Source: a virus. From it: a stretch of DNA of 32,726 nt. The notes beneath the pieces are model-generated. The model saw nothing but the letters and a program-made list of their open reading frames with translations, did not search any database and was not told where the DNA came from. Location: positions 1-32,726 of the IMG/VR virus record IMGVR_UViG_3300037189_000140, one strand, 5' to 3'. The translations under genes and the position numbers were made by a program. Within the stretch, counting starts at the first letter, position 1. Each line of letters starts with the position of its first letter. Shown one piece after another: positions 1 through 32,726 of the stretch.

Positions 1-915
1 GGCAGGTTCTCAGGTGGTGATAAGGTCAACCTCCAGAACCTACCCAGCCGTGGCAACACCACGATCAGGCGCGCACTCAAGGCACCGAAGGGGTACGAGA
101 TCATTGCCTGTGACTCCAGCCAGATTGAAGCGCGCACTGTTGCGTGGCTCGCTGGACAGGACGATCTGGTGCAGGCGTTCCGCGAGGGGCGCGATGTCTA
201 CTCCGAGTTTGCCACTGAGGTGTACGGTAGGACCATAACTAAGGGTGACTACACTGAGAGGTTTGTGGGTAAGACCTGCATCCTCGGACTTGGCTACGGT
301 ATGGGCGCTGAAAAGTTCCGGCGTACTCTGGCGCTGGCGAAGATCGAGATCGACCAGTACGAAGCCGAGCGCATCGTGCGGCTGTACCGCCAGAAGTATT
401 TCAAGATCGTCCAACTCTGGCAGGTATGTGGTCAGGCGTTGACCAACATGGTGCAGGGTCGCGCCGGTACGATCAACAGCAAGATCAGCTATGATAACAC
501 CGGCATCCTGCTACCCAACAAGCTCAAAGTTACCTATCCGGCACTGCGCCAGAGCGGCAGCGGGTTCGAGTACATCAACGACGCACGTACCTTCCGCAAG
601 TACCTGAAGGACCGGGTGCTGGGTCTGCCGTGTGACGATCTATCGTGGACGAAAATCTACGGGGGGAAGGTTGTCGAGAACCTCGTGCAGGCACTGGCTG
701 GTATCATCGTGCGTGGACAGATGGTAGCAATGGGTCTGGCCGGATACTTCGTGGCTTTCCAAGTCCACGACGAGAACGTCGCTGTGGTACCCGTGGAGGG
801 TGCCGAGGCAGCCGAGGCCCACATCATTCAGCTTATGTCGGTGGCCCCGGCGTGGGCACCCGATCTACCCGTTGCCTGCGAGGCAGGTCGCGCTACCAAC
901 TACGGAGATTGCTAG
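1..915 (+). CDS. DNA polymerase, family A (3' part of gene)
   Basis: This is the C-terminal 304 residues of a Pol I-type replicative polymerase; the gene begins before the window. The palm and finger motifs are visible in order: motif A DSSQIEAR (the Pol I DYSQIE/L-R signature with the metal-binding Asp), a motif B/O-helix region with a Lys followed by GLGYG, and motif C as VHDE near the C-terminus, giving the second catalytic Asp. The sequence between motifs B and C is consistent with a full palm domain. The exonuclease domain, if present, lies outside the window. The stop codon TAG shares its last base with the GTG start of the next gene, so translation is probably coupled. It heads the replication cluster and would copy the phage genome together with the downstream primase-helicase and DNA-binding protein. 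The identification is secure; the subfamily cannot be fixed from this part alone. Confidence 0.95.
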   Translation, partial: GRFSGGDKVNLQNLPSRGNTTIRRALKAPKGYEIIACDSSQIEARTVAWLAGQDDLVQAFREGRDVYSEFATEVYGRTITKGDYTERFVGKTCILGLGYGMGAEKFRRTLALAKIEIDQYEAERIVRLYRQKYFKIVQLWQVCGQALTNMVQGRAGTINSKISYDNTGILLPNKLKVTYPALRQSGSGFEYINDARTFRKYLKDRVLGLPCDDLSWTKIYGGKVVENLVQALAGIIVRGQMVAMGLAGYFVAFQVHDENVAVVPVEGAEAAEAHIIQLMSVAPAWAPDLPVACEAGRATNYGDC

Positions 916-1580
916 TGACCATCAAACTCGCGCACTCATACTCAGCGCTGAAGCAGTTCGAGAACTGCCCGCAGCGGTACTACCGTCAGCGCATCCTGAA
1001 AGATATCAAGGACGAAGGTGGCGAGGCGAGCAAGCACGGCGAGCGCATCCACGAGATGCTGGAACGCAGGCTCAGGGACAACGCAGACCTGCCGCAGGAG
1101 GCAGCCCGCTACGAACCGCTGTGCAAGGGCGTCGAGAAGATGGCCCGAGGTGGTGAGTTGTTCGTCGAAAAGGAGATGGTACTCACTGCTAACCACGAGC
1201 CGACAGGTTGGTGGGACTCTGACGCATGGCTCAGGTCTAAGCTCGACGTGCTGGTGATCAAGGGTGCCGACGCCATCGTCATGGATTGGAAGACCGGCAA
1301 GCGTAAGCCAGACTTCTTTCAGATGGAAATCTTTGCAGGTCAGGTGTTCAAACACTTCCCCAACATCCAACGGGTGAAGACGGTTCTGGTCTGGCTCAAG
1401 GATATGAAGCTGGACGAGGAGACCTACACGCGGATCGACATGATGGGTATCTGGGGTGGCATCACCTCGGCCACGAGCCGCATCGAGCAGGCACTGCACC
1501 ATGATAACTGGCCCGCCCGTCCGAGCGGTCTCTGCGGTTGGTGCCCCGCGCAATCCACATGTAAGTGGGCGCGCCGCTAA
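915..1580 (+). CDS. PD-(D/E)XK exonuclease, Cas4/AddB-like with Fe-S cysteines
   Basis: The 221-residue product reads as a RecB/Cas4-family nuclease. It has the N-terminal SYSALKQFENCPQRYY signature, a GERIHEML helix with the family His (about residue 46), the catalytic block D101...D114-W-K116 (MDWKTGK), and Q126-x3-F, the equivalent of the QxxxY helix. Four cysteines, C18 plus C207-x2-C210-x5-C216, match the spacing of the 4Fe-4S cluster of AddB and Cas4 nucleases. The start is taken as GTG at 915, which overlaps the polymerase stop by one base; reading further upstream would run through polymerase coding sequence. The likely role is processing DNA ends for recombination or replication, or degrading host DNA. 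There is no Cas1 or Cas2 nearby, so a CRISPR role has no support. Confidence 0.88.
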   Translation: MTIKLAHSYSALKQFENCPQRYYRQRILKDIKDEGGEASKHGERIHEMLERRLRDNADLPQEAARYEPLCKGVEKMARGGELFVEKEMVLTANHEPTGWWDSDAWLRSKLDVLVIKGADAIVMDWKTGKRKPDFFQMEIFAGQVFKHFPNIQRVKTVLVWLKDMKLDEETYTRIDMMGIWGGITSATSRIEQALHHDNWPARPSGLCGWCPAQSTCKWARR

Positions 1581-1622
1581 TATGGTACTTGACATAGGTG
1601 TATCGTATGGTAGGAGGTGCGT

Positions 1623-1964
1623 ATGGGAGCAGCCACCCCGGAAGGGAAGGTCAAGAAGCGGCTCACTGAGATGCTTCGCACCCACAAGATTTGGTATTTC
1701 TTCCCCGGAAACAATGGGTTCGGGAAGTCTGGACTACCTGACATCATCGCCATCGTGAAGGGGCGGTTCGTCGGGATCGAAGTGAAAGCTGACAGGACCA
1801 AGAAGCCCACCGCTCTCCAGTGGAAGACTGGACGTGAGATCAAGGAGGCAGGCGGTGATTGGTTCCTTGTCTATGATGACGACACCATCAAGATTGTAGA
1901 GGAATACATCTGTGCTCGTAGTAGAAAAGGCCAAAACCCTCGCGCTGAAGCTGGACAATCCTAA
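1623..1964 (+). CDS. VRR-NUC domain nuclease
   Basis: A 113-residue protein carrying the whole compact VRR-NUC core: a first helix (EGKVKKRLTEML), then G37-L-P-D40, the E53-V-K55 pair on the next strand, and Q66 in the following helix. These are the metal-binding residues of this PD-(D/E)XK branch, known from phage stand-alone proteins and from the eukaryotic FAN1 nuclease. ATG at 1623 is chosen because GGAGG at 1613-1617 lies five bases upstream; an in-frame GTG at 1617 would overlap that ribosome binding site. The 3' end overlaps the helicase gene by 53 bases. Phage members of the family are thought to cut branched DNA, which fits a position between a recombination nuclease and a helicase, but the substrate here is inferred. 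Confidence 0.9.
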   Translation: MGAATPEGKVKKRLTEMLRTHKIWYFFPGNNGFGKSGLPDIIAIVKGRFVGIEVKADRTKKPTALQWKTGREIKEAGGDWFLVYDDDTIKIVEEYICARSRKGQNPRAEAGQS

Positions 1965-3462
1965 CCGGGTGCTGGATGTTATCCCCACGGCGAAGACTAT
2001 CAACGTCCGTGGCCACGATCTGGTGATCGCACCGCACCGGCTCAATGAGGTCCGTGTCCTCAACAACATGGGGATCAAGGCTCCCTCTCCGATCATGCAC
2101 TACTACGATTGGCCGGGTCGGTTCACACCGTTCGACCACCAGAAGGAAACCGCTGCGTTCCTCACACTCAACAACCGTGGACTTGTCCTCAACGACATCG
2201 GTACCGGCAAGACACAGAGCGCACTGTGGGCAGCGGACTACCTGATCAAGACCAAGCAGGTGAAGAAGGTGCTGATCCTGTCCCCGCTGTCTACACTGGA
2301 ACGTGTCTGGGGTGACGCCGTATTCCTCGGGTTCCCGAACCGCCGGTTCGTGGTGATGCACGGCACAGCAGAGCGTAGGCGCAGGCTGCTGAAGGAGGAC
2401 GCTGACTTCTACATTATCAACCATGACGGGTTCTCAATCATCGCTGATGATGTCCATGGTATGTTTGATCTGGTGATCGTCGATGAGGCTGCGGTCCTAC
2501 GCAACCCGAGTACGCAGCGGTTCAAATACTTTCGCAAGTGGGTCGGCAAGAACCCAGAAACACGTCTGTGGTTGATGACCGGAACGCCGACGCCCAACGA
2601 CCCGACCGATGCGTGGGCACTGGCCAAGCTGGTAGACAGTCCGAACTGCACCCAGACATACACAGCATTCCGGGATCAGGTGATGACCAAGATCGGGCAG
2701 TGGAAGTTTGTCCCTCGCCCCGACTCGATGGAGACAGTGAGCCACATCCTGCAACCGTCCATCCGCTACACCCGTGATGAGTGCTTCGACCTACCTGAGA
2801 CAATCATCCAGACACGTCAGGTGGACCTGACCCCGGAGCAGGCCAAGTACTATAAGACCATGCTCAAGGAACTGGTCGTCGATGTTGCCAAGGGTACGAT
2901 CAGCGCCGTCAACGAGGCGGTCAAGGTGCAGAAGCTCATACAGATTGCTTGCGGTGTGGCCTACGGTGACGATGGGCAGAACATCGAACTGGACGCCAGC
3001 CCGCGAGTGAAGCTGGTGAAGGAACTGATCGAGGAGGTAGGTGAGAAGGTCATCGTGTTCGTGCCGCTGACAGGTACACTGCACATGCTGGAGCGGGAAC
3101 TATCCAAGCACTGGTCTGTCGGTGTGGTGAACGGGCAGGTCTCATCATCCAAGCGGGACGTGATCTTCAAGGACTTCCAAGACAGCAGAGACCCGCATGT
3201 TCTGATCGCCCACCCCGGCACCATGGCACACGGGCTTACGCTGACGACGGCATCGACCATCATCTGGTACGGACCGGTTAACAGCAACGAGACTTATGTA
3301 CAGGCGAATGGCCGCATCGAGCGGATCGGGAAAAACAAAACGTCCAACCTGATCCACATCGAAGCCACAGCGCTTGAGCATAAGATGTACGACCGACTCA
3401 GGAACAAGCAGAGCCTGCAAGGGCTGCTGTTAGACCTGATCCAAGAACAAACGAGGAGGTAA
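1912..3462 (+). CDS. SNF2-like superfamily 2 DNA helicase/translocase
   Basis: The 516-residue protein has the superfamily 2 motifs in order: a Q-like region (FDHQKETAAF), Walker A with DIGTGKT (K100), Walker B as DEAA (residues 191-194), MTGTP (222-226, motif III), and motif VI QANGRIERIG (from residue 464) with its Arg finger. The DEAA box and the absence of extra accessory domains resemble short phage SNF2/RapA-type translocases. The start is GTG at 1912 with AGAGGA eight bases upstream; the first 53 bases overlap the VRR-NUC gene in another frame. A role in remodelling replication forks or branched DNA with the neighbouring nucleases is likely but inferred. It differs from the ring-type replicative helicase, whose job probably belongs to the primase-helicase further downstream. 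Confidence 0.92.
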   Translation: MLVVEKAKTLALKLDNPNRVLDVIPTAKTINVRGHDLVIAPHRLNEVRVLNNMGIKAPSPIMHYYDWPGRFTPFDHQKETAAFLTLNNRGLVLNDIGTGKTQSALWAADYLIKTKQVKKVLILSPLSTLERVWGDAVFLGFPNRRFVVMHGTAERRRRLLKEDADFYIINHDGFSIIADDVHGMFDLVIVDEAAVLRNPSTQRFKYFRKWVGKNPETRLWLMTGTPTPNDPTDAWALAKLVDSPNCTQTYTAFRDQVMTKIGQWKFVPRPDSMETVSHILQPSIRYTRDECFDLPETIIQTRQVDLTPEQAKYYKTMLKELVVDVAKGTISAVNEAVKVQKLIQIACGVAYGDDGQNIELDASPRVKLVKELIEEVGEKVIVFVPLTGTLHMLERELSKHWSVGVVNGQVSSSKRDVIFKDFQDSRDPHVLIAHPGTMAHGLTLTTASTIIWYGPVNSNETYVQANGRIERIGKNKTSNLIHIEATALEHKMYDRLRNKQSLQGLLLDLIQEQTRR

Positions 3463-3464
3463 CG

Positions 3465-3869
3465 ATGACTGTAACGGTGGACAGCGCCATCGGCGCATAC
3501 ATGGTCCTGCGCCGTAGGAAGGAGCAGGTCGAGGCGTCGGTCAAGGAGGAGGTCTCCGGGATCAAAGCCAAGATGGAGAAGCTCGAAGCGTGGATCAAAC
3601 AGCAGGCTGACGCACAGGGCGTAAGCTCGTTCAAGACCAAGCACGGCACTGCGTTCCTCACTACCACCGACTATGCGAACGTGGCAGACTGGGATGCTGT
3701 GCTGACCTACATCCGGGACAACGATGCCTACGATATGCTTGAGAAGCGCATCAGCAAGACCGCTGTGCGCGGGTACATCGAGGAGAACAAGTCTGTCCCT
3801 CCGGGTGTGAACTACGGCACCAAGCTGGAGATCAACATCCGCAAACCCACCACCAAGGCAGAGGAGTAA
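3465..3869 (+). CDS. Unknown small replication-cluster protein, coiled-coil N-terminus
   Basis: I do not firmly recognise this 134-residue protein. Residues about 15-50 are rich in Lys and Glu with a heptad-like pattern (RRRKEQVEASVKEEVSGIKAK), probably a coiled coil. The second half holds an aromatic and charged block (DYANVADWDAVLTYI) and ends in NYGTKLEINIRKP. A long N-terminal helix followed by a small beta region is loosely reminiscent of Gam-type DNA-end-binding proteins, but I see no diagnostic residues and would not name it so. It begins two bases after the helicase stop, with GAGGAGG inside the helicase 3' end as ribosome binding site, so it is co-translated with the helicase and probably serves DNA metabolism. 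Confidence 0.8.
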   Translation: MTVTVDSAIGAYMVLRRRKEQVEASVKEEVSGIKAKMEKLEAWIKQQADAQGVSSFKTKHGTAFLTTTDYANVADWDAVLTYIRDNDAYDMLEKRISKTAVRGYIEENKSVPPGVNYGTKLEINIRKPTTKAEE

Positions 3870-3873
3870 CGAC

Positions 3874-4002
3874 ATGCGGAAGTGGTTGAAGCGGTGGCTG
3901 CAAAAGCCACCGAAGAACGAACCCCGAGAGGAACAACTGGAACTTCCGTTCGATCCTCCGCTACCCAGACTCAAAGAGATCAAGACCAATCCTCCGTACT
4001 AA
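3874..4002 (+). CDS. Small basic/proline-rich protein of 42 residues, unknown
   Basis: A short open reading frame lies between the coiled-coil protein and the DNA-binding protein. It encodes MRKWLKRWLQKPPKNEP followed by an acidic, Pro-rich stretch ending NPPY. GAGGAG at 3861-3866, inside the end of the preceding gene, is well placed for the ATG at 3874. The N-terminus is strongly basic and could form an amphipathic helix; the rest looks disordered. No family is recognised. Position and ribosome binding site support a real gene, but its small size leaves doubt. Confidence 0.6.
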   Translation: MRKWLKRWLQKPPKNEPREEQLELPFDPPLPRLKEIKTNPPY

Positions 4003-4023
4003 CCGCTCATCTCAGGAGAATTT

Positions 4024-5076
4024 ATGAGCACCTCACTTATCCCCGCTAACATCCAAGTCCCTGCTCACATCGCCGCCCGCATGGGCGCACAGTCCTCGCT
4101 GGCCGCGTCCATCGCTTCAGGTCTGGCCGCTGGTGGTGAGTCCTACCCGCGCATCAGCATCAAGGGTTCACGCTTCCGCATCGTGGAAGGCAAGACCGAG
4201 ACGGTCCTTGATCAGGTCAAGCTCAACGTCGTGATCGTCGGCGCTAACCCGCGCCTGTCGAAGACCTACTACGCCAAGCAGTGGGACCCGAACGATGAAC
4301 CCACTGGTCTGGACTGCTTCTCGCTCGACGGCATCGGTCCTGATGCGTCTGTGCAGAACGCTGAGAACGATCTGTGTGCGTCGTGCCCGAAGAACGCTTG
4401 GGGTTCCAAGATCAGCGGCAACGGCCAGCAGATCAAGGCTTGCTCGGATCAGAAGCGCCTCGCTATCGTGGCTGCCGAAGACCCCGAGGGTCCGGTCTAC
4501 CTGCTTCAGGTCACGCCTGCTGCACTCAAGGGTCTGAACCAGTACCAGAAAGAACTCTCCGTTCGCGGTATCCCGCCCGAGGTGGTGAAGACCGTCCTGT
4601 CGTTCGACACCGACGCCTCGTTCCCGAAGCTGAAGTTCGGCTTCGGCGGGTTCCTCGACGCCCAAGAGCAGGACATTGTTGACCGCCTGTTCGGCAGCGA
4701 TGAAGTCAAGGAGATCACGGGTGAGAAGGTGATCACTTCTCGGCCTGATGAGGCCGCAGCACCCAAGGCTGCGCCAGTTGCACCGAAGCCCGCTCCGGTT
4801 ACGGTCGTGGAGGAAGCACCTGCCCCTGCGCCTGAAGTGACCGAGACCCCGAAGCGCGGCTTCGGTGCAGCCAAGGCTGCTGCGCCTGAAGTGACCGAGA
4901 CCCCGAAGCGCGGCTTCGGTGCAGCCAAGGCTGCTGCTCCTGCGGCGGAAGCCCCGAAGGCTGCGCCAGTTGCACCGAAGCCCGCTCCGGTTACGGTCGT
5001 GGAGGACAGCAGCACCATGTCGCTGGCCGATGAGATCGCTGCCCTTGTTGGGGGGCTTGAAACCGATGACGCCTAA
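4024..5076 (+). CDS. Putative single-stranded DNA-binding protein
   Basis: The 350-residue protein has a folded N-terminal part (about 1-240) and a long Pro/Ala-rich linker (about 243-330) ending in an acidic tail, SLADEIAALVGGLETDDA. That architecture, with an OB-like core, flexible linker and acidic tip, is typical of phage single-stranded DNA-binding proteins such as T7 gp2.5 and T4 gp32. Four cysteines (C98, C118-x2-C121, C140) could bind zinc, as in T4 gp32. The linker is built from repeated DNA (see repeat entry). CAGGAG is placed seven bases before ATG 4024. It lies beside polymerase, helicase and primase genes, the expected location. The function is inferred from architecture and context, not from clear sequence similarity. 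Confidence 0.7.
   Translation: MSTSLIPANIQVPAHIAARMGAQSSLAASIASGLAAGGESYPRISIKGSRFRIVEGKTETVLDQVKLNVVIVGANPRLSKTYYAKQWDPNDEPTGLDCFSLDGIGPDASVQNAENDLCASCPKNAWGSKISGNGQQIKACSDQKRLAIVAAEDPEGPVYLLQVTPAALKGLNQYQKELSVRGIPPEVVKTVLSFDTDASFPKLKFGFGGFLDAQEQDIVDRLFGSDEVKEITGEKVITSRPDEAAAPKAAPVAPKPAPVTVVEEAPAPAPEVTETPKRGFGAAKAAAPEVTETPKRGFGAAKAAAPAAEAPKAAPVAPKPAPVTVVEDSSTMSLADEIAALVGGLETDDA
4765..5006 (+). repeat. Nested direct repeats in the DNA-binding protein linker
   Basis: A 50-base sequence occurs identically at 4765-4814 and 4957-5006, exactly 192 bases (64 codons) apart. Between the copies is a two-unit tandem repeat of 54 bases at 4831-4884 and 4885-4938, identical except for the last base, encoding PEVTETPKRGFGAAKAAA twice. 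All spacings are multiples of three, so the frame is kept. The near identity suggests recent duplication and ongoing length change of the linker. Confidence 0.95.
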
Positions 5077-5347
5077 ACCGCTCGACTTCACGAAAGTGGA
5101 GGCGCTGCGGAAGCACATGCTCCTGACAACTCGGGATATGGCCGAGTTGTTGGGGGTAAGCCGGATGACGTATTATGGTTGGACGCTGGGTAAGCCTATG
5201 CGTAAGACTAACCAGCTCTTCGTCAGAGGTATGCTGAAGCGCCTGCTCGCTGTGATGACGGACCACGGATGGCCCATGCCGGAGGTGATTGCCGCAGATC
5301 AGAAGCTCAGGAAGGAACGCCTCATAGAACTACTCAACCAAAGCTGA
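5066..5347 (+). CDS. Small helix-turn-helix DNA-binding protein
   Basis: This 93-residue protein contains a recognisable helix-turn-helix at about residues 20-48: TTRDMAELLGVSRMTYYGW, with the typical Ala in helix one, Gly-Val-Ser turn, and recognition helix. The rest is helical and basic. The ATG at 5066 overlaps the last 11 bases of the DNA-binding protein gene, a usual coupling arrangement; longer readings upstream overlap that gene further and have no support. There is no clear Shine-Dalgarno sequence. It may be a transcription regulator or a replication accessory factor. With the perfect hairpin only three bases downstream of its stop, it marks the end of one gene group before the primase-helicase. 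Confidence 0.8.
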   Translation: MTPKPLDFTKVEALRKHMLLTTRDMAELLGVSRMTYYGWTLGKPMRKTNQLFVRGMLKRLLAVMTDHGWPMPEVIAADQKLRKERLIELLNQS

Positions 5348-5349
5348 TA

Positions 5350-5373
5350 TGGTGGGGGTTTACACCCCCACCA
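5350..5373 (+). promoter_or_regulatory. Perfect 10-bp hairpin upstream of the primase-helicase gene
   Basis: A perfect inverted repeat, arms TGGTGGGGGT and ACCCCCACCA with a four-base loop TTAC, fills the 40-base gap between the helix-turn-helix gene and the primase-helicase start. No T-run follows, so it is not a classic intrinsic terminator. It could protect RNA from decay, attenuate transcription, or act as a translational operator. Confidence 0.6.
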
Positions 5374-5387
5374 ACGCAGGGGCACCC

Positions 5388-8234
5388 ATGGATACAGCGA
5401 CATTTCTCAAGCGGGTTCTCCCCGACAGCGGGTACTACGCCAGCGCCAACCTCACTGATCAGGGGATGATGCACGGCTGGTTCTCGACGGTAGACGACCT
5501 CGCGCAATCGGTACAACGGATAAGCCAACGAGGTGGCAATGCGTACTACGCAGTGGCTGCCTTCCAAGAGAAGGGGAAGAGGAGTCAAGACAACGCACGG
5601 GTTCTGAAAACCCTGATGCTCGACATCGACTGTGGCGCGGACAAGCCGTACTCAGATTGGCGCGAGGGTCTGAAGGAGTTCAGCAAGTTTGCCAGTGCGC
5701 TGGCGCTACCCAAGCCGATGATCGTGTTCTCCGGCAACGGGCTGCATGTGTACTGGGTGCTCACCGAGGAGCTTGGTTCCGATCAGTGGAAGCCACTGGG
5801 GTTGGCACTGAAGGCAGCCTGTGCCGCTCATGGTCTTGAGATCGACCCGACAGTCCCAGCAGATAGCGCACGAGTGCTTCGGCCAGTGGACACGATCAAC
5901 CCCAAGGGTGGTAACACCGTCCGTCTGTTGGTCGATGCGCAGCCGGTGGCTCCCGATGTGATGCGGGCGAAGCTGTCACAGTACATAATAGAACAAAACC
6001 GGGCCGTGACACGACACACATCCACAAGTCTGTTGTCACAAGCTCTCGCTGTCGAGCAGGAGTTTCCCGAGGCCAACGCAGACGTGGTCGCCACGAAGTG
6101 CCAGCAGATCACATGGGGTATCGAGAACCAGAAAGATGTCAGCGAGCCGTTCTGGTATGCCATGCTGGGTATCGCTGCCTACTGCTCCGACCCTGAAGCA
6201 GCAGCGGTCGCGTGGTCCGACAAGCACCCAGACTATGATCACACTCGTACAATCCGCAAGATGGAGCATTGGAAGCAGTCGGTCTCTGGTCCTGCCACCT
6301 GCAAGAAGTTCAAGGAGGAGCGGTCCAAGGGGTGCGTAGGCTGCAAGTTCGCTGACAAGATCACGACGCCGGTCCAGATCGGTGCGCAGCACAAGGCTGT
6401 GGAGATCACGGACACAGCACCCGACAAGATCGGTGCGGCGGTGCCGCTGCCACGTAGCTACAAGCGCACCAGTTCGGGGATCAAGCAGACCGTAGATGGC
6501 ACTGACATCGACATCTGCCCGTTCGATATCTACCCGGTCGGGTATGGCAGGGACGAGGCTCTGGGGTACGAGACTGTCCGCTACCACTGGAACCGCAAAC
6601 ATGCCGGTTGGCAGGAGCTAACGCTGAGGCAGGCGTACCTGACCGATACACGCATAAGGGAGTTCGTCACCGCTGTTGCTGATCAGGGGATTGTCCTCAA
6701 GACAGCACGCCAAACAGAGATGTTCCAGTTTATGATGCGCTCATACATGGACAAGCTGCGCGAGATGCGCGCAATGACCAACCTCCACAACAGCATGGGG
6801 TGGAAGGAGAACTACACCCAGTTCGTCCACGGCAGTACCATCATTCGCCGTATGGACGACGGCTCAGTGAGCCGTGAGAGCGTAACTCTTGGTAGCACCA
6901 GCAGTCGTTTGGGCGGGGAACTGTTCTGCTCGGCGGGTAACGCTCAGGCCCTTACCGACTTCTCTGCGGTCCTGCAAAAGGGGAAGATGCTCGGCCATAT
7001 CTTCGTTCTTGGGGTCAGTCTCGCTGCCCCCTTGCTGGCGTTCACGGGCCTCAACGGTGTAACGGTTTCGCTCTACGGACCTTCGGGTACGGGCAAAACG
7101 CTGGCGCAGTTGCTGGCTCAAGCGCTCTGGGGTGACCCGCAGAAGCTGCACTTCGCGGCCAAGTTCACACAGAACAGCCTCTACAACCGGCTCGGCCTGT
7201 ACTCCAACATGCCGATGACCATCGACGAAGTGACGATTGCCAACGAGAAAGAAGTTGGAGAGTTCCTGTACATGGTGACGCAGGGCCGGGACAAGGCCCG
7301 CCTAACCCGCACTGCTGAGGAGCGCGAGACCAAGACGTGGTCATTGCCGCTGATCGTCTCGACCAACACACCGCTGTCTACCAAACTGGAGTTGATGGGC
7401 AGCGCTTCAGACGCGCAGAAAATGCGCCTGCTTGAACTGATGTTCGACACGCACCCCATATTCTCCGCTGGCACCAACGCTGGACGCAAGATGTTCCAAC
7501 TGGTGACCGAGAACTACGGCCACATCGGACCCAAGTTCGTTGAGTACCTGCTGGCTATGGGACCAGCGGCGATTAAGGTGATGATCGAGGACGCAACGGC
7601 TTCATTCGGGCAGCGGTACAATGCGGACTTCAGCGGCGAGGAGCGCTTCTGGGAAACCACCATCGTGCTGGCTGATCTCGCTATGAAGATCGCGTGTGAC
7701 GAGGGTTGGATCAAGGTTGATCGTAAGGAGAGTATCCGCTGGGTACTGGATCAGACCGGTTCCATCAGGCAGGGCATCCTCGCCAACAAGCTGGATAGCT
7801 ACGACATCCTGTCCGAGTACCTCAACGAAAACGTCCGCGTTGCGCTTACTGTCATGCACACCATCGGGCAGCCGTCCGCACCGCTGGCACACCGTATGCC
7901 GCAGGGAGAAGTCAGGCTTCGCTATGACGTGATGCGCAAGGTGCCCAACGGTATCTTCGACCACGGCACGGTGACTATCGACAGAATACATCTGAAGCAG
8001 TGGCTCGCCATGCGGAATACGGATTACCGCCAGCTTGTGAAGGACTTCGAGCGCGACGGCATCTTGGTTCCGCTGAAGCACAGCAAGGCGTACCTCGGCA
8101 AGGGGACTGACATCAAGATGGGACAGAGCTACGCCATCGCCCTGAACCTCAAGCACCCGCGCTTGCAAGGTATCCTCGAAGAGGCAGACCAAGCGTTCGA
8201 CGCGCAGGTGTTGGGTCAGATGAAGGTTATCTGA
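5388..8234 (+). CDS. Primase-helicase: archaeo-eukaryotic primase fused to DUF927-like ATPase
   Basis: A 948-residue two-part replication protein. The N-terminal half shows archaeo-eukaryotic primase/polymerase motifs: LMLDIDC (metal-binding D79 and D81), SGNGLHVYW with H120, and ADSARVLRP (R162, R165). A Cys-rich segment near residue 310 (TCKK...GCVGCKF) may bind zinc. The C-terminal half is a DUF927-type AAA+/SF3-like ATPase with Walker A GPSGTGKT (564-571), Walker B MTIDE (D613-E614) and a sensor-1 strand ending IVSTNTPLS. This combination lays primers and unwinds DNA, replacing the T7 gp4 type. ATG at 5388 is chosen because AGGGG lies five bases upstream; an in-frame ATG at 5349 has no ribosome binding site and would put the hairpin inside the coding region. 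Its stop abuts the stop of the opposite-strand giant gene. Confidence 0.9.
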   Translation: MDTATFLKRVLPDSGYYASANLTDQGMMHGWFSTVDDLAQSVQRISQRGGNAYYAVAAFQEKGKRSQDNARVLKTLMLDIDCGADKPYSDWREGLKEFSKFASALALPKPMIVFSGNGLHVYWVLTEELGSDQWKPLGLALKAACAAHGLEIDPTVPADSARVLRPVDTINPKGGNTVRLLVDAQPVAPDVMRAKLSQYIIEQNRAVTRHTSTSLLSQALAVEQEFPEANADVVATKCQQITWGIENQKDVSEPFWYAMLGIAAYCSDPEAAAVAWSDKHPDYDHTRTIRKMEHWKQSVSGPATCKKFKEERSKGCVGCKFADKITTPVQIGAQHKAVEITDTAPDKIGAAVPLPRSYKRTSSGIKQTVDGTDIDICPFDIYPVGYGRDEALGYETVRYHWNRKHAGWQELTLRQAYLTDTRIREFVTAVADQGIVLKTARQTEMFQFMMRSYMDKLREMRAMTNLHNSMGWKENYTQFVHGSTIIRRMDDGSVSRESVTLGSTSSRLGGELFCSAGNAQALTDFSAVLQKGKMLGHIFVLGVSLAAPLLAFTGLNGVTVSLYGPSGTGKTLAQLLAQALWGDPQKLHFAAKFTQNSLYNRLGLYSNMPMTIDEVTIANEKEVGEFLYMVTQGRDKARLTRTAEERETKTWSLPLIVSTNTPLSTKLELMGSASDAQKMRLLELMFDTHPIFSAGTNAGRKMFQLVTENYGHIGPKFVEYLLAMGPAAIKVMIEDATASFGQRYNADFSGEERFWETTIVLADLAMKIACDEGWIKVDRKESIRWVLDQTGSIRQGILANKLDSYDILSEYLNENVRVALTVMHTIGQPSAPLAHRMPQGEVRLRYDVMRKVPNGIFDHGTVTIDRIHLKQWLAMRNTDYRQLVKDFERDGILVPLKHSKAYLGKGTDIKMGQSYAIALNLKHPRLQGILEEADQAFDAQVLGQMKVI

Positions 8235-11200
8235 TCAGCGGGCGGTGCCAGCAGTTTCAGCGATCTGCTTGGCCCGCCTCTCAGTCCCCGTGGTGAACGG
8301 GATACCACCGACAGTCTGCTTCTCGCGTTTCGCCTGTTCGCGCGGTGCCTTCACCAGATCGAGAACCGGCTGGACCTTGAACCCACGCTCGCGGCGAGCG
8401 GCCTGTAGCCCCTTCCACTCCAGCTTGAGCGCCGTCATGGCACCGTTGTCCTTGCTCTTGGATGCGTCAGTGTAGGCGCGCTTGATGTCCGACGCCCGCT
8501 CCTGATAGAACTTCTCGTCCTTGTAGAACTGGTCACGCGCAAACATGCGGTTGACCCGCGAGATGGGTGCCAGACCCAGCGTACCCCACAGAGCCTCGAC
8601 CGCACCCATGTCGATGGGCTGCGTGAGAACGTCTCCGCTCATGGCTGTCTCACCCGTCACGGCTTCACGCAGGGACTTGGATGCGGCACCGATACCGCGA
8701 GGCATGAGCTTCTCCAGTGCCTTATAGTAGTTGCCGTCCGAGAGGAGGGCCATTGCGTCTGCTGCGTTTGCGCCGACACCGCCGATGGCGGGACCGGTCA
8801 GCGAGAGGATGTACTTGGCATAGGTATCTCGGTCCGAAGGTAGCTCTGCGTAGGGAGCGACCGAGAGCAGGTTGCCCTGACCAAGCGTACCGGAAACGTC
8901 TACACCGAACAGCGTCGGTACACCACGCAGCAACAGGTTTGCGAGCGTATCATCACCCACAGCCTGACGAATATCCCGCTCCAGATCGCCGCGTTCCTCG
9001 TCGTCACCAGACAGCATGTTGTAGACCAGCATGAAGACAGCGGCAGCAGGCGAGCCGATCAGACCACCAGCGATGGCAGCATGGCCGGAGAGGAACATAA
9101 GCGCACGGCGGGCGACACGGCGTTCTTCCGGCGACAGGCTCGGATCACGGAACGCATTGTAGAACTCACGCACATACAGACCTGCCAGCATGATGCGGAA
9201 CTTCTGGAACTGCCCGATGACACGGCCAAGCGTACCGCGCAGGAACACGGGGGCATTCTCCATGGAGTAGTTACCATGGGTGTCGGTGATCAACCGCATG
9301 GCTGCGTTGGCCGCAGCGAACTGACGCTCCGTCATGGGCGACATGTCAGGGTGCGCCTTGCGGAAGTCCTTCACATAGGACCGGTATGCGTCGGCGTCGT
9401 AGGTCGGCGGCGTACCGCGAGCGCTGCTCAGTTCCAGATCGTACATAGCGATGCCAGCGGACAGACGGTTGATTGCTTCGATCTTGCGGGTCAGACCACG
9501 GATACGGTCCATCACACGCTTGAACGTGTTGGAGATAAAACCATCGCCGTCCGAGGTGATGAGGCCCATTTCCTTGTTGATACCCACATCGAGTTCGCCC
9601 GACTCAGCAAGGAACATGGCGAGAGCGCGGTACTTCGGATCGACCTTGTTGATATCAAGCTGTTCCGTCAGGCGACTACCATCCCAAGCCTGCATCACCT
9701 GACCATAGCCCGTGCGCAGTGCGCGAAGCGAGTCGGTGTAGCCATGGCGCGCAGCCATCTCAGGCAGTGTGAGCATCAGGTTCTGAAGCCCCTGCTGGAT
9801 GTAATAGCTAGGTGAGAAGCCCAGCATCCAGACAGATGTGTACGAAGTAAGGGTATCAGCCAGCGTGTTCTGGACCTTGCTCTGAAGCCCATCGACGTAG
9901 CGCGCCACGATACCATTGTAGATAGCCTGACGATCCTCGCGGCCACCACCCCTAGCCTTCACTTCGCGGTCCATTTGACGCATCGCGTCGAGGATTTCGC
10001 TGTTCTTGTAGACAGCACCAACGAAGTGAGCCGATGCACGACCACGCGACAGGATTGCCTTGACCATATCGAGATCGCCAGAGGCGATGTTCTTCCGGCG
10101 TAGCTCACCCTTGCGTGCGCTGCTGGCTGCCATGACCTGAAGCTGTAGCTGAGTAGCCGTCTGCCGAAGCTGACGCGAGAGAGCCGGGTTCAGACCCTCG
10201 GCCTCGATAACGCTGTTGAGACGCTGGAAGGCGTACATCATGTCGCGCCCACCAAACATATCGTCACGCGCTTGGTTCTTCAGGAACAACTCGGTGTTAT
10301 CCGGAGCGCTGCCGTATACCGACTGGATTTCCCGCTGCATCTTGGCAGCCTCGGCACGGGTATCCGCGAAGTCCACATAGTAGTGGCGCTCGTCCTGCTC
10401 CAGCTTGTTGATCAGCTTGTAGTCACCGCCCTCCATGGCATCGAGTAGTTCCTGCGAACGCCCGACCACAACCCAGTCACCGTAACGGGTGAGCGGTGCA
10501 TAGGGGCGTGTCGGTTCGATGTTGAGCAGCGTGCGGAACTGGGTCAGGCTGTTGGCCTTGGCTTCGCGCAGCTTGTTCTTCTCGGCTGCGTCCGGTGCGC
10601 CTTCGATCAGGGCATCGTACTCTGTTTCGGTCGCCGTGATCACGGCTTCCTGCATCTGCTTCAGCGAGTTGTAGTTTAGCCGGAAGGCTTCACGCACAGA
10701 CTTCTGTGCAGCAGGCGACATCGACTGATACCACTGAACGAGGTCGTCATCGAGCGTGATCTTGGTGCCCTTGTCGTCGCCAGTGAAGTAGTCAGGATCA
10801 AACGCCCACGACTGCTGCCGGGTCATCGCTTCGATGAGACCATTGACAGTATCAGCGCCGACACCGCGCTCCTTCGCAGGCAGCGCAGCATGATCCTCGG
10901 CCCACTTCACGAAGTCCTGCTGTTGACGCTCGACGATGGCACCACGTTCCCGGCTGAGACGTGCAAACCGGCGTGCAGAGTTGATACCCTTACGGACAGC
11001 GAGGTCGATAAGCTGGTTCATCAGGCCGAAGCGGGACACAGTCCGAGTACCGATCCCTGCAAACGTATCAGTGATGGTCCTCACAGGGTCCCGAAGCGAG
11101 GCGGGTAGGCCGTTCACCAATTCATCTACACGAGCCTGCCGCTCCATAAGCGAGGAGTCTGACGCCATACGCATCAGACCCTTAACCCGGCCAGTACCTT

Positions 11201-14200
11201 CGATCACACTGTCGTGCGCCATGGCTAGGATAGTTGCCACATCGGCATTGTTGTATGTGATGCTGAACCCGACGCGGCGACCAAACTCGCGGACGAGATT
11301 AACGAGGCGCTGCCACAGGGAGGCTTGGAACCGGCCAGACTCCGACGCCATGGCAAGGACTTCTTCCACTGCGAGAGCACCTGCGTCAGGGTTCCCTTTC
11401 CATTTACCTGTACGCTTCAGGTATTCGTCAGCCGACTTACGGACTTCCGCATTGGTGCGGTAGATCGCGTTAAGGATCGAGAGCACCCGCGCACCGAAGC
11501 GGTCGCGCAGACCACGGTGCCCAAGAATTTCGTGGTAGATGGTGGCCACAACCTCAGAACCAGAGAGGTGGTTGCCTGCAATCACATGGACCGTGTTGGT
11601 TTCGGTGTCGTAGAAGCCGAGAACCGTGGGGCCGGAGAGCTGCATACGCAAGCCTTCGGGTACAGACTCGAAGTCTTTCCAGACCTTCGTCTTAGTCTGG
11701 GTCTTCCATGCACCAGCGACACGTCTGACCGCAGCTTCGGCTTCAGCCACGGATATGCCATCACCGACAGTGTCACCGATACGTTCTCTGACCATGGCTT
11801 TATTCGACGCAGTCATACCGATCAGCGCGCGGCGGATTTCACCCAAGGGCTTGCGCGCAGCGTTCATGTCCTTCAGGACACGGGCCTGAAGCGGCTGAAT
11901 CTCCTTGGCTTTCAACGCCGCGTCCACGTCGAGGTTCAGGTCGCGGTAGTCTGCGTCGGTGGCGCTCAGGTCCTGAGCGGTCTCGGTAGGTGCCTGTTCG
12001 CGGACAACCTCCGTCTCCTTCGCGCGCAGACCATAGGCTTCACCGGGGGCTACCTTCTTGATGGTGCCACCACGAATGAGATAGTCGAGCTGCGCCTTGA
12101 TGCGATCAGGGGTTGAAGTCTTGCGGTCCACGCCAGCGATGAGCGTGTCGTACTGATCCTGTGAGATGATGTTATTGTCAACGGCGTCGGTAAGTTCCTC
12201 CCGCACAGCCGCGTAGTCCAGCTCAGGCTTGCCCTTCTTCAGCGCAGCAGCCTTCGGCGCGGGCGTGGCAGCGACTTTGGGCGCAGCCTTCTTAGCAGCC
12301 GCGCGCTTGCTTGCGATTTCGTCCGCGACCAACTCGAACTCGCCTTTGTTCAGTTCAACAAGCAGTTCGATCCGGGCACGACCAGTGATCGTGCCGTCTT
12401 TGATAGCAGCGTCGAGTGCAGCCTTGGTGGGCTTGTACTGAGGGTCAGCCTTTACATCTTGAACAGTGACGGTAGGCGCTTTCCGTGGTTCTTGGGTTTT
12501 GGTGGTGCGCGTTCTGGCAGGGGCCGGTCGAGCGGCTGGCTTAGTTGCACCTGCTGGAGCAGCTCTGGTTTGTTTGCCTTTAGCCAGCGCACTTGCTTTT
12601 GACTCTTTGGCTGCACGCGATGTCCTTTTCTGTGCGTTTTCACGGGCCTTTTGCAACGCGGCCAGAGTAAAGTCGCGTGTCTCGATCTGAGCGACAAGAC
12701 CTTTACCCCGACTGGCGATTAGCTCGGCAGTAAAATAATCAGCTTCACGTTCTGTTATAATACCTTCGCGTTGTGCCGCACGCACATCTTGAATAACTTC
12801 GTCTGTCAGGGACACAGCGGGAGAGATGTCGCCAGTAACCACAACGCGAAGAGGTTCTTTCGGCTTCCGTCTGGCGAATGCCTCAGCTTTGGCAATATCA
12901 ATCTTGATTTGCTTTAGATCACTGGGACTATAGTTACCGTTAAGTGCGACAATCCACTGGTCGCGGAAGAACGGTCGGAGGGTCGCCCATGAGCGGCGAT
13001 GCACCCCAGACTTGGTTTTACTCCACTGCGCTTCTGCATCATCTTCGGTGACGCCGTACTGCGGCTCGGGGGTAAGCCGACCTTTGGTACCCATGACATC
13101 GAGGAACGGCTGTGACTCAGCCAGACGCTGGTCAAGTGCGCCAACTTCCGGGGTAGGAGGAACCGCACCCTGCGCCTGTTGGAGCGCAGCTTGACGTTGC
13201 GCAGATAGTTGCGCCTGTTGTTGCCGTTCTAGGAACTCACGAAGTTGTGCGTTATCAGCCAGCGTACCAGAGGGGGGAGCAGGCTGCGCCATGTAGCGCG
13301 GCGCAAGACCGGACTCGAACGGCAGCACACCTTGATTGAGATCAGGAGCAGCAGTCGGAACCTCGCCGGTCACACCTTCAGGCTGGAGCAGAGTTGTCGG
13401 TGCAGCCGCAGGGGGCTGCATCATACCACCTAGTTCGCGCACAGTCGTCTGACTGCCGGGGAATACGTCGAGAACACCCTGCGTACCGGGCACAGTGGCC
13501 GGGACGAAGCCACGATCAGAGATACCCACGACCACGTCTTCGGGTGTGGCGGCACGGATGTTACCATCTTCATCCACCACGAAGTCAGGCTGACCTTGCA
13601 CCTGAAGGACAGCACCCGGAGGTGGCAGCATGAGCTGCTGCTGAGGGCCAGAGACAAGACCACTGATGTCAGTGCGCGGTGTGTAAGGTGTACCCTCGAC
13701 CTGCTCGACAGCAGGACCGAGCGCAGTACCTGCGACCCTCGGAGGAACAACAGCGGGAAGTTGGTTCGCGCGGTTCCGCAAGGTCAGTACAGACGGGCCA
13801 CCGCCATACGGCTCGCCAACAAGCACGCCTTCGGTGCTGCCACTCAACAGGTCAGCCGGTTCCTTACCACCCAAGTTGAACACTGCGCCAACGGGTCCAC
13901 CGAGTGCAGCGCCAGCAGCAAAGGAGTCGATAAGGCGCGTAACATTTTCGGGTTTGCTAAAGTCCTGTCCGGTCAGGCCGAGAAGTAGAGCTTCCTGACC
14001 CGCTTCCGTGGTACCTTCAGCCACACCACCAATTGCACCGCCGACTGCACCGCGACGGAGGAGTTCAGCGCCTCTACGCTTGAGACTTGCACCAGCGGCG
14101 AGTGCTTTGGGCGCACCAAATCCTTTGAGGACACGAGCACCAAGTGCGACTTCTGGGGCAGATTCGAATAGGGCATAGGGAACAGCACCAAGCAGGGCTG

Positions 14201-15083
14201 AAACCCGTGCCTGCGCATCGTTAGCATCGGCACCCTGATCACGGAACTCACCGTAGATATCCGCTGCACCAGTGGCGTAGTTCGATCCCAGCGATGCGGC
14301 AATAGCACCACCAGCGGCGTAACGCACCAGCTTCTGCTCGGCTGCGTCCAGAGCAATACCCTCTGCTCTTTTCCTAAGCGTTTGGCGCAGCGCGACACCA
14401 GCGCCGACACGGGCAACAGTACTACCAGCAATGGCACCGAGACCACCGGTCAGGACACCTTCGAGCAGCATGGGTGATTGCTCACCGAGGTTGGCAACGA
14501 ACCACTCAATAGCGTCACCGCCGCCTTGGATATCCGAGAAGCGCCGACTGTATGGCTCAGTGCGCCGCAGGTCCTCGACCTGCTGCCTGACGATATCACC
14601 ACCAAACTTCTCAGCGCCAGCGAGCTGAAGGCCACGACCAATCAGAAGCTGCGTCGTGTCGATGCCGCGACCGAACCCCTTGGCGAAGAGTGTGCCGAGG
14701 CCGGGGTTCTTGATCCCCTGCAAGTACCCGGCGTAGCTCTGCGGATCGACAGGAACCCAGTCACCGCCCTGCGGCGCAGCAGTACCCGGCTGCCCAAGCA
14801 GCGCTTCGCTCTCCAGTGCGCTCTGCGCATCGTCCTGCGAGAACATCCGACCTTGCACAAAGAACTGCTTGGTCGAGGGACTGAAGGCGATGGACGGAGC
14901 AGACTGCGGCGCTACCTGCGGAGCACGCATCGGAACTTGTTGAAGCGCCTGCTCGCCAATGACAGCGATATCAGCCAGCGACTGCTGGAGAAACGCGGAG
15001 CCAGACCCGGACCCAGCAGGGGAGATCGGGGCGGGTACCAACGGATCGAGTGGGTTACCGAACTCCAGACCTGCCTGAGCCAT
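8235..15083 (-). CDS. Giant internal virion/polyvalent protein with zincin motif (T7 gp16-like position)
   Basis: The 2282-residue product is last in the virion operon, where T7 carries the gp16 ejection protein. Visible parts: Gly/Ala-rich hydrophobic stretches at about 200-440 that could enter membranes; a Pro/Gln-rich region about 470-690; a Lys/Ala/Pro-rich linker about 820-960; four degenerate helical modules near 756-800, 880-925, 955-1003 and 1046-1090; a zinc metallopeptidase motif H1184-E-I-L-G-H1189 preceded by a hydrophobic helix; a long helical C-terminal half; and a membrane-like segment about 1996-2024 (FLSGHAAIAGGL...). Zincin domains are known in phage polyvalent proteins delivered with DNA. 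I infer a capsid-internal protein ejected into the host. ATG 15083 has AGGAAA about eight bases upstream. No transglycosylase motif was recognised here. Confidence 0.8.
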   Translation of the reverse strand: MAQAGLEFGNPLDPLVPAPISPAGSGSGSAFLQQSLADIAVIGEQALQQVPMRAPQVAPQSAPSIAFSPSTKQFFVQGRMFSQDDAQSALESEALLGQPGTAAPQGGDWVPVDPQSYAGYLQGIKNPGLGTLFAKGFGRGIDTTQLLIGRGLQLAGAEKFGGDIVRQQVEDLRRTEPYSRRFSDIQGGGDAIEWFVANLGEQSPMLLEGVLTGGLGAIAGSTVARVGAGVALRQTLRKRAEGIALDAAEQKLVRYAAGGAIAASLGSNYATGAADIYGEFRDQGADANDAQARVSALLGAVPYALFESAPEVALGARVLKGFGAPKALAAGASLKRRGAELLRRGAVGGAIGGVAEGTTEAGQEALLLGLTGQDFSKPENVTRLIDSFAAGAALGGPVGAVFNLGGKEPADLLSGSTEGVLVGEPYGGGPSVLTLRNRANQLPAVVPPRVAGTALGPAVEQVEGTPYTPRTDISGLVSGPQQQLMLPPPGAVLQVQGQPDFVVDEDGNIRAATPEDVVVGISDRGFVPATVPGTQGVLDVFPGSQTTVRELGGMMQPPAAAPTTLLQPEGVTGEVPTAAPDLNQGVLPFESGLAPRYMAQPAPPSGTLADNAQLREFLERQQQAQLSAQRQAALQQAQGAVPPTPEVGALDQRLAESQPFLDVMGTKGRLTPEPQYGVTEDDAEAQWSKTKSGVHRRSWATLRPFFRDQWIVALNGNYSPSDLKQIKIDIAKAEAFARRKPKEPLRVVVTGDISPAVSLTDEVIQDVRAAQREGIITEREADYFTAELIASRGKGLVAQIETRDFTLAALQKARENAQKRTSRAAKESKASALAKGKQTRAAPAGATKPAARPAPARTRTTKTQEPRKAPTVTVQDVKADPQYKPTKAALDAAIKDGTITGRARIELLVELNKGEFELVADEIASKRAAAKKAAPKVAATPAPKAAALKKGKPELDYAAVREELTDAVDNNIISQDQYDTLIAGVDRKTSTPDRIKAQLDYLIRGGTIKKVAPGEAYGLRAKETEVVREQAPTETAQDLSATDADYRDLNLDVDAALKAKEIQPLQARVLKDMNAARKPLGEIRRALIGMTASNKAMVRERIGDTVGDGISVAEAEAAVRRVAGAWKTQTKTKVWKDFESVPEGLRMQLSGPTVLGFYDTETNTVHVIAGNHLSGSEVVATIYHEILGHRGLRDRFGARVLSILNAIYRTNAEVRKSADEYLKRTGKWKGNPDAGALAVEEVLAMASESGRFQASLWQRLVNLVREFGRRVGFSITYNNADVATILAMAHDSVIEGTGRVKGLMRMASDSSLMERQARVDELVNGLPASLRDPVRTITDTFAGIGTRTVSRFGLMNQLIDLAVRKGINSARRFARLSRERGAIVERQQQDFVKWAEDHAALPAKERGVGADTVNGLIEAMTRQQSWAFDPDYFTGDDKGTKITLDDDLVQWYQSMSPAAQKSVREAFRLNYNSLKQMQEAVITATETEYDALIEGAPDAAEKNKLREAKANSLTQFRTLLNIEPTRPYAPLTRYGDWVVVGRSQELLDAMEGGDYKLINKLEQDERHYYVDFADTRAEAAKMQREIQSVYGSAPDNTELFLKNQARDDMFGGRDMMYAFQRLNSVIEAEGLNPALSRQLRQTATQLQLQVMAASSARKGELRRKNIASGDLDMVKAILSRGRASAHFVGAVYKNSEILDAMRQMDREVKARGGGREDRQAIYNGIVARYVDGLQSKVQNTLADTLTSYTSVWMLGFSPSYYIQQGLQNLMLTLPEMAARHGYTDSLRALRTGYGQVMQAWDGSRLTEQLDINKVDPKYRALAMFLAESGELDVGINKEMGLITSDGDGFISNTFKRVMDRIRGLTRKIEAINRLSAGIAMYDLELSSARGTPPTYDADAYRSYVKDFRKAHPDMSPMTERQFAAANAAMRLITDTHGNYSMENAPVFLRGTLGRVIGQFQKFRIMLAGLYVREFYNAFRDPSLSPEERRVARRALMFLSGHAAIAGGLIGSPAAAVFMLVYNMLSGDDEERGDLERDIRQAVGDDTLANLLLRGVPTLFGVDVSGTLGQGNLLSVAPYAELPSDRDTYAKYILSLTGPAIGGVGANAADAMALLSDGNYYKALEKLMPRGIGAASKSLREAVTGETAMSGDVLTQPIDMGAVEALWGTLGLAPISRVNRMFARDQFYKDEKFYQERASDIKRAYTDASKSKDNGAMTALKLEWKGLQAARRERGFKVQPVLDLVKAPREQAKREKQTVGGIPFTTGTERRAKQIAETAGTAR

Positions 15084-15098
15084 ATAAACTGTTTCCTG

Positions 15099-17195
15099 TT
15101 AACCGCTGGCCCCAACGGGGACCAACCTTGCTGACGGTTGTGTCACCAGACCGGCAGCCGCGCCGGGAACCTGTTCGCCACCGGGGTCAATCTTATAGAG
15201 CAGGCCGTCCTTTTGCAAATAGACGTTGTCGCCCTGCGCTGTGATCTTACCGCCAGCGTTCTCTGCAATAGTCTTGGCGAGCTGGACCTTACCGTCGATC
15301 AGGGCCTTCTGGATACTAGCAGCAGCCTCCAATATCTTTTCCTCGGCGGTCTCTTGTCGCCTGAGTTCGGACTTGAAGTTCTCCATACTGATCTCGGAAC
15401 TCAGCTTAGTGCGGTCTGTCCTGTACTGTGCGTCAATGCCAGTACGGACTGCGGTCACCAGATCGCTAGTATCCATCCCAGACTGCACAACTTTGCCACC
15501 CACGACGACGTTAAACTTACCATCAGAGCGAGGTTGGAACTGCACCGGAGACCCGAGGTACGCAGAGTATACCGACTCAAGGCGGCGAGGGTCCCTAAGC
15601 GCAGAGATTTCCTGAATACCCTGCATCCCCTGAAGGTAGAGTAGGTTGCTGTCAGTCTCCATGAGCTTGAACCGCAGGTTCAAGAACTGGTCCACCATAC
15701 CGTTCTGCTGGTAGATAGTCGCAATACGCGCGATCTCCTGACGGTTGCGCAGCGCAAGCGCTAGATCGCTACCGATGGCACCTTCCTTGGCAAGGTAGAA
15801 GTCCGAGTTCTTGAGCTGTGGGACAGGGGCGGCAGATGTCGCTATTTCCTGTGTGGTGCCACCGCCACTGAACACAGCCCACGTACTGGCAAGCTGCGCT
15901 TGGTTCCCCCGAACCCTATTGTAAAGGGTCTCCGCGATGCGGTCTTGGTTTTGCGGTGTGAACGGAGCATTCATCCACGCTTCGCCAAGTGCGAGCTTGG
16001 CGTTCTCGGCAAGTGTGCGGGACTCAAACTGGTACGCACCCACACCTGTAGAGCCGGGGTCAGGCTTTGTCCACTGCCCGGTCCTGTTACGATACCCCTT
16101 GGTAGCTGCGCGCATAGGTCCGCGTTGGAAGTCAAGCACTTCCTTGATCGTCATAGATGTCAGCGGCTTAGGCGGCTGCGGAACACCGGCAGCGTTGCGT
16201 CCATCGGGGGTGTTGTATGCCAACGCGCTGTAGCCACCGAGCGCAGCGGGACCCTCACGCCCGACAATGCGCTGCTTGACCTGCGCGAATGGGATGTTCG
16301 CAAACGATCCACTGGTGCCAGCGGGGGGAGGCGCTACACCAACCTGCTCAGTCTGCTGCGTAGGCCCGGACTCCGCGCCTTGCATAATCTGCTGCCAAGC
16401 GGGGAGGTTCCGAGACTCTGCCAAGAACGCAGGTTCTTCACGCACCCCGGCAGGGGCACGCCGAGACCGGGCCTCGGTGACCCGCTGGTTGGTTTGGTTC
16501 AGCGCATTGAAGAAGACGACCGGCTTCTTCTGCGCGACTGCCAGCATCTCAGGGTTGCGGCGGAAGTAGTCCATAGCGTCATTGGTATTATACCAGTTTG
16601 ACGCAGCTTGCTGCGCCTCCATTGCGCGCTTCTGGTCTTGGGGCACGAAATACTTGGTAACGCCGCCGATAAGCGAATAATTTTTCTTAGAGATTTCACT
16701 GAGTATGAATCTGAGGGCATTATTATTGCGTGTTGTGGTTAGCAGTTGGGCCGCGCTTGACGCATTAGGGTCAACGCGCTCGAACCCTCCGACGCCAGCG
16801 GTATCGAGCCGGTCAGGACGTGACGTATTCCACGGTTGTACGTCGACCCCGTCGATCTTCAACGCGTTATAGCGAACCCAGCCCGGCGTAGGCGCTGCGC
16901 TCGGCGGGGGAGGTGGAGCCGTAATGCTCGCAGGAGGAGGCGTAATCTCCGCAGAGGTAGGCTCGGGAGCGCTGATCTGCTCCATTAGTATAGGCGCGCC
17001 AAGCTGGGGCATACTCAGCGGGTCAAGCTGAGGTAGCATCTTGAGGTCCCGGCGAACAGCAGCCTCGCGGGCTAGTGCGTCCTGTGCGGCAATAGCTTGC
17101 TGTTCCTGAAGGCGGCGCACCGCACTATTAGTGCGGTACTGTTCTACACCTTCACCAATCCGGCCAGCAGTAGCAAGAAATGAGCCGATGGACAT
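15099..17195 (-). CDS. Internal virion protein with lysozyme-like domain (T7 gp15-like position)
   Basis: A 698-residue protein between the gp14-like and gp16-like genes. Residues about 345-450 resemble a phage muramidase/transglycosylase fold of the lambda R (GH104) type: IKEVLDFQRG, then STGVGAYQF (Y388) and FTPQNQDRIAETLYNRVRGN, matching the family's GxYQ...T and Qd..A......rG pattern. The catalytic Glu is not certain: E352 in IKEVL is a candidate, but the position matching the lambda Glu appears to be Arg. The N-terminus (SFLATAGRIGEGVEQYRTN) and the C-terminal third are helical with coiled-coil character. The likely role is local peptidoglycan opening during DNA entry. GAGGT lies six bases before ATG 17195. 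Structural assignment is good; enzyme activity is uncertain. Confidence 0.75.
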   Translation of the reverse strand: MSIGSFLATAGRIGEGVEQYRTNSAVRRLQEQQAIAAQDALAREAAVRRDLKMLPQLDPLSMPQLGAPILMEQISAPEPTSAEITPPPASITAPPPPPSAAPTPGWVRYNALKIDGVDVQPWNTSRPDRLDTAGVGGFERVDPNASSAAQLLTTTRNNNALRFILSEISKKNYSLIGGVTKYFVPQDQKRAMEAQQAASNWYNTNDAMDYFRRNPEMLAVAQKKPVVFFNALNQTNQRVTEARSRRAPAGVREEPAFLAESRNLPAWQQIMQGAESGPTQQTEQVGVAPPPAGTSGSFANIPFAQVKQRIVGREGPAALGGYSALAYNTPDGRNAAGVPQPPKPLTSMTIKEVLDFQRGPMRAATKGYRNRTGQWTKPDPGSTGVGAYQFESRTLAENAKLALGEAWMNAPFTPQNQDRIAETLYNRVRGNQAQLASTWAVFSGGGTTQEIATSAAPVPQLKNSDFYLAKEGAIGSDLALALRNRQEIARIATIYQQNGMVDQFLNLRFKLMETDSNLLYLQGMQGIQEISALRDPRRLESVYSAYLGSPVQFQPRSDGKFNVVVGGKVVQSGMDTSDLVTAVRTGIDAQYRTDRTKLSSEISMENFKSELRRQETAEEKILEAAASIQKALIDGKVQLAKTIAENAGGKITAQGDNVYLQKDGLLYKIDPGGEQVPGAAAGLVTQPSARLVPVGASG

Positions 17196-17212
17196 ACATA
17201 TACCTCAGAAAT

Positions 17213-18304
17213 TTAGAATATGTCAGGGTTCTGCGAAATTGCATATGCTGCGTCTGGAGTCATCTGTGCAAGGGTTGGGCGCTGCCCCAGAGCTTGACCG
17301 AACAGCGCGCTAAGACCTGCGATCTCATCACTACGCCGCTTGTCCGCTGCGGTACTAGCGTTAAGCGCGGACGATGAATCAGTCATCGGGTAGCTAGTCG
17401 GGATCGCGCTGATACCTGCCTGACGTACCTGAGTGCGCGCATCAACCCCGGTACCATAACCCCGCTGAAACGCAGTGCCAGCATTGCGGGCAGTGCCGAG
17501 GCGCATACGACGGCGTTCGGCGGCGAGCCGTTCACCCGTGAGACCACGGGTAGCATCTTTAGTTTCGATACCACCCTTGATCATGGCAGCTTCAGCGGCC
17601 TGACGGCCCATGTACTCAGGATCATAGTACGCCGCATCACCGATCAGCTTGTTGGCTTCATCCAGACGCTGCTGCGTCAGAGCCGCGTTAACCTGCTGCG
17701 CCCGCATGAGTTCGGCTTCCTGAGCCTTGGCCATCGCACCACCGGGATTACCGACGAGGCCAGCGGCGAGAAGGTTCGGAGCAACTGCACCGAGGTTGAG
17801 ACCCCCACCGGAGCCAATACCTATAGAACCAAGGGCACCACCGAGACCCCGCGTCATGTTGTTAATGCCGCCGCCTAGGGTCCCAACTGGATTGCTTGCG
17901 AAGTTGGACAGCGTACCGCCGAGCGTTGCAGGCGCGGCAGCAGTGCCGCCGCCTAGTGAAGACATATACTGAGGTGAGAATGCCTCTGTAAAAGCCGACG
18001 AAGGGGCACCGGCTACTCCGCCAGCGGCGGGAGCAGTCGCTCCTGCGGTACTGCCTGCGGCACCACCTCCTCCGAATAGTCCGGAACTATTTGCCCCTGA
18101 TAGACCCCCGGCCATTAGACCAGCCTTCCACCCGACACCGGAGACTTCACCTGCGCCTGCGCCGATACCTGCGGCGACAAGCGTTGTACCAAGCGCGGTA
18201 CCTAGTCCAATTGACGGGGCAATAGCAGCAGCCAGCGGTGGGGCGAAAACCGCGATAGCAGCCACGACTGCGATCTTGAGGACTGTTTTTACTGTTTTAC
18301 CCAT
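17213..18304 (-). CDS. Putative internal virion/membrane-inserting protein (T7 gp14-like position)
   Basis: A 363-residue protein with a strongly hydrophobic Gly/Ala-rich N-terminus (VLKIAVVAAIAVFAPPLAAA, about residues 8-27, continuing to about 60), a low-complexity Gly/Ala/Ser middle, and a helical region about 210-310 rich in Ala, Gln, Glu and Arg. This resembles small ejected virion proteins that form the outer-membrane pore, such as T7 gp14, and it precedes the two larger core proteins as gp14 does. ATG 18304 is chosen because GGGGA sits about six bases upstream; a longer reading to 18349 runs into the preceding gene. It overlaps the GNAT-like gene by eight bases. Function is inferred from hydrophobicity and gene order. 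Confidence 0.7.
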   Translation of the reverse strand: MGKTVKTVLKIAVVAAIAVFAPPLAAAIAPSIGLGTALGTTLVAAGIGAGAGEVSGVGWKAGLMAGGLSGANSSGLFGGGGAAGSTAGATAPAAGGVAGAPSSAFTEAFSPQYMSSLGGGTAAAPATLGGTLSNFASNPVGTLGGGINNMTRGLGGALGSIGIGSGGGLNLGAVAPNLLAAGLVGNPGGAMAKAQEAELMRAQQVNAALTQQRLDEANKLIGDAAYYDPEYMGRQAAEAAMIKGGIETKDATRGLTGERLAAERRRMRLGTARNAGTAFQRGYGTGVDARTQVRQAGISAIPTSYPMTDSSSALNASTAADKRRSDEIAGLSALFGQALGQRPTLAQMTPDAAYAISQNPDIF

Positions 18305-18743
18305 TTCGATTCCCCAGAGACATTCTGATGTGTGCGCAGGATTTGTCAAAGCCGAACTTGTTTACGTATAGCATAGCCCGTTCGGTTGGGACATAGCTAT
18401 CGAGAAACTCCACCTCGTTGGCCTTGAGCCAGTCGAGGATAGGACCCCAGAACTGCTGCTTGAACTTGGTCAGCCGCCGCCCTGCCAATGCAATGATGTC
18501 GGCGCACTTGCGTCCGTTGGCATCAGAGAACTGAATGCCCAAGATCGTGGCGAGATCAGCACCTTCAAACCCAGCGAAGATGACGGCCTCGTCGGCGCAG
18601 ATTGCGTTGAACACGTACTGCGAATCCATATCGGACGCAGACATGACGTTACCACGCACAGACTTCTCGACAAGCGGCGCGATCTTGGGCCACAATGTGA
18701 TGGCCCTCTCTTGCGTCAGAAGTTCGATAGTCAGATCGCTCAC
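18297..18743 (-). CDS. GNAT-like acetyltransferase fold protein (T7 gp13-like position)
   Basis: The 148-residue product looks like a small GNAT-fold protein: an N-terminal beta-alpha unit (ELLTQERAITLWPKIAP), a central strand pair around AVIFAGFEGADLATILGIQF, then a helix (LTKFKQQFWGPILDWLKANEV) and the C-terminal YVNKFGFDKSCAHIRM, typical of the last helix and strand in acetyltransferases. A clear acetyl-CoA loop (Q/RxxGxG/A) is not seen, so catalysis is doubtful. It sits just before the ejection-protein genes, the slot of T7 gp13, a virion-assembly protein. The start is GTG at 18743, overlapping the preceding stop as GTGA. It could instead be a purely structural assembly factor. Confidence 0.65.
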   Translation of the reverse strand: MSDLTIELLTQERAITLWPKIAPLVEKSVRGNVMSASDMDSQYVFNAICADEAVIFAGFEGADLATILGIQFSDANGRKCADIIALAGRRLTKFKQQFWGPILDWLKANEVEFLDSYVPTERAMLYVNKFGFDKSCAHIRMSLGNRNG

Positions 18744-19486
18744 GCCTTGTCCTTGTACTGCTCGACCAGACGGTCGAAGAACTCCTTACCCTTCATCTGG
18801 ACGACGTTCTTCGGAATAACGTACTCACCCTCGTGGGCCATGATCGGGACAGGACCGTCAGTTTTACCCTTGACCGTGCCGCCTGCCTTCATCGACTGCA
18901 TCGGCGCACCGGGCTGCGGAGCGCCAGCGGTGGGCATCATGCTCTGACCGCCTTGCATCATCTGCTGCGCAGACTTGGCGACCGTGAGCAGTGCCACAAC
19001 CAGACCCTCGTCGTACTGCTGCGGCAGGTCTGCTTCGGTGGCAATACCCTGCTGGATAGCGAACTGCCGAACGTACTGGTACATGTCCGGGTTCTGCGCA
19101 GCCACCTGCGTCAACTGAATGATCATGTTCAGTTCCTGAGCCGTGATCTCCCCAGTCTGGAGACCCTCCATCAGGGCTGCCTGAATTTCCTGAGCGACCT
19201 GCGGGTTCTGACTGAGCGACTGGTTGAGAAGCTGGTCGCGCTGTGCCGGGTCCATCGGTGCAACAGGTTGTCCTTGCGGACCGGGCATAGGTGCCCCACC
19301 GGGACCGATCATGCCGCCTTCTTGGAAGCTGGGCAGCGGCTGCGCCTGCATGGATGGAGCGCCGCCGAGAGCGCCGCCGATAGTGGGCGACGGCATGGCT
19401 AGAATGCTGGCCAGCGCAGGCGGAAGGTCCAGCGAGGTCGTGGACGGAACCTGCGGGTTGAGTGCTGTGATTACCGGGTTGTTCAT
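18740..19486 (-). CDS. Structural protein, Pro/Gln-rich, unknown
   Basis: A 248-residue protein with a low-complexity N-terminal half rich in Pro, Gly and Gln (GGMIGPGGAPMPGPQGQP), a helical Gln-rich middle (residues about 85-185, with SLSQNPQVAQEIQAALMEG), and a distinctive C-terminus GEYVIPKNVVQMKGKEFFDRLV. I have seen similar endings in phage virion proteins, where E-F/Y-V-I-P-x-x-V followed by KG-x-x-FFD is common, but cannot name the family. It lies between the nozzle-like gene and the ejection proteins, so it is probably a tail or internal virion component. GCGAGG is placed before ATG 19486. The stop overlaps the next start (GTGA). Confidence 0.65.
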   Translation of the reverse strand: MNNPVITALNPQVPSTTSLDLPPALASILAMPSPTIGGALGGAPSMQAQPLPSFQEGGMIGPGGAPMPGPQGQPVAPMDPAQRDQLLNQSLSQNPQVAQEIQAALMEGLQTGEITAQELNMIIQLTQVAAQNPDMYQYVRQFAIQQGIATEADLPQQYDEGLVVALLTVAKSAQQMMQGGQSMMPTAGAPQPGAPMQSMKAGGTVKGKTDGPVPIMAHEGEYVIPKNVVQMKGKEFFDRLVEQYKDKA

Positions 19487-19487
19487 T

Positions 19488-19835
19488 CTAACCTCGCAAC
19501 TGGGTAATGAGAGTGTTCAGAGTTGCCCGCAGCGATGCTACATCATTTGCCATCGCTTGTACATTCTTGAGTAGTTCGATGTAATCTTCCATCGCGGGGA
19601 CGACAGCGCCCTCCAAGTTGACAGCAGCGCCTTGCGCCGTGATCTGTCGCATGGTCTGCTCAGGGGCTTGGATCACTGAGATTGATGCTTTAGTAACAGC
19701 ACGGCTTGCGCCGTCCTTCTCACCTCGTGAACCCGTCAAAAGCTCGACGTTTTCCTTGATCGCACCAAGCATCTGATATTGCCAACCTGACATCTCAGAC
19801 TGCGGCGGATTGGGGATAGCAGTAAACCTAGCCAT
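19488..19835 (-). CDS. Small virion protein with C-terminal coiled coil, unknown
   Basis: A 115-residue protein starting MARFTAIPNPPQSEMSGWQYQML. The central part contains a Thr/Ala/Val region (RAVTKASISVI) and the last 45 residues (about 70-115) form a probable coiled coil, ELLKNVQAMANDVASLRATL. ATG 19835 is used because it overlaps the upstream stop as TGATG; a GTG three bases earlier would overlap more. No family is recognised. Its location directly after the nozzle-like gene suggests a tail accessory or assembly protein. Confidence 0.7.
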   Translation of the reverse strand: MARFTAIPNPPQSEMSGWQYQMLGAIKENVELLTGSRGEKDGASRAVTKASISVIQAPEQTMRQITAQGAAVNLEGAVVPAMEDYIELLKNVQAMANDVASLRATLNTLITQLRG

Positions 19836-22252
19836 CACGCTTCCTTCAGACTGAGGGGCGTCTCACCCAGATGGATAGCCCGCACTCGCACATCACCCTC
19901 AACGCTGACCTCGAACGTATCTGACCGGTACCCGGTGGGTAGGCGGAAGACATTCATATCCTCGACCAGCGTGGTCATCAGCAGTTGCTTGTCCACCCAG
20001 AGTTTGAACGTGATGTTATCGACCCCGGCCCATGGAGAAGTGTCATCCTGCCACTGCTGACTGGCGGCGTCCCATGTGGTAGTTGCCTCTGCGTAATCTG
20101 CGATAACGCGGGCCGCACCGAGGTTGATCATGTCCGTGGTCTTGATGACCTTGGACTTCCATTCCTGCGTCAGCGCTGGTTGGTTTAGATTATCCCACTC
20201 GTACACATCGCCGTTGGTGCCGGTCACGCAGTATAGACGCCCCTCAACAGGGTCGTACCACGACGCGGTGTAGGTGAAGTCGAGATCGACAAACTGCCCA
20301 CCAATGGTCTTGTCAGGCTCAAAGGCAAACCCACCAGTGGAGTGCGAGGCCAAATAGGCATCACCATAGAACTCACCCACAATGGTGCTCGGGTCCAGTG
20401 ACACCGCCCATGTGTCGTTGTTGAAGTTCGCGCGGGTGATGATGTTCGGGCCACCAGCGGGCGAGAAAACGGCCAGACCGTCGTGGGTGGGATAGACCAC
20501 CCCGTAGTTCATCGCGACGATGCCCTTGCGGCTAAGGCAGGGATAGAGCGCATCGACGCGCTGGATGCTCATACCCGAGGCCGGATCACTGCCAGACACG
20601 AGGTAGGGATACCCCTTGGTCGCAACCAAGATCGCGCCGTTGATCGGGGTCAGACCGACGATATCATACTCAAAGGTGATCGTGTAGGCGATGGGCCATG
20701 CGTGCGGCACCGCAGGCTCAGAGAGGTACAGCTTGTTACCCACGAAGCCAGCGAGGATGTTGTTCTGCGCTGCGGTCAACCCTTGGAGATCGTCAGGCGG
20801 CGCATCGTATTCATCACTGGCAAGGATATCCGACAGGTTGAGCGGGTCGAAATCGTCGGTGAAGTTGTAGGTAGCGTCACCCCAGTAGCGGGCAGCCGTC
20901 GTCGGCGGGTTCTCAGACACGTCGTGGTAGAGCGTGCCTGCTACAACAGAGGTCGAAGCTACATCCACATCGGTCTGCGCATACGTGAACGTATAGTCAT
21001 CAGGGATATCGACAACGACACCGCCTGTAATGTTGAACGTAGCATCCGTGCAGCCGCTGATCTTGAACCTGTCGTCGATACCGAGGTTGTGTGGGAAAGC
21101 GAGCGTGACCCGAGATACGTTGCTGGTGCGGCTGACCGTAGCCAGAGCCGTGGGGAACCACAGGGTCTTGAGGCGGAAGTACTCCGTGCCCCCCGACGTA
21201 GCCAGTGTGCGGTACAGACGGACGCCACGGACAAAGTTATTACCCGCAGGCTTGGCCGTCGGCAGGTTGCTGACCGTGATGGTGACACCCTCTTTGACAA
21301 ACACGTCAGTGGTCGGATCAGACGCAATGCTCTCCTCCTCCCATGGGGTGTACCACGTATAGACATACGAGCGCGACTGCGTTGGACCGCCGAGGTCGAT
21401 CTTACCCCCAGCGTATGCAGTCGCCGCGATCTGCGGGCCGGGGCTGAAGTACTCGATGGTCGTCGAGTTGATCACAGTAGCCTGCGTGCCGGTCACATTG
21501 AACGACTGAAGCGAGAGCCGCACGGTACCAGACGCAGTCGGCGCAATCGGCACACTCACGTCGAAGGTGTTGGGTCCGGTCACCGTAGCAGTGTAAACAC
21601 CGTCGATGGCGTCACCCGAGGTGAAGTCCAGAACCACCTGCGGCGTACCGGTCATACCATGATTTGCTATGGTACATGTAACCGTGGTGCCTGCGTATGA
21701 GTAGCTCCCGTTCAGATAGCTGAACCCGGTAACCGTGATGTAAGCCCCTTCCTTCAGTCCGTGCGCGGCGGCAGTCGTCAGGCGAGCAGTGTTGTTATTG
21801 TCACGGGCGTAGGTCGCGGTCGTCGCCGTCGTGAACGGCACAACCGTAACTGTGGGCTTGGTCGTAGGCAGCGGCAAGCCGAGATCATAGGAGGTCGCCG
21901 GGTACGGAGCCGCACCAGTGAAAGCCAGCGAGTAGTTGCTGACCTTGGGTACCCCATCGCCCGTGTAGTAGAACCGCTGGTCAGTGATGTCGGAGGATGT
22001 GACGACCGCAATGTCTACGTCCGATGTCCACGCCAACCACTGGTTGTCCCCAAGGGGGTCCTTCAGCGCGTACAGTGTCTTGATGGTGCCAGTGCGTCCG
22101 GTGTTACCGACGATAGTGGGATAGGGGTACGGGATGAGATCGCCAGAGTATAGCTTCGTGTTGCGCGCGATCTGACCGGCTGTCTCCGGCAGAAGCTCCG
22201 GAGAAACCTTGGGTGCTACACCGTAGAAGGTCGTGATCTTGACGCCAGCCAT
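19835..22252 (-). CDS. Tail nozzle-like structural protein (T7 gp12-like)
   Basis: The 805-residue product begins MAGVKITTFYGVAPKVSPEL and continues with the pattern LLP...A.NTKLYSGDL.P, which resembles podovirus nozzle/tail tubular B proteins that start by listing residues around a beta-propeller core. The rest is beta-rich with repeated W/Y-Gly strand pairs (NQWLAWTS, GRLYCVTGTNGDVYEWDN). Three inserted beta modules built around an H-G-L or H-N-L turn are visible near residues 164, 198 and 388. The C-terminus (DMNVFRLPTGYRSDTFEVSVEG...RAIHLGETPLSL) looks like a final propeller strand set. It precedes the ejection-protein block, as gp12 does in T7. Function is inferred; the structural role is likely. 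Confidence 0.75.
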   Translation of the reverse strand: MAGVKITTFYGVAPKVSPELLPETAGQIARNTKLYSGDLIPYPYPTIVGNTGRTGTIKTLYALKDPLGDNQWLAWTSDVDIAVVTSSDITDQRFYYTGDGVPKVSNYSLAFTGAAPYPATSYDLGLPLPTTKPTVTVVPFTTATTATYARDNNNTARLTTAAAHGLKEGAYITVTGFSYLNGSYSYAGTTVTCTIANHGMTGTPQVVLDFTSGDAIDGVYTATVTGPNTFDVSVPIAPTASGTVRLSLQSFNVTGTQATVINSTTIEYFSPGPQIAATAYAGGKIDLGGPTQSRSYVYTWYTPWEEESIASDPTTDVFVKEGVTITVSNLPTAKPAGNNFVRGVRLYRTLATSGGTEYFRLKTLWFPTALATVSRTSNVSRVTLAFPHNLGIDDRFKISGCTDATFNITGGVVVDIPDDYTFTYAQTDVDVASTSVVAGTLYHDVSENPPTTAARYWGDATYNFTDDFDPLNLSDILASDEYDAPPDDLQGLTAAQNNILAGFVGNKLYLSEPAVPHAWPIAYTITFEYDIVGLTPINGAILVATKGYPYLVSGSDPASGMSIQRVDALYPCLSRKGIVAMNYGVVYPTHDGLAVFSPAGGPNIITRANFNNDTWAVSLDPSTIVGEFYGDAYLASHSTGGFAFEPDKTIGGQFVDLDFTYTASWYDPVEGRLYCVTGTNGDVYEWDNLNQPALTQEWKSKVIKTTDMINLGAARVIADYAEATTTWDAASQQWQDDTSPWAGVDNITFKLWVDKQLLMTTLVEDMNVFRLPTGYRSDTFEVSVEGDVRVRAIHLGETPLSLKEA

Positions 22253-22266
22253 GCTGCTACCTTACC

Positions 22267-22509
22267 CTACTTTGCCCCGGCAGGGCAGTCGTTTTCGCAG
22301 AGACATACATACTGGCTGTTGTGCTTTTCGATCTGGCTGACTGTTTCCGCCGTATCAGCCTTGCCATCATAAGAGATCGCGCGGGCAATACGGCAGTACT
22401 CACTTGGGGTCACGACTCCGGTCGAACCTGCTACGCAGGCGCTCGTCGCGCTCAGGATCAGGGATAGCGACAGCAGCTTCACCCAGTTCGACTTGGCGAT
22501 TGATGGCAT
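22267..22509 (-). CDS. Rz1-like outer-membrane spanin lipoprotein candidate
   Basis: An 80-residue protein with a basic-hydrophobic signal (KSNWVKLLSLSLILSATSAC) and a possible lipid-attachment Cys at residue 25. The TSAC box is imperfect because position -3 is Thr. The mature part contains CRIARAISYDGKADTAETVSQ and ends with cysteines. The D-T-x-E-T-x-x-Q-I-x-x-H-N pattern is recurrent in phage lysis-cassette lipoproteins. The gene starts inside the preceding reading frame at another frame, the hallmark of nested Rz/Rz1 pairs. AAGGAG lies seven bases before ATG 22509. It would act in the outer membrane during the last lysis step. Confidence 0.72.
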   Translation of the reverse strand: MPSIAKSNWVKLLSLSLILSATSACVAGSTGVVTPSEYCRIARAISYDGKADTAETVSQIEKHNSQYVCLCENDCPAGAK

Positions 22510-22621
22510 CGTTCATCTCCTTGATGGTTTCCTGACGCCCCTCTTGCCTCAGCTTTGCAGTTTCCTGCGCGCTGAAGAACCGCTCGATGAGTGCCATGAG
22601 GAGCGTCAGGAACTTGATCAC
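22400..22621 (-). CDS. Rz-like inner-membrane spanin candidate
   Basis: A 73-residue protein starting at GTG 22621, which overlaps the holin stop as GTGA. It has a short hydrophobic N-terminus (FLTLLMALIERFF) followed by a charged helix (AQETAKLRQEGRQETIKEM) and a hydrophilic tail ending in DERLRSRFDRS. The hydrophobic run is only about nine residues plus aromatic neighbours, short for a membrane anchor. Gene order (endolysin, holin, Rz, nested Rz1) is the main evidence. A longer in-frame reading to 22861 exists but runs across the holin gene and is rejected. Confidence 0.6.
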   Translation of the reverse strand: MIKFLTLLMALIERFFSAQETAKLRQEGRQETIKEMNDAINRQVELGEAAVAIPDPERDERLRSRFDRSRDPK

Positions 22622-22785
22622 GCGCGGTCTTCCGACATCAGGACGGCAACGAAGCCAGCGACGGCAGCCACGAGTGTGGTGACTGCTGAGTACAGAGGCA
22701 TAGACACACCCAGCGCGAGAGCGATGCCTGAGAACCCGGCGTAGGTGGAGGGTTCCTTGAGGCGGTTGATGAGTACTTCGTACAT
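22618..22785 (-). CDS. Holin candidate, 55 residues
   Basis: This small gene encodes MYEVLINRLKEPSTYAGFSG then IALALGVSMPLYSAVTTLVA and a second hydrophobic stretch AVAGFVAVLMSEDRA. Two short membrane segments separated by Pro-Leu-Tyr, with a charged N-terminus and acidic C-terminus, suit a class II or III phage holin. AGGAGA lies about six bases before ATG 22785, inside the end of the amidase gene. Its stop overlaps the next start (GTGA). Sitting directly after the endolysin gene, it should make the inner-membrane hole that releases the amidase. Confidence 0.75.
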   Translation of the reverse strand: MYEVLINRLKEPSTYAGFSGIALALGVSMPLYSAVTTLVAAVAGFVAVLMSEDRA

Positions 22786-22787
22786 AG

Positions 22788-23213
22788 TCAGTCTCCTGTT
22801 TCAGCGAGCCAGCTATCGACATCGAAGCTGGGGCACGCCTTCTTGACTCCCGGCCAATCACGGTGACCGCGAATAAGCAGAACCGGGTACCGCTCCTTGT
22901 ACGTCCGGATGAGCGTCAGGAGCGATTTCTTTTGCGCAGGGGTGCGCGTATCCTTCGGGTTCATGTTTTTGTCCACACCGCCAATGTAGCAGATGCCGAT
23001 GTTCCCGGTGTTAGCGCCTCCGACGTGAGCACCTTTCTGGTCATCGCGGAGTGTGCGGTGCATCGAACCATCGAGTTCAATTACCCAGTGGTAGGAAGTC
23101 TGACCGAACTTGGCCTGATCCCACTGGGTGATCTGCTCGTGCGATACATGCCGCCCCTCGGGTGTAGCTGCGCAATGCACGGTGAGGAACTTAACAGGTC
23201 CGAGTGCGGGCAT
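22788..23213 (-). CDS. Endolysin, N-acetylmuramoyl-L-alanine amidase (Amidase_2, T7 lysozyme-like)
   Basis: The 141-residue protein has the complete Amidase_2 signature: zinc ligands H13 (FLTVHCAAT), H117 (RGHRDW) and C127 (KKACPSFDV), with SYHWVI and KGAHVGGANTGNIGICYIGG forming the active-site face. Length and motif layout match T7 gp3.5. It cleaves the bond between N-acetylmuramic acid and L-Ala in peptidoglycan. There is no signal peptide, so it needs the holin encoded two bases downstream. T7 lysozyme also inhibits the T7 RNA polymerase; no such polymerase is seen here. A GGGAAG sequence lies rather far upstream of ATG 23213, so initiation may depend on the gene before it. Confidence 0.93.
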   Translation of the reverse strand: MPALGPVKFLTVHCAATPEGRHVSHEQITQWDQAKFGQTSYHWVIELDGSMHRTLRDDQKGAHVGGANTGNIGICYIGGVDKNMNPKDTRTPAQKKSLLTLIRTYKERYPVLLIRGHRDWPGVKKACPSFDVDSWLAETGD

Positions 23214-23220
23214 GACGGTC

Positions 23221-23346
23221 TTACTTCCCTTTACCCTTGGCCATGCACTTACCCATGGCCTTGCACTTGGCAGGGTTCGGGCACTTGGCGCAAGGCTTGA
23301 ACACCATACCGCCCTTCTTATAGGGCATCGGCTTTTTGTTCATCAT
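23221..23346 (-). CDS. Cys-rich basic microprotein, 41 residues
   Basis: A small open reading frame with an excellent ribosome binding site (AAGGAGA about seven bases upstream) encodes MMNKKPMPYKKGGMVFKPCA and continues KCPNPAKCKAMGKCMAKGKGK. Four cysteines are spaced C-x2-C-x5-C-x5-C in a Lys-rich context, suggesting a metal-binding or disulfide microfold. Start could be either of two adjacent ATGs (23346 or 23343). No function is known to me. It stands seven bases before the endolysin gene. Confidence 0.65.
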   Translation of the reverse strand: MMNKKPMPYKKGGMVFKPCAKCPNPAKCKAMGKCMAKGKGK

Positions 23347-23382
23347 CTCACTTCTCCTTATGAGTTGAGTGTGATCACCGCG

Positions 23383-23478
23383 TTATACCGCCAGCGCCGC
23401 GATGATCTGACGTACCACAGGCACATTGCCATGCCACGCAACGATAGTCGTAGCATTGTTTGCGACCTTAACACCCAT
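23383..23478 (-). CDS. 31-residue open reading frame repeating the start of the tail spike
   Basis: This frame encodes MGVKVANNATTIVAWHGNVP then VVRQIIAALAV and a stop. Its first 10 codons match those of the tail spike gene (25685 downwards) at 29 of 30 bases, after which the sequences agree in T-I-V and then diverge. AGGAT lies seven bases upstream. It may be a true microprotein carrying the spike's anchor peptide, or the leftover head of a lost second fibre gene. The duplication is certain; expression is not. Confidence 0.5.
   Translation of the reverse strand: MGVKVANNATTIVAWHGNVPVVRQIIAALAV
23449..23478 (-). repeat. Copy of spike 5' leader (second copy 25656-25685)
   Basis: Thirty bases beginning at the start codon, encoding MGVKVANNAT, are repeated at the spike gene's start with one silent change (AAG versus AAA). 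The flanks upstream of the two ATGs differ, so the duplicated block begins at or very near the start codon. Confidence 0.92.
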
Positions 23479-23519
23479 GGTGCGATCCTATTATGTAGTT
23501 GCGGGTGAGGGCGGTCATC

Positions 23520-25685
23520 TTAGAACCCCGACGAAAACGAAACCTGCCGCCACTTGGACAGCGACCAGACGAATTTCCAGATCGAATAACTGCCTGCCGC
23601 AGCAGCGATGGCAGTTGTTGTTCCAAAGTCGCTGTCCCATGTCACCGTGCGCCCACCTGTGCCATCCTGTTGCAAGATGACCGTGATTTCGTTGGCGAAG
23701 GTGTTTGTGCCTGCCGTCAGCGCGGCGCGGTTAGTAGGGTTGTTGATCGTGATGTTGCCGGTGAGCGCCTGCACCTGAATCACGCTGCCCGTATCAAGAT
23801 CAGGCGTGATTGAGGCGAAATAACCATACAGGCGGAACAGCGGCGCAAACTGCGTTGGCGAGACGGTCTCGCCGATGAACGTCGCCTTGAACGACCCCGA
23901 GACCGCATCCGCGTCTTGCGGACCCGCGCCAATCAGCACCATGCCGCCCGTGCCGCTGCCGTACAATCCGAACTTGACGAACTGCCCGCCCGTAGTGACG
24001 CCACCGTTGACGATGATGTCACGCGCGCCGGGGAAAGCCTCTAGGGCATAGCGGGCGTTGCCTTCGGTGACGCTGACAGCCTTGAGGTCGTGAACCGAAG
24101 CCGAGCCAGCTACGTACAAGCAAGCCTTGCCGGTAGGCCCGGCAGTGAGGTCCGACGCCATCCACGCCGCTTCGATATGCGGCCCATACACGCCGACGCC
24201 CTGCGCATTACCAAACACCGCGCCGTAACGGAGTGCCTGCAGGTACGTGCCGCCGAAAATGTTGAAGTCCTGCACCGGGCTTTCAGCAAGGAAATTGTTA
24301 ATACCCCCACGGATCACACCGCCAATCACATCGACTGAAGAAATGATGCCTGATTCGTTTTTGAGGTGGATGGGAAACGCCACGAAACTCAGCGTCAATT
24401 CACGGCTTGCGACCGTTGACGTGTCGCTGATCGGATAGGTCCCGATACCCCCCGGCGTGCCGGAAAGCTGCGCACCATTAATCCGCGCATCGTTGATGCC
24501 GCCAATCGACATGCCTTGCTGGATGGTGTTCGTGCCCGCAGCCGTGACCGTGAGAACGCCCGCAGCCGCAGATGCGGTGATGTTGACCGGCTGCGCTAGT
24601 GACGTGGACGTAAGGTCGTGGCCGTTGATCGTGCATTCAAACACGTTGCCGATAAGCCGGATGCCATCGCCGATAAAGTTTGCCATCCGCACGCGGTTAA
24701 GCGAAAACCCGCGAATGAACTGTGTCGTTGAATTGGCCGTCAATGTCAGGGTATCGGTGCCGCCTTCAAGGAACAGGTCATTGATTGACCAGCGTTTGAG
24801 GTCGCCGCCCGCGCTGGTCGTGATGCGAATGCCGCGATTGGTGCTATCGCCAAACACAATCCGCGCGCCGTATGCTTGGATATGCACGTTCTCGATGGAC
24901 GAAGCGATGGTGACGGAAAGGTTTCCGTTGCAGATATACGATCCGGGTGGAAACGTCAGCGTGCGGTTGTTTCCGCCAAATACCCATGTGAACGCCGTTT
25001 GCAGCGCGGTGGCATCGTTGGTCGCACCGTCGCCTACCGCGCCAAAGTCCTTAACCGACTGCGTCTCAGCGAGCTTTCCAGAAACAGTGCGTGCCACCGA
25101 ACTTGCGACCGGCGAAAGGGAGCCTACCAGCGCAGCGCCGCCGCTGGCAGCAAGAGCTACAGACTTTGCTGCCTCACTATCCAACTCTGCGATAGCCGCC
25201 TGCACGTTGGCAGCCGAGATACCTCCGGTCGGAAGGTAGCCCACCAGCGACGCGCCGCCGCTGGCAGCAAGAGTCGCAGACTTTGCTGCCTCACTATCCA
25301 ACTCTGCGATAGCCGCCTGCACGTTGGCAGCCGAGATACCTCCGGTCGGAGCGAACGTAATCTCGCTGGCCTGATCGTGTTCTGCGATCATGTCGGTGAT
25401 CGACGCCGCAGTGATGCGTAGTTCGATGCGTGAGCCAGCGGCGAAGCTCTGCGCGAGGGTTCCTTCCTGCGAGCGCACAATAGTCATCGCATCACTGGCC
25501 CGTGCCGTGACCTTTACAATCTCTCGGGTTCCGTCTGTGCTAACCAGCGTAGCGTAGAAGTAGTCGCTTGCCCCAAGGATAGGGAACAGCACACCCGTAC
25601 CCGCAGCAACTGTAACCCCTGTATCGGAGCTAGAGATAGCCCCCACGATGGTAGACGTAGCATTGTTTGCGACTTTAACACCCAT
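23520..25685 (-). CDS. Tail spike/fibre with pectate-lyase-like beta-helix
   Basis: A 721-residue receptor-binding protein. The N-terminal about 110 residues look like a virion-attachment domain (ATSTIVGAISSSDTGVTVAA, then IVKVTARASDAMTIVRSQ). Two near-identical 39-residue repeats follow (about 112-190; PTGGISAANVQAAIAELD). Then comes the typical start of a pectate-lyase-superfamily beta-helix, VKDFGAVGDGATNDATALQ, with many short strands to about residue 640. A small C-terminal beta domain ends WKFVWSLSKWRQVSFSSGF, a common tail-protein cap. Such spikes often cut or bind surface polysaccharide; no catalytic residues can be picked safely. The start overlaps no gene, lying two bases after the stop of the preceding adaptor-type gene, with GGAG upstream. 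Confidence 0.85.
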   Translation of the reverse strand: MGVKVANNATSTIVGAISSSDTGVTVAAGTGVLFPILGASDYFYATLVSTDGTREIVKVTARASDAMTIVRSQEGTLAQSFAAGSRIELRITAASITDMIAEHDQASEITFAPTGGISAANVQAAIAELDSEAAKSATLAASGGASLVGYLPTGGISAANVQAAIAELDSEAAKSVALAASGGAALVGSLSPVASSVARTVSGKLAETQSVKDFGAVGDGATNDATALQTAFTWVFGGNNRTLTFPPGSYICNGNLSVTIASSIENVHIQAYGARIVFGDSTNRGIRITTSAGGDLKRWSINDLFLEGGTDTLTLTANSTTQFIRGFSLNRVRMANFIGDGIRLIGNVFECTINGHDLTSTSLAQPVNITASAAAGVLTVTAAGTNTIQQGMSIGGINDARINGAQLSGTPGGIGTYPISDTSTVASRELTLSFVAFPIHLKNESGIISSVDVIGGVIRGGINNFLAESPVQDFNIFGGTYLQALRYGAVFGNAQGVGVYGPHIEAAWMASDLTAGPTGKACLYVAGSASVHDLKAVSVTEGNARYALEAFPGARDIIVNGGVTTGGQFVKFGLYGSGTGGMVLIGAGPQDADAVSGSFKATFIGETVSPTQFAPLFRLYGYFASITPDLDTGSVIQVQALTGNITINNPTNRAALTAGTNTFANEITVILQQDGTGGRTVTWDSDFGTTTAIAAAAGSYSIWKFVWSLSKWRQVSFSSGF
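25117..25350 (-). repeat. Two-copy 117-base tandem repeat in the tail spike gene
   Basis: The period is exactly 117 bases (39 codons). Copies occupy 25234-25350 and 25117-25233, near identical over their first 97 bases in coding direction. Both encode PTGGISAANVQAAIAELDSE and AAKS, then a short Ala/Ser/Gly stretch. It probably makes a repeated stalk element between anchor and beta-helix. Confidence 0.9.
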
Positions 25686-25687
25686 GA

Positions 25688-26461
25688 TCAGGCTCCAAAT
25701 GGTTGCATCTTGGCGCGCAAGACGCCACGGGGGTTACCGAGATTAGCGCGGGCGCGCCGCTCCGCGATCTGAAAAACATACTGCTTCGCGTGGTACGCGG
25801 CAAGCTCGCGGTCAGTCCAGTGACTGTTGGGTAGCACCAGCAGGTGCTGAAGTGCACCGTGCAGAATGACCTCTTCGAGGTCGTCGAAGATAACCTCATC
25901 CATTGCTGCCGAATTGCGCTTGGGCTTGAGCGCCAAGAACATGCGCATCGTGTACGTTGCCTCGGCATCCGGCAGTGGGAGGATGATGTACTTGTCAGGG
26001 GTCACCTGACAGATCGAGCGAGGTGTGCTGGCATCAGCAACCACGGAGTCGGGGAGAGCAAATGTACTCCCACCGTTGTACTGTGGGTCGTTGAACTCGT
26101 CGGTGTTGAAGCTGCTCGGGTCAGTGAGGCTCCACAGCACGGAGGGGTCTTCGCCTGAATACAGGTCGGCCCACTGCGGGTAGAGCCGCAGGGCATCATC
26201 GAGTGTCAGTTTCTCAAGGTGGCTGCCGTTGACGATAGCAGCGAAGATAGCGTGCGCGTCTGTCGCATCCGGTTTGTTGTAGGCGTACTCATGGACACCG
26301 GGCAGCAGATCATACAGTGGTACCTGATAACGCCACGCGAGGGTGCGCTCGCAGGTGCGGATCGCCGCATCTCGGATGTACTGGATGATCGTCTGCGTAG
26401 GGCAGCCGGGGACACTGGGATTAACCTTGGGGACCAGCGAAGCAAACGTGCGGTTAGCCAT
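25688..26461 (-). CDS. Tail adaptor/tubular-type structural protein
   Basis: A 257-residue protein whose C-terminal third (DDLEEVILHGALQHLLVLPN...DRELAAYHAKQYVFQIAERR) is a long helical bundle like that seen in podovirus gatekeeper/tail tubular A-type proteins. The N-terminus starts with a helical segment (TQTIIQYIRDAAIRTCERTL) followed by beta-rich sequence. It overlaps the upstream adaptor gene by one base (TGATG) and lies before the tail spike gene, so it probably sits at the head-tail joint or upper tail. Function is inferred from architecture and position. Confidence 0.7.
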   Translation of the reverse strand: MANRTFASLVPKVNPSVPGCPTQTIIQYIRDAAIRTCERTLAWRYQVPLYDLLPGVHEYAYNKPDATDAHAIFAAIVNGSHLEKLTLDDALRLYPQWADLYSGEDPSVLWSLTDPSSFNTDEFNDPQYNGGSTFALPDSVVADASTPRSICQVTPDKYIILPLPDAEATYTMRMFLALKPKRNSAAMDEVIFDDLEEVILHGALQHLLVLPNSHWTDRELAAYHAKQYVFQIAERRARANLGNPRGVLRAKMQPFGA

Positions 26462-27105
26462 CAGATCACCTGCCTCGGGTCCATCCCGCCTTCTTCGGTG
26501 TCAGTGATGCTGCGAACCTGAAGGCCCGTAGCAAGGGTCTGAGCAAACGAGTCTTGGAACAGCTTGGCCCGCCCCGAGTTCACATGCTCATTGTCCACCG
26601 ACTCGGCAAGGAACACCACGCCGTCCACAGCGATGGGGAGGTACGCATCTGGCAGCAACGCAATGGCCTGAGCTATCGTGTAGGCCGGAGGGACCTGCGC
26701 GTACTCACCGACAAGCACTACCCCCGTCGAGGGACGAGGATACAGGAAGAACTTGTTGGGGTTACGCACATGGCGCATGAAGTTCACCGGAGTCCCTGCC
26801 GCCTCGTTGACCCAGTTGGGATACATCTGGTCGAGGACATCGCGGTTGACCTCAGTGACAGCATCACCGTTCTTGATCTGGAAAATCTCGACCAGCCGCA
26901 GCGAGTCGGACGGGCAACTCTGAAGGACCGTGTTCGCCGTAGTGGGGATATCACCAATGAAGGAGAACAAGTCAGGACGCAGCACCGACATACGCTTCAG
27001 CGTCTGGTTCACCCAACCAAGCATGAGGGTGTCGCTGTAGCGATACGGTGCGCGTGTGTCCTGAATCAGGTTCCGCGCTTCAGTGATGATATCCGCAGGT
27101 GTCAT
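26461..27105 (-). CDS. Phage adaptor protein (DUF6682-like)
   Basis: The 214-residue protein starts with ITEARNLIQDTRAPYRYSDT and LMLGWVNQTLKRMSVLRPDLF, the recognisable opening of phage adaptor proteins of the DUF6682 type: an I-x-x-A-R-x-x-x-x-D-x-x-x-x-R-Y-S/W-D helix and an RPDLF turn. A beta-rich core (NKFFLYPRPSTGVVLVGEYA) and a closing helix (YLPIAVDGVVFLAESVD) complete a usual adaptor length. It would form the ring between portal and tail. ATG overlaps the preceding small gene as ATGA. Confidence 0.78.
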   Translation of the reverse strand: MTPADIITEARNLIQDTRAPYRYSDTLMLGWVNQTLKRMSVLRPDLFSFIGDIPTTANTVLQSCPSDSLRLVEIFQIKNGDAVTEVNRDVLDQMYPNWVNEAAGTPVNFMRHVRNPNKFFLYPRPSTGVVLVGEYAQVPPAYTIAQAIALLPDAYLPIAVDGVVFLAESVDNEHVNSGRAKLFQDSFAQTLATGLQVRSITDTEEGGMDPRQVI

Positions 27106-27380
27106 TCAGGCCAACCCTGTGCAGCTTCCGCAGCCAACTCAGGATCAGTATACACTGGTTCTTCGGGGATGTCAGTAGCCAGATCGAGACCCTTGCGCGG
27201 CTTACGTCCACGCTTCGGCTGAGTGATCTCGTCGATCTTCTCCGCTACAAACGGAGTGATGAAGCGTTCGGGGTACGCCTCTTGCTCCGAGATGACCTCG
27301 CACTCCGGGTGGACTGCCAGCCGTTCGTTGTGCTCGTAGATGAACCCGTCCTTCTTGACGCGGATATATTGGGTGCTCAT
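27102..27380 (-). CDS. Small acidic/basic phage protein, 92 residues, unknown
   Basis: The product begins MSTQYIRVKKDGFIYEHNER, an N-terminal beta-strand pair common in small virion-module proteins, contains a basic patch (PKRGRKPRKG, about residues 54-63) and ends with an acidic tail. It overlaps genes on both sides by four bases (ATGA), so it is tightly coupled within the small-gene cluster. The function is unknown; the basic patch hints at nucleic acid or head-tail contact. Confidence 0.7.
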   Translation of the reverse strand: MSTQYIRVKKDGFIYEHNERLAVHPECEVISEQEAYPERFITPFVAEKIDEITQPKRGRKPRKGLDLATDIPEEPVYTDPELAAEAAQGWPE

Positions 27381-27541
27381 TTCATCTTCCTCGATTTGCC
27401 AGCCTCGCTGAGAGCGATAGCAATGGCCTGCTTGCGGGACTTCACGACAGGTGCCTTCTTCGGACCCTTGGGGTCCTTACCCCCGTGGAGAGTACCACGT
27501 TTGAACTCACCCATGACGACAGCCACTTTGTTCTTCGGCAT
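27377..27541 (-). CDS. Small basic protein, DUF6496-like
   Basis: This 54-residue protein reads MPKNKVAVVMGEFKRGTLHG, then a Lys-rich linker, then KSRKQAIAIALSEAGKSRKMK. The M-G-E-F-x-x-G-T-L and K-Q-A-I-A-I-A-L-S-E-A blocks are the marks of a small family (DUF6496-like) seen in many environmental phages. The role is not known. ATG 27541 is used rather than a longer frame to 27613 that would enter the previous gene. One base separates it from the upstream stop at 27543. Confidence 0.75.
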   Translation of the reverse strand: MPKNKVAVVMGEFKRGTLHGGKDPKGPKKAPVVKSRKQAIAIALSEAGKSRKMK

Positions 27542-27542
27542 G

Positions 27543-27779
27543 TCACTTACCCTTTCGCTTACCGGAGGGTGACACCGGCCACGATTGCCGTGCGGGTCCG
27601 GTCTTCTTACCACTCATAGTCTTGCGTTCGCTGGCGGTCAACTTCTTGGCAGCAGCCTCGGGTCGACAGGCGGGATAGCTACGTGCCGACTTCTCAGAGC
27701 CGGATCGCCCGCAGGCTTTACCGGTCTTCACATCGACCCACTTCTCACCGAACCATTTGCCGAGGCCGCCCTTGCTCAT
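27543..27779 (-). CDS. Small basic protein, DUF5872-like
   Basis: The 78-residue product starts MSKGGLGKWFGEKWVDVKTG and carries CGRS...RSYPACRPEAAA. The G-L-x-x-W-F-x-E-K-W-V-D opening and the C-G-R-S / Y-P-x-C-R-P pair match the DUF5872 type of small proteins found in T4-like and other environmental phages. The tail is Lys/Ser/Thr-rich. The two conserved cysteines may bind a metal. It overlaps the preceding gene by four bases. Function unknown. Confidence 0.75.
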   Translation of the reverse strand: MSKGGLGKWFGEKWVDVKTGKACGRSGSEKSARSYPACRPEAAAKKLTASERKTMSGKKTGPARQSWPVSPSGKRKGK

Positions 27780-27943
27780 TTCTTCACCCGGTTATCTGGA
27801 CCCTTCCACCCGCCGCCACGCTTCTTGTACTCCTTGGACGCCCACGCATTGGCGTAAGCGCTAGGGTATACATCGAACTTGGCCTTGGCCTGTGCCTTGA
27901 CACTGGACCAAAGCGAAGGGTTAGTGGGCTTCGGACTAGCCAT
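27776..27943 (-). CDS. Small basic phage protein, 55 residues
   Basis: The frame encodes MASPKPTNPSLWSSVKAQAK then AKFDVYPSAYANAWASKEYK and a Gly/Lys-rich end (KRGGGWKGPDNRVKK). The F-D-V-Y-P-S-A-Y-A-N-x-W motif is one I recognise from small uncharacterised phage proteins, often next to DUF5872 and DUF6321 genes. GGAAG lies upstream of ATG 27943, inside the preceding gene, which it overlaps by eight bases; its stop overlaps the next start by four. Function unknown. Confidence 0.75.
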   Translation of the reverse strand: MASPKPTNPSLWSSVKAQAKAKFDVYPSAYANAWASKEYKKRGGGWKGPDNRVKK

Positions 27944-28118
27944 CTTGCTTCTTCCCGAACAGGCGCTGTATGGTCTCCGTCTCGTAGATACGGATCGCGG
28001 TCCAGATGATAGTGAATACGGCGGCTACCGCCGGGAGCATATCTACTATAGTCCCCAACACTGTTAGTACGGACAGTGCGTCTATAGCATATTTCGCGGT
28101 CTCGTCATGGTCTGTCAT
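27936..28118 (-). CDS. Small membrane protein, second holin candidate
   Basis: A 60-residue protein, MTDHDETAKYAIDALSVLTV followed by LGTIVDMLPAVAAVFTIIWT and AIRIYETETIQRLFGKKQDG. It has one or two hydrophobic helices (about 14-27 and 28-43), an acidic N-terminus and a basic C-terminus. W-T-A-I-R-I-Y-E-T-x-T-x-x-x-L is a pattern I associate with small phage holin-type proteins. It sits in the small basic-gene cluster, 5 kb from the endolysin, so it could be a holin, an antiholin, or a membrane protein for DNA entry. Confidence 0.7.
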   Translation of the reverse strand: MTDHDETAKYAIDALSVLTVLGTIVDMLPAVAAVFTIIWTAIRIYETETIQRLFGKKQDG

Positions 28119-28119
28119 G

Positions 28120-28374
28120 TCAGCAGTTCCACGCGCGAAGTGATTTGTTGATCCGGCTGTTCGGGTCGCGCGCCGTTTTCTCAGACGTGAGCTTCTTCTT
28201 CATGCCCTCCATCCGCGCACAGAATGACTTCTTGCGCGGGCCACCTTCAGGCTGCGGGGGCTTCAGACCGGGCTTGCCGGGGTTGGCCTTGTTGTAGGAG
28301 GCACGACCTTTGGCGTTGAGACCGCCCTTCTCAGACTTGCCTTCCGCTCTTTGCCATGCCGGTGTCTTAGCCAT
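28120..28374 (-). CDS. Small basic protein, DUF6321-like
   Basis: The 84-residue product contains AWQRAEGKSEKGGLNAKGRA, LKPPQPEGGPRKKSFCARME and GMKKKLTSEKTARDPNSRIN, ending SLRAWNC. These blocks are strongly conserved in the DUF6321 family of phage proteins, whose role is not established. It is rich in Lys, Arg and Gly, with a conserved Cys at S-F-C-A-R-M and another at the C-terminus. ATG 28374 overlaps the preceding stop (TGATG); a GTG three bases earlier is possible. Confidence 0.8.
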   Translation of the reverse strand: MAKTPAWQRAEGKSEKGGLNAKGRASYNKANPGKPGLKPPQPEGGPRKKSFCARMEGMKKKLTSEKTARDPNSRINKSLRAWNC

Positions 28375-28589
28375 CACCGATTCCTATAGCCACCGTAGCC
28401 GGTACCGGTACGGTTGATGAGCTTGGACTCCTTGGCTTCCTCGCGCTGCGTGCGGTTGCCGCGTGCGACGGCCTTCGCGGGATCAAGGATCGCCTTGGCC
28501 GCAGGAGTGTTCTGCGCCTTCGCCATGTCACGAGCCGTGGTAGCCTTGCGGGCTGCCTCAAGATCAATACGGATGGGGTACTGGGGCAT
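28374..28589 (-). CDS. Small helical protein, 71 residues, unknown
   Basis: The protein starts MPQYPIRIDLEAARKATTAR, contains Ala/Lys-rich helices (DMAKAQNTPAAKAILDPAKA) and ends TGTGYGGYRNR. AAAGGAA lies six bases before ATG 28589. It opens the run of seven small genes. No family is recognised. The tyrosine/glycine C-terminus and basic charge could indicate a structural or DNA-contact role, but this is a guess. Confidence 0.7.
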   Translation of the reverse strand: MPQYPIRIDLEAARKATTARDMAKAQNTPAAKAILDPAKAVARGNRTQREEAKESKLINRTGTGYGGYRNR

Positions 28590-28606
28590 GGTTAATTCCT
28601 TTATCG

Positions 28607-29527
28607 TTATGCGATTCTTTGCGCGACAACAATAGCCGGAGGAGTAGCCGGAATAGCCGGGGTCACACCGGGATTAGCGGCAACCGCCGCGCGATAATGC
28701 AACGTGACGCTGGTATTCTGCGGGTACCAATATATTTCGATGTACTGCCCAGCGGTCACAGTTTCAAAAATCTCGTAGGCGACCAGATTAGTGCCGCCAT
28801 CTCCGGCTTTAGGGACCACTATACGCCCATTGGTGTTAGCGATGTTGGTACCGTTTTTGGCGAACCAGATATCCACGTACCTATCGGATGCCCCGGAGTT
28901 ATCAAACTGGAGGCTGGCGTTGATCCGGTAGGTGCCTGCCGCAGCAAATGTAATGCGGCTATTGCTGACCACCGTGATACCAGCGCCAGCGACCAAAGCA
29001 GTAGCAAACTCAACCGCAGTAGCCGCTGTCGTACTGCCAGTTTGGTTTACCGTATCTGCGTCGTAGAACGATGCGTATGCCCGATCTGTAATCGCGTTGA
29101 ACGGGAGAGTAACTCCCGAGATCGCGCCGCCTGTGATCGAGACACTGTTCGAGTTCTGGGTGGCCATGGTGCCGAGGCCGAAATTGGTCCGGGCAGTCGC
29201 GGCATCCGACGCTCCTGTGCCGCCATCTGCGACAGCGAGATCAGTGATACCCGTGATCGTCCCGCCCGTAATGGCAGCCTTGGCGATGCTTACCGAACCA
29301 GTGCCGTTGGGGGAAAGTACGAGGCTACCGTTGGCGTTCAGCGTCGAGATTGTGTTCCCGGCGAACTGGATGTTGCCCACCGAAGCAGACACAGTGCCTA
29401 GCTTCATAGCCGTGGCAACGCCTGTGCCGCTGTAGACCGTCTGCTCGGTCGCAGTAGGACCGCCGCTGATGTGCAGCAACTGACTGTACGTGCTGTTGAT
29501 CGCTGATCCGGTCAGGTTGGTAGGCAT
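28607..29527 (-). CDS. Fibre/collar-type protein with C-terminal jelly-roll-like domain
   Basis: The 306-residue product has a repeat-rich N-terminal half of fibre type (TLNANGSLVLSPNGTGSVSI, then DLAVADGGTGASDAATARTN and FGLGTMATQ, a very common tail-fibre hinge motif). The C-terminal half (about 165-306) looks like a C1q/TNF-like beta sandwich: FAAAGTYRINASLQFDN, VDIWFAKNGTNIANT, GQYIEIYWYPQNTSVTLHY. Such domains trimerise and often bind receptors. It lies among capsid genes, so it may be a head or collar fibre. AGGAA precedes ATG 29527. Confidence 0.78.
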   Translation of the reverse strand: MPTNLTGSAINSTYSQLLHISGGPTATEQTVYSGTGVATAMKLGTVSASVGNIQFAGNTISTLNANGSLVLSPNGTGSVSIAKAAITGGTITGITDLAVADGGTGASDAATARTNFGLGTMATQNSNSVSITGGAISGVTLPFNAITDRAYASFYDADTVNQTGSTTAATAVEFATALVAGAGITVVSNSRITFAAAGTYRINASLQFDNSGASDRYVDIWFAKNGTNIANTNGRIVVPKAGDGGTNLVAYEIFETVTAGQYIEIYWYPQNTSVTLHYRAAVAANPGVTPAIPATPPAIVVAQRIA

Positions 29528-29543
29528 GGAAACTTCCTATGTT

Positions 29544-29566
29544 GATGGGGGCACGAGGCCCCCATC
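29544..29566 (-). terminator. Perfect 9-bp hairpin between decoration and fibre genes
   Basis: Arms GATGGGGGC and GCCCCCATC with a five-base loop lie just past the stop of the 188-residue gene. No T-run follows on the minus strand, so full termination is unlikely; partial termination or RNA protection is plausible. Confidence 0.5.
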
Positions 29567-29569
29567 GTA

Positions 29570-30136
29570 TTAGACCGTCGCGCTGAACGGTGTAGCTTCA
29601 GCACCAGTGGCGATGATGTTGCCATTCACCGCATACAGGTTGGTCCCAACGTCGATCAGTGTCAGGATGCCGCCAGCGAGACCGCCAGTGGTAGTGCCGT
29701 TCATCGTGATCGTGTCGCTGGTCGTGGTCGTACTGAACTCAGTGCCGGTGCCAGCGGCCTGATCGGTCACGTAGATCGAACCCGACATCACGTCAGTGGC
29801 GTCGGCCACCTTGATGACATTGTTGTTCGATGTGACCGCCGTACCCGTAGTGAACCGGAACACGGCACCTGAACCGACAGCAGCCGGAAGGGTAACCGTG
29901 ACGCCAGCCGCACGACCAAGGACGATGACCTTCTGGTCGTGGTCTGTAACCGTGACCGCCAGAGTGGCGGCAGAAGCCGCCACAAGGCGAGTTGACGTAT
30001 CGGCAGCAGCATTGATTTCGGCAGCAGTTGCCAGAAGAGTAGTGCCGCCAACGGACGGAGTAACGAGGTTGAGGCTGTACGCGGTACCGCCCTGAATCGT
30101 TACATTGTCCTGCGTAATACCGCGATAGACACCCAT
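29570..30136 (-). CDS. Head decoration/surface protein candidate
   Basis: A 188-residue beta-rich protein beginning MGVYRGITQDNVTIQGGTAY. The sequence is dominated by Thr, Val, Ala and Gly with alternating hydrophobic strands (LAVTVTDHDQKVIVLGRAAG, VTVTLPAAVGSGAVFRFTTG), a profile seen in capsid decoration proteins and fibre heads. It is encoded two genes after the major capsid protein, a usual place for decoration genes. A strong Shine-Dalgarno sequence is folded into a hairpin (see separate entry). Function is inferred from composition and position. Confidence 0.65.
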   Translation of the reverse strand: MGVYRGITQDNVTIQGGTAYSLNLVTPSVGGTTLLATAAEINAAADTSTRLVAASAATLAVTVTDHDQKVIVLGRAAGVTVTLPAAVGSGAVFRFTTGTAVTSNNNVIKVADATDVMSGSIYVTDQAAGTGTEFSTTTTSDTITMNGTTTGGLAGGILTLIDVGTNLYAVNGNIIATGAEATPFSATV

Positions 30137-30141
30137 ATTAA

Positions 30142-30157
30142 CCTCCTAAGAAGGAGG
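30142..30157 (-). promoter_or_regulatory. Hairpin sequestering the ribosome binding site of the decoration gene
   Basis: On the minus strand CCTCCT, loop TCTT and AGGAGG form a perfect six-base-pair hairpin. The second arm is the Shine-Dalgarno sequence, five bases before ATG 30136. Folding would hide it and reduce initiation unless opened by ribosomes or alternative pairing. Confidence 0.65.
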
Positions 30158-30200
30158 GACTGCCTTCCGACTGGGAACACCCAATCCTGCCAGCAGTCCC
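30156..30200 (-). terminator. Hairpin after the 151-residue structural gene
   Basis: Arms GGGACTGC (minus strand from 30200) and GCAGTCCC (to 30156) pair perfectly over eight bases; the 29-base loop contains a small inner TGGG-TGTT-CCCA stem. The structure starts eight bases past the stop of the preceding gene. Its last two bases are shared with the ribosome-site hairpin, so the two folds compete. Confidence 0.5.
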
Positions 30201-30207
30201 AAACCGA

Positions 30208-30663
30208 TTAGCCGCAGTCCGCGACGATGGCCCACGCCTTCACAACAGCATTGGTCGGAACCGCCGTGTTGAGGAGGATGTCGATGGTATCCGCCGTCTT
30301 GATAATCGTCGGGTTGGCAAGGTTGTCCGAGTCCATCGCTACTGCGTTCGACGCACCGTCGTCAACATAGACGTTAGCAGCGGCGGGCGAACCACCGGTA
30401 TAGCCAAAGTCGAAGGTCGCCGTGGTGTTGACCGTTTCCGCCGTGACGATGTTAAGGCCAGCGGCGAGGACAACCGAGTACGCAGGGAGCTGAATGACCT
30501 GAAGCGTATCGGTAGCAGCCAGTGCGGTGGCACCGGCAGCAGCACGAGCAGCGATGATGGTAGCGAAATTGAGTTCGACCTCAATCTTGCAGACCGGGGG
30601 GTTGTTGGCCGGGTACGCAGCGGTACCCTTATTGAAGCCAAGCGTATCAGTGTAGGCAGCCAT
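30208..30663 (-). CDS. Small capsid-associated structural protein candidate
   Basis: A 151-residue protein starting MAAYTDTLGFNKGTAAYPAN. It is beta-rich with repeated Thr/Ala/Val strands (TLQVIQLPAYSVVLAAGLNI, TVNTTATFDFGYTGG) and a closing domain DTIDILLNTAVPTNAVVKAW. No family is named with confidence; position immediately after the major capsid gene suggests a head-stabilising or head-fibre protein. AAAGG lies eight bases before ATG 30663. Confidence 0.7.
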   Translation of the reverse strand: MAAYTDTLGFNKGTAAYPANNPPVCKIEVELNFATIIAARAAAGATALAATDTLQVIQLPAYSVVLAAGLNIVTAETVNTTATFDFGYTGGSPAAANVYVDDGASNAVAMDSDNLANPTIIKTADTIDILLNTAVPTNAVVKAWAIVADCG

Positions 30664-30687
30664 GGTAGTAACCTTTCAAGCTAGACA

Positions 30688-30703
30688 GGGGGCCGAAGCC
30701 CCC
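30688..30703 (-). terminator. Hairpin with TTCG loop after the major capsid gene
   Basis: The minus strand reads GGGGGC-TTCG-GCCCCC, a six-base-pair GC stem closed by the very stable C(UUCG)G tetraloop, five bases after the capsid stop. There is no T-run. It probably protects the capsid message 3' end or partly terminates transcription. Confidence 0.55.
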
Positions 30704-30708
30704 CATCA

Positions 30709-31632
30709 TCAGAACTGGACGACAGCAGTCGAGAGCGCTTCACCCTTGATGACCTTGTAGCCATAGACCTGAAGACCACGAATGATGTTACCGAAGGTCG
30801 TTTCCGACCGGATGGTTTCCATGTTCGTCATCTGCGAGGCGAAGGTGAAGCCCATCTTGTGGCCCGAGATCAGGTTGTACTTACCCGACGAGACCAACAG
30901 GTTGTGGCTGACGTAGATCGTGAAGCGGTCTACCATGCCAAGGCGTCCGTTGCGGAGCACCGACATGCTATCACCGGTCAGCGAGGCGTCCTTCAGTTCC
31001 GACTTCTTGATCAGACCTGCCATCTTGGCGGGGATGACGAGAAAGCGGTCGCCTTCCGGGGCGTTTGCTTCGTCAAGTACGGTGCCCATATCGACGATCA
31101 GGTCGATCACCGAGGTGGTGCCGCCAGCGCCGTCCTTGGTCACGGTGAGCGGAGCGCCCGTGGTGCCGAGGTTGAACGAAGCCGACTGCTCACCGGCAGT
31201 AGCGCCCTTGTTGGTTGCGGCAATACCCGGCAGGATGTCGGTCAGCACGCGCTGGTCGATCTTGATCTTCATACGCTCGGAAGCGTCCTTCGACCAAGTG
31301 TCCATCAGGTTGATGTCCGACTGAACCTTGTCCACGTCGTCCTCGACGCAGGCAAAGTACTCACCCTTGTCGATCACAAGCTGAATTTTTGGCTTGTCGG
31401 GGTTCTCAACCGTCAGCGACTGACCCTTGACGTAGTCGCGGATGGTGATTTCCGGGGTCGTGCGGATGTTGACGGTGTCACCGTACTGGCGGATTTCACC
31501 TTCATAGTCGGTGTTCGAGATCGCTGCGAGCACGGTGGCATCGTAGAAGTTCTCGATCAGCTTACCCGACCAGATTTCGGGGATGAAGTTACCCGAGTAG
31601 TTCGGGTTACCGGGAGAGACGGGATACGACAT
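30709..31632 (-). CDS. Major capsid protein (P22/HK97-fold)
   Basis: The 307-residue protein follows the scaffold gene and reads as a coat protein: a short N-arm (MSYPVSPGNPNYSGNFIPEI) leading to LIENFYDATVLAAISNTDYE, then GDTVNIRTTPEITIRDYVKG, a spine-helix region (DASERMKIKIDQRVLTDILP), the P-domain segment GDRFLVIPAKMAGLIKKSEL, and a C-terminal A-domain VYGYKVIKGEALSTAVVQF. The layout matches P22-like/HK97-fold coat proteins of podoviruses. No extra Ig-like domain is seen. AAGGA lies seven bases before ATG 31632, and a stable hairpin follows the stop, both suited to high expression. Confidence 0.9.
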   Translation of the reverse strand: MSYPVSPGNPNYSGNFIPEIWSGKLIENFYDATVLAAISNTDYEGEIRQYGDTVNIRTTPEITIRDYVKGQSLTVENPDKPKIQLVIDKGEYFACVEDDVDKVQSDINLMDTWSKDASERMKIKIDQRVLTDILPGIAATNKGATAGEQSASFNLGTTGAPLTVTKDGAGGTTSVIDLIVDMGTVLDEANAPEGDRFLVIPAKMAGLIKKSELKDASLTGDSMSVLRNGRLGMVDRFTIYVSHNLLVSSGKYNLISGHKMGFTFASQMTNMETIRSETTFGNIIRGLQVYGYKVIKGEALSTAVVQF

Positions 31633-31648
31633 ATGCTAGTCCTTCTAA

Positions 31649-32680
31649 TCAAGCGTTCACAACAATGCGACCTTCGCGTTGCGCCGCAAAGATATCGCGT
31701 TCGATACGATCCCGCTCCGGTTCACGACCCTTGTACTTACCCGACCGAACTTCATCGAAGAACTTCTTGATGTCATTCGGGGAGTATGTCTTGGGCTGCT
31801 TAGACGCCGATGACGCAACGCCGCGAGAGCGACCCGGTGTCACCTGCTTCTCAAGCTCGTTAGAGATAGCGGGAAATGATTGAGCAACAGAGGCTTGTCC
31901 AGTAGACTCAAGCCAAGTTTGGAAGAACGCGCTAACCCGATGAGCATCGAGCGAACGCTGGGCTTCTTCGAGGTACGTCTGACGGGCTACGCCAGTCAGA
32001 GGGTCAACGTCGAGCAACCAAGTCTGGAAGCCGTCCTTATCGTTGACCTCACGCCAATTCGGAACATACGCCGTCAGATCGGACCAGAACTGCTGCTCTG
32101 CCGAGACCTGCTGCCGCTGTGCGACAGCCTGTACCTGCGGGACAACATTGGCCTGCATCTGCTGGAGTAGACCTTCGATGTGAGCAAGGCGTTGCGCCAC
32201 GGGGATAAGCTCCTCGCGGCTGACCTTGCGCATCACGTCAATCGACTCGCCGTACTCGTCGGCCTCCTGATCAGACACAAGCCGCTGGGGCTGTTCCTGC
32301 GTCTGTTCGGTGCGGCGCTGAGTGGCAGGCTGCTGTGCTGACAGTGATGCCAGCAACTGCTCCATCTGCGTTACGCGCTGTTCCAGTTCGGTCTTCTGCC
32401 GAACCGTGGCGTTGTACGAACCCTGAAGGGATCGCCACCTCTGAGCATAAGTCTCAGAGTTCTCGTCTTCCGTGTTTGCTGTGCCGGTAGTGTGCTCGTC
32501 TCCCGACACCTGAGCAGCATTATCGTTCACACTCGCGTCAGCCACGCGCACATCATAGGCAGAGTCAACGGTTTCAGCCCCGGCCTCAGCGTTTCCGCTT
32601 GTGTCGGGATCACCATTGAGCTGCTTGTATAGCTCCTGCACGGCTTCGGACTGCTTACGAACTTGCTCTGGAATTGCCAT
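31649..32680 (-). CDS. Capsid scaffolding protein
   Basis: A 343-residue highly charged, Gln/Glu-rich protein immediately upstream of the coat gene. Residues about 1-70 are acidic and disordered (DPDTSGNAEAGAETVDSAYD); about 78-115 is a coiled coil (SYNATVRQKTELEQRVTQME); residues about 165-190 form another helix. The C-terminus is basic and helical (SPNDIKKFFDEVRSGKYKGR...RDIFAAQREGRIVV), the usual coat-binding end of scaffolds. It would assemble with the coat into a prohead and then leave. GGAG lies eight bases before ATG 32680. Upstream, 32681-32726 holds only this ribosome binding site and no gene I can support. Confidence 0.85.
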   Translation of the reverse strand: MAIPEQVRKQSEAVQELYKQLNGDPDTSGNAEAGAETVDSAYDVRVADASVNDNAAQVSGDEHTTGTANTEDENSETYAQRWRSLQGSYNATVRQKTELEQRVTQMEQLLASLSAQQPATQRRTEQTQEQPQRLVSDQEADEYGESIDVMRKVSREELIPVAQRLAHIEGLLQQMQANVVPQVQAVAQRQQVSAEQQFWSDLTAYVPNWREVNDKDGFQTWLLDVDPLTGVARQTYLEEAQRSLDAHRVSAFFQTWLESTGQASVAQSFPAISNELEKQVTPGRSRGVASSASKQPKTYSPNDIKKFFDEVRSGKYKGREPERDRIERDIFAAQREGRIVVNA

Positions 32681-32726
32681 GTTAATTGCTCCAATCTGTG
32701 AGCTTGATTAGTCGGCTCATATATCA

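Follow-up and report, generated by a model that had tools for sequence, protein, structure and literature searches.

Short basic proteins of the DUF6321 and DUF5872 families in a phage late operon are candidate internal head proteins

Introduction

The closest described counterparts of the genes considered here encode the internal head proteins of phage T4, one of which, IPI, blocks a restriction enzyme. The T4 internal proteins bear a ten-residue targeting leader, and T4 gp21 cleaves after L/I-x-E (PMC9026906). In the T4 record this leader reads MKTYQEFIAE in ipII and ipIII and MKTFKEFTST in ipI. Literature mentions of the families DUF6321, DUF5872 and DUF6496 are scarce, and we found none for DUF6321 or DUF6496. 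Here we describe members of all three in a run of short genes in an IMG/VR virus record, the whole of which (32,726 bases) is referred to below as the window.

Results

The late operon of the window lies on the minus strand and encodes a major capsid protein (MCP; 30709..31632; phrog_267 major head protein, E 1.4e-57), a fibre-like protein (28607..29527; phrog_1591 tail fiber, E 2.4e-5), an SU10-type head-tail adaptor (26461..27105; PF24175, 83.1 bits), a tail spike, an amidase, a spanin and an internal virion protein. An earlier note on this DNA had described seven small coupled genes between fibre and adaptor, and all seven short minus-strand open reading frames, here g1 to g7, were confirmed, with overlaps of 1-8 nt or gaps of 1 nt. 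The fibre gene and g1 are 17 nt apart; g1 and g2 overlap by 1 or 4 nt, g2 having an alternative GTG start at 28377; g2 and g3 are separated by 1 nt; g3 and g4 overlap by 8 nt and g4 and g5 by 4 nt (ATGA-type); g5 and g6 are again 1 nt apart; and g6 overlaps g7, and g7 the adaptor gene, by 4 nt each.

The assignment of three of these proteins to DUF6496-, DUF5872- and DUF6321-type families was borne out by Pfam matches above the gathering cutoffs, narrowly so for two matches to DUF5872. The g2 product (28120..28374, minus strand; 84 aa from ATG, net charge +15) matches PF19846 DUF6321 over positions 1-72 of 72 (71.5 bits; cutoff 28.5), and g6 (27377..27541, minus strand; 54 aa, net +12) matches PF20106 DUF6496 (45.6 bits; cutoff 24). 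Two neighbouring genes divide PF19197 DUF5872 between them: g4 (27776..27943, minus strand; 55 aa, net +9; FDVYPSAYANAW) matches positions 1-39 with 27.7 bits and g5 (27543..27779, minus strand; 78 aa, net +15) positions 53-100 with 27.8 bits, both barely above the cutoff of 27.5. The PF19197 model is a 116-position domain in one chain, and g4 and g5 together span most of it as two genes. By profile matching, then, g4 and g5 are the N- and C-terminal parts (DUF5872-N and DUF5872-C) of a single family carried on separate genes. Since they match different portions of the model, the 'F-D-V-Y-P-S-A-Y' protein and the 'DUF5872' protein, which had been listed separately, are parts of one family.

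The remaining three proteins are of a different kind. No Pfam, PHROG or NCBIfam match was found for g1 (28374..28589, minus strand; 71 aa, pI 10.5, basic). The g3 product (27936..28118, minus strand; 60 aa) is acidic, hydrophobic and holin-like by appearance only; searches of the same three collections returned no family above cutoff and no holin family. The seventh, g7 (27102..27380, minus strand; 92 aa), is an acidic companion of the adaptor. Five of the seven (g1, g2, g4, g5 and g6) are indeed basic, with pI 10.2-10.9 and net charges of +8 to +15, but g3 and g7 depart from the 'mostly basic' description (pI 4.7 and 4.85). Likewise, the conserved cysteines that had been attributed to most members are confined, in alignments, to a pair in g2 and an invariant pair in g5; the other five lack them, g4 of the window included. 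PADLOC found no defence-system match.

Relatives of g5 occur in at least 80 IMG/VR loci, in which neighbours were counted within 1.5 kb. Among the matches listed, g4 lies on the same strand within this distance in 80/80 g5 loci, an association that is more than chance; the corresponding counts, among these same matches, are 52/80 for g2, 48/80 for g7, 46/80 for the adaptor and 22/80 for g6. The g4 stop falls within about 10 nt of the start of the g5 domain in 92 of the 98 loci having two separate genes, which makes translational coupling of the pair nearly universal, and in four further loci both profiles match inside one ORF. DUF6496 (g6) is loosely linked to this core; in 10 loci it forms one fused gene with g4, with g6 in front. 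In the reverse test, g4 or g5 was found within 1.5 kb in 6/80 DUF6321-anchored loci, and g2 therefore represents a widespread family that is often joined by g4-g5 as a non-obligate partner. Genes for an SU10-like adaptor and a Mu-type capsid protein, representing a second head lineage, are found close by in many g2-anchored loci, and 536 phage records of the collection, for the most part marine cyanophages and pelagiphages, contain DUF6321 homologues.

The genes outside this core follow other logic. Relatives of g1 were found in four loci, the window's own included; it is nearly private to close relatives of the window and no conserved part of the set. Those of g3 (32 loci) usually adjoin g2 without g4 or g5, which does not support the proposal that the membrane protein acts as a partner of the set. 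The g7 gene usually overlaps the adaptor gene by 4 nt and goes with it, probably as a head-tail structural protein outside the basic set. With DUF6321 also often occurring without g4 or g5, we reject the seven-part system that the earlier note had put forward; the recurrence across unrelated phages that it expected holds for the core families, which co-occur, but not for the seven-gene set.

The core families recur in pelagiphages, a roseophage, a cyanopodovirus and T4-like cyanophages. DUF5872-N, DUF5872-C and DUF6321 form a triad within about 1 kb in pelagiphage HTVC027P (gp49, gp50 and gp52) and in cyanopodovirus P-SCSP2, where it sits between the scaffold and MCP genes, and roseophage CRP-7 has a divergent triad directly upstream of the large terminase gene, its g4-like member being recognised by eye only. 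Passages of the HTVC027P transcriptome paper yielded no gene-level values for the expression timing of these genes. The g4-g5 pair of DSL-LC04 is flanked by cement protein and adaptor, core-family genes of HTVC115P lie near the MCP gene, and DUF6321 immediately follows MCP in P-SCSP1u. In T4-like cyanophages the three domains are joined in single chains encoded in the TerS to TerL interval, namely S-SM2 SSM2_109 (cluster T4-GC 119), ACG-2014f gp131 and S-SCSM1 gp029 (517 aa). Among the fetched sequences, 33 ORFs fuse g2 and g5, and 4 of the 33 also contain g4 by the profile used.

Such head-gene neighbourhoods, seen in several lineages, support a location inside the head. The interval between TerS and TerL, and the proximity to terminase in CRP-7, CRP-2 and C72C1, would also suit DNA-packaging accessories, that is, small basic helpers of terminase or of DNA entry that are in virions as passengers only. 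We regard this as unlikely, because the neighbours in cyanopodoviruses, HTVC115P, DSL-LC04 and the window are MCP, cement protein or adaptor, and because the leaders and protease-like sites described below indicate a prohead core. Core-family genes adjoin lysis genes (peptidase M15 or lysozyme) in several pelagiphages and in S-CRES1, which weighs against internal head proteins. This arrangement, together with the resemblance of g3 to a small holin and its frequent position beside g2, would instead suit late proteins that stay outside the virion and affect the nucleoid, translation or lysis in the dying host, with g3 as the holin and the basic proteins as accessories. That explanation seems improbable to us, given that the domains lie within head-gene blocks of several lineages and that chains bearing them have been detected in purified virions.

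The virion data come from published mass spectrometry of homologues. CsCl-purified virions of S-CREM2 contained gp137 (4 unique peptides), its neighbour gp136 (8 unique peptides) and gp160 (7 unique peptides) (PMC10665884 Table 3). The C-terminus of gp137 is a DUF6321 domain (E 3.5e-10), the N-terminus of gp136 reads MQTFSMFFSE, and gp160 contains DUF5872-C (34 bits) and DUF5872-N, the latter scoring 13 bits against a profile without cyanophage forms and 50 bits when the profile contains two related sequences from cyanophages. Coverage of gp137 was just 4.1%, and its peptides possibly lie outside DUF6321 (PMC10665884). S-SCSM1 gp029, which carries all three domains by HMM, is annotated 'virion protein' in its record, and the study describing S-SCSM1 reports a mass-spectrometric count of 45 virion proteins (PMC9602691); the assignment of gp029 is that of the record label and the paper's text, with no peptide table. 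S-SZBM1_192, which combines a leader with DUF6321, is missing from the 30-protein virion list of S-SZBM1 (PMC9146016), and this weighs against an internal position, although Lys/Arg-rich proteins yield few usable tryptic peptides.

An external or vertex-associated position in the head, for cement, decoration or fibre attachment, would agree with the fibre genes found as neighbours and with the cement protein in DSL-LC04. We consider it very improbable. P-SCSP1u, with DUF6321 right after MCP, is reported to have no decoration protein. Its cryo-EM report, in the part consulted, names no protein of the kind proposed here, a silence that fits an internal disordered protein but also an absent one. 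The leaders and prohead-protease-like sites, moreover, are typical of internal proteins.

These sites were found at the borders of the fused domains, or beads. A Glu lies 1-2 residues upstream of the fused DUF6321 bead, which is marked by an AAW motif, in 47/51 non-redundant chains, compared with 6-20 of 51 when the same test is applied to non-overlapping windows further upstream. The fuller pattern [ILVMF]xE is present at this border in 26/51 chains, versus 0-5 in the other windows. The residues ahead of the border Glu differ between chains (LSE, VAE, VSE, LEE, IEE, VDE), which leaves the Glu itself as the conserved position. DUF5872-C beads have [ILVMF]xE directly upstream (0) or about 5-6 residues away, and the pattern at the DUF5872-N bead is weaker and scattered. 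The predicted cut bead GAAWTRKEG begins about where the free-standing protein begins (MAKTPAWQRAEG).

T4-like leaders occur on DUF6321 chains as MKTYSQFIVE (L176) and MKTFKQYITE (S-SZBM1_192), and in L206 the sequence SFGQYIKE stands immediately before VAAWQR. Leader-like N-termini in T4-like loci were counted in 13/269 ORFs within 1 kb of DUF6321 versus 5/527 farther away, figures that are descriptive because the ORF counts take in unreal ORFs and related sequences; the excess is mostly due to a conserved next gene, phrog_1742. As a separate observation, S-SZBM1_194, a neighbouring chain, carries a predicted SAM lyase. A T4-type capsid-targeting leader (MKTYQEFIAE type) is absent from 7/7 window proteins and a prohead protease was not identified in the window, both of which weigh against an internal head assignment.

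Among non-redundant DUF6321 tails, both cysteines are present in 153/177, neither in 16/177 and one only in 8/177, and the DUF5872-N sequences have both or neither across 30 aligned sequences; the paired pattern suggests a disulfide or a shared metal site, with counts that are inflated by relatedness. A PDB sequence search gave no match for the g2, g4 and g5 profiles or for g6. AlphaFold models of g2 (pLDDT 82, pTM 0.52) and g5 (pLDDT 78, pTM 0.63), which are of moderate confidence, likewise had no significant PDB match.

Discussion

The explanation that we favour, and hold to be reasonably probable, is that the basic proteins of this locus, surely g2, g4 and g5 and probably g6, are small cationic DNA-associated internal head proteins. 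It rests on the long chains that their relatives form in T4-like cyanophages and that others have detected in purified virions, on bead borders that are protease-like and leaders that are T4-like, and on the strong positive charge of the proteins. The virion or ejection role suggested in the earlier note thereby gains independent support from published homologue virion mass spectrometry, protease-like sites and targeting leaders. What we infer from these data is that the proteins lie inside the head, bind DNA and are ejected, that the chains are cut, and that the window proteins behave like the cyanophage chains.

The basic proteins would be made late alongside the capsid, then enclosed with the DNA and held to it by Lys/Arg contacts. 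By analogy, an association with DNA is plausible because lysine-DNA contacts are known for the T4 internal proteins (PMC3012670). They may then enter the next host with the DNA, as the T4 proteins do, where they might balance charge locally, protect against restriction or contribute to an early takeover. In T4-like cyanophages, long chains of beads, some with a capsid-targeting leader, would be trimmed by the prohead protease into predicted pieces of about the size of the proteins singly encoded in the window. In the window phage, as in other small phages, translationally coupled cistrons would yield the same units ready-cut. The published opinion that basic proteins add little to the neutralisation of phage DNA (PMC3281028) weighs against proteins of this type inside the head. 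Bulk neutralisation of genome charge was considered separately and is unlikely as a main role: by a rough estimate, even ~360 copies of each, as for a T4 internal protein, would cover only part of the phosphates.

A placement inside the virion would hand several widespread families a testable role. It would also mean that one set of head components can come either from an operon or from a polyprotein that is cut, and it would challenge the view of basic proteins as minor in phage heads. If they are ejected, these proteins would belong to the earliest phage products at work in hosts that include some of the ocean's most abundant bacteria. More speculatively, and only as a tentative suggestion, DUF6321, DUF5872 and their relatives may constitute a mobile set of small cationic beads, many of them bearing a single Cys pair, that packs in virions as a viral nucleoprotein, is encoded as an operon or a protease-cut polyprotein, and is common to unrelated tailed phages and, via DUF5872, to giant algal viruses.

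Of the known systems, T4 IPI, IPII and IPIII (and Alt) offer the closest comparison, being small, basic, late-made, packed with DNA and ejected (PMC9026906, PMC3012670). Their leader MKTYQEFIAE resembles that of some cyanophage DUF6321 chains, and they are cut after L/I-x-E. However, no sequence relation was detected between the mature domains, the window proteins are short separate cistrons without a leader, and the DUF6321 and DUF5872 families have Cys pairs that the T4 proteins lack. The cyanophage chains SSM2_109, ACG-2014f gp131 and S-SCSM1 gp029 have all three of DUF5872-C, DUF5872-N and DUF6321. There the domains follow one another as C, N, DUF6321 within a single long polypeptide that also has linkers and additional beads, whereas the window encodes them one by one, as DUF6321, N, C. 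The large algal viruses, as exemplified by Chrysochromulina parva virus BQ1_105, share the Pfam family DUF5872 (PMC12085832), a link made by Pfam matches that only just reach the cutoff and by the annotation in one paper (PMC12085832); the phages described here differ in splitting its two parts into separate adjacent genes. Finally, the basic proteins A278L, A282L and A437L of chlorovirus PBCV-1, which are packaged with its dsDNA, provide an analogy only (PMC3281028).

Further genes and candidate internal proteins

Of the seven short genes between the fibre and adaptor genes, g7 (27102-27380) goes together with the adaptor gene. A tblastn search of the phage collection found no relatives of g7. 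Its product is acidic apart from the stretch KRGRKPRK, which recalls an AT-hook. Elsewhere in the window, the minus strand encodes a 2282-aa protein (8235-15083), which is a candidate for an ejected protein of this phage. In its C-terminal part it matches phrog_10089 and phrog_11358, groups of DarB-like antirestriction proteins and proteins of giant phages.

The small basic family phrog_7595 is present in 48 loci of the fetched set (e.g. L080:9556-9837, L001:1832-2116 and L004:5017-5256). Its members end in a motif of the type RKSxxARHxxxxxxKxxARYWSxKxW, similar to the DUF6321 C-terminus, and match DUF5754 weakly, an annotation which also exists in an algal giant virus. Additional short beads with a Cys pair occur in the cyanophage chains (L326, S-SCSM1 gp029; L091, SSM2_109; and L328), for example CWDGYEKKGxKxxFGKxYxNCV or YCPKCEKxETxxECAYGPxYW; SSM2_109 also contains a DUF192 domain.

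The 707-aa lysine-rich chain S-SZBM1_194 (L089:3502-5625) is flanked by the small terminase gene on one side and the large on the other. Near its C-terminus is a predicted S-adenosylmethionine lyase, preceded by KKEGFITYREFIAEG, which is like the T4 targeting leader; the chain is possibly an internal protein that brings in an anti-restriction enzyme. Immediately downstream of the DUF6321 chain in T4-like loci is a conserved phrog_1742 gene (L189:259-582 and homologues). Its product is likely an additional internal protein; the N-terminus, MKSFKQFLSES, strongly resembles a T4 capsid-targeting leader (MKTYQEFIAE in ipII/ipIII).
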